From NCBI RefSeq assembly GCF_000428045.1, contig NZ_ATZE01000014.1, positions 77,751 to 141,750 of the forward strand: a stretch of DNA of 64,000 nucleotides. Reading direction: 5' to 3'. The stretch comes from Sedimenticola selenatireducens DSM 17993. GTDB taxonomy: Bacteria; Pseudomonadota; Gammaproteobacteria; Chromatiales; Chromatiaceae. Below, piece after piece: positions 1-64,000 of this stretch. Position 1 is the first letter of the stretch; each line of letters begins with the position of its first letter. The position numbers and the translations under genes are program-made. The notes under the pieces were generated by a model. It made no database searches. It saw only the letters and a list, made by a program, of their open reading frames with translations, and was not told the origin of the DNA.

Positions 1-329
1 ATCTGAAGATTTATGCTGAAAGGCAGGCCGGGAATGTGCGGATCAGCATTAGCGATGACGGGGCCGGGATTAGTGTTGAAAACCAGCAGCGTATTTTTGA
101 TCCTTTTTTTACCACTCGACCTGATGGCACCGGACTTGGTCTTGCCGTTGTCCAATCGGTCGTTCTGAGCCACCAGGGCAAGCTCACAGTAGAGAGCACG
201 CCTGGTGAAGGTAGCTGTTTTTATATTCTTTTGCCGCTGTCAATGGATCATTGCGGAGAGCCGATCACTGCTCCCGAATGTCATGAAGAGAGTGGCTGCA
301 AAACCGCAGTAGGAGTCCTGCATGAGTGA
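1..329 (+). CDS. flrB: FlrB-type flagellar sensor histidine kinase, C-terminal part
   Basis: This is the last ~108 codons of a histidine kinase whose start lies before the window. The reading frame is open from base 3. The ATP-binding domain is recognisable from the G1 box (DDGAGIS), the F box (FDPFFTT) and the G2 box (GTGLGLAVV), followed by the usual closing strand ending in CFYILLPL. The gene overlaps the next one, an FlrC-type sigma-54 activator, by 8 bases, so the two form a two-component pair. Family knowledge: FlrB/FleS phosphorylates FlrC/FleR, which switches on class III flagellar genes (basal body and hook). The FlrB assignment rests on the partner and the flagellar neighbours; the sensor half is not visible. 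Confidence 0.8.
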   Translation, partial: LKIYAERQAGNVRISISDDGAGISVENQQRIFDPFFTTRPDGTGLGLAVVQSVVLSHQGKLTVESTPGEGSCFYILLPLSMDHCGEPITAPECHEESGCKTAVGVLHE

Positions 330-1665
330 TGCAACTGTTTTAATTGTTGAGGATGATGCAACTCTGCGTGAAGCGTTGTGCGACACCCTGGAGTTATCAG
401 GCTATGGCGTGGTTTCCGCAATTGACGGGGAAAGTGCGCTTAAGGTGCTGGGTTCACAATCTGTTGGTCTGGTCATCAGCGATGTACAGATGCTTCCCAT
501 GGATGGGCATCAGTTGCTTGCCAGGATCAAATCCCGTTTTCCGGCCATGCCGGTGCTGATGATGACCGCGTTCGGCAATATAGAAAAAGCGGTTGCAGCG
601 ATGCGAAATGGTGCCACGGATTACCTGGCCAAACCGTTTGAGCCGGCACTTCTGATCGAAAAGGTGAAGGCTTGTATTAAGCATATTCAGCCGGTAGACG
701 AACAGGTGATCGCTGAAGATATCCGTACCCGTGAACTGTTGGGTCTCGCGGGGCGCGTGGCCAGGAGCAGCGCGACAGTCTCGATCGGTGGCGAAAGTGG
801 AACCGGTAAGGAGGTGTTTGCCCGGTATATTCATCGCCAGTCCCAATGCAGTGAAGGGCCTTTTGTGGCGATCAACTGCGCTGCCATACCGGACAATATG
901 CTTGAGGCGATGCTGTTCGGTTATGAAAAAGGGGCTTATACAGGGGCTTATAATTCGGCCCCTGGAAAATTTGAGCAGGCACAGGATGGTACGCTGCTGT
1001 TGGATGAAGTCTCTGAAATGAGTTTGCCTCTACAGGCAAAACTGTTACGGGTGTTACAGGAAAGGGAGGTTGAACGGCTGGGTGGCCGCAAGGTGATCCC
1101 CCTTAACGTCAGAATATTGGCGACCACCAATCGAAATCTGCGGGAAGAGGTGGCTGCCGGCCGTTTCCGTGAGGATCTGTTCTATCGTCTGAATGTGTTT
1201 CCCCTGCATCTGTCGCCGCTGCGGGACAGGCCGCGGGATATCCTGCCGCTGGCGCGTTTTCTGCTTCGACGGATTTGCCATTCGCAAAAGATAGTTGAAC
1301 CGAGACTCTCACAGGAAGCGGAACAACGACTGTTGGGGCATAGCTGGCCGGGTAACGTCAGAGAGTTGGATAATGTGATGCAGCGCGCACTGATTCTCTG
1401 TGATGGCACTGAAATATCTCCCGATGCACTCTGCTTTGAAATGGATCTGGTCATGCCGCAACCCGTCCGTGAATCCAATGAGTCGGAGGCCAAAGGCTGT
1501 CTGAGCGATGACCTGCGGTCCATGGAGGAGCGCATGATCCTTGATGCGTTGCGTGAGGATCGTGGGAGTAGAAAAGAGGTTGCCGAGCGTCTCGGTATCA
1601 GTCAACGCACACTGCGTTACAAGATTGCGCGATTACGGGAGGCGGGTGTTGCCATTCCCCGGTGA
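322..1665 (+). CDS. flrC: FlrC/FleR-type sigma-54 dependent flagellar response regulator
   Basis: A 447-residue NtrC-type regulator. The receiver domain (about 1-120) has the acidic pair D11/D12, phospho-acceptor D54 (in VISDVQM) and K104. The AAA+ domain (about 135-365) has Walker A GESGTGKE and a sigma-54 contact loop that reads GAYTGA instead of the usual GAFTGA. The C-terminus carries a Fis-type helix-turn-helix (KEVAERLGISQRTLRYKI). It is translationally coupled to the upstream kinase and sits directly before a sigma-54 type promoter and fliE. By analogy with FlrC/FleR it should activate the class III flagellar promoters, including the one next to it. The Phe-to-Tyr change keeps an aromatic ring and is probably functional. 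Confidence 0.92.
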   Translation: MSDATVLIVEDDATLREALCDTLELSGYGVVSAIDGESALKVLGSQSVGLVISDVQMLPMDGHQLLARIKSRFPAMPVLMMTAFGNIEKAVAAMRNGATDYLAKPFEPALLIEKVKACIKHIQPVDEQVIAEDIRTRELLGLAGRVARSSATVSIGGESGTGKEVFARYIHRQSQCSEGPFVAINCAAIPDNMLEAMLFGYEKGAYTGAYNSAPGKFEQAQDGTLLLDEVSEMSLPLQAKLLRVLQEREVERLGGRKVIPLNVRILATTNRNLREEVAAGRFREDLFYRLNVFPLHLSPLRDRPRDILPLARFLLRRICHSQKIVEPRLSQEAEQRLLGHSWPGNVRELDNVMQRALILCDGTEISPDALCFEMDLVMPQPVRESNESEAKGCLSDDLRSMEERMILDALREDRGSRKEVAERLGISQRTLRYKIARLREAGVAIPR

Positions 1666-1668
1666 TAT

Positions 1669-1684
1669 TGGTGCATTTTCTGCA
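1669..1684 (+). promoter_or_regulatory. Sigma-54 type -24/-12 promoter of fliE
   Basis: TTGG at 1668-1671 and CTGCA at 1680-1684 place the invariant GG (1670-1671) exactly ten bases before the invariant GC (1682-1683), as in the sigma-54 consensus TGGCAC-N5-TTGC. The match beyond GG and GC is moderate. The predicted start near 1695 gives a ~30-base leader before fliE. The site lies immediately after the stop codon of an FlrC-type sigma-54 activator, which is the expected regulator. Confidence 0.6.
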
Positions 1685-1726
1685 TGCACTTGAATTCAGT
1701 GACACGGTTTTGACGGAATAGAGATA

Positions 1727-2044
1727 ATGACGACGACAAATATAGATCAAGTACTGGCCCAGATACGCACCATGTCCGCCCAGGCTGCGGCCACGCCCAA
1801 AGTGGCTGATGATCCTGCCGGGGCCAGCTTCGGGGATCTATTGACCCAGTCGATCAATCAGGTAAACGAAACCCAACAGCATGCCGGCGAGATGAAGCGA
1901 GCATTTGAGCTCGGTGCGGAAGATGTCAATCTGGCTGAGGTCATGGTAGCTGTCCAGAAGTCCAGTCTCTCTTTTGAAGCCATGCTTCAGGTCCGGAACA
2001 AGCTGGTGGACGCCTACAAAGAAGTCATGAATATGCCAATATAA
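1727..2044 (+). CDS. fliE: Flagellar hook-basal body complex protein FliE
   Basis: A 105-residue protein with the conserved FliE C-terminal half, including the segments GDLLTQSINQVN and the terminal EAMLQVRNKLVDAYKEVMNM. FliE joins the MS ring (FliF) to the proximal rod and is the first rod component exported. The length is typical. It starts a fliEFGHIJ run and is preceded by a sigma-54 type promoter. The 73-base gap to fliF is strongly AT-rich and holds a 12-base palindrome (2048-2059), possibly a secondary promoter or an mRNA structure that sets different levels for FliE and FliF. Confidence 0.95.
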   Translation: MTTTNIDQVLAQIRTMSAQAAATPKVADDPAGASFGDLLTQSINQVNETQQHAGEMKRAFELGAEDVNLAEVMVAVQKSSLSFEAMLQVRNKLVDAYKEVMNMPI

Positions 2045-2117
2045 ATTTGTTTATAAACAGCGAATAATATACTTTTATTAAAGTAATTAATGAATAATTG
2101 CAAGTGGGTGATAAATC

Positions 2118-3767
2118 GTGGCCAATGATGAAAATGCCTTGACCCAAACATTCCCGACGGCCGGTTTGGGGCAAAACCCAATCGTGCGCCAATTGGGGGT
2201 GATGATCGGTATTGCAGCCAGTGTGGCCCTGGGAATAGCGGTGGTTCTCTGGTCCCAGACGCCGAGCTATAGCGTTCTCTACGCCAACATGGCGCCCAAG
2301 GATGCCACCGAGGTAATAGCTGCACTCGATCAGAATGGCATTCCGTACAAGATCAATGACTCTACCGGCGCCGTGATGGTTGCCAGCGGCAAGCTGCAAG
2401 AGGCGCGGATGAAACTTGCCGGACAGGGTTTGCCGCACAGTAACAGCATGGGCTATGAAATCCTCCAACAGGAGACCGGATTTGGCACCAGTCGTGCGTT
2501 GGAGGCAGCGCGCTTTCATCGGGCGCTGGAGGGCGAGCTGGCTCGCACCATCGCCACGCTGTCGAACATTGAGTCGGCGCGGGTACACCTGGCCACGCCG
2601 AAGCAGTCTGTTTTCGTGCGTAAAAAGAACGATCCGAGCGCCTCGGTTGTATTGAAACTCTACTCCGGCCGGGTTCTGGACAAGGGCCAGGTGGCAGCCA
2701 TCGTACATCTTGTGGCATCAAGTGTGCCGGAGCTCGATGCGGGGCGGATAACCGTGGTCGATCATAAGGGGAATCTGCTTAGCGGAGAGATGGACTCACG
2801 CCAGATGATGCTCACATCCAGCCAGTTCGAGTACACCAGGGAGCTGGAGAAACACTACCGGCAGCGGGTGGAAGATATACTGGCGCCGATTCTGGGAGCC
2901 GACAGAGTGCGCGCGCAGGTGAGTGCGGATGTTGATTTTACGGTAACCGAGCAGACGTCGGAACGATTCAATCCCGACCTGCCGGCGCTGCGCAGTGAAC
3001 AGGTCAATGAGCAGTCCAGTCAGCTTTCATCGGTACAGGGTGTACCGGGTGCATTGAGCAATCAGCCGCCGGCGGCCGGGACCGCTCCTGAAGTAGCAAC
3101 GGCAAGCGCTGAAGGTGAGACGGCCGCTTCACCGCTGAATACCAGCAAGCGGGCAACCCGGAACTACGAACTGGACAAGACCATCAGCCACACCCGGCTT
3201 GCCAGCAATAATCTGCGTCGTCTCTCGGTGGCCGTAGTGGTGGATGATCTGGTGAACGTGGCCGACGACGGCGTGGTTACCCGGGTAGAGCGTACGCCTG
3301 AAGAGATCAGCCGCATTACCAGGCTGGTAAAGGAGGCGATCGGTTTTAATACCCAGCGGGGTGATAGTGTCGAGGTGATCAATTCAGCCTTTATGCTGCC
3401 CGCACCTATCGAACCGCTTCCGGAGCTGGCGATTTGGGAAGAACCCTGGGTCTGGGATGCGGCGAAACAGGCGGGAGGTGTCATACTGGTACTTATTCTG
3501 ATCTTTTTCGTGTTGCGGCCCACCATGAAGAAATTGACGGCCCCTCCGGTTATTCAGCAGATATCCTCGGCCGAAGGCGCCGGTGATGATGCACAAGGCG
3601 GGGTCGGTTCGACCGGTTCACTGGATTCGCCGGATGGCGCCATGCGGCTGCCGGGTCCGGAGAAATATGAGAATACCCTGGATGCAGCACGTCAAATGGT
3701 CCAGGATGATCCCAAGCGCGTTGCGCAGGTAGTCAGGAGTTGGGTGGCGGAAGATGCCGGCAGATGA
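2118..3767 (+). CDS. fliF: Flagellar MS-ring protein FliF
   Basis: A 549-residue protein that begins with GTG. It has a first membrane helix at about 28-48 (MIGIAASVALGIAVVLWSQ), a large periplasmic region, and a second membrane helix at about 448-468 (GGVILVLILIFFVLRP). The cytoplasmic tail ends in the FliG-binding motif around NTLDAARQMVQDDPKRVAQ. FliF forms the inner-membrane MS ring on which export apparatus and C ring assemble. The stop codon lies inside fliG (14-base overlap), which implies coupled translation of these directly interacting partners. Confidence 0.96.
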   Translation: MANDENALTQTFPTAGLGQNPIVRQLGVMIGIAASVALGIAVVLWSQTPSYSVLYANMAPKDATEVIAALDQNGIPYKINDSTGAVMVASGKLQEARMKLAGQGLPHSNSMGYEILQQETGFGTSRALEAARFHRALEGELARTIATLSNIESARVHLATPKQSVFVRKKNDPSASVVLKLYSGRVLDKGQVAAIVHLVASSVPELDAGRITVVDHKGNLLSGEMDSRQMMLTSSQFEYTRELEKHYRQRVEDILAPILGADRVRAQVSADVDFTVTEQTSERFNPDLPALRSEQVNEQSSQLSSVQGVPGALSNQPPAAGTAPEVATASAEGETAASPLNTSKRATRNYELDKTISHTRLASNNLRRLSVAVVVDDLVNVADDGVVTRVERTPEEISRITRLVKEAIGFNTQRGDSVEVINSAFMLPAPIEPLPELAIWEEPWVWDAAKQAGGVILVLILIFFVLRPTMKKLTAPPVIQQISSAEGAGDDAQGGVGSTGSLDSPDGAMRLPGPEKYENTLDAARQMVQDDPKRVAQVVRSWVAEDAGR

Positions 3768-4764
3768 AAATAAGACATCGGGGGTAGAGCGTGCGGCTAT
3801 CCTGATGCTCGCACTTGGCGAGAAGGATGCGGCCTCAATACTCTCCCACATGGGACCAAAAGAGGTTCAGGAGCTGGGGTTGGCCATGGCCAACATGAGC
3901 AATGTCAGCACCAGTAAGATGGAATCGGTAATGCACTCGTTTGTCGATACCCTGCGCAGCCAGACATCACTGGGCATGGATTCCGATGAGTACATCCGTA
4001 ATGTACTGACCAATGCCCTGGGCAAGGATAAGGCGGGCGGCGTGATTGATCGCATCCTGCTGGGTAGGAACAGCAAGGGCCTGGAGCAGCTGAAATGGAT
4101 GGACCCACGTTCGGTGGCGGAATTAATCCGTCTTGAACATCCTCAGATCATCGCTATCGTGCTGTCGTTTCTCGATTCCGACCAGGCCGCCGAGGTTCTG
4201 TCTGAATTCCCTGAACGTGTCAGGCCCGATATCGTTATGCGCATAGCAACGCTGGATGGCATCCAGCCGGCCGCGTTGCAGGAACTGGATGAAATACTGG
4301 AGAAACAGTTTTCCGGCGCCTCCAATGTCAAGTCCTCCAGCCTGGGTGGCATTAAAACCGCGGCCAATATTCTCAACCTGATCGAGGGCAGTATCGAAAG
4401 CAGTATCATGGAACACGTGGCCGGTGCCGATCCGGAAATCGCCCAGGAGATTCAGGACAACATGTTTGTGTTTGATAACCTGATCGATGTGGATGATCGC
4501 GGTATCCAGACCCTGATGCGCGAAGTCGCCTCCGATCAGCTGCTGTTGGCAATGCGTGGGGCGGACGAGGGGCTCAAGGAGAAGATATTCAAGAACATGT
4601 CGAAGCGTGCTGCCGAGATGCTGCGGGATGATCTCGAGGCCGCGCCTCCAGTGCGCCTGAGCGATGTGGAAGCGGCCCAGAAAGAGATCCTGACGGTTGC
4701 GCGCCGGTTGGCGGACGCCGGAGAGATCATGCTTGGAGGTGGCGGTGGAGAAGAATTCATCTAA
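3754..4764 (+). CDS. fliG: Flagellar motor switch protein FliG
   Basis: A 336-residue C-ring protein. The N-terminal FliF-binding region begins with GVERAAILMLALGE. The middle domain carries the EHPQIIAIVLSFL helix and the C-terminal torque helix contains the charged DDRGIQTLMREV segment. The protein ends in the family-typical EEFI. FliG couples ion flow through the stator to rotation and binds FliM for switching. It overlaps fliF at the start and fliH at the end, as in a tight operon. Confidence 0.97.
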   Translation: MPADENKTSGVERAAILMLALGEKDAASILSHMGPKEVQELGLAMANMSNVSTSKMESVMHSFVDTLRSQTSLGMDSDEYIRNVLTNALGKDKAGGVIDRILLGRNSKGLEQLKWMDPRSVAELIRLEHPQIIAIVLSFLDSDQAAEVLSEFPERVRPDIVMRIATLDGIQPAALQELDEILEKQFSGASNVKSSSLGGIKTAANILNLIEGSIESSIMEHVAGADPEIAQEIQDNMFVFDNLIDVDDRGIQTLMREVASDQLLLAMRGADEGLKEKIFKNMSKRAAEMLRDDLEAAPPVRLSDVEAAQKEILTVARRLADAGEIMLGGGGGEEFI

Positions 4765-5443
4765 AGTGCTTTCCGGTAGTGATGCGGGGGATGCACAGCA
4801 GTGGTTACCGCCCAGTATGGGGCAGAAAGAAGAGAAGAGTGTGGTCAAGATGCGCTCGTCCGGTTCCATGCTGACAGCCGAACAGCTGGAGCAGCTACAG
4901 AAGGAGGCCTACCAGGAGGGATTTGAGCTTGGAAAAAAAGAGGGCTTTGCTTTCGGCCATAAGGAGGCGCTGGAGAAGGGGCAGCAGAGGATTGGCCAGC
5001 TGATACAGCAGGTCGATGCCTTGATGCAGACGCTGGAAAATCCCCTGCAGGAGCTCGATGAACAGGTGGAGCGTGAGCTGGTGGACCTGGTGATCTCCAT
5101 GGTTCGCCAACTGGTACGCCGTGAAATCAAGCTTGAGCCGAGTCATATCATCGGTATTGTCCGGGAATCCCTCTCCATACTGCCGGTTTCATCACGCAAT
5201 ATCCGGGTGCAGTTACACCCGGAAGATGCCCGGCTGGTGCGGGAAATCTATGATATGAGCGACCGGGAGCAGAGCTGGAAGATTGTTGAGGATCCGGTGC
5301 TGGCCCGGGGCGGCTGCCGGATTGTTACCGAAACCTCACAGATTGATGCCACGCTGGAGTCACGTATTGCCGCCATGATCGCCCGCATCATGGGGGGAGA
5401 GCGTGATGATGATGAGTCGCGGGCGGGTGGAAGAGAGCGATGA
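4745..5443 (+). CDS. fliH: Flagellar assembly protein FliH
   Basis: FliH is the regulator and stator-like partner of the export ATPase FliI. I place the start at GTG 4745 because GGAGGT (4735-4740) lies just upstream; the frame is open further 5', but those codons would run deep into fliG. About 232 residues. The coiled-coil region contains glycine-spaced helices ([19 protein letters not shown]), typical of FliH GxxxG repeats, followed by the C-terminal V/A-ATPase-E-like domain ([17 protein letters not shown] onward). The stop overlaps the ATG of fliI. Confidence 0.9.
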
Positions 5444-6786
5444 GTCTGCCGGAATCCAACCGTAACCGGATCTGGAAAGAGCGTCTGCACCACTGCCACC
5501 AGCGGGTGGGTGAAGACCGGGGGCTGGTGGTTGAGGGCAAGATTACCCGGATGATCGGGTTGACCCTGGAGGCGGTAGGCTGTCGGGCTGCCATCGGCGG
5601 TCAGTGTGATGTAATCAGCAGCAGTGGCGAACGCATTGAATCGGAAGTGGTGGGCTTTGCCGGCGAGAGCCTCTATCTGATGCCCACCGGTGATATCCGG
5701 GGGCTGGAGCAGGATGCACGGGTGGTGCCCACCGGCAGGGTCTGCGAGGCCGTGGTGGGTGATCATCTGCTGGGCCGGGTGCTGGATGGCGCGGGTAGGC
5801 CGCTGGATGGCAAGGGTCGTTTGCATGGGGTGGAACGGCGGCCGCTGACCGGTAAGGTGTTCAACCCCTTGTCCAGAACGCCCATTCGCAAGCCGCTAGA
5901 TGTCGGGGTACGGGCTATCAATGCCTTGCTGAGCGTCGGTCGGGGGCAACGGCTGGGCCTGTTTGCCGGTTCCGGTGTGGGCAAGAGTGTGTTGCTGGGC
6001 ATGATGACCAAGTATACCGATGCCGATATCACCGTGGTCGGCTTGATCGGTGAGCGCGGCCGGGAGGTGAAGGAATTCGTTGAGAATATCCTGGGCGAAG
6101 AGGGTATGGCCCGTGCCGTGGTAGTGGCGGTTCCGGCGGACAATACTCCGCTGCGGCGTATGCATGGCGCCATGCTGGCCACCAGTATCGCGGAACATTT
6201 TCGTGATCAGGGCAAGCATGTGCTGTTGTTGATGGACTCCCTTACCCGATTTGCCCAGGCGCAACGGGAAATTGCCCTGGCGATTAATGAACCGCCGGCA
6301 ACCAAGGGTTATCCGCCCTCGGTGTTTGCCAAGTTGCCACAGCTGGTGGAGCGTGCCGGCAACGGAGACAAGGGGGGGGGGTCCATCACCGCCTTCTATA
6401 CCGTATTGGCTGAAGGGGACGACCAGAACGATCCGATTGCTGATGCCGCCCGTGCCATCCTGGATGGGCACATCGTGCTGTCCAGAAGACTCGCCGAGAG
6501 CGGACACTATCCGGCGATAGATATCGAGGCCTCGATCAGTCGCGCCATGAATGATATTACCGACAAGGAGCATCAGGATGCGGCCCGGGCGTTCAAGCAA
6601 CTCTATTCACTGTATCGACAGAACCAGGATTTGATCAACGTGGGCGCCTATGAACGGGGCAGCGATGAGCGGATCGATACTGCCATAGATGCAATACCGG
6701 AGTTGGAACGTTTTTTACGGCAGGATATGAACACCCCGTTTTCCCGTGAAAAGAGTCTGTCGGAGCTGATGGCACTCTTTTCTTGA
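5440..6786 (+). CDS. fliI: Flagellum-specific export ATPase FliI
   Basis: A 448-residue ATPase related to the F1 beta subunit. It has the Walker A loop [11 protein letters not shown], a Walker B strand [12 protein letters not shown], and the conserved glycine-rich segment [15 protein letters not shown]. It energises unfolding and entry of flagellar export substrates at the base of the export gate, with FliH and FliJ as partners. The ATG overlaps the fliH stop codon, so the two are coupled. The length is standard for the family. Confidence 0.97.
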
Positions 6787-6855
6787 GAAACATTCCAAAT
6801 AATGCGACCTTAATAATGGGTCCGGTTAGTCCGGGCGGCTTGGTGGAGAAAAATA

Positions 6856-7287
6856 ATGGTCCCGTCGAAAAGATTACAACCGGTTCAGCGTGCAGCCCAG
6901 TCCCGGGAGAATGATGCGGCACGTGAATTGGGCGATTCCCAGCGCCGCATGCGTGACCAGGAGGCTAAACTGGGGGATCTGAAGCGTTATCACCAGGAGT
7001 ATCTGGAGCGTTTTGAGACCACCGCACGCCAGGGCATGTCCGCCAAACAGATGCAGGAATACCGGGTGTTTCTGGAAAAACTGGACCGGGCCATCAAAGA
7101 GCAGGAACAGGTGGTCCTCGCCAGCAAGAGTGAATGCGTTACCCGCAAAGAGCAGTGGCAGCAGAAGCATGTACGTACCCAGGCGCTGGGCAAGGTAATG
7201 GACCGCTTTCGTTCAGCCGAACAAAAGGCTGATGACAAGCGCGAACAGGCAGAGATTGACGAGCGCAACCAGCGGGGACCGCGTTAA
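6856..7287 (+). CDS. fliJ: Flagellar export protein FliJ
   Basis: A 143-residue, highly charged, nearly all-helical coiled-coil protein, the normal size and composition for FliJ. It is the central stalk-like component that couples FliI to the export gate. A good Shine-Dalgarno (GGAGAA) precedes the ATG. It follows fliI after 69 bases and ends the co-directional flagellar run; the next two genes are on the opposite strand. FliJ sequences diverge quickly, so the call leans on length, coiled coil and position after fliI. Confidence 0.88.
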   Translation: MVPSKRLQPVQRAAQSRENDAARELGDSQRRMRDQEAKLGDLKRYHQEYLERFETTARQGMSAKQMQEYRVFLEKLDRAIKEQEQVVLASKSECVTRKEQWQQKHVRTQALGKVMDRFRSAEQKADDKREQAEIDERNQRGPR

Positions 7288-7305
7288 GCCAATAGCTGTT
7301 TCCCG

Positions 7306-7596
7306 TTATTCGTCCCGGAATCCCGGCGGCCTCTTGCCGGATACCAGATAGGCGAAGGCAATAACTTCGGCGATTGCCCGGTAGAGTGATTCGGGGATCT
7401 CATCTCCCAGTGGAATCTGCGAAAGAATGGCGGCGAGCTGCGGATCATTTTCCAGCGGTATGCCATGTTCCCGGGCCAGCAGAAATATCTGTTCCGCCAG
7501 TTTCCCCTGGCCCTTTGCCGTAATGCGTGGCGTATTTTCCCCGTCATACAGCAGGGCGATCGCGACATCAGGCGTTTGCTCGTAGGTTTCGCTCAT
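7306..7596 (-). CDS. Stand-alone FlhB C-terminal-like domain protein
   Basis: A 96-residue protein resembling the cytoplasmic C-terminal domain of the export switch protein FlhB/YscU, with no membrane part. It has the core pattern VAIALLYDGENTPRITAKG and the helix with GIPLENDPQLAAIL that follows the autocleavage site in FlhB. The NPTH autocleavage tetrapeptide itself is absent, as expected for this small FlhB-like family. It overlaps the fliK-like gene upstream by 4 bases, so they are co-transcribed; full-length FlhB and FliK interact functionally to switch export specificity. Its exact role is not known to me. Confidence 0.78.
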   Translation of the reverse strand: MSETYEQTPDVAIALLYDGENTPRITAKGQGKLAEQIFLLAREHGIPLENDPQLAAILSQIPLGDEIPESLYRAIAEVIAFAYLVSGKRPPGFRDE

Positions 7597-8909
7597 GCCC
7601 GTTCATCCAGCAGCGGCGAGGGAGAGATGGGCTGGTCCGGCCTTTTGACGGCCGATCCCTGGCTGGCAGAGAGCTTGCCGACTTTTAATCCCGCCCTGGA
7701 AAATGCCTCGTTCAATGTCGGCAGAAATTGTTCAATCCGCTTCACCCCTTCGTCAAGTTCGGCGGTAAAGTGGCTGGAAATTTCATCCGCTATCAGGCTG
7801 AGTCGCGCACGGACCGGTCCGGTGGGCGGAATGTTGAAGTTGAGGGTCACTGACCAGTGATCCTCTGCCTGTTCAGCCGGTCTGGTCTCTTTTTCAAATT
7901 GGATCAGAAATTCATCATGACCCTCGGGATGGGATATGGGCAGTTCAAATTGCCAGAGCTGCTTGTGGCTGTTTTCATCCTGTGGCAGGGAGGCCAATTG
8001 ATGTAACTGAATCCTGGCCAGCGCACCTTCGGCCTGATGGTGCAACTCCGCAAATAGTCTTGCCGCGATGAGTTGGAGCGCAGTGGCTGTATCGGCGGCC
8101 CTGCCGACCGGGGGGTCACCCAGAAGGTGGGCGGTGGTCAGCATCGGCTGCAACGTCGCCAGCAGTTTGAGCAGAATTCCCTTGAGATCGTTCTGTACCG
8201 GTTGGCCATTTAGCAGATGGGGTTCCATAAACAGGCCCGACTGGTTTAATGCCTGCCGGACGACAGCTCCAGTGATTGGCTGGCCGTTTGATAGTGTCTG
8301 GTTAATCAGCTGGCCGATTTGTCTGGCCAGCTCGGTTGTGGGGCTTTTTTCTATATTTCCCTGAACAGACTGTCCCTGGTTCGTCTGCAAGGCATTGGCG
8401 ATTAGTTGCAGATTGCGTTCAAGCGGACTGGATCCGGCTGATGCACCGGGAAGGGCTGATGTCGTCTGCTGAATTAGCTGCTGGAAGAGGGTATCCAAGC
8501 TATTCTTGATGACGGCCGGGGCAGCGCCGGATGTAGTAACCGGGGCTTGTTGAATGGTTGTCAGTGATCTCAGGGCATCGAGCAACTGATTCAGTGGCAG
8601 TTGTTTAGGCAGAATGCTTTTAAGCGCCAGTGCCTGGGTGCTGGCGGAGGTGACTTCTCTGACTACTTTGAATTCCGGTATGTTGCCCGCTTTAACCACA
8701 TCCAGGGCAAGCTGCTGGCCGATTTCCAGCTTCATGCCGGTTTTGACCGGTATCTTTATACCGCCGATATTCAGTTGTGCGATCCCCTTGTCGGCTGGAA
8801 CCTCAACCACAGCCCGTACCACCTGCCCAGGCCGCAGTTGCTGCAAGGCATCCGAACGTGTTTGCTCGATAAACAGCCGTGGGTTCGAAATTGGGTCCGT
8901 GATTTGCAT
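7593..8909 (-). CDS. fliK: FliK-like flagellar hook-length control protein
   Basis: A 438-residue protein with a low-complexity Gln/Thr/Leu-rich N-terminal two-thirds. The C-terminal domain (about 330-425) matches the Flg_hook fold, with WQFELPISHPEGHDEFLI and the alternating segment WSVTLNFNIPPTGPVRARLS. FliK is the secreted molecular ruler that sets hook length and triggers the FlhB specificity switch. It is encoded opposite to fliEFGHIJ and coupled to an FlhB C-domain protein, an unusual orientation compared with the common fliJ-fliK order. A second, canonical fliK may exist elsewhere; this could be the paralogue. Confidence 0.8.
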   Translation of the reverse strand: MQITDPISNPRLFIEQTRSDALQQLRPGQVVRAVVEVPADKGIAQLNIGGIKIPVKTGMKLEIGQQLALDVVKAGNIPEFKVVREVTSASTQALALKSILPKQLPLNQLLDALRSLTTIQQAPVTTSGAAPAVIKNSLDTLFQQLIQQTTSALPGASAGSSPLERNLQLIANALQTNQGQSVQGNIEKSPTTELARQIGQLINQTLSNGQPITGAVVRQALNQSGLFMEPHLLNGQPVQNDLKGILLKLLATLQPMLTTAHLLGDPPVGRAADTATALQLIAARLFAELHHQAEGALARIQLHQLASLPQDENSHKQLWQFELPISHPEGHDEFLIQFEKETRPAEQAEDHWSVTLNFNIPPTGPVRARLSLIADEISSHFTAELDEGVKRIEQFLPTLNEAFSRAGLKVGKLSASQGSAVKRPDQPISPSPLLDERA

Positions 8910-8947
8910 ATCAATGTTCGGTATAAAGACCTGATGGTATTTTAGTT

Positions 8948-8967
8948 TATCGACCGGCAGGTCGATA
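8948..8967. repeat. Perfect inverted repeat in the fliK / pentapeptide gene divergent region
   Basis: TATCGACC-GGCA-GGTCGATA is a perfect 8-base inverted repeat with a four-base centre. It lies in the 112-base region between two divergent genes, 38 bases before the fliK-like start. It could be an operator for a dimeric regulator or a hairpin in a leader RNA. No terminator-like T tract follows on either strand. Confidence 0.4.
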
Positions 8968-9021
8968 GATTGAACGGGGATTGCCTCGGCGTAAATTGGT
9001 AATCGACAGCATAGAGATCCT

Positions 9022-9942
9022 ATGACAGAGACAGATAAAGAGATTGAGACGACAAAACAGAACCTCTGGTATATCCGGCGCGATGGCCAGATAAAGGGGC
9101 CATATCCCTGTGGTGGTGTCAGGCGCTTTGTCCTTCTCGGCCGGGTGACTATGGAGGATCAGGTAAGCAATGACAGGAAACAATGGCGGCCCGTCTCCGA
9201 GGTGCCGGATGTCATTCCACCGGAAGTCCGAAAGGCGTTGGCAGAAGGAGAGACGGATCTGCTGATCGCATCGCGCATGCGTGAGGATGAGCGAAATGGC
9301 CGTGAGCGGCGAGTTTCTGCCGATGATGCGGAATTCAAAAGGCGCAGAAAAGGGGAGCGCCGACAGGCAGAGCTGGAGATTATGCAGCACCATCGCGAGG
9401 CCAAGACCGACCTGCTGGAACGGAGAGGGAAAAAGCCGCTGCCGCTGTTTTCTATCGGTGTGGTTGGTGTCCTGGTGGTTCTGGCTATCGGTTTTGGTTT
9501 TTATCTGGGGGCGCCGGAATCGATACCGGACCCCGATTGTGAGAGCAAGCCGGCGCCCGGGGTCAACTGGCGCAATTGCAGGATGGACGGTGTACAACTG
9601 GATGCCGCCGATCTGGATCATGCGCTGTTGAACAACGGTATGTTCCGTCGGGCAAAGCTTTCAGGCGGTAAATTCAATGACAGTGACATGAAATATGTCG
9701 ACCTGTCGGAGTCGGACCTGAGCTATGCGGAGCTAAAACGTGCAGCGATGAAAGGGGCGACGCTGCGACATGCCGATTTATCCTATGCGGATCTAAGCGG
9801 GGCCGATCTCAGCTTTGCCGATCTAACCGGGGCCAATCTCGGTGGAGCGAAACTGCAGCAGGCGCGCCTCGATAACGCCATCTGGATCAATGGTGCGTCA
9901 TGCCTTCCCGGATCGGTGGGGAACTGTCTGGTTAAACAGTAA
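9022..9942 (+). CDS. GYF_2 - transmembrane - pentapeptide repeat protein
   Basis: A 306-residue protein in three parts. Residues 15-65 resemble a GYF_2 domain (WYIRRDGQIKGPY...), followed by a highly charged Arg/Glu/Lys linker (70-138). A membrane helix lies at about 141-163 (PLFSIGVVGVLVVLAIGFGF). After it come A(D/N)LSxADL-type pentapeptide repeats (about 185-290), which fold into a right-handed beta helix. The likely topology is N-terminus inside and repeats in the periplasm. It stands alone, divergent from fliK and convergent with amrA. No function is known to me; GYF_2 domains in bacteria usually bind peptides or act as adaptors. Confidence 0.8.
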   Translation: MTETDKEIETTKQNLWYIRRDGQIKGPYPCGGVRRFVLLGRVTMEDQVSNDRKQWRPVSEVPDVIPPEVRKALAEGETDLLIASRMREDERNGRERRVSADDAEFKRRRKGERRQAELEIMQHHREAKTDLLERRGKKPLPLFSIGVVGVLVVLAIGFGFYLGAPESIPDPDCESKPAPGVNWRNCRMDGVQLDAADLDHALLNNGMFRRAKLSGGKFNDSDMKYVDLSESDLSYAELKRAAMKGATLRHADLSYADLSGADLSFADLTGANLGGAKLQQARLDNAIWINGASCLPGSVGNCLVKQ

Positions 9943-9957
9943 CCGATGACACGATGG

Positions 9958-10539
9958 TCAAGGAAAGGACTCCGTAGTGTAGCGAAAAACACGGATGTTT
10001 TCCGACCAGTGATTGGCAGACAGTCCGGCCTTGATTTTCAACTGTGTAACAAAGGCCTTGGGGTCGGGAAGCTGTGCCCAGACGGAGGGAAGAAAGGTGC
10101 CCCGATGGTGTCCCTCTTCCAGGATCAGACCGTCTTTCCCAGGGCGAAGCAAGTTGATCAGATCCGCCTCCGAATCAAAAGTCAGTGGCTGTGCCGGTGT
10201 CAGCAGTGAGAGGTGGATATCCAGCAGCGGTAGCTCGGCTGCCGTAACCGAGGGAAATCGCGGGTCCTGAAAAGCCGCCGAGTAAGCGTTGGCCGCCACA
10301 TCGGCGACCAGGGGTTGGGTAGCCTCCAGGTGTCCGATACAGCCACGTAACTGGCCCTGCTTGAGCAGAGTGACAAAGGAAGCGCGTTGCTGTTGCAGTG
10401 GTGCTGTGTACGCGGTTGAGTCGACCGGCAGCGGCCGGCCATGTTGCAGCCCGTGGCGGATAGACGCTTCAGCCAGCGCAAGAAGTACTTCCCGATCACC
10501 CTCGCAGATCGGCTTTGTTATCTGATCAACTGAAGACAT
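9958..10539 (-). CDS. amrA: AmmeMemoRadiSam system protein A (AMMECR1 family)
   Basis: An AMMECR1-domain protein with the diagnostic LRGCIGHLEATQPL motif and the following DPRFPSVTAAELPLLDIHLSLLTP. I chose the ATG at 10539 (about 193 residues, starting MSSVDQITK) because a GGGG ribosome site lies just upstream; the frame stays open to 10602. It overlaps the end of amrB by 14 bases, so the two are coupled. AMMECR1, Memo and a radical SAM enzyme occur together in many prokaryotes as the AmmeMemoRadiSam set, whose substrate is not established. Cytoplasmic. Confidence 0.9.
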   Translation of the reverse strand: MSSVDQITKPICEGDREVLLALAEASIRHGLQHGRPLPVDSTAYTAPLQQQRASFVTLLKQGQLRGCIGHLEATQPLVADVAANAYSAAFQDPRFPSVTAAELPLLDIHLSLLTPAQPLTFDSEADLINLLRPGKDGLILEEGHHRGTFLPSVWAQLPDPKAFVTQLKIKAGLSANHWSENIRVFRYTTESFP

Positions 10540-11314
10540 AGGCCCCATATCCGACAACCCGGTCATGCGAGCCGGCGGTATCACCGGAGTTTCGAAGATC
10601 AACCGTCCTGGCCTTCAGGCCATGCTTTTTTGCCACCAGTAACAGCCCGCTCACCGGTGTTCTGCCACAGGCGCTGTGGTAGGTGAGGGCCTCCGGTCGC
10701 AGTGCTTCTATGGCGCGGGAAGTTTTCAGGTCCATTTCGGCGGCTGTTTCATAATCCAGGTAGTGACTGAGGTCGGAGCTGATGACAACCAGATTCCCGC
10801 TGTCATCCCAGATTTGCTCGATAACTTCGGCCACCTGCTCTGCCGTGGCATCCCCGACCAGCAGCGGTACGATGCTGAAATCCTCCAGTACTTCCTGCAG
10901 AAATGGCAGGTGGACCTCAATGCTGTGTTCTTCCTCGAATGCCATATCGTTCAGATTAAGCTGCGGCAATTCAGACAGTTTCTCCACGATCGGCCTGTCC
11001 ACCGGGATCAGCCCAAGCGGTGTCTGAAAATGGCTGGCGGAGCTATATACGATACCCCGGCAGGCCACCCGGTGGGCCGGTGCAAGCAGTATCACGCGAT
11101 GAATGCCTGCAGCGGCAGGACCCAGGGTGGCATAGGCGCTGCCGGCAATTGGTCCGGAGTAGATGTAGCCGGCATGCGGCGCTATCAGCGCCTTCGGTGT
11201 GCAAGTAATGACATTTTCCGCTGCGGCAATAAATTCCCTGACTTGTCTATGCAGGGTTGCCGGTTCGGCCGGGTAGAAAAGTCCGGCGACAGCCGGTTGC
11301 TTTATCGTATTCAT
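10526..11314 (-). CDS. amrB: AmmeMemoRadiSam system protein B (Memo family)
   Basis: A 262-residue Memo-family protein, related in fold to nonhaem iron extradiol dioxygenases. It begins with the typical MNTIKQPAVAGLFYPA and has the metal-site-like motifs IAPHAGYIYSGPIAGSAY, EHSIEVHLPFLQ and SSDLSHYLDYE, with the histidines expected at the active-site pocket. It is coupled to amrA downstream and divergent from amrS with a 93-base shared promoter region. The family length matches. The enzymatic reaction is not known. Confidence 0.94.
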   Translation of the reverse strand: MNTIKQPAVAGLFYPAEPATLHRQVREFIAAAENVITCTPKALIAPHAGYIYSGPIAGSAYATLGPAAAGIHRVILLAPAHRVACRGIVYSSASHFQTPLGLIPVDRPIVEKLSELPQLNLNDMAFEEEHSIEVHLPFLQEVLEDFSIVPLLVGDATAEQVAEVIEQIWDDSGNLVVISSDLSHYLDYETAAEMDLKTSRAIEALRPEALTYHSACGRTPVSGLLLVAKKHGLKARTVDLRNSGDTAGSHDRVVGYGAYVFS

Positions 11315-11407
11315 ATTCGGGTGTCCTGGTGCTGAATCGTACTGCTGAACAGGTCATGCGATTCTATAATCAAGTGTAGAGCATAGATGTTTTATTGAGG
11401 TGGCGAC

Positions 11408-12496
11408 ATGCAAGCAGCGGTGACCGACTATCCGACCCTATATTGGCACAGGCTGGATGAAGGCAGAGTACAGTGCGATCTCTGTCCGCGTGAGTGCAAA
11501 CTCAAGGAGGGGCAACAGGGGCTCTGTTTCGTGCGGGCCTGTCATGACGGAAAGGTGGTGTTGACCACCTATGGGCGCTCCAGCGGATATTGTATCGACC
11601 CAATCGAAAAGAAGCCGCTGAACCACTATCTGCCGGGTACCCCGGTACTCTCGTTCGGCACGGCTGGCTGCAATCTGAGCTGCCGTTTCTGCCAGAATTG
11701 GGATATGAGCAAGTCCCGGGAGATGGACACCCTGGCGGATGCCGCTTCCCCGATGGAGATTGCCGCAAAAGCCAGCCAGCTCGGCTGTCGCAGTGTGGCC
11801 TTTACCTATAACGATCCGGTGATTTTCATGGAGTATGCGGTGGATACCGCTATTGCCTGTCATGCACAGGGAATCCGTGCCGTTGCGGTGACCGCCGGTT
11901 ACATCATGCCGGAACCGCGGGTGGAGTTTTACAGGCACATGGACGCCGCCAATATCGACTTGAAATCGTTCAGCGACAAGTTCTATCACAAGCTGACTGG
12001 CGCCCATCTGCAGCCGGTTCTGGATACCCTTGTCTACCTGAAGGAGCAGACGTCTGTCTGGTTTGAGTTGACCACGCTGCTGATACCCGGTGAGAACGAC
12101 AGTGATGAAGAGCTCAGCCAGATGACCCGCTGGGTGGTGGCGAATCTCGGACCGGATGTGCCGATGCATTTTTCCGCCTTTCATCCGGACTGGAAAATGC
12201 TCAATCACCCACCGACCCCGGCGGCGACCCTGACCCGCGCCCGGGAGATTGCCCTGAGCAACGGGGTGCACCACGCCTACACCGGCAATGTGCATGACAC
12301 TGCCGGTGGCAGCACCTTTTGCTCCGGTTGCGGCAAGTTGCTGATTGAACGTGACTGGTATGAACTGGGGGAGTGGCATCTCACGCCGGATGGACACTGC
12401 GAATACTGTGGGGCAGCCTGTCCCGGGGTATTCGAGGAGAAGCCCGGTGACTGGGGTGCGAAACGCATGCCGGTGCGGATGGACGGTTATCTATAG
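11408..12496 (+). CDS. amrS: AmmeMemoRadiSam system radical SAM enzyme
   Basis: A 362-residue radical SAM protein of the PflA-like type. The [4Fe-4S] motif is C88-x3-C92-x2-C95 (AGCNLSCRFCQNW). An N-terminal four-cysteine region (CDLCPRECKLKEGQQGLC) and a C-terminal cysteine-rich zinc-like module (CSGCGKLL and CEYCGAACPG) flank the TIM barrel. It reads away from amrB and completes the three-gene set. It probably generates a 5'-deoxyadenosyl radical for an unidentified modification; a glycyl-radical activase role is possible, but no glycyl radical enzyme is nearby. Confidence 0.93.
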   Translation: MQAAVTDYPTLYWHRLDEGRVQCDLCPRECKLKEGQQGLCFVRACHDGKVVLTTYGRSSGYCIDPIEKKPLNHYLPGTPVLSFGTAGCNLSCRFCQNWDMSKSREMDTLADAASPMEIAAKASQLGCRSVAFTYNDPVIFMEYAVDTAIACHAQGIRAVAVTAGYIMPEPRVEFYRHMDAANIDLKSFSDKFYHKLTGAHLQPVLDTLVYLKEQTSVWFELTTLLIPGENDSDEELSQMTRWVVANLGPDVPMHFSAFHPDWKMLNHPPTPAATLTRAREIALSNGVHHAYTGNVHDTAGGSTFCSGCGKLLIERDWYELGEWHLTPDGHCEYCGAACPGVFEEKPGDWGAKRMPVRMDGYL

Positions 12497-12616
12497 ATCA
12501 CCTACATTCCTGACTATTACCCACATCACAACATCACTGGTTTGTGTCCGATTGAGACTGGCTAGGTAGGGCCGGTTCCGGGATAATGCCGGCTTTTTGC
12601 AGGAAACTATATCGGC

Positions 12617-13528
12617 ATGTGGTTCAAGAACCTTCAGATCTTCAGACTCCTTACCCCGTTTGAAATGACTCCCGAGACGCTGCATGAGCAATTGCTGGCG
12701 CGGGCGGCAAAAAGCTGTGGCAGCCTGGAGCCCGCCTCCTTCGGCTGGCAGCCGCCACTGGGCCGGGGGGCGGAACTGCTGACCCATGCGGTAAACGGTT
12801 GCATCATGATCTGCGCCAGGCGGGAAGAGCGGTTATTGCCCTCGTCCGTGGTTCGTGAGTTGCTGGAAGAGAAGGTTATTTCGATCGAAGAGGCGGAGGG
12901 GAGAAAGGTCCGGCGCAAGGAGCGGGAGGAGATCAAGGATGAACTGATCCATGACCTGCTGCCCCGTGCTTTTGTCAAATCGTCCGGTCACTACGCCTAT
13001 ATCGACACCCAGGCTAACTGGCTGGTGGTGGATGCGTCCAGTAGCAAGCGGGCCGAAGAGCTGGTCAGTCTGTTGCGTGAGACCCTGGGCTCGCTACCGG
13101 CAAAACCGCTTGAAGTGGCCCAGTCGCCGGCTTCCATCATGACCGCCTGGCTGAACGGATCCCTGCCATCGGCGGAGTTTCTGATTCAGGATGAGTGCGA
13201 ATTGCGCGATACGGTGGAAGAGGGTGGCATTATTCGCTGTAAGCGCCAGGATCTGGAGGGCGATGAATTGCGGATTCACCTGGAGGCGGGTAAACAGGTA
13301 GTCAAACTGGCCCTGGAATGGGGTGAACGACTGGGGTTTGTGCTGTCGGATGACATGTCGATCAAGCGTCTGAAATTTCTTGATCTGATCCTGGAAGAGG
13401 CGGCTGCCGCCGAGGCAGAGGACGCAGCTACCCGGTTCGATGTCGATTTCGCCCTCATGAGTCTTGAGCTCCGGGGGTTTATCACCCGGCTGGTTGAGAC
13501 CTTTGGCGGGTTGGCCGAGGAGAGCTGA
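12617..13528 (+). CDS. rdgC: Recombination-associated protein RdgC
   Basis: A 303-residue protein, the standard RdgC length. The opening MWFKNLQIFRL and the early FGWQPPLGR segment, together with the KVRRKEREEIKDELIHDLLPRAF stretch split over residues ~98-120, are characteristic. RdgC forms a ring dimer around DNA and limits RecA filament formation; it is associated with the nucleoid. It stands alone with its own leader and is convergent with queF. Identification is secure; regulation is not visible. Confidence 0.95.
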   Translation: MWFKNLQIFRLLTPFEMTPETLHEQLLARAAKSCGSLEPASFGWQPPLGRGAELLTHAVNGCIMICARREERLLPSSVVRELLEEKVISIEEAEGRKVRRKEREEIKDELIHDLLPRAFVKSSGHYAYIDTQANWLVVDASSSKRAEELVSLLRETLGSLPAKPLEVAQSPASIMTAWLNGSLPSAEFLIQDECELRDTVEEGGIIRCKRQDLEGDELRIHLEAGKQVVKLALEWGERLGFVLSDDMSIKRLKFLDLILEEAAAAEAEDAATRFDVDFALMSLELRGFITRLVETFGGLAEES

Positions 13529-13639
13529 CTTATCGGTGTCCCGGACGCGGCCCATGGGATTACCGCCTTATCGGGCTTTCCGTGAACGCCTTGAGCTGTT
13601 GGCTCCGGGCGTCCACGGGGACAACGCCGGTAAAATGGC

Positions 13640-14035
13640 TCAGGGCAGGGTGACCGGGACCGGTGGCTGCCAGTTTTCCGCCCGATGTTCGGCCACCACT
13701 GTGGTATAGATACCGCCACGTACATTGAAGTCTGCAGTCAGGCGCATGAAGCGGGGCTGGGTGGCCGCTACCAGATCACTTAGAATCCGGTTGGTCACCG
13801 CCTCATGAAAGGCTCCCTCATCCCTGAATGACCAGGCGTACATCTTCAGGGACTTCAGCTCGACGCAGAGTTTATCGGCAATGTACTCAATGGTGAGCTC
13901 AGCGAAGTCGGGCTGTCCGGTCTTCGGGCAGAGACAGGTAAACTCAGGTACCTCGATGCGGATGGTGTAGTCTCTTTCCGGCTGGGGATTGTCGAAAGTT
14001 TCCAAGGTCTTGCTGGGTTGGCTTGGCATGTGCAA
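13640..14035 (-). CDS. queF: NADPH-dependent 7-cyano-7-deazaguanine reductase QueF (type I)
   Basis: A 131-residue unimodular QueF that reduces preQ0 to preQ1 in queuosine biosynthesis. The catalytic cysteine is C36 in [11 protein letters not shown], with the catalytic aspartate D43 seven residues later, and the QueF signature [15 protein letters not shown] follows. The short form resembles the Bacillus type rather than the long bimodular enterobacterial type. An alternative start at the third residue is equally possible. It is convergent with rdgC and divergent from smc. The 205 bases between queF and smc are AT-rich and probably hold both promoters. Confidence 0.95.
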
Positions 14036-14240
14036 ATGTTCTCGATCTGTAGAAGAAATTCGGCGATTATACGGGAGTTGCCGGCCGGCCTGAAGCGAGT
14101 GCTTTAGATGGCCGGAAAAATATTAGATATAACAATTAATTAGCGTTAATAAACAATAAGATAAAAGAAATATTTAAAGTAAAATAACCAGACCTGGTTC
14201 TCTTGTGTCCGGGTCCGCCTAGCTGTATGTTACCGAGTCT

Positions 14241-17200
14241 ATGCGCTTAGAAAAAATCAAACTGGCCGGATTTAAATCCTTTGTCGATCCAACGACCGTG
14301 CACATCCCGAGTAATCTGGTCGGAATTGTCGGACCAAATGGCTGCGGAAAATCCAATGTAATTGATGCGGTTCGCTGGGTGATGGGCGAGAGCTCGGCCA
14401 AAATGCTGCGTGGCGAGTCGATGGCGGATGTCATTTTTAACGGTTCGACCAGCCGTAAGCCGGTCGGTACCGCCAGCATTGAACTGGTGTTTGATAACAG
14501 CGACGGTACTGCCGGCGGACAGTACGCCCAGTACAGCACTATTTCTGTAAAGCGCCAGGTCTCCAGGGACGGCCAGTCCAACTATTTGATGAACGGCGTG
14601 CGTTGCCGGCGGCGTGATATCACCGACCTGTTTCTGGGTACCGGGCTGGGTCCGCGCAGCTATTCCATTATCGAGCAGGGGATGATCTCGCGGCTGATTG
14701 AAGCCAGGCCGGAAGATCTGCGTGCCTTCCTGGAGGAGGCGGCCGGCATCTCCAAGTACAAGGAGCGGCGCCGCGATACCGAAAACCGGATTCGCCGCAC
14801 CAAAGAGAACCTGGACCGGCTGAACGATCTGCGCGATGAGATCGCCAAGCAGCTACAGCATCTGCAGCGCCAGGCCAATACCGCGGAGCGATACAAGGAG
14901 TACAAGGAACAGGAGCGCCGGCTCCAGGCCGAGCTGCTGGCGCTGCGCTGGCGCAGCATGGATGACGATATTAAGCGTCGGGACAAGGATATCCTGGAGC
15001 AGGAGACCGATCTGGAGGCAGCCATCGCCAAGCAACGGCGGCTGGAAGCCGAGATCGAAAAAGATCGTAGTGGTCATACAGAAGCCAATGACAGCTTCAA
15101 CGAGGTGCAGGGGCGTTTCTACGCGGTCGGCAGCGAAATCGCCCGTCTGGAGCAGTCGATTCAATACGCCAAGGAGAGTCGTGCCCAGTTCGAGCATGAT
15201 CTGCACCAGACCGAACAGGCGTGGCAGGAGTCCAGCGATCACCGTCAGCAGGACGAGGCGCGGCTTGAAGAGCTGAATGCCAGTCTGGAAGAGCAGGAGC
15301 CGTTGCTGGAGCAGGCGCGGGAGATCGAACTGGAATCCGCCGCCAGACTGGCCGATGCCGAGCAGGCCATGCAGTCCTGGCAGAATGAGTGGGAGCGATT
15401 TAATCATCAGGCGGCGGAACCGGCGCAGACGGCGCAGGTGGAACGCACCCGGATTAATCATCTTGATGACAAAAGCAGTCAGACCCAGAAACGACTTGAG
15501 CGGTTCATGGAGGAACAGGAGCGGCTGAATGATCAGCAACTGCTGGACAGTATCCAAACGCTGGAGTTGCAGGAGCAGGAGCGCGAGGAGCAGTCCGCGC
15601 TGCTGCAGGAGAATCTGGCCACGGCGGCCGACAGAATAACCACTATTCGCCAGGAAAACCTGCACACCGGACAGCAGCTGGACGAGGCGCGCGCGGCCCT
15701 GCAGACAGCACGCGGCCGTTACGCCTCGCTGGAAGCGCTGCAGCAGGCGGCATTGGGTAAACAGGAGCATGCGGTCACCGAGTGGCTGGAGACCCAGGGG
15801 TTGGGGAAGGCATCCCGACTGGCCCAGAAGATCGAGGTTGAGGACGGTTGGCAGCGGGCTGTGGAAACCGTACTGGGCTTTCATCTGCAGTCGGTTTGCA
15901 GCGATGGGCTGGATAACCTGGAAACGATGCTGACTACGTTTGAAGCCGGCACGCTCTCCCTGTTCGATACCAGTGTCGCCGGGGAAGAGCGACCAGCTGT
16001 CGCGGATGCACTGCTGAACCGGATCAACTCTCCCTGGCCGCTGAACGGTCTGCTCGGTAATGTCCGCACGGCAGATGATCTGGCCCATGCCTATGCCATG
16101 CGCGGCAGCTTGAAAGCCGACGAGTCTGTCATTACCCCGGACGGCATCTGGCTGGGCAGCAACTGGCTGCGTCTGAGTCGCGGAGAAGATGAGACCTCCG
16201 GAGTACTGGCGCGTGAACAGGAGATTCGCCAGCTGGATGAGCGTATCGCCGAGTTGGACGAACAGACGGAGCAGGCTTCAATCGCACTGGCCGAGGGGCG
16301 TGAGCAGCTGCATGCGGCCGAACAAGAGAAAGAGCTGGCACAGAAACAGCTCAATGAAGTTAACCGGGGTCTCTCTGAATTGCGTTCCCTGTTGACCGGC
16401 AAGCGAACCCGTGCGGAGCATCTGAAACACCGCGGCGAAACTATTCAGCGCGAGATGGATGAGTTACGCGACCAGGCCGAAAATGATCGGGATGAGCTGG
16501 AGATGTCCAGGGCTCGTCTGCATGCCGCCCTGGAGGAGATGGAAACACTGGGTGAGCGACGTGAAATGCTGGTACAGCAGCGCGAAACCCTCAGTCGGAC
16601 GCTGAACGAAATCCGTGAGGAGTCAAACCGGCAGCGCAATCAGGCCCATGCCGTCGCCCTGCAGATTGAATCCATGCGCAGTTCACACGCCTCCCTGACC
16701 CAGAGTCTGGAGCGCATGCAGGGGCAGCTTGCACATCTCACAGCACGCCGGGAAGAGCTGATGCACTCCCTGGAGGAGGGGCAGATACCGCTGCTTGAGA
16801 AGGGCGAGGCGCTGGAACAACAGCTTGCCCTGAGGGTGGAGGTCGAAGCAGAACTGGCCAAGGCGCGCGCGACTCTCGAAGAGATTGATGTCAGGGTCAG
16901 ACGGCTGGAACAGGAGCGGTCGGCCTGTGAGCAGGAAGTGATGCGTCAGCGCACCACCATGGACCAGGCCCGTATGAATCGGCAGGAGGTGCTGATTCGC
17001 TGCAAGACCGTGGAAGAACAGCTGAAAGAGACCGGTTTTCAGCGTGAACAATTGTTTCTTGAGTTGCCGGGCGAGGCCACTATTGATGAGTGGCAGCAAC
17101 TGGTAGAACAGATGGATGGGCGCATACGCCGCCTCGGACCGATTAATCTGGCAGCTATCGATGAGTACCAGGAACAGTCCGAGCGGATGAAATACCTGGA

Positions 17201-17747
17201 TGCCCAGCATGCCGATGTGACCGAATCTCTCGAAACCCTGGAGAACGCCATCCGCAAGATTGATCGGGAGACCCGCACCCGCTTCAAGGAGACCTTCGAC
17301 AAGGTCAATAGCGGTCTGCAGGAGAAGTTCCCCCGGCTGTTTGGCGGTGGGCATGCCTATCTTCAGTTGACTGGTGAGGATCTGCTGGACACCGGTGTCA
17401 CGGTCATGGCGCGACCGCCGGGCAAGCGCAATTCGAGTATTCATCTGCTGTCCGGTGGTGAAAAAGCGCTCACCGCGGTGGCCCTGGTATTCGCCATTTT
17501 TGAGCTGAATCCGGCACCGTTCTGTATGTTGGATGAGGTGGATGCACCGCTCGATGACGCCAATGTGGGGCGCTTCTGTGAACTGGTGAAATCCATGTCT
17601 GAACAGGTCCAGTTCATTTTTATCAGCCATAACAAGATCACCATGGAGATCGCCAATCAACTCACCGGTGTCACCATGCATGAACCGGGTGTATCACGTC
17701 TGGTCTCGGTGGATATTTCGGAGGCAGCCGAGCTGGCGGCCATGTAA
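14241..17747 (+). CDS. smc: Chromosome segregation ATPase SMC
   Basis: A 1168-residue structural maintenance of chromosomes protein. The N-terminal head starts MRLEKIKLAGFKSF and has Walker A GPNGCGKSNVID. Two long coiled coils (about 165-500 and 660-1000) flank a hinge near 510-650. The C-terminal head has the ABC signature LLSGGEKALTAVAL and the D-loop region MLDEVDAPLDDANV. SMC dimers with ScpAB compact and segregate the origin region. It is the first gene of smc-zipA-ligA. The presence of SMC argues against an Enterobacterales or Vibrio type that uses MukB. Confidence 0.97.
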   Translation: MRLEKIKLAGFKSFVDPTTVHIPSNLVGIVGPNGCGKSNVIDAVRWVMGESSAKMLRGESMADVIFNGSTSRKPVGTASIELVFDNSDGTAGGQYAQYSTISVKRQVSRDGQSNYLMNGVRCRRRDITDLFLGTGLGPRSYSIIEQGMISRLIEARPEDLRAFLEEAAGISKYKERRRDTENRIRRTKENLDRLNDLRDEIAKQLQHLQRQANTAERYKEYKEQERRLQAELLALRWRSMDDDIKRRDKDILEQETDLEAAIAKQRRLEAEIEKDRSGHTEANDSFNEVQGRFYAVGSEIARLEQSIQYAKESRAQFEHDLHQTEQAWQESSDHRQQDEARLEELNASLEEQEPLLEQAREIELESAARLADAEQAMQSWQNEWERFNHQAAEPAQTAQVERTRINHLDDKSSQTQKRLERFMEEQERLNDQQLLDSIQTLELQEQEREEQSALLQENLATAADRITTIRQENLHTGQQLDEARAALQTARGRYASLEALQQAALGKQEHAVTEWLETQGLGKASRLAQKIEVEDGWQRAVETVLGFHLQSVCSDGLDNLETMLTTFEAGTLSLFDTSVAGEERPAVADALLNRINSPWPLNGLLGNVRTADDLAHAYAMRGSLKADESVITPDGIWLGSNWLRLSRGEDETSGVLAREQEIRQLDERIAELDEQTEQASIALAEGREQLHAAEQEKELAQKQLNEVNRGLSELRSLLTGKRTRAEHLKHRGETIQREMDELRDQAENDRDELEMSRARLHAALEEMETLGERREMLVQQRETLSRTLNEIREESNRQRNQAHAVALQIESMRSSHASLTQSLERMQGQLAHLTARREELMHSLEEGQIPLLEKGEALEQQLALRVEVEAELAKARATLEEIDVRVRRLEQERSACEQEVMRQRTTMDQARMNRQEVLIRCKTVEEQLKETGFQREQLFLELPGEATIDEWQQLVEQMDGRIRRLGPINLAAIDEYQEQSERMKYLDAQHADVTESLETLENAIRKIDRETRTRFKETFDKVNSGLQEKFPRLFGGGHAYLQLTGEDLLDTGVTVMARPPGKRNSSIHLLSGGEKALTAVALVFAIFELNPAPFCMLDEVDAPLDDANVGRFCELVKSMSEQVQFIFISHNKITMEIANQLTGVTMHEPGVSRLVSVDISEAAELAAM

Positions 17748-17851
17748 GACATGGTTCAGGGCGCCGTCGATTTGATGAAAAGCGTACAAAAAACGCCATG
17801 GGCGCTGTACTATCAACCGCATGACACTGACACTAGTGAACCTGTAAACGA

Positions 17852-20706
<2,855 letters not shown>

Positions 20707-20869
20707 TACCGCGCAGTTATTGTCATTTAGCATCCGAATGTGCTTGCTGATATCGTTGGATCTGTCCCTAACTCTTTGTTTTTTATTGTTGTTTGGTATT
20801 TACTTAAGGTCCGTTTAGGGCTAAGCTGTGCGGCCTTTTCCTTCCCTGGTTCATATTCTGGAGACTCCA

Positions 20870-22195
20870 TTGAGTTCAGCCAAAAATCTGATTTTTCATG
20901 TCCGGCCGGGAGGCTGCCTGACAGGTACCCTGCGCGTGCCGGGAGATAAATCGATCTCACACCGCTCAATCATGCTCGGTTCACTCGCAGAGGGGACGAC
21001 CCAAATTACCGGTTTCCTGGAGGGAGAGGACAGCCTGGCCACCCTGCAGGCGTTTCGCGCGCTGGGCGTGGAGATCGCCGGTCCGGTGGATGGCAAAGTC
21101 ACTATTCAGGGTGTCGGCATGCATGGCCTGAAAGCCCCGTCTGGTCCGCTGGACCTGGGGAACTCAGGAACCTCCATGCGCCTGTTGGCCGGGCTGCTGG
21201 CCGGCCAGGGACTGGAACTGACATTGGTTGGGGACAGTTCGCTCTCCAGTCGGCCCATGCGCCGGGTGACCGATCCTTTGCGAGCCATGGGCGCGCGGGT
21301 GGAAACCACTGAACAGGGGACCGCGCCGTTGGTGATTCACCCGGTTGATCACTTGAATGGCATCGATTACGCATTGCCGGTGGCCAGTGCCCAGATCAAG
21401 TCCTGTCTGTTGTTGGCCGGGCTCTATGCCAAGGGAACAACCCGGGTTACCGAGCCGGCTCCCACCCGGGACCATACCGAGCGCATGCTGAGCGGCTTTG
21501 GCTACCCGGTTCAACGTGTCGGGGCTACCGCTTCTCTCAACGGTGGAGGGAAACTGACCGCCTGTGACATCGACATACCGGCGGATATCTCCTCTGCCGC
21601 ATTCTTCCTGGTTGGTGCCAGTATCGCCCCCGGCTCGGATATCCTGCTGGAGCATGTGGGGATCAATCCGACACGGGAAGGGGTGATCAATATCCTGCGG
21701 CTGATGGGCGCGGATATCGAGGTTCTGAATCAGCGGGATGTGGGGGGTGAACCGGTGGCGGATCTGCGAGTGCGTTCTGCAGACCTTCACGGTATCAGGA
21801 TACCTGTTGATCAGGTGCCACTGGCCATTGATGAGTTTCCGGCACTTTTCGTTGCTGCAGCCTGCGCCCGGGGAGAGACTGTTCTGACGGGCGCGGAAGA
21901 GCTTAGGGTCAAGGAGAGTGACCGGATTCAGGTGATGGCTGATGGTCTGGCATCCCTGGGTGTGGATGCGACCCCAACGCCGGACGGAATCGTGATTCAA
22001 GGCGGTTCGATTCAGGGCGGCAGGGTCGGCAGCCACGGCGATCACCGGATCGCCATGGCCTTTGCCATGGCGGCCTTGCGAGCAGAGGGGAAGATCCTCA
22101 TTGATGACTGCAGCAACGTGAACACCTCATTCCCCGGATTTGTCAGGTTGGCCGGCTCCGTGGGGCTGGCTATCGACAGCGAAGAGGAGAATTGA
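20870..22195 (+). CDS. aroA: 3-phosphoshikimate 1-carboxyvinyltransferase (EPSP synthase)
   Basis: About 441 residues. The substrate-binding signature VPGDKSISHRSIMLG and the GNSGTSMRLLAGLLAG motif identify the sixth shikimate-pathway enzyme, which joins phosphoenolpyruvate to shikimate-3-phosphate. I prefer the TTG at 20870 as start (MSSAKNLIFHVRPGG) because GGAG lies six bases before it; a GTG at 20828 would add 14 residues with little conservation. A class II style sequence is suggested by LGNSGTSMRLL (inference). The stop is adjacent to the cmk ATG, so they form one transcript. Confidence 0.93.
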   Translation: MSSAKNLIFHVRPGGCLTGTLRVPGDKSISHRSIMLGSLAEGTTQITGFLEGEDSLATLQAFRALGVEIAGPVDGKVTIQGVGMHGLKAPSGPLDLGNSGTSMRLLAGLLAGQGLELTLVGDSSLSSRPMRRVTDPLRAMGARVETTEQGTAPLVIHPVDHLNGIDYALPVASAQIKSCLLLAGLYAKGTTRVTEPAPTRDHTERMLSGFGYPVQRVGATASLNGGGKLTACDIDIPADISSAAFFLVGASIAPGSDILLEHVGINPTREGVINILRLMGADIEVLNQRDVGGEPVADLRVRSADLHGIRIPVDQVPLAIDEFPALFVAAACARGETVLTGAEELRVKESDRIQVMADGLASLGVDATPTPDGIVIQGGSIQGGRVGSHGDHRIAMAFAMAALRAEGKILIDDCSNVNTSFPGFVRLAGSVGLAIDSEEEN

Positions 22196-22861
22196 ATGGC
22201 CCCAATCATCACCATTGACGGACCGAGCGGTTCTGGTAAGGGCACCATTGCCAGCCGGCTGGCCGGCATTCTGGGCTGGCGTTGCCTTGATAGTGGAGCA
22301 CTTTACCGGTTGCTTGGATACTCGGCGGAGCGGGCTGGAGTCGATCTTGATAATGCGCAACAGTTGGCCCGACTGGCGCTTAAAATGGATATTGAATTCC
22401 GGGAGGGGCTTGTACTGCTCAACGGGGAGGATGTCAGTCTGGCGATTCGTACTGAGCAGGCGGGCAATGCCGCCTCCAAAGTAGCGGCGTTGCCCGAGGT
22501 TCGAGAGGCGCTGCTGACCTGGCAGCGGGCTTGTGCCGTGGAGCCGGGGCTGGTGGCCGATGGCAGGGATATGGGCAGCGTGGTTTTCCCCCGGGCGGAG
22601 GTGAAAGTATTTCTCGACGCCAGCGCGGAGGAGCGCGCTCGTCGTCGATATAAGCAGTTGATAGAGAAGGGTTTAAGTGCTAACCTACAGAGTCTGGTTG
22701 CGGAGATTCGTGAACGGGATGATCGGGATCGTAACCGTAGCGTAGCACCACTGAAAGCCCCCGATGGGGCGTTGATTGTGGACTCAACAGCACTCTCTAT
22801 TGAAGAGGTGCTGGAACTGGTGTTGGCACGGGTTCATGAAACACTGCCAAACCTGGTGTAA
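22196..22861 (+). CDS. cmk: Cytidylate kinase
   Basis: A 221-residue (d)CMP kinase. The P-loop is [11 protein letters not shown] near the start, the CMP-binding region contains [20 protein letters not shown], and the lid contains the typical [12 protein letters not shown]. It phosphorylates CMP and dCMP for nucleic acid synthesis. The ATG follows the aroA stop directly, so translation is coupled. The aroA-cmk-rpsA order is a common gammaproteobacterial arrangement. A terminator-like element follows. Confidence 0.96.
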
Positions 22862-22866
22862 CTGGT

Positions 22867-22891
22867 GGCCCGTTACAGGGCTGTTTTTTTT
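22867..22891 (+). terminator. Probable rho-independent terminator after cmk
   Basis: A short GC stem GCCC-GTTACA-GGGC (22868-22881) is followed by TG and eight T residues. The stem is short, but the T tract is strong, and it lies 6 bases after the cmk stop. It would separate aroA-cmk from rpsA, at least in part. Confidence 0.55.
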
Positions 22892-22934
22892 AACTTCAAC
22901 CCACGTCGACCCGGTAGTAATCAGGTCGATACAA

Positions 22935-22952
22935 TAATCGGTTCGCCGATTA
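22935..22952 (+). promoter_or_regulatory. rpsA leader hairpin with TTCG loop
   Basis: TAATCGG-TTCG-CCGATTA is a perfect 7-base-pair hairpin with a four-base loop, located 13 bases before the rpsA start and directly before the AGGA ribosome-binding element. Family knowledge: rpsA in E. coli is autoregulated by S1 through a structured leader. That this hairpin does the same here is inference. Confidence 0.45.
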
Positions 22953-22965
22953 GGATTATTAACCC

Positions 22966-24642
22966 ATGACCGAAAGCTTTGCTGAACTTTTTGAAGAGAG
23001 CGTCGCGCAAACTCAGCTGCGCACCGGTGCCATTATCGTTGGTACCGTACTGGAAATCACCAATGACGCCGTAATTGTAAATGCCGGACTGAAATCTGAG
23101 GGGGTTATCCCGAAGAGCCAGTTTTTGAACCTGGCCGGAGAGATCGAAGTCGCTGTTGGTGATCAGGTCGAGGTAGCTCTCGACGCTGTTGAAGATGGAT
23201 TCGGTGCAACCCGTCTTTCTCGTGAAAAGGCCAAACGCCATCACGCATGGAAGGTCCTCGAGACAGCATTTGAAGCAGAAGAAAATGTAACCGGCCGTAT
23301 CAACGGCAAGGTTAAGGGTGGATTCACTGTTGAACTGGGCGAGATCCGTGCATTCCTCCCGGGCTCACTGGTTGATGTTCGCCCTGTTCGCGATACTACC
23401 TATCTCGAGGGCAAGGATCTCGAATTCAAGGTAATTAAACTGGATCAGCGCCGCAATAACGTCGTGGTATCACGTCGTGCAGTGGTTGAGACCGAGTACA
23501 GCGCCGAACGTGAAGCGTTGCTGGAAAGTCTGCAGGAAGGCATTGAGATCAAGGGTATTGTCAAGAATCTTACTGACTATGGCGCCTTCGTGGACCTTGG
23601 CGGTATTGATGGTCTGCTGCACATTACCGATATGGCCTGGAAACGCGTCAAACATCCGTCCGAGGTGGTTGAGATCGGTGAAGAGATTTCCGTCAAGGTC
23701 CTGAAGTTCGACCGTGACAAACAGCGTGTCTCACTCGGCCTGAAACAGATGGGTGATGATCCCTGGACGAATCTGGCTCGCCGCTATCCGGAAAACACCC
23801 GCCTCTTTGGTAAGGTGACCAACCTCGCCGACTATGGTTGCTTCGTTGAGATTGAAGAGGGCGTTGAAGGTCTGGTGCACGTTTCCGAGATGGATTGGAC
23901 CAACAAGAACATTCATCCTTCCAAGCTGGTTCAGCTGGGTGATGAGGTTGAGGTTATGGTCCTGGATATCGACGAGGAGCGTCGTCGTATTTCCCTGGGC
24001 ATGAAGCAGTGCAAGAACAATCCCTGGGAAGAGTTTGCTGAGACCCACAAGAAGGGTGATCACGTTACCGGCAAGATCAAGTCAATTACTGATTTCGGTG
24101 TGTTCATCGGTCTGGACGGTGGCATTGATGGTCTGGTTCATCTTTCGGATATCTCTTGGGATGAAGCGGGTGAAGAGGGCGTGCGTGATTACAAGAAGGG
24201 CCAGGAACTGGAAACGGTTGTGCTCTCCGTTGATCCGGAGCGTGAGCGCATCTCCCTGGGTATCAAGCAACTCGACAAAGATCCCTTCTCCGCTTACCTG
24301 GCGAATAATGCCAAGGGCGATATCGTCAAAGGTATTATCAAAGAGGTTGATAAGCGCGGTGCGGTCGTCACCCTGGCAGAGGGTATTGAGGGCTATATTC
24401 GTGGCTCCGAAATCTCCAGGGATCGCGTAGAAGATGCACGTGCCGAGTTAAAGGAAGGGGATGAGGTCGAAGCCCGCTTCCTCGGTGTGGATCGCAAGAA
24501 CCGCACTATTACGCTATCCATCAAGGCAAAGGATTTTGCCGAAGAGCAGGCAGCAATCAAGTCCTATTCAAGTGCACCAACAGGTACCGCTACACTTGGC
24601 GATATGCTGAAGGCACAAATGGATGAAGCATCCAAGAAGTGA
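22966..24642 (+). CDS. rpsA: 30S ribosomal protein S1
   Basis: A 558-residue protein built of six S1 RNA-binding repeats, the full gammaproteobacterial form. Each later repeat shows the [16 protein letters not shown] / [17 protein letters not shown] type core. The N-terminus ([12 protein letters not shown]) is typical and binds the ribosome through S2. S1 unwinds and docks mRNAs with weak Shine-Dalgarno sequences. It sits between cmk and ihfB, separated from ihfB by a strong hairpin. Codon use is more biased than in its neighbours, as expected for a highly expressed gene. Confidence 0.98.
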
Positions 24643-24674
24643 TCCGTTGCGGTAAGCGCAGTTGATCTAGGTAA

Positions 24675-24700
24675 GCCGGAACCCAGTATTGGGTTCCGGC
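24675..24700 (+). terminator. Strong hairpin between rpsA and ihfB
   Basis: GCCGGAACCCA-GTAT-TGGGTTCCGGC is a perfect 11-base-pair stem with a four-base loop. There is no T tract after it, so it may be a partial terminator, a 3'-end stabiliser of the rpsA message or a processing site that lowers ihfB expression relative to rpsA. Confidence 0.6.
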
Positions 24701-24723
24701 CTAATCAAGGGGATTCAAAAAGA

Positions 24724-25032
24724 ATGACAAAATCTGAATTGATTGACGTCATCGCAAAAGAACAAAGCCACCTTGCATACCGTGACGTGGAGTTGGCTGT
24801 CAAATGCATGCTGGAGCAGATGAGTCAAACCCTGGCCTCCGGGGAGCGTATCGAGATTCGGGGTTTTGGTAGCTTCTCTCTTCATTTTCGTCCACCAAGA
24901 CAGGGGCGTAATCCGAAGACTGGAGCGTCAGTAGCGCTGGCAGGAAAATATGTTCCGCATTTTAAACCGGGTAAGGAGTTGCGTGAGCGGGTAAATGAAA
25001 GCGCCGCCAGCGGATCCAAAATAACCGGTTAA
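24724..25032 (+). CDS. ihfB: Integration host factor subunit beta
   Basis: A 102-residue DNA-bending protein of the HU/IHF family. The start [12 protein letters not shown] and the beta-arm signature [13 protein letters not shown] followed by [11 protein letters not shown] identify the beta subunit. With IhfA it bends DNA sharply and assists sigma-54 promoters, recombination and replication. Its location after rpsA is the standard one. In many relatives lapA and lapB follow; here the next 890 bases carry no such genes. Confidence 0.96.
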
Positions 25033-25291
25033 TCACGAAATACACCCTGATGCTATTAATCTGGAAATAGCGCTCCGGATTAAATTTTCTTGGTATATGT
25101 TCGAGCTTCGAGTAACTATTCAAGAATACTTTACCCGCGGCGTGGCCGGTGGTATTTACGGCTCGTCTCGAGTCAGAGTGCCGGGGTTTGTTTCTGCTTA
25201 TAGTGTATTGGAGCTTGGATAAAGCCAGGTGAAATAAGGGGGCGCTGTTTTTCCCGCCTGTTTGTCCTGATAGGGCCAAGCGCCATCCGAC
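25033..25291. other. Gene-free stretch after ihfB
   Basis: I see no supported gene here. Short open frames exist on both strands but none has a convincing start site or composition. The expected lapA/lapB genes are absent. The region leads into the open reverse-strand frame described next. Confidence 0.5.
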
Positions 25292-25465
25292 CTATTCAAT
25301 AAGACCATTCAATTTAGCCTGGTAAATCTTTGCAAGCTTGATCAGGTTAAGGCTTAGCCATTTCGGCATGGGCACCTTCGACACTGCGTTGTATTCAGTA
25401 TCCCTGATCTGGCTGTAAATAGTCCCGGCACGTCGTATATGAAACGAGGTGCGATTTTTTCTTAG
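25292..25465 (-). other. Open reverse-strand frame that could continue the small SOS-linked ORF by frameshift
   Basis: On the minus strand, a frame without stops runs to a TAG at 25292-25294, one register away from the 56-codon ORF that ends at 25462. Its sequence is protein-like: a basic start (LRKNRTSFHIRRAG), then YSQIRDTEYNAVSKVPMPKW and an amphipathic end (LIKLAKIYQAKLNGLIE). It has no ATG until the late MPKW. If joined to the upstream ORF by a single frameshift before its TAA, it would give a ~114-residue protein with a central membrane helix and a basic cytoplasmic tail. It could equally be non-coding. Confidence 0.3.
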
Positions 25466-25632
25466 ACGGATACAGCCATGGCCAATAGATAGACAGAGGT
25501 AACCACGGCCACCGATACCAGATGCAATCGGGAATCTGAGCGTGAAGGCTTATTGTTCGGAGTGCACGCCATTAGACTGGAAATCTGATTGCGAACCTGA
25601 TCCTGCATGATATAACCATTTTTATATTTCAT
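25462..25632 (-). CDS. Putative SOS-regulated small single-pass membrane protein (56 aa)
   Basis: An ATG-started ORF of 56 codons: a polar N-terminal part (MKYKNGYIMQDQVRNQ...) followed by a hydrophobic C-terminal stretch of about 21 residues (LHLVSVAVVTSVYLLAMAVS, 36-55) ending at TAA. AGGT lies 8 bases before the ATG. Its interest comes from the promoter region 84-129 bases upstream, which is a near copy of the lexA promoter with its operators. By analogy with SOS-induced small membrane proteins (TisB-type toxins, SidA/DidA or YneA division inhibitors) it may be a damage-response effector. I recognise no homologue, and translation is not proven. An internal start at residue 9 is possible. 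Confidence 0.42.
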   Translation of the reverse strand: MKYKNGYIMQDQVRNQISSLMACTPNNKPSRSDSRLHLVSVAVVTSVYLLAMAVSV

Positions 25633-25715
25633 GGTGCGTACCTAACGTAGTGGGTCATCTTTAAGGTTAATTGCGACAATCTTTCCCTGGTATGCCGCAC
25701 GCCAGGACGGTCCTT

Positions 25716-25761
25716 GTTCTCTAATGGTTCTATGATAGTACAAAGAGAACGAAAATAGAAC
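25716..25761 (-). promoter_or_regulatory. Double LexA-type operator and promoter (lexA-like architecture)
   Basis: Two direct-repeat operators are present: GTTC-N7-GTTC at 25716-25730 and GAAC-N7-GAAC at 25747-25761. Read on the minus strand, the 36 bases from 25750 down to 25715 match the lexA promoter (30596 to 30561) at 28 positions without gaps, including a TATCAT hexamer at the place of lexA's TATAAT. The GTTC-N7-GTTC pattern is the SOS box known from alphaproteobacteria. The promoter points to the 56-residue ORF; a role for the divergent 65-residue gene is also possible. Confidence 0.65.
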
Positions 25762-25856
25762 ATTTGTTTTGCAGAAAGAGATATGGAATTAAAAGCCTTG
25801 ATTTTGAACGCATAAACCAGATTTCATCCTGATGCGTGATCGAATGAACAGATCTC

Positions 25857-25886
25857 TGGCAGGGACAGAATAATCTCCTATATAAT
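25857..25886 (+). promoter_or_regulatory. Possible sigma-70 promoter of the 65-residue gene
   Basis: A perfect -10 hexamer TATAAT (25881-25886) is preceded after 18 bases by a weak -35 TGGCAG (25857-25862). The start would be near 25893, about 26 bases before the ATG of the following small gene. Confidence 0.4.
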
Positions 25887-25918
25887 CGGTGCAGAATTTT
25901 ATGTGAAGTAGTGATGCT

Positions 25919-26116
25919 ATGCAGAACCTTGATATTGATGCCTGTATAGAGGCGATCTGTAACAAAGGATGTCAGGCAGTGAGGCGTGAAATCCAGCTGC
26001 TAGAGCAGGGTCAGACCCTGCCGGAGCTGTCTCATCTCAGTCTGAAAGCACGCCAGTCAGTGCTGGAGGAGCTCAAAACAATCATGTCTGTTTATGGAAA
26101 TAGCTGCAGAGTTTAG
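25919..26116 (+). CDS. Small conserved-looking hypothetical protein (65 aa)
   Basis: A 65-residue, soluble, helical protein beginning MQNLDIDACIEAICNKGC, with two early cysteines (C9 and C14), a further C18 and a late C63. I do not recognise it. It looks real because it has a TATAAT promoter just upstream, an ATG start, and a good rho-independent terminator 66 bases after its stop, making a neat monocistronic unit. It is divergent from the SOS-like promoter, whose operators lie about 160 bases upstream, so a link to DNA damage is possible but unproven. Confidence 0.6.
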   Translation: MQNLDIDACIEAICNKGCQAVRREIQLLEQGQTLPELSHLSLKARQSVLEELKTIMSVYGNSCRV

Positions 26117-26181
26117 CGGTGATAGGCTATATATCCAGAAAATCTGAATAATTAATTCACCAAAATATTGATCACCACATT

Positions 26182-26213
26182 GAGCCGAGCCTTCTAGCCC
26201 GGCTCTGTTTTTT
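26182..26213 (+). terminator. Rho-independent terminator before tex
   Basis: GAGCCG (26182-26187) pairs with CGGCTC (26200-26205) with an inner GC/GC pair, followed by TGTTTTTT. It ends the transcript of the 65-residue gene and isolates tex. Confidence 0.8.
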
Positions 26214-26257
26214 GTGCATGGGTTAGAACCAGGCACATAACCGGAATCAGAGCTGTC

Positions 26258-28579
26258 ATGCAGAAAATTATTAGCCAGATTGCTGAAGAGTTGAGTGTAG
26301 CGATACCCCAGGTAATGGCGGCGGTAGGGCTACTGGACGAGGGTGCAACCGTGCCATTCATCTCCCGCTACAGAAAGGAGAAAACCGGTGGCCTGGATGA
26401 TGCCCAACTGCGGAATCTGGAAGAACGCCTCGGATATCTGCGTGAGCTTGAGGATCGACGTGAGACCGTGCTTAACAGTATCCGGGAACAGGGCAAACTG
26501 ACGGAGGCACTTGAGCGGGATATTGTTACCGCAGAGACCAAAACCCGACTGGAAGATCTCTATCTGCCATACCGGCCCAAGAGAAGGACCAAGGCGCAGA
26601 TCGCACGGGAGGCGGGTATTGAGCCGCTGGCGGAAAAGCTGCTGTCTGATCCGACGCTCGATCCGCTAGTCGAGGCGTCCGGCTATCTGAATAAGGAGGC
26701 CGGCTTTACCGATGACAAACTGGTGCTTGACGGGGCCCGGCAGATTCTCATGGAACGCTTTGCGGAGAATGCCGAACTGCTTGGTGCGTTACGTGACTAT
26801 CTGTGGGACCAGGGTGTTCTCAAGTCACAGCTGGTTAAGGGAAAGGAACAAGACGCGGCCAAGTTCAAGGATTACTTTGAATATGCGGAACCGATTCGCC
26901 AGGTCCCATCCCATCGGGCGTTGGCGCTATTTCGCGGACGAAATGAGGGCTTACTGAATCTCGAACTGGTGGTTGATGAGGAGATATCAGGCACAACACC
27001 TTGTGAAATCACCATAGCCCGCAAGGTTGGTGTTGAAGATCAGGGGCGTGCCGCAGATGCCTGGTTGAAGGAGTGTGTGCGCTGGGCATGGCGTGTGAAA
27101 ATATTCAGCCATCTCGATCTGGAACTAAAAATGCGCCTGCGGGAGGCTGCTGAAGAAGAAGCTATCAAGGTATTTGGGCATAATCTAAATGACCTGCTGT
27201 TGGCGGCTCCGGCGGGTAATTTGCCGATTCTAGGGCTTGACCCTGGTCTGCGAACGGGCGTCAAGGTGGCAGTAGTGGATGCTACTGGCAAAGTGCTTGA
27301 TACGGATACTATCTATCCGCATGCCCCCAAAAACCGCTGGGACGCCTCTATCGCTTCACTGGCTACATTGGCAAAGTGCCATGGCGTACGCCTTGTGGCT
27401 ATCGGTAATGGTACGGCCTCACGGGAAACCGACCGGCTGGTCGCCGATATGATCAAGCGTCATCCCGAACTGAAGTTGCAGAAGGTTATGGTGAGCGAAG
27501 CGGGCGCCTCGGTCTATTCCGCTTCCGAGCTGGCGTCGGCTGAATTGCCTGACCTTGACGTGACCCTGCGTGGGGCCGTATCAATCGCCAGACGGCTCCA
27601 GGACCCACTGGCGGAACTGGTAAAGATCGAACCCAAGGCAATTGGTGTCGGCCAATACCAGCATGACGTGAATCAGACCCGCCTGGCCCGGCAACTGGAT
27701 AATGTGGTGGAAGATTGCGTGAACTCGGTCGGTGTCGATATCAATACTGCCTCTCCTGCGCTGCTCGGACAGGTTTCCGGATTGAACAAAACCCTGGCGG
27801 AGAACATTGTCAGATATCGTGATGAACACGGTGCATTCAAGGACCGCCGCCTGCTGTTGAAAGTGCCCAGACTAGGCGACAAGAGCTTCGAGCAGGCTGC
27901 CGGTTTTCTCCGGATCAATGCCGGCGACAACCCGCTGGATGCGTCTGCCGTTCATCCGGAAGCCTATCCGGTTGTTGAGCGGATATTGCTCAAGGCGGGG
28001 CGTCGCATCCAGGATGTTATTGGTGACAAGGCATTTCTTGGCACACTCAAGCCTGAGCAGTTTACAGATGAAAAATTTGGCGTACCGACCGTCACGGATA
28101 TTATCTCTGAGTTGGAAAAGCCGGGACGGGATCCGCGTGGCGAGTTCAAAACAGCCAGTTTTCAGGAAGGCATTGAGAAAGTGGCCGATCTGAAACCTGA
28201 TATGGTGCTGGAGGGTGTTGTCACTAATGTGACCAATTTCGGGGCGTTTATCGATATTGGCGTTCATCAGGACGGATTGGTACACATCTCTGCCATGTCT
28301 GAAAAGTTTATCAAGGATCCACGAGAGGTGGTGAAGGCCGGTGATCTGGTAAAAGTGAAGGTAATGGAGGTGGATGTCGTTAGAAAACGTATTGGCCTGA
28401 GCATGCGATTGTCTGACCAGAGCAACACCGACAACAGAAACAAAAGTCCTAATAAATCTGCTGGCAAAGCGTCGTCCAAGTCCGAGCAGAGGCCGACCAG
28501 GCAGCAAACTCGGAATGCACCTCCCTCTGGAGGAGCGATGGCTGCCGCGCTTGGTGATGCGTTAAAAAAACGGCGTTAG
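26258..28579 (+). CDS. tex: RNA-binding transcription accessory protein Tex
   Basis: A 773-residue Tex protein. The N-terminal helical region has [15 protein letters not shown]. It has a YqgF-like RNase-H fold ([16 protein letters not shown]), the highly conserved helix-hairpin-helix area with [11 protein letters not shown] and [10 protein letters not shown], and a C-terminal S1 domain (about 645-720, [16 protein letters not shown]). A basic, disordered Lys/Ser/Arg tail follows. Tex binds RNA and acts at transcription and stress tolerance; its exact biochemical role is unsettled. It has its own leader, between a terminator and the ArnD-like gene. Confidence 0.96.
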
Positions 28580-28666
28580 GGTGTTTTATTCCAACTAACC
28601 ATTCACTCTGTGTATACTTTATCGGTATTCAAAACCAATAAGATTTAGCGAAGGTTTTTTCAGAAG

Positions 28667-29509
28667 TTGCGGATAGCACTCAGAATAGAGGTAGGAACTG
28701 AGAAAGGTGCGCGTGAGGGGGTGCCGGCACTGTTACGCCTGCTGGATGAGCACCAGATTAAGGCCACTTTCTTTTTTAGCCTTGGTCCTGACTATTCGCG
28801 TTATCCATTCAGTGATCATATCCCCCGAATAATCAGGCAGCAGTTGCCGGTTTCCTACATCGGTAAGCGGTGTCGAGACAATCTCCGGGCGGTGGCAGAT
28901 GCCGGTCATGATATCGGTATTTCTTCCTTTACCGCATCCGATTGGAAGCGTGATGTAGCTTTTCAGACTGCCGATTGGACCCATAGTGAAATGCTGCTCG
29001 CCTGTGATGCATTTAACAAGCTGTTTGGCAGAGCGCCTCGCTGTTTTGCTGCAATGGGATGGCAGATCAATCCTTATGTGTTGAGTGAAGAGGAAGCGCT
29101 TGGGTTTGATTTTGCGTCCGATGTGCGTGGGCATCATATTTTTCTACCTGAATCACAAGGGGTTCGTTCGAGCTGTCCCCAGATACCTACAACCCTTCCG
29201 ACGCTGGATGAGCTGCTAACTCAGGAAGAGGTTAACCATGAGAACTTGCATCAGTATCTTTATGCGGCTTGTCAGCGAATTATGCCCAATGGCGAGGTAT
29301 TCAGTTTGTCCGCGGAGAGAGAGGGCGGGAGTCTTCTCAAGGTTTTTGAGCGACTGCTGGTGATGTGGAAAGGGGGGCAGTGGGAGATCCGCTCCATGAG
29401 TGAACTTTTCAGCAGGATTGCGGATGTATCCCTGAATCGGCACCTTGTCGGTTGGGGGACCGTAGACGGGCGCACACAGCATGTTGCAATGCAGAGTACA
29501 CCCCTGTGA
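28667..29509 (+). CDS. ArnD-like polysaccharide deacetylase family protein, probably catalytically degenerate
   Basis: A 280-residue protein starting at TTG, the only usable start since a stop lies seven codons upstream. It aligns over the N-terminal half with ArnD, the undecaprenyl-4-deoxy-4-formamido-arabinose deformylase: LRIEVGTEKGAREGVPAL corresponds to the ArnD LRIDVDTxxGTREGVP motif, and ATFFFSLGPD is shared. However the catalytic and metal aspartates of the DVD motif read E-V-G, and the HxxxH-type metal histidines in the ArnD LHAWDHH region are replaced by SSFTASDW. No other arn gene is nearby. It may be a pseudoenzyme or act by another chemistry. Confidence 0.7.
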   Translation: MRIALRIEVGTEKGAREGVPALLRLLDEHQIKATFFFSLGPDYSRYPFSDHIPRIIRQQLPVSYIGKRCRDNLRAVADAGHDIGISSFTASDWKRDVAFQTADWTHSEMLLACDAFNKLFGRAPRCFAAMGWQINPYVLSEEEALGFDFASDVRGHHIFLPESQGVRSSCPQIPTTLPTLDELLTQEEVNHENLHQYLYAACQRIMPNGEVFSLSAEREGGSLLKVFERLLVMWKGGQWEIRSMSELFSRIADVSLNRHLVGWGTVDGRTQHVAMQSTPL

Positions 29510-29565
29510 CATGTTCGGTCTATCGGCCAGAATATCTGTACTGGTAAATTGACGGGGGAAAGTGT

Positions 29566-29922
29566 GTGCCATTACCGCTACGTCTAAGAAACAGTGAGCT
29601 TAGGGGGCTGATTTATGTCGCCCCATCAAAGATTCATGGTAAAGGTGTTTTTGCCAGGCAGGAGTTGTCAAAGGGCGAGTATATAGGTACTTATCACGGC
29701 CCGGTCGCCCGGCGAAATGGTACCTATGTGCTTTGGGTCTATGAGCCGGATGATGATGAGAATGCAATCGGGCGCAGTGGTAAAAATCTTCTGCGCTATC
29801 TTAACCACAAAATACCGGGCAATGCTGAATTTGACGGATTTGATCTATATGCCAGAGTGACAATCAGGCCTGATGAAGAGATCACCTTTGATTATGGAGC
29901 GGAATGGCCTGTATCTGGATGA
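29566..29922 (+). CDS. Small SET-domain protein
   Basis: A 118-residue protein that is almost only a SET domain: GKGVFARQELSKGEYIGTY at the start, the pseudoknot-forming RYLNHKIPGNAEF, and EEITFDYGAEW at the end. SET domains transfer methyl groups from S-adenosylmethionine to lysine, and short bacterial forms occur sporadically. GTG at 29566 is the start, behind GGGGGAAA. It lies between the ArnD-like gene (same strand) and lexA (convergent). The target is unknown; histone-like or ribosomal proteins are the usual guesses for bacterial SET proteins. Confidence 0.82.
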   Translation: MPLPLRLRNSELRGLIYVAPSKIHGKGVFARQELSKGEYIGTYHGPVARRNGTYVLWVYEPDDDENAIGRSGKNLLRYLNHKIPGNAEFDGFDLYARVTIRPDEEITFDYGAEWPVSG

Positions 29923-29940
29923 CAGGAAATAGCGGCTGTT

Positions 29941-30549
29941 TTAGTGATACCGCCTCATTTGACCAACCAGGATGCCTTGTATCTGCACTTGGTCCGGTGC
30001 ATAGGTCATTGGTGACAGGCTTGCATTGGCAGGGTGCAGGATTACGCGATCCGGTTTTTGCTCTATACGTTTGAGAGTCGCATCGCTTCCATCAACTAGG
30101 GCAACGACAATTTCTCCGTTACGCGCATGATCACGCTGTTCAATGATGATCTGATCACCATCCAGAATACCCTCTTCAATCATGGAGTCACCCTTGACCT
30201 GAAGGACATAACAGGGCCGATTGGTATGTAAATAGTCCGGCACCTCGATCGTTTCTTGCTGTTCAACCGCTTCAATGGGGTGGCCTGCAGCAATATAGCC
30301 GAGGAAGGGCAGTCCCTGGGCTTCATCCTGACTCTGGCCGCTAAGTCGTATACCCCGCCGGCGATTATTCATGGGTTCAATCAATCCGGCATCAATCAGT
30401 GCCTGGATCTGTTTATGCAACGAACCTTTAGAACTGAGTCCAAGCGCATTGCATAGTTCGTCCAGCGTTGGGGGATGGGGAAACTTATCCAGATTGGCTT
30501 GCAGGTAGTCATATATTTCCTGCTGTCTGCGTGTCAGATGATCAATCAT
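29941..30549 (-). CDS. lexA: LexA repressor with alpha-type recognition helix
   Basis: A 202-residue SOS repressor. The N-terminal winged helix (1-70) starts MIDHLTRRQQEIYDYLQ. The cleavage site Ala-Gly is in YIAAGHPIEA, the catalytic serine in VKGDSMIEEG and the catalytic lysine in the ATLKR segment. The recognition helix region SSKGSLHKQIQALIDAG resembles alphaproteobacterial LexA (SKSGIHRLITAL type) more than E. coli LexA (SPNAAEEHLKAL). This fits the GTTC-N7-GTTC operators found in its own promoter. It is transcribed alone toward the SET gene. Confidence 0.93.
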   Translation of the reverse strand: MIDHLTRRQQEIYDYLQANLDKFPHPPTLDELCNALGLSSKGSLHKQIQALIDAGLIEPMNNRRRGIRLSGQSQDEAQGLPFLGYIAAGHPIEAVEQQETIEVPDYLHTNRPCYVLQVKGDSMIEEGILDGDQIIIEQRDHARNGEIVVALVDGSDATLKRIEQKPDRVILHPANASLSPMTYAPDQVQIQGILVGQMRRYH

Positions 30550-30561
30550 ACAAGGCTCCCT

Positions 30562-30607
30562 GTTCTATTGTTGTTCTATTATAGCCAAAAGAGAACAAAT
30601 GGGAAAC
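30562..30607 (-). promoter_or_regulatory. lexA promoter with autoregulatory GTTC-N7-GTTC operators
   Basis: Downstream operator: GTTC-N7-GTTC at 30562-30576, part of an 11-base direct repeat of GTTCTATT. Upstream operator: GAAC-N7-AAAC at 30593-30607, one mismatch from ideal. On the minus strand the -10 TATAAT (30584-30579) lies between the two, so bound LexA would cover the promoter. The lexA ATG starts 13 bases after the downstream operator. E. coli-type CTGT-N8-ACAG boxes are not present here. Confidence 0.75.
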
Positions 30608-30775
30608 AGGTGTCCCGAATTTAGTGGGTCAGTTGATTAATTAATCTGTAATGGTGTGGAACTACCGTGTTGTGTCCCCCATCATGAGCCTGTGTGGCGC
30701 TTTAAATTAGAATCCACTCGATTGATGGGGGAGGCAACATTAAGAGAGATCAGGGGGGACCTGTTCGATAGTATG

Positions 30776-31234
30776 CTAATGATGGGACGCCACTTTTAAT
30801 CGACCGGCGGGGCGTTTTTTATCAGTGGTAATCCCGGCATGGAGGTAATCTATCTGTATGCCTGATCTCCGGCGATCCTGTTTGCGTTTTTCACTGATGT
30901 CACGGGAGATCTGTTCGAGCGAAGTTCGTCTTCTGTCCCGTTTCGTTGACCGCCGGAAGAATTTCCTGACTTCAACTTTTTTGGTTTTGAATATCTCACC
31001 GTTAAGTCTGTTTATCAGGCTAAGGGCCGCAGAAGGGGGGTCAACATGGACGATACCGTGATACTCAACCTGTTTGGTTTTGGGATTGTCAATGCGGCAG
31101 ATATCACAATGACCAAGCGTACCTATAGGTGAAAATTGCAGCAGATACCATTTTGGTCTTAATGCTTCGGAAACGAACTGCATGAGGTCAAGCCGGGTAG
31201 TTGAGTTCGGCAACCTTCGAATGAAAATCTCCAT
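30776..31234 (-). CDS. RRM-type RNA-binding protein
   Basis: A 152-residue protein. Residues 1-90 form an RNA recognition motif-like domain: MEIFIRRLPNSTTRLDLMQFV as the first strand and helix, and GIVHVDPPSAALSLINRLNG toward the end. The rest is a very basic tail with many Arg and Lys (FRRSTKRDRRRTS and KRKQDRRRSG). It may act as an RNA chaperone or cold-adaptation factor, but no target is indicated. It is a single gene on the minus strand, 227 bases upstream of lexA, with its own upstream region. Confidence 0.75.
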   Translation of the reverse strand: MEIFIRRLPNSTTRLDLMQFVSEALRPKWYLLQFSPIGTLGHCDICRIDNPKTKQVEYHGIVHVDPPSAALSLINRLNGEIFKTKKVEVRKFFRRSTKRDRRRTSLEQISRDISEKRKQDRRRSGIQIDYLHAGITTDKKRPAGRLKVASHH

Positions 31235-31432
31235 GTTTCAATCCCTGTGCAGGCTATTTCAAGAATAATCCAAGTAGTTGGACATTGTTTCGTTCGAATA
31301 GATCCGGTTCCGAAATCTGCTGGAAATATCGCGCATTTGCTCAGATGGTTAGTCGAAATATAGCACCATTGACAAGTGTATTCTTAGAAAAGTGAATAAT
31401 TAGGAAAAATATGCAGGTTAATTGAGGTGTGT

Positions 31433-31463
31433 GCCGGCGACCGTTCTTGACACGGCCGCCGGC
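31433..31463 (-). terminator. Possible terminator hairpin after hppA
   Basis: GCCGGCG and CGCCGGC pair over a 17-base loop, 47 bases after the hppA stop. There is no T tract in the direction of transcription, so function is uncertain. Confidence 0.3.
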
Positions 31464-31509
31464 GCTTTGGGATCAGGTTGAAAGGCACCAGATCCGAAGG
31501 TGTGCCAGA

Positions 31510-33516
31510 TTAGCTGAGAAGTGGGGCAATGACGAGGCTGACAATGGCCATCACGTTAATCAGAATATTCATCGATGGACCCGAGGTGTCCTTAAAGGGA
31601 TCACCGACAGTGTCACCGACTACCGCTGCCTTATGCACATCCGAGCCTTTGCCACCAAAATTGCCTTTTTCAATGTGCTTTTTGGCGTTATCCCAGGCGC
31701 CGCCGGCATTGGCCATCATTAATGCCAACAGAACACAGGCAAGCAACGCGCCACCGAGCATGCCCCCGAGCGCTTCGGCACCCAGAATGAAACCGATGAC
31801 CATCGGTGCCGAAACGGCGATGACACCTGGAAGGATCATCTTCTTTAAAGCTGCAGTTGTCGCAATATCCACGCAGCGTGCGCTGTCGGGATCAGCAGTG
31901 CCTTCCATCAATCCCGGTATTTCGCGGAACTGGCGACGGATCTCCTTGATCATGTCGAAGGCGGCGTCACCCACGGCCGTCATGGTAATAGCGGCAATCA
32001 GAAATGGCAGAATACCACCAATGAACAGGCCGATAAGCACATCAGGATTGCTCAAGTTGAGGCTGAAGCCGGGGATGTTGGCGGAAACTGTTTCCACATA
32101 GGCGGTAATAATGGCCAGTGCGGCCAGTGCGGCCGCGCCGATGGCGAAGCCTTTACCAATTGCCGCGGTGGTATTACCCAGTTCATCCAGCGAGTCGGTA
32201 ATTGCACGGGTTTCCGGCCCCAGTCCACCCATCTCGGCAATTCCGCCCGCGTTATCGGCGACTGGCCCATAGGCATCGATCGCCATGGTGATGCCCACTG
32301 TGGCAAGCATGCCAACGGCCGCGATACCCACACCATAAAGACCGACCAGGGAGCTTGATGCGAAGATTATGGCGCAGATGGTCAGGATTGGAATAACCAC
32401 GGACTGCATACCGATTGCCAGTCCTGCGATCATCACGGTCGCCGGGCCTGTCTCACCGGCTTTGGCAATCTGTATGATAGGTTTGCCGGCGGTATAGTAT
32501 TCGGTAACCAGACCGATGATTATCCCACCGACCGCACCGGACAGCACAGCTCCCCAGATGGCGGCTGAAACACCGATCATCTTAATCAGCGCCAGCGAGG
32601 CGATGATGAACAGTATGGTTGCACCAATGGTACCGATGCGCAGGGCAACTTCAGGACTTTTTGCAGAGTATTTGCGCACCAGCAGAATACCCCCAATGGA
32701 ACAGATGAGACCCAGAGAAGCGAGAGCCAGGGGCAGGAACATCAGGTCCGCCTGCTTGCCGAGTGGGTCGAGGACGTCCACCGTCATGGTGGATGCGATT
32801 GCGATGGTCGCAATCATGGCGCCGCAATAGGATTCGAAGATATCGGATCCCATGCCGGCCACATCGCCGACATTGTCGCCGACATTGTCGGCAATAACAC
32901 CGGGATTACGTGGATCATCCTCGGGAATGCCCGCCTCGATCTTACCAACCAGGTCGGCGCCCACATCGGCTGACTTGGTAAATATACCACCGCCAACACG
33001 GGAGAAGAGGGCCACGGTAGAGGCACCCATGCCGAAACCGTGTATGGCATGAGCGGTTTCCGGGTCTCCGCCGAAGAAGAGATAAAGCGTGCCGAGTCCA
33101 AGCAGACCCAGAGATGCGACCGACAGGCCCATGATAGAGCCGCCGAAGAAGGCAATGGAGAGGGCCTCGGATGCGCCTTTTTCATGAGCCGCCGTGGTGG
33201 TTCTCACGTTCGCCTGGGTGGCCGAAAACATCCCGATATAGCCAGCCAGCGCAGAGGCGCTGGCGCCCACGACAAAGGCAAAGGCGGTTTTAACCCCGAG
33301 CATGAATAGCAGCAACACAACCAGAATGGCTGAAAATGTCCCCAGCATTTTGTATTCGCGCCGCATGAAGACCATGGCGCCTTCATGTATCGCTTCTGCT
33401 ATTTTGGTGACTTTTTCGTTGCCGGTCTCATACTGCATGACCAGTTTGTAGATCTTAAAGGCCACGATTAGGCCCAGGACCCCCAGTAATGGTGGTAATA
33501 AGTTACTTAAACTCAT
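31510..33516 (-). CDS. hppA: Membrane-bound ion-translocating pyrophosphatase, K+-dependent type
   Basis: A 668-residue integral membrane protein with about 16 helices. Signature motifs: the pyrophosphate-binding [11 protein letters not shown], the adjacent [22 protein letters not shown], and the C-terminal [20 protein letters not shown]. It couples hydrolysis of pyrophosphate to H+ (or Na+) pumping across the inner membrane. The sequence [14 protein letters not shown] has Ala where K+-independent enzymes have Lys (GNTTKA), which indicates the K+-dependent class. Whether H+ or Na+ is pumped cannot be decided here. A GAGGGG ribosome site precedes the ATG. It is transcribed alone. Confidence 0.95.
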
Positions 33517-33779
33517 TTATCCCCTCGTTTTTTTTATTCAACATAAAAACAATCGTCCGGGTTTAATGGCAATGAACGACATCAACCCCTGATTAAACGA
33601 TCCTGATACAAGACAATTGGAACAACGGAATCACACAGTTTTCGGTGTTGCAAGATAAAATACTCGAATAGCCAGATTAATAAAAGCAATCAGAAGTATA
33701 TCTGAATCCAGTTCCATTGACAGTCCCTGACGGGGTAAAAGTTTGCTGTATGTCAATGAATTACAGTGCTGTCGGGAGG

Positions 33780-33800
33780 GGGAGGAGCCAGGCTCCTCCC
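33780..33800 (-). terminator. Hairpin after bluB
   Basis: GGGAGGAGCC-A-GGCTCCTCCC is a perfect 10-base-pair inverted repeat (effective loop of three bases), 17 bases after the bluB stop. It lacks a T tract but is a likely 3' end of the bluB transcript. The rest of the 300 bases between hppA and bluB holds the hppA upstream region and no gene. Confidence 0.55.
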
Positions 33801-33816
33801 ATTCTGAAGGTCTGGG

Positions 33817-34551
33817 TTAATAGCCGGGTTTTGCCAGTTCCGATAGCAGATTGTGTTCCTGATCCGGATGGCTGTTTTCCCAGTGGTCAAAGTAGACCAG
33901 GTCCTGAAGTGGCAACCGGTCGCGCCAGCCTGCGCTCTTCAACTCTGGTTCAGTAAAGAAATGTTCTACATAGCCCACGCACAGATAGGCGACGGGAGTC
34001 ACTTGTTGTGGCAGATTCAGTAGTTGTTTCAGTTTTGACCGGTCGAAAATGCTGACCCAACCGACACCCACGCCTTCACTTCGCGCGGCAAGCCAGAGAT
34101 TCTGCACGGCACAGACGCTGCTATAGATGTCCATCGCCATGTCATGGGTCCGTCCGATCACCACGGGGCCGGCGCGCTCCCGGTCACATGTGATGACCAG
34201 ATTGATCGGTGATTCCAGAATCCCTTCCAACTTGAGTGTACTGTAGATACGCCTTTTCTCCACTGTCTCAAACATCTCCCCGGCTTCCTGGTTGGCTTCC
34301 AGGAATAACTCGTGAACCCGTTGCTTGATCTCCTGTGAGCGAATCAGCATAAAATTCCATGGTTGCATATAACCGACTGATGGAGCATGGTGTGCCGCTT
34401 TTAGAATCCGTGCCAACACCTCATCTGGAACAGGGTCAGACTTGAATTGTCCCCTGACATCCCGACGAGAGTAGATGGTTTTATACAGGGCGTCGCGCTC
34501 GGCATTGCTGAAAACGATTTCTGGTTGTTTGCTAATTGATTGATTTTCCAT
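33817..34551 (-). CDS. bluB: 5,6-dimethylbenzimidazole synthase BluB
   Basis: About 244 residues, a flavin-destroying nitroreductase-fold enzyme that converts reduced FMN with oxygen to dimethylbenzimidazole, the lower ligand of cobalamin. Diagnostic segments are YSRRDVRGQFKSDPVPDEVL, HHAPSVGYMQPWNFMLI and EGVGVGWVSIFDRS. I start at ATG 34551 (MENQSISK) since a GGGG ribosome site precedes it; the frame extends upstream into the riboswitch. It is the only gene directly under the cobalamin riboswitch, divergent from cobUTCS. It requires oxygen, so this organism makes its own lower ligand aerobically. Confidence 0.94.
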   Translation of the reverse strand: MENQSISKQPEIVFSNAERDALYKTIYSRRDVRGQFKSDPVPDEVLARILKAAHHAPSVGYMQPWNFMLIRSQEIKQRVHELFLEANQEAGEMFETVEKRRIYSTLKLEGILESPINLVITCDRERAGPVVIGRTHDMAMDIYSSVCAVQNLWLAARSEGVGVGWVSIFDRSKLKQLLNLPQQVTPVAYLCVGYVEHFFTEPELKSAGWRDRLPLQDLVYFDHWENSHPDQEHNLLSELAKPGY

Positions 34552-34605
34552 AATATTCCCCTTGGTCGGAAAATCCTGGATACTTGGCCAGGTATCCATC
34601 GTGGT

Positions 34606-34800
34606 GAGGCTTCAGGCCGGTCTTCTGACTTAGGATCGACTTTTACGGGCGCCTTCCCGGACACAATGGCCAGTGGCTGACGGCTGTCTGCGAAAGACAG
34701 GTCTACCGGTAAAATCCCCATTACAGCGTTGGGCACGTAGCGGAATTTCACCGCTTTCCCGATTCTCCCGGCCGTCAGTGGCCGGGCACCTGAAGTTGTG
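34606..34800 (-). promoter_or_regulatory. Cobalamin riboswitch of bluB
   Basis: On the minus strand the leader shows the conserved parts in order: GGTGCC near 34790, the GGTGAAATTCC / CGTGCCC / AACGCTGTAATGGGG core, the B12 box GCCACTG (complement of CAGTGGC near 34675), GGGAAGGCG, and the terminal AAGTCAGAAGACCGGCC. The ATG of bluB follows about 55 bases later. It should switch bluB off when adenosylcobalamin is abundant. Despite lying between bluB and cobU, it faces only bluB. Confidence 0.93.
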
Positions 34801-34896
34801 TTGAGCCTGTAATCTTACAGGTTTTGGTTCGGAAGTTTACCTTCGAATATTTGAACCCCATAATGAGCGCCTTTTGATCTTAATGGTGGCCAAAAC

Positions 34897-35424
34897 GTGA
34901 AACAGTTAATCCTTGGCGGCGCCCGGTCAGGCAAGAGCACGCTGGCGGAACGATTGGCAACAGAGTCCTCCGAGGAGGTGATCTATATCGCCACGGCCAC
35001 ATTGGCACAGAGTGATATCGAGATGGAGCGGCGGATCCGGGCCCACCGTGATCGAAGACCCGATGCCTGGCAACTGATTGAAGAGCCGTTGAATCTTGCC
35101 GAAGCCCTCCGCCAGAATTGTGCAACGGGACGGTTTCTGATTGTGGATTGCCTGACGCTCTGGCTCTCCAATATTTTGCTGGTGGATGAGGGACGGCAGT
35201 TTAACCAGCAGACGACGGCACTGTTATCGGTTCTGCCCGAACTGCGAGGCAACCTGATTCTGGTCAGTAACGAGGTGGGCCTTGGGATTGTACCGTTGGG
35301 GGAGCTATCCCGGCGTTTTCAGGATGAGTCCGGCTGGTTGCATCAGCAGGTGGCCAAGCTGTGCGACAGGGTCATATTAACCGTGGCGGGTCTGCCACTG
35401 ACACTTAAAGGGGATGCGATTTGA
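34897..35424 (+). CDS. cobU: Adenosylcobinamide kinase / adenosylcobinamide-phosphate guanylyltransferase
   Basis: A 175-residue bifunctional enzyme of nucleotide-loop assembly in cobalamin. The P-loop LGGARSGKS is at the start, the guanylylated-histidine region is [19 protein letters not shown], and [10 protein letters not shown] and [11 protein letters not shown] are typical. It starts at GTG and overlaps cobT by 4 bases. First gene of cobUTCS, divergent from bluB. No riboswitch motif is seen on this strand ahead of it. Confidence 0.95.
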
Positions 35425-36470
35425 CTCCAGACTGGCTGAATGATCCGGTAGTCCAACCGGACCAAACCTTGATCGGAATTGCGACAGAGCGGCAGAAACA
35501 GCTTACCAAGCCGGCCGGCTCATTGGGTGAGCTGGAGGCGTTGGCCATTCGTCTGGCTGCCCTGCAGGGCAGGGAGTTCCCCAGGGTGGATAAGGTGTGG
35601 ATAACGGTTTTTGCCGGGGATCATGGCGTCGCCGCATCAGGGGTTTCCGCCTTTCCCCAAGAGGTGACTGTGCAGATGGTGGCCAATTTTTCCGCTGGTG
35701 GGGCTGCCATCAGTGTATTGTCGGATTCGCTTGGTGCCACACTGGAGGTGGTCGATGTCGGTACAGTGGTCGAACCCGGCAATCTGCCCGGTGTCATCCG
35801 CCACAGGGCCGGAGCGGGAACCGCCAATCTGCACTATCAGGATGCCATGACCCATGAGCAGCTCGCAGTGGCAGTAAATGCCGGTCGCGCCGCTGTCCTC
35901 AGGGCCAGAGAGCAGGGCGCCGATCTGTTTATCGGCGGCGATATGGGGATCGGCAACACCACTGCGGCAGCGGCCCTGGGTTGTGCGCTGCTTCGAGCAG
36001 ATCCTGAGCAGTTGGCGGGGCCCGGGACCGGACTTGATCAGCGCGGTGTGGCGCATAAAGCCGCACTGTTGAGAGAGGCGCTGTCCCGGTACAAGGATCT
36101 TGAGAGTCAGCCATTAGAGGCGCTTCGTTGCCTGGGTGGATTTGAGATTGCCGCCCTTGCCGGCGCTTACCTCAGTTGTGCCCAGTCGGGCATGCCTGTG
36201 CTGATCGATGGCTATATCACCACTGCCGCTGCACTGGTGGCTGTGCAACTACAGCCATCAGTCAGGGAGTGGTTGTTGTTCTCCCACCAGTCGGCCGAGC
36301 CGGGCCATCAGGCCCTGCTGCAGGCACTGGATGCCCGGCCATTGCTTGCTCTGGGCATGCGGCTGGGAGAGGGCAGTGGTGCGGCAACCGCCGTGCCATT
36401 GCTACGGGCAGCCTGCGACCTGCATAACCGCATGGCAACTTTTGCTGATGCCGGCGTGGCAGAGGGCTGA
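35421..36470 (+). CDS. cobT: Nicotinate-nucleotide--dimethylbenzimidazole phosphoribosyltransferase
   Basis: A 349-residue enzyme that activates dimethylbenzimidazole to alpha-ribazole phosphate. Typical segments: [50 protein letters not shown] and the C-terminal [16 protein letters not shown] with the catalytic glutamate. It uses the product of BluB, encoded across the divergent region. It is coupled to cobU by overlap and followed after two bases by cobC. Confidence 0.96.
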
Positions 36471-36472
36471 CA

Positions 36473-37093
36473 GTGTCGTTGAGTGACTCCCAGGCCTCCC
36501 ATCCCGTAACCACGATCGATCTGATTCGCCATGGTGAACCAGAAGGCGGTGTGCTGTTTCGCGGCTGGCGTGATGATCCTTTAAGTATCCTGGGATGGCA
36601 GCAGATGCGGAATGCAACTTCTGGACACCCCTCCTGGGATTTAGTGGTCGCCTCGCCGCTAATACGCTGTGCGCAGTTTGCCGGTGAGTTGAGCAGCAGG
36701 GTGGGCATCCCGATGATAATCGATGAGCGTCTTAAAGAGATCGGTTTTGGTGAATGGGAGGGCCGTTCACCAGAGCTCCTGTATCAGGAGTCACCGCAAT
36801 TGGTGAGCGACTTCTGGAGTAATCCTGTTGCGTGCCCTCCGCCCGGTGGTGAGGCGATGGCTCAATTCCAATCCCGGGTGGAATCAGCCTGGCAGGATAT
36901 CCAGTTGGCACATGCGGGACGACACCTGCTGGTTGTTGCCCATGGTGGAGTCAATCGAATGATTATCAGCACCGTGTTGAATATTCCGCTAAGTCATCTG
37001 TTTAGGCTGGAGTTGCCATATGCGGGCATCAGTCGCATCCGCATTGAACAGGGTTGCCCACGACTGGTATTTCATTGTGGATCACTCAGTTAA
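36473..37093 (+). CDS. cobC: Alpha-ribazole phosphatase / histidine phosphatase
   Basis: A 206-residue phosphoglycerate-mutase-like phosphatase. The phosphorylated histidine lies in LIRHGEPEGG, followed by GEWEGRSPE and the second catalytic histidine in VVAHGGVNRM. Between cobT and cobS, it most likely removes the phosphate from alpha-ribazole phosphate (or from cobalamin phosphate). Start is GTG at 36473. The ORF overlaps the extended frame of cobS, but the preferred cobS start lies 65 bases after its stop. Confidence 0.9.
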   Translation: MSLSDSQASHPVTTIDLIRHGEPEGGVLFRGWRDDPLSILGWQQMRNATSGHPSWDLVVASPLIRCAQFAGELSSRVGIPMIIDERLKEIGFGEWEGRSPELLYQESPQLVSDFWSNPVACPPPGGEAMAQFQSRVESAWQDIQLAHAGRHLLVVAHGGVNRMIISTVLNIPLSHLFRLELPYAGISRIRIEQGCPRLVFHCGSLS

Positions 37094-37158
37094 CTGCGCA
37101 GCGGCTGCGTGGTTCATTGAATCCCGTCAATCTTGCTCTCTGGATCCAGCTTGAATTC

Positions 37159-37899
37159 ATGATTAGACCATTTTTCTTCGCACTACAGTTTCTGACGCGA
37201 CTTCCGGTTCCCGCACGGGAACCGATGCTGAGTGAAACAGAGCAGGGGAAGAGCCTGCTCTACTATCCACTGGTGGGTCTGCTCATCGGTCTGATGCTGA
37301 TTGCGACAGGCGCTATGGCGAGCAGCGCAGATCCATTGCTACGCGCTGTTTTGTTGTTGATTGTCTGGGTGGTGGTTACCGGTGGATTGCATATTGACGG
37401 CCTTGCTGACATGGCGGATGCCTGGATAGGTGGGCAGGGTGATGCGGACAGAACCCTGGAAATCATGAAGGATCCCCAATGTGGCCCCAGTGGGGTGGTG
37501 GCCGTGGTATTACTGCTGCTGGCAAAGCTGGCCGCGTTGAACGTCTTGCTCTTGCAGGGCCGTTGGGAAGTGGTGCTACTGATTCCGATGATTGGGCGTC
37601 TCAGTCTTGTTGCCACATTCCTTTATCTGCCCTATATCCGACCTTCAGGGTTGGGTGCCACCCTTGCCGCGCATCTTCCCAGGGCTCAGGCTGAAAGGGT
37701 GTTGCTGGCTTCTGCACTGCTCTGTCTGTTTGTCCTGGGATGGCATGCAGTCGGGATTTTGCTGTTTTGTGCCCTGTTATTTGTTGTCTGCCGACACATG
37801 ATGTTGTCACGTATCGGTGGATTCACAGGAGATAGCGCGGGTGCCATTTGCGAGCTTACCGAGGCGACATCTCTGGTTGCGGCCGCACTGTTATTATGA
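37159..37899 (+). CDS. cobS: Adenosylcobinamide-GDP ribazoletransferase (cobalamin synthase)
   Basis: About 246 residues, an integral membrane protein with six or more helices. The start MIRPFFFALQFLTRLPVP is the usual CobS N-terminus, so I choose ATG 37159, although the frame is open from 37054. The GGLHIDGLADMADAW and DPQCGPSGVVAVVLLLLAK motifs carry the conserved acidic residues of the family. It joins the activated cobinamide and alpha-ribazole in the inner membrane, the last step of the operon's pathway. Confidence 0.94.
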   Translation: MIRPFFFALQFLTRLPVPAREPMLSETEQGKSLLYYPLVGLLIGLMLIATGAMASSADPLLRAVLLLIVWVVVTGGLHIDGLADMADAWIGGQGDADRTLEIMKDPQCGPSGVVAVVLLLLAKLAALNVLLLQGRWEVVLLIPMIGRLSLVATFLYLPYIRPSGLGATLAAHLPRAQAERVLLASALLCLFVLGWHAVGILLFCALLFVVCRHMMLSRIGGFTGDSAGAICELTEATSLVAAALLL

Positions 37900-38409
37900 A
37901 TTTTGTCCAGATTGGATTCTGCCCTTCTACTTGAAAAGTAGTTGGCCAAATCATCCACGCGACGGAAAAGAAGCGGGGGCAGGTAAAACAGTTTTCCGGA
38001 ATAACCCGCTATCCGTTCAGGATTGTCGGAGAAGAAGACGAGTGGAGGCGGTTGGGGTAGTGTTTGTGCCAGGATTCCCTAGACTGCTCTGGATGAATTC
38101 TCCACACCGTAACTTGTCGGAATATTTTACATCTAAGAAGGGCGTGCGGATTATATCGCTTATATTACATAGAGATATACTAATGGCCTAAATGTTGCAA
38201 AGGTGACTTTTATTAATAAAGCAGGATAAAGCTAATACCAATATTTGTGTAGGATGTTGCTTATCTATGCGTAGGATTGATCTCCAAGTCAACGCGTATT
38301 TATGCACAAATATTAAATTATCGGTCAGCATGTTGTGGAAATTAACTCCTAAAGTGAGTATGTGTTGGATCTGGGGACGGTCCGGTCAGGCATATAAAAG
38401 GGCAAGAGT
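37900..38409. other. Intergenic region between cobS and the orphan membrane gene
   Basis: No supported gene. A 124-codon open frame starts inside cobS and has no coding character. The later part is AT-rich and contains the strong sigma-54 promoter at 38184-38199. A 26-codon frame (start near 38331) ends overlapping the next ATG, but I cannot support it as a gene. Confidence 0.5.
38184..38199 (+). promoter_or_regulatory. Strong sigma-54 promoter
   Basis: TGGCCTA-AATG-TTGCA matches the sigma-54 consensus at TGGC and at the whole TTGCA, with GG (38185-38186) and GC (38197-38198) exactly ten bases apart. The predicted start is near 38210, giving a ~200-base leader to the 144-residue membrane protein at 38410. 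The nearest sigma-54 activator gene is prsR, 2.4 kb further on, which makes PrsR the likely regulator (inference). Confidence 0.65.
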
Positions 38410-38844
38410 ATGAGAGTAATGCTTTACTTTGTCGCCTTTGGTTTTCTGTTTGCATTCGCTATTCCAATGCTGATCAGCACCATTGTTTACGATAACGAAC
38501 AGATTTCCTGGCAGTTACGACAGGGTGCCGACCCTACCACGATCCTGGAGGAGACGGCAGCGGGTCAAGCTGGGAATAACTGCGAGGTCGAAGGGTATCG
38601 CTATCTGATAACCGATGATGGTTATCCCTATGTAAAAGATGAAAATAACCCGTATATTGCGGTACTTATCGAAGATAGAGTTGTGATCTTTATGGTTAGC
38701 GAGGCTAGTAATCTGGCCGTGCCTGTATTGGAAAAAAGGCAAATTCCAGTCGATGCCGCTAAACTCTCGTACATGCTCTCTACCTGTATTGAGAGCGATA
38801 AAAATCCCGGGATTACAAAACTTTTACTCCAGAAAGAAAAATAA
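38410..38844 (+). CDS. Orphan membrane-anchored hypothetical protein (144 aa)
   Basis: I do not recognise this protein. An N-terminal hydrophobic segment (4-25, MLYFVAFGFLFAFAIPMLIS) acts as a signal anchor, followed by a soluble, slightly acidic domain of ~115 residues, probably periplasmic, with two cysteines (in NNCEVEGY and STCIES) that could form a disulfide. GGGCAAGAG precedes the ATG. It follows a strong sigma-54 promoter and precedes the exopolysaccharide genes, so it may belong to the PrsK/PrsR regulon. Confidence 0.65.
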   Translation: MRVMLYFVAFGFLFAFAIPMLISTIVYDNEQISWQLRQGADPTTILEETAAGQAGNNCEVEGYRYLITDDGYPYVKDENNPYIAVLIEDRVVIFMVSEASNLAVPVLEKRQIPVDAAKLSYMLSTCIESDKNPGITKLLLQKEK

Positions 38845-39028
38845 TTCCGTTAACTGTTATGTTTCCAACCCTGGTATTGTAATGTGCTCTGCTGCGGATA
38901 CCGGAGCAACTAATCGATACAGATGAGGAATATGATTCTTTATCTTCTGGCTACAAATCCTTCGATAGAATAAGAAAAAAAAGCCTCAGGGAGTGCAATT
39001 TTTTTGTCTATCTTTAACCATGGAACTT

Positions 39029-39044
39029 GTTGACTTAAGTCAAC
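39029..39044. promoter_or_regulatory. Perfect 16-base palindrome GTTGACTTAAGTCAAC
   Basis: The two halves GTTGACTT and AAGTCAAC are exact complements with no spacer, typical of a binding site for a dimeric regulator. It is about 200 bases before the possible small ORF and 357 before the sugar transferase start. The bound protein is unknown. Confidence 0.45.
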
Positions 39045-39047
39045 GGG

Positions 39048-39073
39048 GGTAGGCGTAACCCTACCTAAGGGTT
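39048..39073 (+). promoter_or_regulatory. Two mutually exclusive leader hairpins
   Basis: GGTAGG (39048-39053) can pair with CCTACC (39060-39065), while AACCCT (39057-39062) can instead pair with AGGGTT (39068-39073). The overlap means only one hairpin can form at a time, the arrangement seen in attenuators and riboswitches. The stems are only six base pairs, so this is tentative. Confidence 0.3.
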
Positions 39074-39240
39074 AAGATTACACAGTACGTTAAAAACAGC
39101 AGTGTCAAAGTTCAGCCTGGACTGGAAATGACAGGACTCTGATACCGTTTTATGTTCCAGTAGTTTTGTAGACACGTAGGCGGGGTAGAATCGTACAAAC
39201 CTCGTTAAGGAAATAAAAAGCAGGGTGCAAGGGAGAGGGT

Positions 39241-39456
39241 ATGAGCGCTCAGGGTAATCCAGACGTTCCATTGATCCGGTTCAATAACAAACAGCAGCAG
39301 CAAAGGCGTTCTGAAACCGGAAATGTGCCTGATGGTGTGGCGCCTGATGGTACTACCAATACAGGTGTCTTTTCGCGCTTTCATTCCATAAGGGGGGAAG
39401 GTGCGGCTGTTCGGACACTTTTTTCATGCTCAGTTTCTGTTGCTTGCCTGTGTTGA
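39241..39456 (+). CDS. Possible small upstream ORF overlapping the sugar transferase (71 aa)
   Basis: An ATG behind an excellent ribosome site (GGGAGAGGG) opens a 71-codon frame beginning MSAQGNPDVPLIRFNNKQ, with a QQQQ run. Its last 56 bases overlap the start of the sugar transferase in another frame. It could be a leader peptide that couples translation to the next gene, or the true N-terminal part before a frameshift. I do not recognise the peptide; it may be spurious. Confidence 0.3.
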   Translation: MSAQGNPDVPLIRFNNKQQQQRRSETGNVPDGVAPDGTTNTGVFSRFHSIRGEGAAVRTLFSCSVSVACLC

Positions 39457-40789
39457 GTATTTCTCGTTTGTGTCTGTCTACCTGTTTGTTATACCCCTTG
39501 TGGAGACTGTCAAACCGTCTGTTACGGCCATGCCTCAATGGCCCGAGGCAGCCTTTGCCGGGATGGTACTGATACTGGCAATTGCGTCCATGGGTCTTTA
39601 TGACACCCGGCAAAGGGAAGGTATCAAGGGTGCACTTATTCGGTTGATGGTGGCATTTCTATCCGGTTTTCTGGCGATGGCGCTGTTGGATTCGCTTTTC
39701 CCCCTGTTCACAGAAGAGCCAAGCCATATCGCTAAATTTGTCCTGGTAGCCTTTATCTACTCCATAGCATTAAGGATATATTTCTATAAGTTTGTTGATG
39801 GCAATATCCTGCAGCGACGGGTCATGGTTGTTGGCGCCGGTAAGCGGGCAGCTACCATTAATAAACTCAGGCGCAAGACGGATAAAAGGGGGTTTGAACT
39901 GGTCGGATTCGTACGGACCTCCAGTGAAGAGGTGGTGCAGGTAGGAAATCAGAAGTTACTCGATATCGACGACGATATTCGAAACTTTGCGATTCAGAAT
40001 CATATTGACGAAATTATTATTGCACCAGATGACAGACGTAGAAAATTACCACTCGACGGTCTTATTGATTGCCGCATGAGTGGAATATCAATTACTGATC
40101 TGCTTGACTTTTTTGAACGGGAAACGGAAAAAATACGACTCGATCTCATTCAGCCAAGCTGGCTGATTTATACCGATGGGTTTAAGCGGAATATTCTCCG
40201 CGCGGCGACCAAACGTACGTTTGATATCCTTATAAGTGCCGTGATGCTGGTGATCTGCTCGCCAGCGATGGTGCTTACTGCCGTGGCTATTCTGCTGGAA
40301 AGCAAGGGGAGAGGGGCAGTTTTATATCGCCAGGAACGCGTCGGGCGTGATGGTAGATGTTTTAATCTCTACAAATTTCGCAGTATGTGTACAGATGCGG
40401 AGCAGGATGGGGTAGCCCGATGGGCTCAACAAAACGACTCTAGAATCACCCGTGTCGGGTCCTTCATAAGAAAATACAGATTGGACGAGTTACCCCAGTT
40501 GTGGAATATTTTTGTCAGTGATATGAGTCTTGTCGGCCCCAGACCGGAACGTCCTGAATTTGTGGAACAGCTCTGCAAGGTAAACGCGCTGTACAAGGAA
40601 CGCCACCGGGTAACGCCAGGATTAGCCGGTTGGGCGCAGGTATGCTACCCCTACGGCGCATCCAAGAAAGACTCAATGGAAAAGCTGCAATACGACCTCT
40701 ACTATGTGAAAAATCATGGGCTGCTGTTTGACTTTTACATACTGGTACAGACCGCGGAGATCATTTTTTTCAAGAAGGGTGTGCGGTAG
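39401..40789 (+). CDS. Initiating exopolysaccharide sugar transferase (PEP-CTERM/XrtA-associated EpsB-like)
   Basis: A 462-residue polyprenyl glycosylphosphotransferase. The start MRLFGHFFHAQFLLLACVEY (GTG at 39401) is typical of sugar transferases of PEP-CTERM/exosortase loci. There are about four N-terminal membrane helices, a Rossmann-like nucleotide-binding middle (VMVVGAGKRAA), another helix, and the C-terminal transferase domain with YRQERVGRDGRCFNLYKFRSM and SLVGPRPERPEFVEQL. It transfers the first sugar phosphate to undecaprenyl phosphate at the inner membrane. Convergent with prsR. Confidence 0.88.
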   Translation: MRLFGHFFHAQFLLLACVEYFSFVSVYLFVIPLVETVKPSVTAMPQWPEAAFAGMVLILAIASMGLYDTRQREGIKGALIRLMVAFLSGFLAMALLDSLFPLFTEEPSHIAKFVLVAFIYSIALRIYFYKFVDGNILQRRVMVVGAGKRAATINKLRRKTDKRGFELVGFVRTSSEEVVQVGNQKLLDIDDDIRNFAIQNHIDEIIIAPDDRRRKLPLDGLIDCRMSGISITDLLDFFERETEKIRLDLIQPSWLIYTDGFKRNILRAATKRTFDILISAVMLVICSPAMVLTAVAILLESKGRGAVLYRQERVGRDGRCFNLYKFRSMCTDAEQDGVARWAQQNDSRITRVGSFIRKYRLDELPQLWNIFVSDMSLVGPRPERPEFVEQLCKVNALYKERHRVTPGLAGWAQVCYPYGASKKDSMEKLQYDLYYVKNHGLLFDFYILVQTAEIIFFKKGVR

Positions 40790-40814
40790 AGAGCCAGCCA
40801 GCTATTGTCAGTTT

Positions 40815-42170
40815 TTACGGCTTGATGTCGTATTTTTCCATTAAACTGTAGAGAGTTGGGCGCGTAATACCTAAATTTTTTGCTGTCTCGGAAATGTTTG
40901 AGTCAGCATGATTCAGTGCCCGCAAAATAGCCTTTCGTTCAGCTTCCCGACGAACCTGCTTTAGATTTAGCGGTGTAGACTCTTCATCCGGTGCGGCGAG
41001 TTCAAGGTCTTCAATCGTTATCAGCGAGCTTTCAGCCATGATGACAGCGCGTTTAACCCGACTCTCTATTTCACGCACATTGCCCGGCCAGTCGTAGTGT
41101 TCAATAGCAAGAATAGCGTTTTTCTCAAAACCGTTTATCTGTTGATTGTACTCTTGGCTGAAACGCTCAAGAAATGCCTTGGCTAACAGTAACGCGTCTC
41201 CTTCACGCTCCTTTAATGGCGGTATTTTTATCGTAACTTCGCTGATTCGGTAATAAAGGTCTTCCCTGAATCGCCCCTCTTCAATCAGATTCTGAATATT
41301 CTGGTGAGTTGCACAGATAATTCTTACGTCTATAGGGATTTCCTCACGTCCCCCAATCCTCTCCAGGATACGTTCCTGTAGAAAACGGAGTAGCTTGGCC
41401 TGGAGATCAAATGGCAGATCACCAATCTCGTCGAGGAACAGGGTACCTCCATTAGCGTACTCTATTTTGCCCTTGGTCTGTTTCGAGGCGCCGGTGAATG
41501 CGCCTTTCTCATAACCGAAAAGTTCACTTTCCAGCAGGTTTGCCGGTATGGCTGCGCAGTTGATGGCGACCATTTTATGATCAGACCGTGGACTGAGTTC
41601 GTGCAGGGCCTGCGCAAATAACTCCTTTCCGGTGCCACTGGCGCCAAGTAATAGGGTTGTTATATTGGATGGCGCGACCTTTTCGATTGTTCTGCAAACC
41701 TTAAGCATTTCCGGGCTGGTTGCAATGATGCCATTGAGGGGAGTACCGGACCGATTCTGTTGAAGTTTGATATTTTCCTGTTCGAGTTCATTTACATGAT
41801 AGGCACGCTTAACAATTAGTGACAGAATTTCCGGCTCAACTGGCTTCTGGCAGAAATCATAGGCGCCAAGGGCAATTGCCTTAACGGCGTTTGTACGGTC
41901 ATTGTCCCCGGTTACAACGATAATTTTTGTGCCCGGGGCAAGTGCGAGGATCTCTTCCAGTGTGGCAAGGCCCTCGCTGACGCCACCAGGGTCGGGGGGC
42001 AATCCCAGGTCAAGCGTCACAACCGCTGGCTGGTGACGGCGGATCTGTGTGATGGCCTCCTCCCTGTCTCCGGCCATCAGCACCTCAAAATCATCGAAAC
42101 ACCATCTTAGTTGACTCTGTAGGCCTTCATCATCCTCAACGATTAACAGGTACTTATTCAAATCCGCCAC
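40815..42170 (-). CDS. prsR: PrsR-type sigma-54 dependent response regulator
   Basis: A 451-residue regulator: receiver domain with D13/D14 and phospho-acceptor D54, AAA+ domain with Walker A GASGTGKE and the standard GAFTGA sigma-54 loop, and a C-terminal Fis-type helix-turn-helix (NISETAKNLGITRPTLYSLM). The opening and the LDLGLPPDPGGVSEGL segment are typical of PrsR, the regulator paired with PrsK in exosortase/PEP-CTERM bacteria. It should activate sigma-54 promoters of extracellular matrix genes; one strong candidate lies at 38184. The start is 47 bases after the prsK stop, in the same operon. Confidence 0.92.
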   Translation of the reverse strand: MADLNKYLLIVEDDEGLQSQLRWCFDDFEVLMAGDREEAITQIRRHQPAVVTLDLGLPPDPGGVSEGLATLEEILALAPGTKIIVVTGDNDRTNAVKAIALGAYDFCQKPVEPEILSLIVKRAYHVNELEQENIKLQQNRSGTPLNGIIATSPEMLKVCRTIEKVAPSNITTLLLGASGTGKELFAQALHELSPRSDHKMVAINCAAIPANLLESELFGYEKGAFTGASKQTKGKIEYANGGTLFLDEIGDLPFDLQAKLLRFLQERILERIGGREEIPIDVRIICATHQNIQNLIEEGRFREDLYYRISEVTIKIPPLKEREGDALLLAKAFLERFSQEYNQQINGFEKNAILAIEHYDWPGNVREIESRVKRAVIMAESSLITIEDLELAAPDEESTPLNLKQVRREAERKAILRALNHADSNISETAKNLGITRPTLYSLMEKYDIKP

Positions 42171-42217
42171 TGGTTACCTCACTCTTGTAATTTTTTTTGT
42201 GTCTGTCTTGTACGGAG

Positions 42218-44281
42218 CTACTCTGTAGGCTTTGCATAGGGTAGGGTGATACGAAAAACCGACCCTTCTCCTGGTGTGCTTGTTACGCTGATATCGCCAT
42301 TCAGGCTACGAATATACTCGCGGCTTTCATACACCCCGATCCCCATTCCTGTCAGGCCCTTGGTAGAGTCAAAGGGGTGGAAGAGGCGCTGTTTTATAAA
42401 TTCCTGGTCCATGCCAGTCCCGTTGTCTTTAACTTCCACGACCGCCTGATCTGAGATTCGTGTTATGTCGATGATAACATGTCCGTCATTCGGTGTGGCG
42501 TCCTGGGCATTCTGGATGATATGACCGAACACTGTCGCCAGCTGTTCCTTATCGGCGTGGACAAAAAGTTTATTCGGGACTGGATGGAGTTCAGGCGCGG
42601 GCTTTCTTGTGGCATCTGTAGTGGTTACATCTGCCAGTAGTAAACCCAGATCGATACGCTGTGAGCCGCTGCCTCGCATACCACTCTTCATCTGTTCCAT
42701 CAGATTGGTCATACGCTTGACTGAGTTTCTGACGGTACTGATTACATCATCGACAAACTCTGGTTTGTGTTTGTGTCGCTCGGCATTGGAAACAATCAGC
42801 GACTGTTGCGCGAGAATATTCTTGAGATCATGCACAACATAGGCGGATAGCCGATTGAAGGCCTCAAACTGGCGTGCCTGGGTCAATGCCTTTTCAGATA
42901 GATGTTGCGCCAGATGGCTGGCGGCCTGTTGTCCGGCCATTTTTAACAGATCCCTGTCTTCCCAGTTGATTGAGCGTTGTGACTGGGAGCGTGAAATGAT
43001 GATAAATCCAAACACTTTGGTTTTGAAAAGCAGCGGAACAATCAACCAGGCATTAGGAATGGCTGTTAGCCAACCGGGTGGCGAGAATCCCTCGTAAAGA
43101 TCCGGGTTCCGCCGATATTCATCCAGATCAACCAGCCACTGGTTTTTTTCCAGGAAGCTACATAGAGGGTCATGTTCTGCAGTGATTCCTATAATCGGCT
43201 CAGGCATATTCAGGCTGCTGTTGAACTCGTACTGGCCACCATCACGCCTGATCCAGAGAGACCCCCCTGTACTGTTGACCAATACCGAGATGGCTCGAAT
43301 AACCCTCACAGGGACATCCTCGTCACTTTCAGCGAGTGTCTGTGTAAACCGCAACCACTCTTCCCGATAGTCATATTTGTAGTTGAAAAAGTGTTTGCTA
43401 AGAAAGACCCTGAGCTTTGCGCGAATCGTTCCGGAAAAAAGGATGATCAGGAGGAGTGCACCTGTTCCGCTCAGGAAGGCAATCTGCAGAGTAGACCCCC
43501 AAGATCCTCCGTAAAAGCGGATGTAATAGCCAGCCGAAGCCATAACCAGCAGATAAATTCCGGCCCCCATCAGGGTGATGGATTGGAATACAACATTTCT
43601 GGATATGTAGATATCCAGGGACCACTTGGGATTGCGGGCTACCGATATGGCAATCAGCGGAACCATTAAACCGTTCACGATGCCTCTGGCGTTCCACAAG
43701 GCCGGATTGAGTTGCTTGAACAGAAGCGCATCTGCAAACATGAAAAAATCGTAAGCAAAGGTGCAACCAATGCCAATGCAGAGATGCTTGATTGCCCAGC
43801 GTTGCTCGACTGCAGAGTTTCTGAATAGTTGCTCCAGCAGCAGCAGGGCAATGATGTTAAAGGCGACCCAGATTCCTAAAGTAGCGTCGCGGTTTATCAG
43901 GCTGACATTTGAAGTGAATACGGCAAACAACGGAAGCAGTACAGTAATGATACCGGCGATCACCAGAAAGGCGAAGAATAGGTTAATAGGGGTAATGCGT
44001 AAAAGGCGGCCAATCTTTTGGCTGCTGTTGGACTGAACGCTCTTCAACAAAAATAGGCACCAGAAGGTATCCCGGCCCAGCTCCAAAAGCTGCATGATGC
44101 CGGGAAAGGTTATCAGCGACAGTGCAGAAAGAGCGGAAATTCCAGCCCAGATTGTGGAAAAACTGCTGGCAAGTATCAACAAACGACCGAGTGTTCTGCC
44201 TCGCCAGGAAGTAATAAGCAGGGCAGTCAATGCGGCGTAGGCAAGGAAAGCAAAAAGATAACTGAAAAATCCTATATTCAA
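42218..44281 (-). CDS. prsK: PrsK-type membrane histidine kinase
   Basis: A 687-residue sensor kinase. The N-terminal 300 residues hold about eight membrane helices, followed by a GAF-like domain (about 320-460). A degenerate histidine box lies around VVHDLKNILAQQSLIVSN, and a HATPase_c domain has KDNGTGMDQEFI and LTGMGIGVYESREYI. The architecture matches PrsK. It pairs with PrsR directly downstream. The stimulus is unknown, but the membrane-embedded sensor suggests a cell-envelope signal. Transcribed away from the tviC gene. Confidence 0.92.
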   Translation of the reverse strand: MNIGFFSYLFAFLAYAALTALLITSWRGRTLGRLLILASSFSTIWAGISALSALSLITFPGIMQLLELGRDTFWCLFLLKSVQSNSSQKIGRLLRITPINLFFAFLVIAGIITVLLPLFAVFTSNVSLINRDATLGIWVAFNIIALLLLEQLFRNSAVEQRWAIKHLCIGIGCTFAYDFFMFADALLFKQLNPALWNARGIVNGLMVPLIAISVARNPKWSLDIYISRNVVFQSITLMGAGIYLLVMASAGYYIRFYGGSWGSTLQIAFLSGTGALLLIILFSGTIRAKLRVFLSKHFFNYKYDYREEWLRFTQTLAESDEDVPVRVIRAISVLVNSTGGSLWIRRDGGQYEFNSSLNMPEPIIGITAEHDPLCSFLEKNQWLVDLDEYRRNPDLYEGFSPPGWLTAIPNAWLIVPLLFKTKVFGFIIISRSQSQRSINWEDRDLLKMAGQQAASHLAQHLSEKALTQARQFEAFNRLSAYVVHDLKNILAQQSLIVSNAERHKHKPEFVDDVISTVRNSVKRMTNLMEQMKSGMRGSGSQRIDLGLLLADVTTTDATRKPAPELHPVPNKLFVHADKEQLATVFGHIIQNAQDATPNDGHVIIDITRISDQAVVEVKDNGTGMDQEFIKQRLFHPFDSTKGLTGMGIGVYESREYIRSLNGDISVTSTPGEGSVFRITLPYAKPTE

Positions 44282-44589
44282 TGCGGCTTACCCTGAATTA
44301 TTTTGATTCTGGTCCATTAGATGTGTTGCAATTCCCCGGCTTCAACTGTGGTGTATCAGCATCCCGATTGTACCGTTGTGCCTGATCCTTTTTAAATACC
44401 CGGGCAACAGGTTGTACCATTAAGATTCCTTGGCCCATGTTAACTTATTATCACTGGCCCCGGGGGGGCTTTGAAAGTACAATCTGCTGAATTATTAACA
44501 GCTTGGCTGAAATGCCCCATGGCTGATTCACAATGCATCCGGGATGTCTTCAATACAGCAGGATATGAAGGGTGAGGTAGGTCTAGCAA
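44282..44589. other. Divergent promoter region prsK / tviC
   Basis: 308 bases with no gene. They include a CCCCGGGGGGG run near 44459 and AT-rich segments. No sigma-54 site with correct GG-N10-GC spacing and good flanks was found on either strand. Confidence 0.45.
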
Positions 44590-45627
44590 ATGTCTGCATT
44601 TATGCAAGTTCGGGACGAACTTCGGGTTAATCCACGTACATGGTTGATCACCGGTGTTGCCGGCTTTATTGGTTCAAATCTTCTGGAGGAGCTGTTACAG
44701 CTTGACCAAACGGTTGTGGGGATGGACAACTTTGCCACCGGTCATCCGCATAATCTGGAAAAAGTCCGAGCCCTGGTTAGCGAAACCCAGTGGCAGCGGT
44801 TCACCTTCCATGAGCTGGATATCAGGAACGTTGAGCACTGCAGGATAGCCACTGACGGGGTTGACTACGTGCTTCATCAGGCCGCTCTTGGCAGTGTGCC
44901 ACGCTCAATTAACGATCCTTTGACAACCAATGACACCAATAGTACCGGCTTTTTGAATATGCTGGTTGCCGCCAGGGATGCCAAGGTGAAACGTTTTGTT
45001 TACGCGGCCTCTTCCTCCACCTATGGCGACCATCCGGGGTTGCCGAAGAGAGAGGAACTGATCGGCAGGCCGCTTTCGCCTTATGCTGTGACTAAATATG
45101 TGAACGAGTTATACGCGGATGTTTTTGCGCGAACCTACGGTATCGAGTCAATTGGACTGCGATATTTTAATGTGTTTGGACCGCGACAGGACCCAAAAGG
45201 CGCCTATGCTGCGGTAATTCCGCGTTGGATAGAAGAGCTCTACAGGGGCACGTCATGTCGCATTAATGGCGATGGGGAGACATCCCGGGATTTCTGCTTT
45301 ATCAATAACACCGTGCAGATGAATCTGCTGGCCGCGACAACGTCCAATCCGGAAGCGGTAAATCAGGTTTACAATGTCGCATTTGGTGTCCGTACAACAC
45401 TCAATCAGCTTTTTCGCGAGATCCGGGAGCGTCTTGCCCGGCACCATGAACATGTTGCCGGCGTACAGCCGGAATATGTAGAGTTTCGGGCCGGCGATGT
45501 ACGGCATTCCCTGGCGGATATTTCCAAGGCGACAGCACTGCTTGGCTATGCGCCAACGCATGATCTACAGCAGGGACTGGATGTTACAACTCAATGGTTT
45601 ATTGAGGAATTATCTGTAACAAACTGA
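44590..45627 (+). CDS. tviC: UDP-sugar 4-epimerase, TviC/WbpP-like
   Basis: A 345-residue extended short-chain dehydrogenase. The NAD-binding motif is [17 protein letters not shown], the catalytic serine region is [15 protein letters not shown], and the YxxxK pair is in [13 protein letters not shown]. The sequence resembles the UDP-N-acetylglucosamine / UDP-N-acetylglucosaminuronate 4-epimerases TviC and WbpP. With the next gene it would make UDP-N-acetylgalactosaminuronic acid for the capsule or exopolysaccharide. The precise substrate is inferred from this pairing. Confidence 0.87.
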
Positions 45628-45768
45628 AATAATTGATAAAAAATACTATTTTGCGGGCAGGTTAGTTCCCTGCAGACTCCCCAACCTTAACTCTAACCGG
45701 GGAGGGGAGGCTCAGTTTTTACAATGGCTGGCCCGCTCTAAGGGCGTCAACAAAAATCAGGAATGATA

Positions 45769-47082
45769 ATGGACAAAATTGCAGTTGTGGGTCTTGGATA
45801 TGTTGGGTTACCGCTTGCGGTAGCGTTTGGTAAAAAGCGCGACACCATCGGTTATGATCTGGATGAACGAAAGCTTACCAATTATAGGAATGGATCCGAT
45901 CCAAGTGGTGAAGTTGAACCTGAAGATCTGGCCATTGCCTCACATCTCGAATACACCAGTGACCCATCCCGCCTTGCTGAAGCGTCGATTGTCGTGGTGG
46001 CGGTGCCAACGCCGATTGACCATGCCAGAAAACCTGACCTGTCACCCGTAATCGGAGCTTGTCGGACTCTGGCTGCTAACTTGAAACCAGGGGCTACGGT
46101 CGTTTTTGAATCAACGGTTTACCCGGGTTGTACCGAGGAGGTCTGTGTACCCATTATCGAGCAGGTATCCGGTATGCAGTGGGCCGGCCGCGATGGAACT
46201 GATAGTGGTGACCGCAACCGCGGCTTCTATATTGGCTACTCACCGGAGCGTATCAATCCGGGCGACAAGGAAAATCGTCTTGAAACAATCGTTAAGGTGG
46301 TCTCCGGGGATACACCGGTTACCCGCGAACTGGTCGCTGAACTCTATGAGAGTGTAGTCACGGCTGGTGTATGCCGAGCTTCTACCATAAAGGTGGCGGA
46401 GGCTGCCAAGGTGATAGAGAACACCCAGCGTGATCTGAATATTGCCTTGATGAATGAACTGGCGATGATTTTCCACAAAATGGGCATCGATACTGTAGAC
46501 GTTCTTGAGGCCGCCGGTACCAAATGGAATTTCCTGCCATTTCGTCCAGGGTTGGTCGGGGGGCACTGTATTGGCGTGGATCCCTATTACCTGACCTATA
46601 AGGCGGAGGCTGTTGGTTATCATCCTCAGGTGATTCTTGCAGGACGCAAGACCAATGATGGTATGGGCAAGTATATTGCTGAACAGACGGTAAAACGGAT
46701 GATTCAGGCCGGGCATTCCGTCAATGGCGCCAAAGTGGTTATTCTGGGACTGACGTTCAAGGAAAACTGCCCGGATCTGAGAAACTCACGGGTCGTGGAT
46801 ATTATCGACGAGTTGAAGAGCTACAACTGCGATGTGTGCGTGACTGATCCCATGGCTGACCCTGAAGAGGCGATGCATGAGTATGGCGTCCAATTGAAAA
46901 GCTGGGAACAGCTACCGCAGGCCCAGGCAGTTATTTTGGCGGTGGCTCATAGCCACTATCAGACGCTATCGGCCGCGGATTTTAAGGCAATTATGCAAGA
47001 CGGTGCGGTAGTAATGGATGTGAAGTCGAAGCTTGACAGGGAAGCCTTCTCGGAAGCAGGCGTTAAACTCTGGAGACTTTAG
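45769..47082 (+). CDS. tviB: UDP-N-acetylglucosamine 6-dehydrogenase, TviB/WbpO-like
   Basis: About 437 residues of the UDP-glucose/GDP-mannose dehydrogenase family. The N-terminal NAD site is VVGLGYVGLPLAVAFGKKR, and the catalytic cysteine lies in GLVGGHCIGVDPYYLT. I start at ATG 45769, since AGGA lies six bases before it, rather than the ATG at 45763 which would touch the ribosome site. It oxidises UDP-GlcNAc to the uronic acid. It follows tviC and ends at a strong bidirectional hairpin. Confidence 0.92.
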   Translation: MDKIAVVGLGYVGLPLAVAFGKKRDTIGYDLDERKLTNYRNGSDPSGEVEPEDLAIASHLEYTSDPSRLAEASIVVVAVPTPIDHARKPDLSPVIGACRTLAANLKPGATVVFESTVYPGCTEEVCVPIIEQVSGMQWAGRDGTDSGDRNRGFYIGYSPERINPGDKENRLETIVKVVSGDTPVTRELVAELYESVVTAGVCRASTIKVAEAAKVIENTQRDLNIALMNELAMIFHKMGIDTVDVLEAAGTKWNFLPFRPGLVGGHCIGVDPYYLTYKAEAVGYHPQVILAGRKTNDGMGKYIAEQTVKRMIQAGHSVNGAKVVILGLTFKENCPDLRNSRVVDIIDELKSYNCDVCVTDPMADPEEAMHEYGVQLKSWEQLPQAQAVILAVAHSHYQTLSAADFKAIMQDGAVVMDVKSKLDREAFSEAGVKLWRL

Positions 47083-47089
47083 TTTTATC

Positions 47090-47129
47090 TCATCAAAGAA
47101 GGGATATTTTACGATCCCTTCTTTGATGA
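47090..47129. terminator. Bidirectional terminator hairpin between tviB and the ExeA-like gene
   Basis: A perfect 16-base-pair stem TCATCAAAGAAGGGAT / ATCCCTTCTTTGATGA with an 8-base loop (47106-47113) lies between two convergent genes, 8 bases after tviB and 12 bases after the minus-strand gene. AT-rich flanks on both sides suggest termination in both directions. Confidence 0.8.
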
Positions 47130-47140
47130 TAATTTATAAA

Positions 47141-47986
47141 TCAGCTCGTTACATGTCTTAATGGAGAGGGCAGCATCTGATCATTGGTCATCTGTCGCAA
47201 AACCAGGTTGATTTCATTCAGCCCGAAAAAATGTTGCTCCTCGGTCATTCCAAACAGAAGAATCTGGCTGCAAATCAGATTGATTAACCGCGGAATACCG
47301 TGACTGTAGTTAAAGATGATTGGGTAAATTTCATCGGCCAGTTGGGGGTCATTATTCCATCCAACTTGTTTTAATCTGTGCCGGATATATTCACCCGTGC
47401 TGCTTTCGTCGAGTGGCTCAAGACAAATAACCGCATTTACCTGAGCATAGAGCTGTTTCAGTTTTTCCGTCAGCAACAATTCATGCAGTCCATCCCGGCC
47501 AATGAGAAAAATCTGCAAAAGGGGTTCAGATTTCCATCTCAACCTCATGAGAAGTTCAATCTTGCGTAGCGATTCAGTCTCCAGATTCTGTGCTTCATCG
47601 ATAATCAGCAGGGGGCGTCGCCCAAAGTTACGCATTCCCGAAAGCTGTGTTTCCAATTCACTAATGACCTCTGCTTCATCATTAGTCAGTTGGCTAATAC
47701 CGAAACCGAAGGCGATCATTCTGATCAAGTCGGTAGCTTGGAGCTGCGTAGAAACCAGATCAGCGGTGACAACGGGTTCATTTTTAATGGAGTGAATGAA
47801 ATCTCTTAATAAGGCCGTTTTTCCTGTTCCCGATCTGCCTGTGACCAGTACAATTCCCTCACCGCGACGCAATGCATAGAGCATATAGGTCTTCGCATGG
47901 CTGTAGCTGGCGTGTTTGTAACAGGGTTTCGTATTTGGACTCAGTCGAAAGGGGTCTTCTTTCAGATGATAGAATTGTTCGTACAT
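47141..47986 (-). CDS. ExeA/GspA-like AAA ATPase (short paralogue)
   Basis: About 281 residues, an AAA domain only. It starts MYEQFYHLKEDPFRLSPN, has Walker A TGRSGTGKT and Walker B LLIIDEAQNLE, and ends after the lid helices. I start at 47986 because this matches the start of its larger paralogue at 48629. Such ATPases accompany exosortase/exopolysaccharide loci and type II secretion (GspA/ExeA). It lacks the membrane and peptidoglycan-binding parts of GspA. Divergent from its paralogue across 640 bases. Confidence 0.88.
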   Translation of the reverse strand: MYEQFYHLKEDPFRLSPNTKPCYKHASYSHAKTYMLYALRRGEGIVLVTGRSGTGKTALLRDFIHSIKNEPVVTADLVSTQLQATDLIRMIAFGFGISQLTNDEAEVISELETQLSGMRNFGRRPLLIIDEAQNLETESLRKIELLMRLRWKSEPLLQIFLIGRDGLHELLLTEKLKQLYAQVNAVICLEPLDESSTGEYIRHRLKQVGWNNDPQLADEIYPIIFNYSHGIPRLINLICSQILLFGMTEEQHFFGLNEINLVLRQMTNDQMLPSPLRHVTS

Positions 47987-48628
47987 AGTTATATTTATGG
48001 CAGTCACTGCCATCCTTGTTTTTGATACCGGAAGCCTGTTCCCGCCACCGGATATCTTGGTTAATCTTCCCTGGGATATTCTTGTCTCACCCCGAACCGA
48101 TGTTTTCAGCTACAGAACGATCACTGCCTGATTATTACATGGATATTCCCAGTATGCAGGCTTTCATTGAGGGACTCTTCTACTTTATAGTTCAGTTATT
48201 CGTGCTTTGTGATTTACTGGAGTTACTGGCGGCAATTAACCCATCGGATTAGCTCGCTGCACCTGGAACCCAATTCCTTTTCTTATTGGTGTTGGCCCCA
48301 TTATCGAACCGGGGGATCTCCGGAAGTTATCTGAATGGGCAGGATTGATATGATAAATGTCATGCTAATGTACTAATGTATATATAATCTGTAACATGCT
48401 GATTATATGAATTAGATTTATTTTTTTCGGACCTGAATATAGTTCATGTCCCATCGAATATTGGGAGAATAGATCCCGCAGAGATGGCTGGTTAAAGAGA
48501 GGCGGTATTACCCGATATGGTTGGGAGTTGGCAATTATAGCAATGGTCAAGATAGGAATATGACAATTCACCACCTAAGTGGTGTACTAATCCGATTCTT
48601 GCGCCTGACAAAGGATTGACTGTGTCTT
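47987..48628. other. Long AT-rich divergent region between the two ExeA-like genes
   Basis: No supported gene in about 640 bases. Two open frames of ~70-78 codons lack conserved sequence. A small hairpin CACCAC-CTAA-GTGGTG lies near 48570-48585, and a weak sigma-54-like GG-N10-GC (48519-48532, TGG...TGGCA) lies about 100 bases before the plus-strand gene. Confidence 0.45.
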
Positions 48629-51250
48629 ATGTATGAATCTTTTTATAATCTGAAAGTCGAGCCATTTCGACTGAGTCCCGATCATCGGTTCTGTTTCAGC
48701 CATAAGAGCTATGCCAAGGCCAAGGCATATATGCAGTATGCCATTCACAGGGCCGAAGGCTTTGTAATGGTTACCGGAAAGCCGGGGACTGGTAAAACCA
48801 CCTTGGTCAACGATCTTGTTGATGGTCTATCCCAATCCCGGATAGTAGTTGCGACAATTGTCAGCACGCAGCTGGAAGCTGATGATCTGTTGCGGCTTGT
48901 GGCCTGTAACTTCGGGCTTGATATCGATGCCCCAAATAAGGCCGTGGTGCTTCAAGGTCTTTCCGTGCGACTGCGACGCTATCACGAAGAAGGAACCAGG
49001 GCACTGCTGATTATCGATGAAGCACAAGATCTCTCCGCATCCGCGCTGGAAGAGTTAAGACTGCTCACCAATCTCCAGCTCAATAATCAACCCTTGCTGC
49101 AGATTTTTCTTGTCGGTCAGGAGAATCTGCGTGAACTGGTGCAAAAACCGAGTATGGAGCAGGTTCATCAGCGCCTGGTGGCGGCCTGTCATCTCGAGGC
49201 GTTGAGTGAGCAGGACACAAAAGCCTATATCAGGCATCGCCTGGATCGAGTAGGCTGGAAGAATGACCCGACAATCGATGAGGGTGTATATCCGGTTGTA
49301 TTTCAGTTTAGCAAAGGGGTACCAAGAAGAATTAATCTTATATGCAGTCGTTTTTTACTCCACGGATGTGTGGAGGAAAAGCATCGTATTCGCGCGTCTG
49401 ATGTAAGAACCGTAGTCGGTGAACTACAGCATGAGCAACTGGCACCAATTGGTTTCAAGGCCGACTTGCCACCCTTGCTGGATGATGAGGAGTTTGAGTC
49501 TGACTTAGAAACCGCAGCAGAGGCGAATGATAACGAGACCTCACGATCCACTAAAGAACCGTCTGTTCCTGAGGCCGGGGTAGCGGAACAGCCGCCCACG
49601 AACGACAATCCAGCAGCTACCCCGTCGATTTCACCAGCACCGGTCAATCCGGGGGGTAACCAAATTGCCGATCTGTGCTCGCTTGAAGAGCAGGTAAGGC
49701 GGGAAGAGAGCCACTCCTCTTATCAGTCCGATAATTCCCAACAGGATGTTATACAAGAGAACTATTTCTCGCTATCGGAAGCAGTGGATTTACCCTCGGA
49801 ACCGATACCAATCCATAAGCCGGCAGAAACGCCGTTGGCAGAACACGTCTATGGTAACAGGTTCGCTAACGCACAGAGACGAGACGAAACTGGTGGTGCA
49901 AGGACTCATTATTACAATGAATATCAGGTGAGTGCCAATCCACACGGCATCGTCACCAGAAAATGGAGCATGCTGTCCACTGCGCTGATATTTTTGCTCA
50001 TCGCGGCGGCGGTATTGATAGCGCTTTACGTCATCAGTCCACGACTGCTTCAGGACGGTATAGTGGATCTTGAACGACAAATTGATTCCAACATAAGCAG
50101 CGTGAGTAAAGATCCAACAACCAGTAAACCTGACCCGTTGCCAGTCAAGGACGAACTTAATAAAAACGAACAGGATAGTGGCGTAGCTGACCTGGAAAAC
50201 CAGAGTCAGGCGGTACAAAACACAAATATCTCACCCGATACCGATCTGCAATCGAATGACAGTTCTCCTTTCAGGGAGGAGAAGAGTGGAGAGTTATCGA
50301 CTGACCAGTTGATCGATGCTCAAAAAAAAACAGTACCGGAAATTGAATTAAGCAATATTTCTGCTTTACCTGATACAACGGAAACCGGTGGAGAAACTGG
50401 CGATTCAGTCTCACCACCCCAAGCCTCCGCTCATGACGACGACTTGCTACACTGGTGGCGATCGGCCCATCTGGAGGCAGTCAGACCGCCATACCAGCCC
50501 TCCACGCAGGACGATTTGCAACCGCCTAGTTCAATAGTCCAGGAACTAACGGACTCTGATACGATTGCACTGGCCTCGCAACGGTATCCCATCATACAAG
50601 GCAAAAAACAGAATCCGGAAGCGAAAGATAGTGACGCTATTTTCACTCCAGTGATAGCGGGTTCGCGGCCTGCGGAAACAGTCCTGCCTCCCCCTCTTGA
50701 CCCACCTGTCGGCTCACAATCAATAGAACCGGTTGCCAGTCCGCTTCCCACAAACAGCGGGATCAAGGAAGATATTGCTGCCATATCTGAACCCCGGCGA
50801 AATAGTGGAGATACCTCACACAATTCCAAGTCGCTAAATACGCCTATGGATGGCAAGGAGGCAGATAAGTCGCCGCATACTGGTGAAGAGGATACCCTGC
50901 TCAGACTGCGGAAGAAAATTCTTTTTGGTAGCGACAGCGCGGTAATTTCTGATGAGTATCTAAGCTTGCTATCCGAAACGGTTGACTGGTTAAAGAGTCA
51001 TGCGGGCCGCACCGTCCAAATTATCGGCTATGCGGATAGTAAGGGTGAGGTCGAGTACAATCAGGAACTTTCCCTGAAGCGGGCTAAAGCGGTTGCGGCC
51101 TATCTTGAAAATAACAATATTGCCAACAATCGTATTCATATTGAAGGACGTGGGGTTTACCCGGCAACCAACAATCTGTCCAATGATGGCGCAAATGCGC
51201 GACAACTACAGCGATTTGTTGAAATTGTCAGCAGCCCAACGGGTGATTGA
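48629..51250 (+). CDS. ExeA-like AAA ATPase - transmembrane - OmpA domain fusion protein
   Basis: An 873-residue protein. Residues 1-275 are an ExeA/GspA-like ATPase with Walker A GKPGTGKT (50-57) and Walker B LLIIDEAQDL (126-135). Residues 280-445 are an acidic, Pro/Ser/Asp-rich disordered linker. A membrane helix lies at about 448-470 (LSTALIFLLIAAAVLIALYV). A second disordered periplasmic region (475-755) leads to a C-terminal OmpA-like domain with GYADSKGEVEYNQELSLKRAKAV, which has the Asp and Arg that bind diaminopimelate. The ATPase should be cytoplasmic and the OmpA domain would hold peptidoglycan. GspA proteins use a different peptidoglycan-binding domain, so this is a domain swap. 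Confidence 0.88.
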   Translation: MYESFYNLKVEPFRLSPDHRFCFSHKSYAKAKAYMQYAIHRAEGFVMVTGKPGTGKTTLVNDLVDGLSQSRIVVATIVSTQLEADDLLRLVACNFGLDIDAPNKAVVLQGLSVRLRRYHEEGTRALLIIDEAQDLSASALEELRLLTNLQLNNQPLLQIFLVGQENLRELVQKPSMEQVHQRLVAACHLEALSEQDTKAYIRHRLDRVGWKNDPTIDEGVYPVVFQFSKGVPRRINLICSRFLLHGCVEEKHRIRASDVRTVVGELQHEQLAPIGFKADLPPLLDDEEFESDLETAAEANDNETSRSTKEPSVPEAGVAEQPPTNDNPAATPSISPAPVNPGGNQIADLCSLEEQVRREESHSSYQSDNSQQDVIQENYFSLSEAVDLPSEPIPIHKPAETPLAEHVYGNRFANAQRRDETGGARTHYYNEYQVSANPHGIVTRKWSMLSTALIFLLIAAAVLIALYVISPRLLQDGIVDLERQIDSNISSVSKDPTTSKPDPLPVKDELNKNEQDSGVADLENQSQAVQNTNISPDTDLQSNDSSPFREEKSGELSTDQLIDAQKKTVPEIELSNISALPDTTETGGETGDSVSPPQASAHDDDLLHWWRSAHLEAVRPPYQPSTQDDLQPPSSIVQELTDSDTIALASQRYPIIQGKKQNPEAKDSDAIFTPVIAGSRPAETVLPPPLDPPVGSQSIEPVASPLPTNSGIKEDIAAISEPRRNSGDTSHNSKSLNTPMDGKEADKSPHTGEEDTLLRLRKKILFGSDSAVISDEYLSLLSETVDWLKSHAGRTVQIIGYADSKGEVEYNQELSLKRAKAVAAYLENNNIANNRIHIEGRGVYPATNNLSNDGANARQLQRFVEIVSSPTGD

Positions 51251-51328
51251 CCGATCACCCATGTATAGTTTGCCGCGTTTCTCTCCCATTGTTATATATA
51301 CGAAGACAGGGCATCCGAGTGATATGGC

Positions 51329-53575
51329 ATGAATGATACGCCAGTAACAGTTTTGCCGAAGTTTCACTATCTGGTCGAGAATTATCAAACAGAGGTGAAT
51401 GATTTCCTCAAAGAGCGGTTTGACCGAATGTTTTTTGAAGTTGAGCCGGTCATGATCGACTTTGCCAGTAAAGCTGAAACTGATAACGCGCAGATCCTGT
51501 TTTTCGACTCCATCAGCCATATACAGGATCTGAGTGATCAGGTTACACAGGCCTATTTTGACACTCTTAAAACAGGCTTTTCCGCATTCCGTCGCGGACA
51601 GTCTATCCACTATCCAAAGCCGATTATCGAGGCGAACAACACTGAACAGATCGACATCGTAGAAAATAGTGACCTTGAGATACACATCGCCATTCAGTCG
51701 ATGATCACCCGGTCGAGAAATAAAAACCATCAGGTGCTTTATCAAATCGGCCAGCGGCTGGCGGTTATGCAACAGGGCAGGAAACTTCGAGACCCGGATA
51801 TACCGGCCTGTCCTGATCATATTGCCACAACTTTCCAGGCGGTCTCCTGCAGGTTTGAACTTGAGCAGAAACTGCTACTGATACTCTATGTTTTGTTTGA
51901 AAAGAATGTCCTGAATGATATTGGTACCTTGTATGCCGAAATAAACAAGATTCTTTCCGACGCCGGTATCTATCCTCATCTTGCACCCGTGGTTTCATTA
52001 AATAAAAGCAAGGCACAGAACAGTGAAGAACGTGTGCCGGCAGAAAACGAATCAAGCAGTCAGCCGGAAGCGGCAAAGAACACGTCACGGGGCAGGACCG
52101 AGCCGTTAACCAATGAGGATTTTTCTATTGGCGAAGCGGTGTTCAATTCCATCCTTTCACTGTTGACGGAACGACGCCGAACCGACCCCCGTTTCAAGGA
52201 TCATCCGGAATATCGTCCGGATGGCAACCTGGAACAGCTGAGAAGCAAACCTGACCTGGTGACGGCGATCAATCAACTCGACATGCCAAAACATTTTGAC
52301 ATGGGGGTTTATGAATCCGAAACAGCAGCCACACTCACACCTGCCGATAGAAGTGCGGCTACTATTGAATACCTGCAAAAAAGGATCACCAGCGAAAGAG
52401 AAGATATTTATAGGGAACTGGATACAAATACCATTCCTACTGCTGACCTGGATACGATAGAACTGGTCGGCATGCTGTTTGAGCATATTCTCGATGATCA
52501 GGATCTTGCCAGTCTTACAAAAACCCTGATATGTCACCTGCATACGCCTTATCTGAAAGTGGCAATAATCGACCGTGATTTTCTGACCAATCCTGAGCAT
52601 ATCGCCAGAAAACTGCTGAATTTGGTGGTGAATGCCGGGCGCCGCTGGGTCGATGAAAACAATGTTGAGGCGGGTATCTATCACAGGATGAGCGACATGA
52701 TTCAGATCATCATGCGCGACTTCAAGGATGACATTTCACTCTTCAGCCGTGCCTATGATGAATTCCTCGATCACCTGCAGGCACTGGAACATAAAACAAA
52801 AATACTTGAGGAGAGAACCAAGGAGGCCACCAGGGGGAAGGATAGACTGGAGTACGCACGGCTACGTGCCGATGAAGTTATGCACCAGCATTGCGCCGGA
52901 GTGCGCTTCCATCCGGTACTCTGGCAGTTCCTTTCCGTTGTCTGGGAAAACTATATGACTCTGCTGCTGTTAAGAGATGAACAGGCAGAAAAGCATAAGG
53001 AGTGGCGGACAGTCCTGATGGTGATCAATAGCGTCATCAAGATCAACAACGGCTACACAGACCCCCAAACAAGGGAATGGCTGAAGCACACCTGGCCACG
53101 ACTAAAGAACAGCATCGAGTCAGGGCTTGATTTTCTTGGTAATACCAATCCATCGGAGTATGTTGCTTTACAGCAGGCAGTTCATGAATTACAGCGATCC
53201 ACTCAACCGGAACCGGTAGAAAAAGTTGTCGTTCAGCCTGAGGCTGAACTGCGCACCAATAGAGAAGCGGTCAAGGGTATGCGATCAGAAAAAATGCGCA
53301 AACTCCTGGCAAAGGCACAACAAACAGATATCGGTAGCTGGTTTGAGTTTGATGAACCTGATGGCAAGTTACAGCGTGTCAAATTGTCATGGTATAGCCC
53401 GGTGACAAATAATCATATGTTTATAGACCGCTTTGGCTACAAAGCTTTTATTCTGCCCACGGAAGTCCTGGTTTCGAGGCTGGCCAATGAGACAGCGCGC
53501 ATTATTGAGCCAAACCGGTTCCCGTTCGTGGATCAGGCCCTGAAGAAGATCTACGGTCTGTTGCGAACCGGATAG
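51329..53575 (+). CDS. DUF1631 family protein
   Basis: A 748-residue protein matching the DUF1631 family over its length: the start region (FLKERFDRMFFEVEPVMIDF), the central helical area with VELVG-like and DLDTIELVGMLFEHIL segments, and the C-terminal beta-rich part (DIGSWFEFDEPDGKLQRVKLSW followed by MFIDRFGYKAFIL) that recalls PilZ-type domains. Such proteins are sometimes mislabelled as thymidine phosphorylase. The function is unknown; a c-di-GMP-related role is a guess from the PilZ-like tail and the exopolysaccharide neighbourhood. Cytoplasmic, no membrane segment. Confidence 0.8.
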   Translation: MNDTPVTVLPKFHYLVENYQTEVNDFLKERFDRMFFEVEPVMIDFASKAETDNAQILFFDSISHIQDLSDQVTQAYFDTLKTGFSAFRRGQSIHYPKPIIEANNTEQIDIVENSDLEIHIAIQSMITRSRNKNHQVLYQIGQRLAVMQQGRKLRDPDIPACPDHIATTFQAVSCRFELEQKLLLILYVLFEKNVLNDIGTLYAEINKILSDAGIYPHLAPVVSLNKSKAQNSEERVPAENESSSQPEAAKNTSRGRTEPLTNEDFSIGEAVFNSILSLLTERRRTDPRFKDHPEYRPDGNLEQLRSKPDLVTAINQLDMPKHFDMGVYESETAATLTPADRSAATIEYLQKRITSEREDIYRELDTNTIPTADLDTIELVGMLFEHILDDQDLASLTKTLICHLHTPYLKVAIIDRDFLTNPEHIARKLLNLVVNAGRRWVDENNVEAGIYHRMSDMIQIIMRDFKDDISLFSRAYDEFLDHLQALEHKTKILEERTKEATRGKDRLEYARLRADEVMHQHCAGVRFHPVLWQFLSVVWENYMTLLLLRDEQAEKHKEWRTVLMVINSVIKINNGYTDPQTREWLKHTWPRLKNSIESGLDFLGNTNPSEYVALQQAVHELQRSTQPEPVEKVVVQPEAELRTNREAVKGMRSEKMRKLLAKAQQTDIGSWFEFDEPDGKLQRVKLSWYSPVTNNHMFIDRFGYKAFILPTEVLVSRLANETARIIEPNRFPFVDQALKKIYGLLRTG

Positions 53576-53627
53576 TTCATTGCCGATACAGAATACGGCT
53601 GAAAGCATTTCGACAGTTCTGCGATAA

Positions 53628-55790
<2,163 letters not shown>

Positions 55791-55798
55791 GCGAGGCA

Positions 55799-56491
55799 TC
55801 ACGCCTCGAAAGATTTCAGGGCATCAATATCCAGTATGGTAATGGCACCATACTTTACATCGACGATCTTTTCAGACTGCAGTACATGCAGGGCCTGGTT
55901 GACCCGTTGGCGGGAGATACCCGAGAGATTCCCCAACTCTTCTTGAGATACCTCCAGCTTGTAATGCATGCCGGGATAGAGGTTGAGATTAAACATGGAG
56001 GCCAGTGCACGGGCGACCCGCGCTTCCGGCGACAGGAAACGGTCATACTCCATATAGCCAATGAACTGGCCGAGACGTTCATTGAAATGGGTCAGCAGGA
56101 AGCGGTTAAAGCTGATGTTCTGTTCCAGCAGGGTGAAAAACGTCTCTGCAGGCATGAAGCCTATACGGGATTTCCGCAGTGCAACAATATCGTATCGCCT
56201 GGGCTCACGCTTCAGCAGAGAGCCCTCCCCAACCCAGCTGCCGGAAGGGATTCCGGTGATGAATGAGATCTGTTTGCCGGTGTGGGATTCACAGGAAATT
56301 TTTGCCAGGCCGTCGATAATACCGACCCACTCTTCAGTGGGGGAACCTTTCCGGCAGATAATGTCACCCGCGTTGAAGTGCCGCTCGTACAGCGTGTCCC
56401 TGACCAGCTGTTGCTGGGCCGGTGACAGGTCCTCCATCCAGGGGTTTTTAACCAGAAACTGTTCGAGAGTTTCCATAGCTCCAAATGTCAT
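55799..56491 (-). CDS. Crp/Fnr family transcriptional regulator
   Basis: A 230-residue regulator: a cyclic-nucleotide-binding-like beta barrel (about 20-130), a dimer helix, and a C-terminal winged helix with recognition segment LGNLSGISRQRVNQALHVLQ. It lacks the N-terminal cysteine cluster of FNR, so an oxygen-sensing iron-sulfur role is unlikely; the ligand is unknown. A start at the internal ATG 56476 (METLEQF) is also plausible. Convergent with the FadH-like gene, divergent from the 127-residue unknown gene. Confidence 0.87.
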   Translation of the reverse strand: MTFGAMETLEQFLVKNPWMEDLSPAQQQLVRDTLYERHFNAGDIICRKGSPTEEWVGIIDGLAKISCESHTGKQISFITGIPSGSWVGEGSLLKREPRRYDIVALRKSRIGFMPAETFFTLLEQNISFNRFLLTHFNERLGQFIGYMEYDRFLSPEARVARALASMFNLNLYPGMHYKLEVSQEELGNLSGISRQRVNQALHVLQSEKIVDVKYGAITILDIDALKSFEA

Positions 56492-56696
56492 CTGAATGAC
56501 AGAAAATAGAGAAATGAGTTGCTATGATAGCAGATCATAAGGGATTGAAATATCCAAGCTGAAATTGTGCTTGAAACAAGTATTGCATAATAAAAACAAT
56601 GAGATAAAAGCTACCGGCCCACCTTGTCTGAAAGTTGTTGTATGTGGATGTTGAAGCGGGCCGTGATCAAAGGCGAATACTACGGAGCATTGTGAC

Positions 56697-57080
56697 ATGT
56701 CTGCACATATGAGTTTTTCAGTCGTCAACGAGACCTCTTCATTTATCTCCCCACTCCCCGTTGCACAGAACGATGCGTCCAGCCAGGTGGACGATGCAGT
56801 GATCCAGATACCCGATGCTTGCTGGGAACCGGTTGACTTCCTCGACGGCAATGAGAACGGCATACCCAGCCAACTGTTGGCAACCCTTTACGTCAATTCC
56901 TGTCCCATGCATTTTGAGGCTTACCTGGTGGATGAACAGGGTGATATCTGTGATGCCCGGCATCAGCAGGCGATCAACCTGGTCAAGGCGGCACTACGGG
57001 ATGATGAACCCTGGAAGAGCTTCAGCTATGGCGGTCATGACTATGTGATGATCGCTATCCCGTTTGGCATAAGTCGCTGA
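56697..57080 (+). CDS. Hypothetical protein (127 aa)
   Basis: I do not recognise this protein. It has no signal peptide or membrane segment. The first 40 residues are Ser/Thr/Val-rich, and the rest looks like a compact alpha/beta domain with conserved-looking segments PSQLLATLYVNSCPMHFEA and DYVMIAIPFG. It has an ATG start and a hairpin shortly after the stop, so it appears to be a single-gene unit. The 5' end faces the Crp/Fnr gene, which might control it. Confidence 0.6.
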   Translation: MSAHMSFSVVNETSSFISPLPVAQNDASSQVDDAVIQIPDACWEPVDFLDGNENGIPSQLLATLYVNSCPMHFEAYLVDEQGDICDARHQQAINLVKAALRDDEPWKSFSYGGHDYVMIAIPFGISR

Positions 57081-57097
57081 AGGGCACCCCGGGAGTA

Positions 57098-57127
57098 GGG
57101 CGGAGTCAAGGTTCTTTGACTCCGTCC
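57098..57127 (+). terminator. Hairpin after the 127-residue gene
   Basis: CGGAGTCAA-GGTTCT-TTGACTCCG forms a 9-base-pair stem, extended to 12 with one G-T pair, 18 bases after the stop. No T tract, so possibly a weak terminator or mRNA end. Confidence 0.5.
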
Positions 57128-57135
57128 TCTTACGA

Positions 57136-57294
57136 TCAATCATCCCGGTTTTCGATCACCCCGACAAAACACTACATAAAGCGATTGGCCTGGTAGACAT
57201 CCAGAGCCCGGTGGTCAATGGTCAGGGTGACATAGGCCATGGGGCGGATCTGTATTGAATCTCCACCTTTGATTGTCCCTGACAATGCCCCTCT
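57136..57294 (-). pseudogene. Remnant of a dihydrolipoamide acyltransferase (E2) C-terminus
   Basis: On the minus strand, conceptual translation gives GGDSIQIRPMAYVTLTIDHR followed by ALDVYQANRFM, a TAG stop, and then CFVGVIENRDD and a TGA. This resembles the end of the 2-oxoacid dehydrogenase acyltransferase catalytic domain, with its active-site DHR and a glycine of the DG pair changed to valine. The frame is interrupted upstream by TAA (57295-57297), and no start or lipoyl domain is present. It looks like a decayed gene fragment. The remaining gap to the HDOD gene holds no other recognisable feature. Confidence 0.45.
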
Positions 57295-57478
57295 TTATGA
57301 GATAAATCATCGACTTCTTTTGTGTCGCTGCCGTGGTTCGGGGTTTGTTGCTCAAGTGAGGGTTGATTCAAAAAACTGTGTTTATACTGTGGCTGCTTGT
57401 ATGCTTATTACGTAATAAACTGAATAGTCGCACATCATTCAGTGGAATCTGATATCTCAGTCGTCGAGGGAGGGCGAT

Positions 57479-58456
57479 ATGATCTGCATAAACTGCGGCA
57501 GAACCCATCGGTACATCAGTTCTTCCATTGATCAGGGCATGCACTGGCTGCGTCAGGATGAATCCACCCGGCTGGGCATCTGTTCTTTCTGTCCGGACTC
57601 TGTTGCCGCCTGGGATCAGGGTGCCCGGGATGTCCGTGACCTGGCCGCTGCGAAGCTAAAGACCGAACGTGAGACTGATCTGCCCGGTTGGTTGATCAAG
57701 CATGCAAAATTGCCGTCCCTGCCACATGTGTTGATAGAAATCTATAAAGAGCTCGAATCAGAAACCGCCGGTATCGAGCGCATGATACAACTGCTTGAGA
57801 CCGATCCCGGTTTGACGGCGCGAACACTCCAGATTGGAAACTCCGCTTATTACGGGGCGGCAAAGCAGATTACCCGGGTGGAAGATGCTATTCTGCGCGT
57901 CGGCCCATTCGACCTCTGGGCCTTGCTGATCTCCACCGAAGTCAAGAGCCTGTTTTTTGGTATTCGGCCAGATCTGATGGATATGAACAGCTTCTGGCAG
58001 CACTCCCTGTTCACCGCTTGCGCCTGCCGAGTATTTGCTGAACAGCAGCGTCAGGATTCGGCGGGGGAGATGTTTGTTGCCGGATTGATTCACGATGTCG
58101 GCAAACTGTTGTTTCTGCAGATGATGCCGATTGAGTATGCGGATGTGGTTACTCGTTATGTTGGTGGTGATGAAGGTGCCGAACTGGAAATCGAGCTGTT
58201 GGGCATAGATCATGGGCAATTGGGTGCGAGGCTTTTTGAAAATTGGCAATTGCCGAAGATACTCATTGAACTGACCGCCGGTCACCACACGAAATCCTCA
58301 CCATCGGAACAGGTGACGTTGTTGCGCCGGGCCGATAAGCTGGCGCATGAATACCTCGATCATAAACCAACCAATGCCGAGTCACAGGCACATACGGAAC
58401 CGGCCATTCAGCCGATAGCCGCACTATTTCAACAGCTCACGGAGCTGGTACTTTGA
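57479..58456 (+). CDS. HDOD-domain protein with N-terminal zinc-ribbon-like cysteines
   Basis: A 325-residue protein. Two CxxC pairs at C3/C6 and C35/C38 suggest a small zinc-binding module. The HDOD domain (about 75-270) has [17 protein letters not shown], the helix with [22 protein letters not shown], and an HD-like [13 protein letters not shown] proteins act in signalling, often together with c-di-GMP or chemotaxis pathways, and usually lack phosphodiesterase activity, although here the His-Asp pair is retained. Its stop lies two bases before the next ATG, so the two genes are co-translated. Confidence 0.87.
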
Positions 58457-58458
58457 TC

Positions 58459-59130
58459 ATGACCGATCATCTTTACAGACAGGTACCGCTTGAATTTATC
58501 GAATTGCCTCCGTCGAAAATGCAGCAGCGTGCGGATGAGTTTCTTGAATTCATGAAACGTCGCCGCAGTATCAGGTCATTCTCGGACCGCCCGGTGGATC
58601 GAAAGGTGATTGAGCAGTGTCTCCGGACTGCCGGACGTGCCCCCAGTGGAGCCAATCAGCAACCCTGGAAATTTGTGGTGGTGAGTGACCCGGGGCTGAA
58701 ACGCACAATCCGCTTGGCGGCTGAGGAGGAGGAGCGCGAGTTTTATTCGGGAGGCGCCTCGGAGGAGTGGCTTGATGCACTGAAGCCACTGGCTACCAAT
58801 GCCGAAAAACCTTTCCTTGAATATGCCCCATACCTGATCGTGATTTTCAGCGAAAACTACGGGATCGATGAAGCGGGAAAAAAGATCAAGCATTATTATG
58901 TGCGGGATTCAGTAGGCATCGCAACCGGCATGCTGATCACGGCTATTCATAATGCCGGACTGGCCAGCCTGACCCATACACCCAGTCCGATGCGTTTTCT
59001 TAATCAGATACTCGACAGGCCGAAAAACGAAACCCCTACCATGATTCTGGTGGTCGGTTATCCAGAGGCAGGGGTCAGGGTGCCGGATATCGAAAAAAAA
59101 TCTCTGGATGAGATTGCTGTTTTCAAGTGA
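58459..59130 (+). CDS. Iodotyrosine deiodinase-like nitroreductase-family flavoprotein
   Basis: About 223 residues from ATG 58459. The FMN-binding signature is [12 protein letters not shown] and [16 protein letters not shown]. Unlike ordinary nitroreductases it carries the deiodinase lid triad with exact spacing: E92, Y96 (in [11 protein letters not shown]) and K117 (in NAEKPF), corresponding to Glu153-Tyr157-Lys178 of the mouse enzyme. Further similarity covers [19 protein letters not shown] and [14 protein letters not shown]. Such enzymes reductively remove halogen from mono- or dihalotyrosine. Coupled to the HDOD gene. The substrate in this organism is unproven. Confidence 0.83.
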
Positions 59131-59556
59131 TCATCAGTGTGGCAGCCGGGCAAGCGGGACGGTATCGCTAACCTCAGTATGTCTCGTTCTTCGCCTCAGT
59201 TCAGCTTTCAGATCCGGAGCGGTTATTGGTTTCTGCCGGACATTTCCTTGGGGCTATCTACCGGCGGGCAGGTTCTGACCTTCGCTGACGCCTGCTTGAT
59301 TTCAGACCATGCCACACTGGTTGTCGCTGTCTTCTGTTCAGTTGCGATCCGGGGTGGGAGTCTATCCGGTTTCTCTGCTCTATACACGAATCGCCCAAAC
59401 TTGGGTCTGCCGCTTGGCTACGGTGGAACTGTTCGAGAACGTATGACGCCGGGTATTATCCAGCTACAACAGGCTCTTACACGGATAAAGTGAAGCGGGA
59501 CATGGGTCAAATAATGCTATTGTGTAGGCAATAACAAAACCGACAGGGGAATTAAG
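59131..59556. other. Intergenic region without a supported gene
   Basis: A 118-codon open frame exists on the plus strand (59137-59493), but its composition is not protein-like, it has no ribosome site and I recognise nothing in it. No hairpin or repeat of note was seen. Confidence 0.45.
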
Positions 59557-60000
59557 ATGTCGTCCAGTCTGCTTTTTATCTCGGTTGTGGCGGTGATTGG
59601 CGGCGTTGCCGTCGCGCTGCAGGCCCAGTTGATGGCGTTGCTTGATCGGGGCATGGGTACTCTGGAGAGTGTATTTATCACCTATGGCAGTGGTGGGCTG
59701 TTGGTCGGCCTGTTGATGCTGGCTCTGCGTGGCGGCAACCTCTCGATATGGCATACCTTACCCTGGTATGCCTTTCTTTCCGGGGCCGCCGGCTTGGTGA
59801 TTGTTGCCGCTATCGGATTCAGTGTTCCCCGGCTTGGGCTGGTGTCCGCTTTCACCTTGATCGTTGCGGCACAGTTCATAGTGGGGGCACTGCTGGATCA
59901 CTACGGCATTCTTGGTGCCCAGGTGCGGGAACTGAACCTCCAGAAGATAGCCGGTATGCTGATACTGCTACTGGGGGTCTGGTTGACGGTTCGCAGTTGA
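59557..60000 (+). CDS. DMT-superfamily (DUF606/YdcZ-like) small membrane protein
   Basis: A 147-residue membrane protein with five hydrophobic helices, matching the half-size YdcZ/DUF606 branch of drug/metabolite transporters. Typical features are GGVAVALQAQLMALL near the N-terminus and LGLVSAFTLIVAAQFIVGALLDHYG later. Such halves probably work as dimers. The substrate is unknown. It has its own leader, followed by the DUF3179 gene after 112 bases. Confidence 0.82.
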   Translation: MSSSLLFISVVAVIGGVAVALQAQLMALLDRGMGTLESVFITYGSGGLLVGLLMLALRGGNLSIWHTLPWYAFLSGAAGLVIVAAIGFSVPRLGLVSAFTLIVAAQFIVGALLDHYGILGAQVRELNLQKIAGMLILLLGVWLTVRS

Positions 60001-60112
60001 ACCAAGGCATGAAAGGAAAGCCTATATTGCAGGGTCTATATCCCTGACAGGTATGATTCCGCCGTGCGCTTCTGCTTGGCAGAACGACTGCCGCTACCAG
60101 GGAGTAACCTTC

Positions 60113-61057
60113 ATGACCCAACCGGCAGCACATTGTATGAAGCTGATTCTGGTTACTTGTTTCATGTTGCCGGTATCTGCGACCGCAGAGCGTATTGGTG
60201 ACTTCGAACTCTATCCGGATCGGGCCTCTATCCCACTGGGGGAGATCCACTCGGGCGGGCCAGCAAAGGATGGTATCCCCGCCATCGATAATCCACGATT
60301 TGTACAATCCGGGGCGGTCGCTGATCTCAAACCGGAATCACGGGTTCTGGGATTGGACTGGAACGGGGTTACAAAGGCCTACCCGATCGGGATCATGAAC
60401 TGGCACGAAATCGTCAATGACCGGTACGGCGAAGAACCCGTGGCGATCACCTACTGTCCGCTGTGTGGCAGCGGCGTGGCTTTTTCTGCGCGTGTCTCCG
60501 GTGAGGTATTACAGTTCGGTGTATCGGGTCTGCTCTATAACAGTGACGTGCTGCTCTATGACCGAAAGACGGAGTCACTCTGGTCACAGCTGCTGGCCCG
60601 TGCGGTCACCGGCGAGATGAACGGCACCCGGCTGAAGGTGTTGCCACTGGTGGTAACGACCTGGTTGGAGTGGCGGGCGCAGCATCCGGAGACATGGGTA
60701 CTGTCGCGGGAAACGGGGTACACCCGAAACTATGATCGGGACCCCTATGCCGGCTATGAAACCAGCGAGGGGATCTATTTTCCAGTCAAGAAACAGGATC
60801 CGCGCTATCATCCGAAAGAACAGATACTCGGGCTGGAGATAGACGGGCAGTTCAAGGCTTATCCGGTCGCCGAACTGAGTCGAACGGAGGGCGAGATCCA
60901 GGATCGGTTTGCCGGTCAGTCCTTCACCATCCACTACAATCCCGTCAGTCAGAGTGCACGATTTTTCGATCCTCAAGGTAACCAGATACCGGTCATCCGT
61001 TCATACTGGTTTGCCTGGTATGCGTTTCATCCCGACACCGCGGTATTTCGTCCGTGA
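60113..61057 (+). CDS. DUF3179 domain-containing secreted protein
   Basis: About 314 residues from ATG 60113, chosen because GGGAG lies 8 bases upstream and a signal peptide follows (MKLILVTCFMLPVSATA around residues 9-25). The family hallmark TYCPLCGSGVAFSARVSG and VSGLLYNSDVLLYDR are present, as are ETGYTRNYDRDPYAGYE and the closing FAWYAFHPDTAVF. DUF3179 proteins are exported and of unknown function; the CxxC could be redox active or bind metal. Convergent with the oxygenase gene. Confidence 0.87.
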   Translation: MTQPAAHCMKLILVTCFMLPVSATAERIGDFELYPDRASIPLGEIHSGGPAKDGIPAIDNPRFVQSGAVADLKPESRVLGLDWNGVTKAYPIGIMNWHEIVNDRYGEEPVAITYCPLCGSGVAFSARVSGEVLQFGVSGLLYNSDVLLYDRKTESLWSQLLARAVTGEMNGTRLKVLPLVVTTWLEWRAQHPETWVLSRETGYTRNYDRDPYAGYETSEGIYFPVKKQDPRYHPKEQILGLEIDGQFKAYPVAELSRTEGEIQDRFAGQSFTIHYNPVSQSARFFDPQGNQIPVIRSYWFAWYAFHPDTAVFRP

Positions 61058-61069
61058 CCGCCGGGCCGA

Positions 61070-61993
61070 TCAGGGATACTGGTCGATTCCGGTATCCTGC
61101 AGTCGGTCATAATAGCGCGCCCGGTAGAGATGACGCACACCTTGTTCATCATTTTGAAATGCCGTTCGGTCGTGGAGGATGTTGTTACTGATCAGCCCCA
61201 TTCCCGGTTCCAGTCTGCCACGAAAGATGTAGGGCGAATCACTGTTGAGGATTTCGCTCAGGGCTCCCAGCGCCTCTTGGGTAAGCGGGTCTTCGGACCA
61301 GACGACGTGGCGGGTCCGGATGGTATAGCGCATGTGCAGGTTGCCACAGGGCATGATGGAAAAAACCGGGCCGACCTCCTCTTGCCGGGCCACTTCGCTC
61401 ATGTTCATGCGCGGTGGTATGGTCATTACATCCGGCCCCATGAGCGCGGTAATGAATTCAGGGTTCCTGTCACGCAGCAGGATATAGGCAATTTCATGAT
61501 CGAGCAGGGCGTTTTCGCCGCCGCTGCCGGCACTCTGGATACAGTGCAGGATCAGCGAGTGGATCTGCTCTTCGGGCCTGTTGTAGTAGCCATCAGTGTG
61601 CCACTTGATGGGGCGATTGGAGTAAGGGATGTACTGCTGTCTTACTCCGTCTGCGGCGACTTTCAGTGAGGTAAGACCGGTGTCATCCGAAAGCCAGTTG
61701 TGATTCAGGTGCCTGGCGCCAAACTGTCGTCCCAGCGAGAGCGGAATCTCGGGGTCCGGATCACTCCCGGTCTCGCTGATGTAGATGGCCATATTGGCCT
61801 TCTGTACCCGTTGCCTGATGGCGTTGAACTCTTCATCGCTCAGGCAGCGTGGGTCCCTGACCAATACCAGCAGTTGTTCCAGGGAAGTGGGGTAGCCGGC
61901 CAGTTTTCTGACCCGCCAAGCCCGATAAAAACCATCATCATCCAGACTGAATGGTGTTCTGATCACATCTTCGGAAACGGCTGTATCGGGCAT
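61070..61993 (-). CDS. TauD/TfdA-family 2-oxoglutarate/Fe(II) dioxygenase
   Basis: About 307 residues from ATG 61993 (MPDTAVSEDV); an upstream TTG at 62035 would add 14 residues. The iron facial triad is visible as HTD in IKWHTDGYYNRPEE and a distal histidine in NNILHDRTAF, followed by the 2-oxoglutarate-binding arginine in RHLYRARYYDRL. The reaction is hydroxylation of an unknown small substrate, often a carboxylate, sulfonate or amino acid. Next upstream is phhB, but the 144-base gap does not show that they share a transcript. Confidence 0.84.
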   Translation of the reverse strand: MPDTAVSEDVIRTPFSLDDDGFYRAWRVRKLAGYPTSLEQLLVLVRDPRCLSDEEFNAIRQRVQKANMAIYISETGSDPDPEIPLSLGRQFGARHLNHNWLSDDTGLTSLKVAADGVRQQYIPYSNRPIKWHTDGYYNRPEEQIHSLILHCIQSAGSGGENALLDHEIAYILLRDRNPEFITALMGPDVMTIPPRMNMSEVARQEEVGPVFSIMPCGNLHMRYTIRTRHVVWSEDPLTQEALGALSEILNSDSPYIFRGRLEPGMGLISNNILHDRTAFQNDEQGVRHLYRARYYDRLQDTGIDQYP

Positions 61994-62137
61994 CTGCGGA
62001 CTACCGGTCAGGAAACATTCAATAAATATTAGCAATTACTAACAAACACTGCCAGTAGACCGATGCGCGGCAGGCGTCACCCTGTTGGCTGCACCGATGT
62101 TTATCATTTTAATTCAGTCAGATATGAAGGATTGTTG

Positions 62138-62512
62138 CTAACCTTCCTGATCCAGTAGCGGAAACAGTGCGTCAATCTTTGCCGCGCAAATGAAATCGTT
62201 TTCTGAGAGGTTGCCGATTGCATGGGTACTGTACTGTACCTTGCAGCGGTTATAGCCTACCTCCAAATCCGGGTGATGATCCTCCCCATTGGCTATCCAG
62301 GCCACTGCATTGACAAAGGCGATGGTCTGGTAAAAGTTTCTGAAGCGAAACTCGCGGGTAATGGCCTGGGTAGCACCGACCAGTTGCCATTCCGCTGACA
62401 GGCTTGCCAACAATGCTCGGCATTGTGCCTCTGACAAGGGAGGTGTTTGGGGGTTACACGCTTTACAGTGCCTTGTCTGCAGCGCGGCAGACTTTGCTTC
62501 CGCATGTGACAT
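62138..62512 (-). CDS. phhB: Pterin-4a-carbinolamine dehydratase
   Basis: A 124-residue protein. The PCD active site is recognisable as GEDHHPDLEVGYNRCKVQYSTH with the catalytic histidines, and the domain ends with LSENDFICAAKID. The N-terminal 25 residues contain a CKAC pair not usual for the core family. It dehydrates 4a-hydroxytetrahydropterin for recycling by aromatic amino acid hydroxylases; in bacteria without phhA it can support molybdopterin or folate pathways. No phhA is in the window. GAGGT is placed 7 bases before the ATG. Confidence 0.93.
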   Translation of the reverse strand: MSHAEAKSAALQTRHCKACNPQTPPLSEAQCRALLASLSAEWQLVGATQAITREFRFRNFYQTIAFVNAVAWIANGEDHHPDLEVGYNRCKVQYSTHAIGNLSENDFICAAKIDALFPLLDQEG

Positions 62513-62684
62513 GACTGCACCTCAAGTTACCGTCGTTGATTGATTTCACTGCATTACCAGTATGGTACAACTCAAGCGGATCTGCCGGGAGAGAGTGGTA
62601 CTGCGGTTACATCTGAAACATTAAGTTGTTGCCTACGAATGTGCCAAATAGGTTAGAAACAGCTATGGAATTCCACAAGCCGGC

Positions 62685-63497
62685 TTAATTGCCAATCATG
62701 CTGATGACAGGGTTTCCGATAACCGGATGTTGCGGTTTGGGATAATTGCGCGTAATACGCTTGACGTAGTTTTGGGTCTCCCGATAGGGAGGAATTCCGC
62801 GATAACTCTCCACGGCATTTTCGCCTGCATTATAGGCCGCCAGTACCAGTGATACCTCTCCATCGAAGCGCTGCATCAGCCATTGCAGATAGGCCATCCC
62901 TCCGTGCATGTTCTGTGAAGGGTCCCAGACATCCGCAACGCCAAAACGCCGGGCAGTGGCTGGAATCAGCTGCATCAATCCACGGGCATCCTGTGGGGAG
63001 TGGGCCTGCGGGTTAAAATTGGACTCGGCCCATATCACGGCAAGCACCAGATCGGGCTCCAGGCCGTAAGCGGGAGCCCAGACCCTGACCCAGTGTTCAA
63101 TCTGCTGACGATTTGGATTTTGCTGTTTCTTCAGGGTACTGCATAGGGGGTCCTGACGTGGCTCCACTGCAGCCAGAACCGCGAGCATTCGTTTGGCGGC
63201 GGGATCCCCGGCGGCAGCGGCCTTTTCAAACCACCCGGCCGCCACCGATGGGTCCTGCGCAACCCCGCGACTGTTGAAATACATCCAGCCCAGGGCATAG
63301 TAAGCCTCGGTGTCTCCCCGGTCCGCCGCCATGCAATAGAGCCGGTAGGCCTTTTGATAGTCCTGCCTTACACCACGCCCATGCTCATACCGTACAGCCA
63401 GTTCGCGCAGGCCATCCGCTTGTTGCGGATTTGCCGCCAAGCAGAAAACGGGCGTCAGAAGAAGAAATAAAAGGGCAGGAAATAATCTGTAGTGCAT
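62685..63497 (-). CDS. Sel1-repeat lytic transglycosylase
   Basis: About 270 residues from ATG 63497 (MHYRLFPALLFLLLTPVFCLA), which gives a clean signal peptide. Residues ~30-100 hold two Sel1-type repeats (YEHGRGVRQDYQKAYRLY and YFNSRGVAQDPSVAAGWFEK). The C-terminal SLT domain has the catalytic glutamate in VIWAESNFNPQAHSPQDARG, then GLMQLIPATA and LVLAAYNAGENAV. It cleaves peptidoglycan glycan strands in the periplasm. Standing alone, probably envelope remodelling or assembly of a secretion or flagellar complex. Confidence 0.9.
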   Translation of the reverse strand: MHYRLFPALLFLLLTPVFCLAANPQQADGLRELAVRYEHGRGVRQDYQKAYRLYCMAADRGDTEAYYALGWMYFNSRGVAQDPSVAAGWFEKAAAAGDPAAKRMLAVLAAVEPRQDPLCSTLKKQQNPNRQQIEHWVRVWAPAYGLEPDLVLAVIWAESNFNPQAHSPQDARGLMQLIPATARRFGVADVWDPSQNMHGGMAYLQWLMQRFDGEVSLVLAAYNAGENAVESYRGIPPYRETQNYVKRITRNYPKPQHPVIGNPVISMIGN

Positions 63498-63640
63498 GGC
63501 TGAGTCACCGGCGTGAAGATGCCCATGCATTACGCAAATATTATTCCATAATGCTAAATTATTATTAATGTCAGCTGGTTACAAATTTCATGCAGATCCA
63601 AAACTGGTCCAGTGTAAAATTGCCTGACAACATTGATCGG

Positions 63641-64000
63641 CTATTCGTGTACCACCAGCACATCGCAGTTTCCGTTTTCAATAACATGCTTGGCGGTGCT
63701 GCCCAGCAGGACACAGAGTCCATGGAATCTATGTGAACCAATGACCACCAGGTCGGATTGCTGTTGTGCTGAATAGGCGGATACCGCCTGATCGACAGAC
63801 TCCGATGTCACCACCACCTCTTTCTCCACCTTCAATCCTTCAATGATCGATGTAAAAGCCTCCAGGCCGCGCAGTCGGAGATTTTTTGCCGCACTCGCTT
63901 TTTCCTTATCGTCAGCAAAATTGTCCACAACATTCAGGAGGGTCAGTCGTGCGTTGTATCGTTTGGCCATACGCACGGCTTTGTAGATGGTCATCAATCC
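63641..64000 (-). CDS. Universal stress protein, C-terminal part (truncated by window end)
   Basis: The frame is open to the last base, so the N-terminal strand lies outside. The visible 119 residues contain MAKRYNARLTLLNVVDNF, the helix around LRGLEAFTSIIEGLKVEKEV, and the ATP-binding pattern VVIGSHRFHGLCVLLGSTAK ending in DVLVVHE. UspA proteins help stress survival, and ATP-binding forms act as regulators. Confidence 0.88.
   Translation of the reverse strand, partial: GLMTIYKAVRMAKRYNARLTLLNVVDNFADDKEKASAAKNLRLRGLEAFTSIIEGLKVEKEVVVTSESVDQAVSAYSAQQQSDLVVIGSHRFHGLCVLLGSTAKHVIENGNCDVLVVHE

Follow-up and report, generated by a model that had tools for sequence, protein, structure and literature searches.

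A small ORF in Sedimenticola selenatireducens DSM 17993 lies behind a promoter that closely resembles that of lexA, and this raises the question of what part a product of 56 amino acids might play in the SOS response. The ORF, recognized from the ORF list and from the conservation of its homologues, occupies positions 25462–25632 (stop codon included) on the minus strand of the window, which is the whole stretch of 64,000 nucleotides that was analysed. Its start codon is an ATG at 25632, and the product has one C-terminal hydrophobic stretch. A weak Shine–Dalgarno-like TTAGG, read by eye, precedes the ATG (25641–25645, minus strand), and AGGTG or GGAG was seen by eye at the equivalent place in relatives.

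A motif search identifies two LexA-type boxes upstream of the gene on the minus strand; read in the direction of the gene, box 1 is GTTC-N7-GTTC (25747–25761) and box 2 is GAAC-N7-GAAC (25716–25730). The two are in opposite orientation and face each other, with their starts 31 bp apart (minus strand 25761–25716). Between them is a probable −10 element, TATCAT, read by eye at 25732–25737 (minus strand), and in many relatives this position is occupied by TGCTAGNAT, which to the eye has the look of an extended −10 element. A generic promoter and terminator scan found nothing on the gene's strand and did not pick up the −10 element. Box 2 probably lies at or shortly past the start of transcription.

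The lexA gene itself is located at 29941–30549 (minus strand; TIGR00498, above the cut-off) and presumably encodes the regulator of both promoters. Its promoter contains one full LexA-type box found by the motif search (30562–30576, minus strand) and a half-site GTTC upstream at 30596–30593; the small ORF has two full operators. An earlier note on this DNA had claimed that the promoter of the small ORF matches that of lexA at 28 of 36 ungapped positions, and comparison of 25750–25715 with 30596–30561 (both minus strand) gives exactly this figure; the second full GTTC-N7-GTTC site that it placed upstream is indeed present at 25747–25761. When both strands of the window are searched with the 36-mer of the lexA promoter, 25750–25715 is the best non-self match. 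The window contains five GTTC-N7-GTTC sites against 1.73 ± 1.28 expected, a number reached in 1 of 100 shuffles, and two of the five are at the small ORF and one in the lexA promoter. Further matches occur at 59426–59440 and 30913–30927; about 1.7 would be expected in the window by chance.

Across the genome the box pattern occurs at 15 sites, compared with four for the reversed control, and among the matches listed promoters were accepted only at recA, lexA and the small ORF, the other sites being judged from ORF lists. The recA gene, recognized by eye, has the box GTTCTATTGATGTTC upstream. Site G000:C3:47491 was considered as a fourth SOS target and rejected, as it sits within a large methylase-like ORF. 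For Alphaproteobacteria, GTTC-N7-GTTC is the published LexA motif (PMC8565304). Neither the small gene nor GTTC-N7-GTTC for these Gammaproteobacteria was found in open-access titles and the opening parts of abstracts.

Homologues of the small ORF were found in 60 genomes. A search of 38 relatives gave matches in ten, its own genome included, and these include eight of the nine genomes of its own genus, the ninth being 65 % complete; the matching named loci belong to Sedimenticola hydrogenitrophicus and to a MAG labelled S. thiotaurini. Searches with a ten-row profile matched 38 of 194 family genomes (16 of 61 genera), those with a 29-row profile 52 of 210 order genomes (17 of 61 genera), and those with a 46-row profile eight genomes of the 369 in the class sample, including six that do not belong to the family. 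In the order to which one of these extra-family carriers belongs the small ORF is present in all five genomes, and in a phylum sample it was found in one genome of 249, the window's own. Four diverged homologues (G448, G522, G533 and G558) escaped the 29-row profile and were reached through their facing box pairs. The small ORF is under purifying selection: among seven members of the genus (G006 and G004 left out) pS is 0.56–0.93 and pN 0.07–0.28, with for example a pS of 0.69 against a pN of 0.070. From the profile matches and these values it follows that the ORF is conserved as a protein, of 46–66 residues in the family, within a limited set of Gammaproteobacteria in the samples searched. 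The view in the earlier note that the first ORF downstream encodes a small membrane protein with a single span is supported. A phage or plasmid origin was considered and rejected, since the phage and plasmid collections gave no match.

The boxes travel with the gene. We tabulated 58 homologues, which are all matches of the 29-row and 46-row profiles, one per genome, and were collected by protein profiles that are blind to promoters. Within 250 bases upstream, 41 of these have at least two exact boxes, 15 have one and two have one-mismatch boxes only, so that the ORF is conserved behind at least one exact GTTC-N7-GTTC box in 56 of 58 related genomes, the pattern for which the earlier note had wanted relatives to be searched. 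All 41 homologues with two boxes have them in the same facing order, forward and then reverse, and most of the 15 with one exact box have a one-mismatch partner. Two extra homologues from the order in which all five genomes carry the gene have, respectively, an exact box and a one-mismatch pair only. Over the 58 loci there are 98 exact boxes in the 14,500 upstream bases versus three in the other 137,753, although the genomes are related and the counts are hence not independent. The possibility that the boxes stand at the small ORF by chance was rejected on the window shuffles, the homologue counts and this upstream concentration. The putative operator of the lineage's LexA overlaps the promoter and is conserved across species, as expected for a member of the LexA regulon, and the same motif is found at lexA and recA. 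Judged from these sequences, the small ORF is almost certainly an SOS gene in its lineage, and its boxes are putative LexA operators.

When the facing pair was searched for by itself, it was found in 65 of 194 family genomes (four of 194 for the reversed control, which in the class sample gave 0 of 369). Among the matches listed, 25 distinct pairs in the family that were not known to be at a small ORF were inspected, and by eye these lie at lexA (17), at a helicase (3), at a contig end (1) and at the small ORF (4). At the three helicase pairs the gene encodes a DEAD helicase and lexA does not start within 150 bp, and the four newly linked pairs (G448, G522, G533 and G558) precede ORFs of 46–61 amino acids with Y-x-M-R followed by a membrane helix. 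Twenty facing pairs away from the small ORF in the class sample were assigned by eye to lexA (17), a Y-family polymerase (1), a helicase (1) and an unclear locus (1). The family can be found from the protein side and from the operator side, and a facing box pair in the style of lexA can reveal further hidden SOS genes. We note that facing GTTC-N7-GTTC pairs mark the lexA promoter in many of the sampled Gammaproteobacteria (L019–L037, L112–L160). At several loci a DEAD-box helicase gene is divergent from lexA and the pair is common to both; L037, a locus that is cut, has a partial TIGR03817 match below the cut-off.

The window protein consists of an N-terminal motif, Y7-I-M-Q-D-Q-V, a basic linker, a membrane helix with a hydrophobic core at residues 38–54, and a tail of two residues. 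In alignment A5 (MAFFT; 46 rows, 38 of them non-redundant, G426 and G413 left out) the family motif is Y-x-M-R-D-Q, with Y7 and M9 present in 38 of 38 rows, R10 in 28, D11 in 31 and Q12 in 28, and a permissive search for Y/F/V-x-M gives a match in 62 of 62 proteins. The C-terminal hydrophobic core is uncharged in 56 of 58 homologues and is preceded by two to nine K/R residues and followed by none, so that the positive-inside rule puts the N-terminus in the cytoplasm; the same 56 of 58 are short proteins with one membrane span, as are the inhibitors of the SidA, YneA or SosA kind. Within the core a tyrosine is nearly invariant (37 of 38 rows of A5), and an alanine follows three residues later in 31 of 38. 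Conservation is biased to one face of the helix, a bias equalled in 22 of 10,000 shuffles for A5 (118 with the tyrosine neutralized) and 15 of 10,000 for alignment A6 (116 with the tyrosine neutralized). Mean information per position in A5 is 2.96 bits for the N-terminal motif, 1.52 for the linker and 2.55 for the membrane helix. The two parts are occasionally found apart: G413 and G330 keep the N-terminal motif and are without a clean membrane helix (the C-terminus of G330 is absent from all alignments), and the diverged G533 and G558 keep the helix and have lost most of the N-terminal part. An AlphaFold model from a three-row input has helices at 8–20 and 31–55, at low confidence (mean pLDDT 63). 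Taking promoter and protein together, the product is very probably an SOS-regulated tail-anchored protein.

The ORF, which had been put forward as undescribed, is apparently unnamed. Neither Pfam and NCBIfam, searched with 44 members of A6, nor PHROGs, searched with ten members, gave a convincing match, and the weak Pfam, NCBIfam and PHROG matches that did appear involve single members or two of ten only. A profile search of the PDB returned one weak match (E 0.025), to a designed protein judging by its name. Profile scans of small ORF members found no LysM domain, and ten members scanned with PF03846 (SulA) gave no match. To judge from the profile libraries, the small ORF may be unrelated to SidA, DidA, YneA, SosA, TisB and DinQ.

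In the window the small ORF lies between ihfB, which is convergent with it, and a divergent ORF of 65 amino acids (orf65; 25919–26116, plus strand), beyond which is tex. Across the 58 loci, many of them short, the neighbours include orf65 in 38, ihfB in 19, tex in 17 and a polysaccharide deacetylase gene in 16, and none of those tested is constant. In G268, from another order, orf65 is on the opposite side, and in G426 lexA is close upstream instead and orf65 was not found beside the gene; since the neighbours vary in this way, the boxes track the small ORF and not any one neighbour. The orf65 product has no Pfam or NCBIfam match and is 32–72 % identical to the window copy outside its own genome; its gene is upstream of tex in the window and beside the polysaccharide deacetylase gene in 16 loci.

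SulA is a soluble, SOS-induced protein that halts division. In many bacteria without SulA the checkpoint effectors are, to our knowledge, not known, their genes being tiny, unannotated and mutually unlike. The earlier note saw no sulA-like gene here and raised the idea that the small ORF could be the lineage's own checkpoint or toxin. The first point extends to the genus, since PF03846 matched in none of nine Sedimenticola genomes (in a control set of 14 it matched only in E. coli). The second, if taken to mean the lineage's own substitute for SulA, does not hold for the wider group. PF03846 matched in 42 of 194 family genomes, in 40 of them over the cut-off, and the small ORF is present in 48 of the same 194 (the 52 minus G570, G571, G573 and G574, which are outside the sample). 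By hand count the ORF is found in 23 of the 42 genomes with SulA versus 25 of the 152 without, a positive association (Fisher P 2.7e-6, uncorrected for kinship), and of 61 genera 17 have the ORF, 14 SulA and six both, again by hand count. Because SulA co-occurs with the ORF in so many relatives, simple replacement of SulA is unlikely and was rejected for the family as a whole; it may hold within Sedimenticola. The small ORF also differs from SulA in kind, having a membrane helix and no match to PF03846.

Several explanations of the locus have to be considered. It is extremely improbable that the ORF is a chance reading frame within a leader that belongs to some other SOS element, or that the boxes serve the divergent orf65. 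Box 1 does lie about 160–190 bp from the start of orf65 in seven of eight genomes of the genus (450 bp in the eighth), but the low pN/pS of the small ORF argues against both ideas, as does retention of the boxes where orf65 was not found alongside, for example near lexA in G426; conservation of the coding sequence practically refutes this explanation. A membrane-depolarizing toxin of the TisB or DinQ kind, which would send damaged cells into dormancy, is unlikely. Such a toxin would agree with a small product that has one span and is made from an SOS promoter which, like that of dinQ, has two operators (PMC3567139), and the tight double repression suggests a product that is harmful in healthy cells. 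TisB and DinQ are likewise SOS-induced small membrane peptides, in E. coli, but according to the sources consulted they are under type I control and need an inactive leader and an antisense RNA, and nothing of this kind was seen in the leader lengths, the folding of the window leader or Rfam. Box 2 is just 13–30 nt from the ATG in 24 of the 41 double-box members, the leader in the window, which is longer, shows no more stable folding than its shuffles (z −0.63), and Rfam gave no match over 24700–26400, although an undescribed antisense RNA may exist. The helix is moreover uncharged in 56 of 58 homologues, and a pore needs no cytosolic motif, yet here conservation of the motif is no lower than that of the helix. 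We know of no conserved cytosolic motif in TisB or DinQ. The comparison with TisB drawn in the earlier note is thus a weak one, and a toxin of this type is the less likely because the leader is often very short and the helix is without charge.

The product could also be an SOS regulator or adaptor that is tethered to the membrane and has some other target (a protease, envelope stress, turnover of RecA or LexA, or anchoring of the nucleoid), a reading that is possible, if somewhat doubtful. The most invariant residues, Y-x-M and then R-D-Q, are in the cytosolic N-terminus, the gene co-occurs with SulA, and the neighbourhood of ihfB, the 65-amino-acid ORF and tex has no link to division; against this, no tested neighbour accompanies the small ORF everywhere and there is no positive pointer to any particular target. 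Arrest of cell division may quite possibly be the function, by analogy with known systems, and we lean towards it because small damage-induced membrane proteins elsewhere act on FtsW or FtsN (PMC4211646, PMC13396833) and because a protein contact would suit the conserved face of the helix. A point against this function is that many relatives carry SulA as well as the ORF, so that division arrest would be duplicated there. Two inhibitors coexist in Caulobacter crescentus, as SulA and the small ORF do in these relatives. There SidA, which is under SOS control and targets FtsW, and DidA resemble the small ORF in being small membrane proteins made after damage, and they stop division with the Z ring intact (PMC4211646); SidA has 29 amino acids in contrast to the 56 of the window ORF. 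The damage-induced membrane division inhibitors YneA, SosA and ChiZ of Gram-positive bacteria are likewise similar in their role to what is proposed here, and YneA reaches FtsW through a single membrane helix (PMC13396833), although that helix is N-terminal and accompanied by an extracellular LysM domain, whereas the helix of the small ORF product is C-terminal and has no LysM domain beside it.

In the mechanism that we favour, LexA would sit on the facing boxes on either side of the −10 element, and DNA damage would free the promoter through RecA-stimulated cleavage of LexA. A short and apparently monocistronic mRNA, with ihfB convergent downstream, would then be translated, and the product would enter the membrane so that the N-terminus stays in the cytoplasm and no more than a few residues protrude on the outside. 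The membrane helix, with its Tyr/Ala face, and the cytosolic Y-x-M-R-D-Q motif could together bind a partner in the membrane, for which the complex that synthesizes the septal wall is the likeliest candidate, and division would be delayed until LexA reaccumulates. We tentatively propose that the family represents a new class of checkpoint effector in sulfur-oxidizing Gammaproteobacteria, C-tail-anchored and marked by Y-x-M-R-D-Q, a tyrosine-marked helix face and lexA-like operators, which would act beside SulA in some genera and replace it in Sedimenticola, and whose facing-pair operator architecture would otherwise belong mostly to lexA itself. As the family has members in cultured Sedimenticola and its short, near-invariant motif is open to mutation, the way in which these lineages pause after damage is directly testable.

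Two minor observations concern copies of these promoters. In S. hydrogenitrophicus the same 15 bases are found at the lexA box and at box 2 of the small gene (L011, 411–425 and 5907–5921; L013, 100–114 and 5907–5921; lexA itself was seen in L011), which hints at an operator that has been copied or is co-evolving. The draft genome G435 has two near-identical small-gene promoters, on contigs C27 and C637 (L113 and L158); because the second runs into the end of its contig, it may be either a true additional copy or a duplication made by the assembly.
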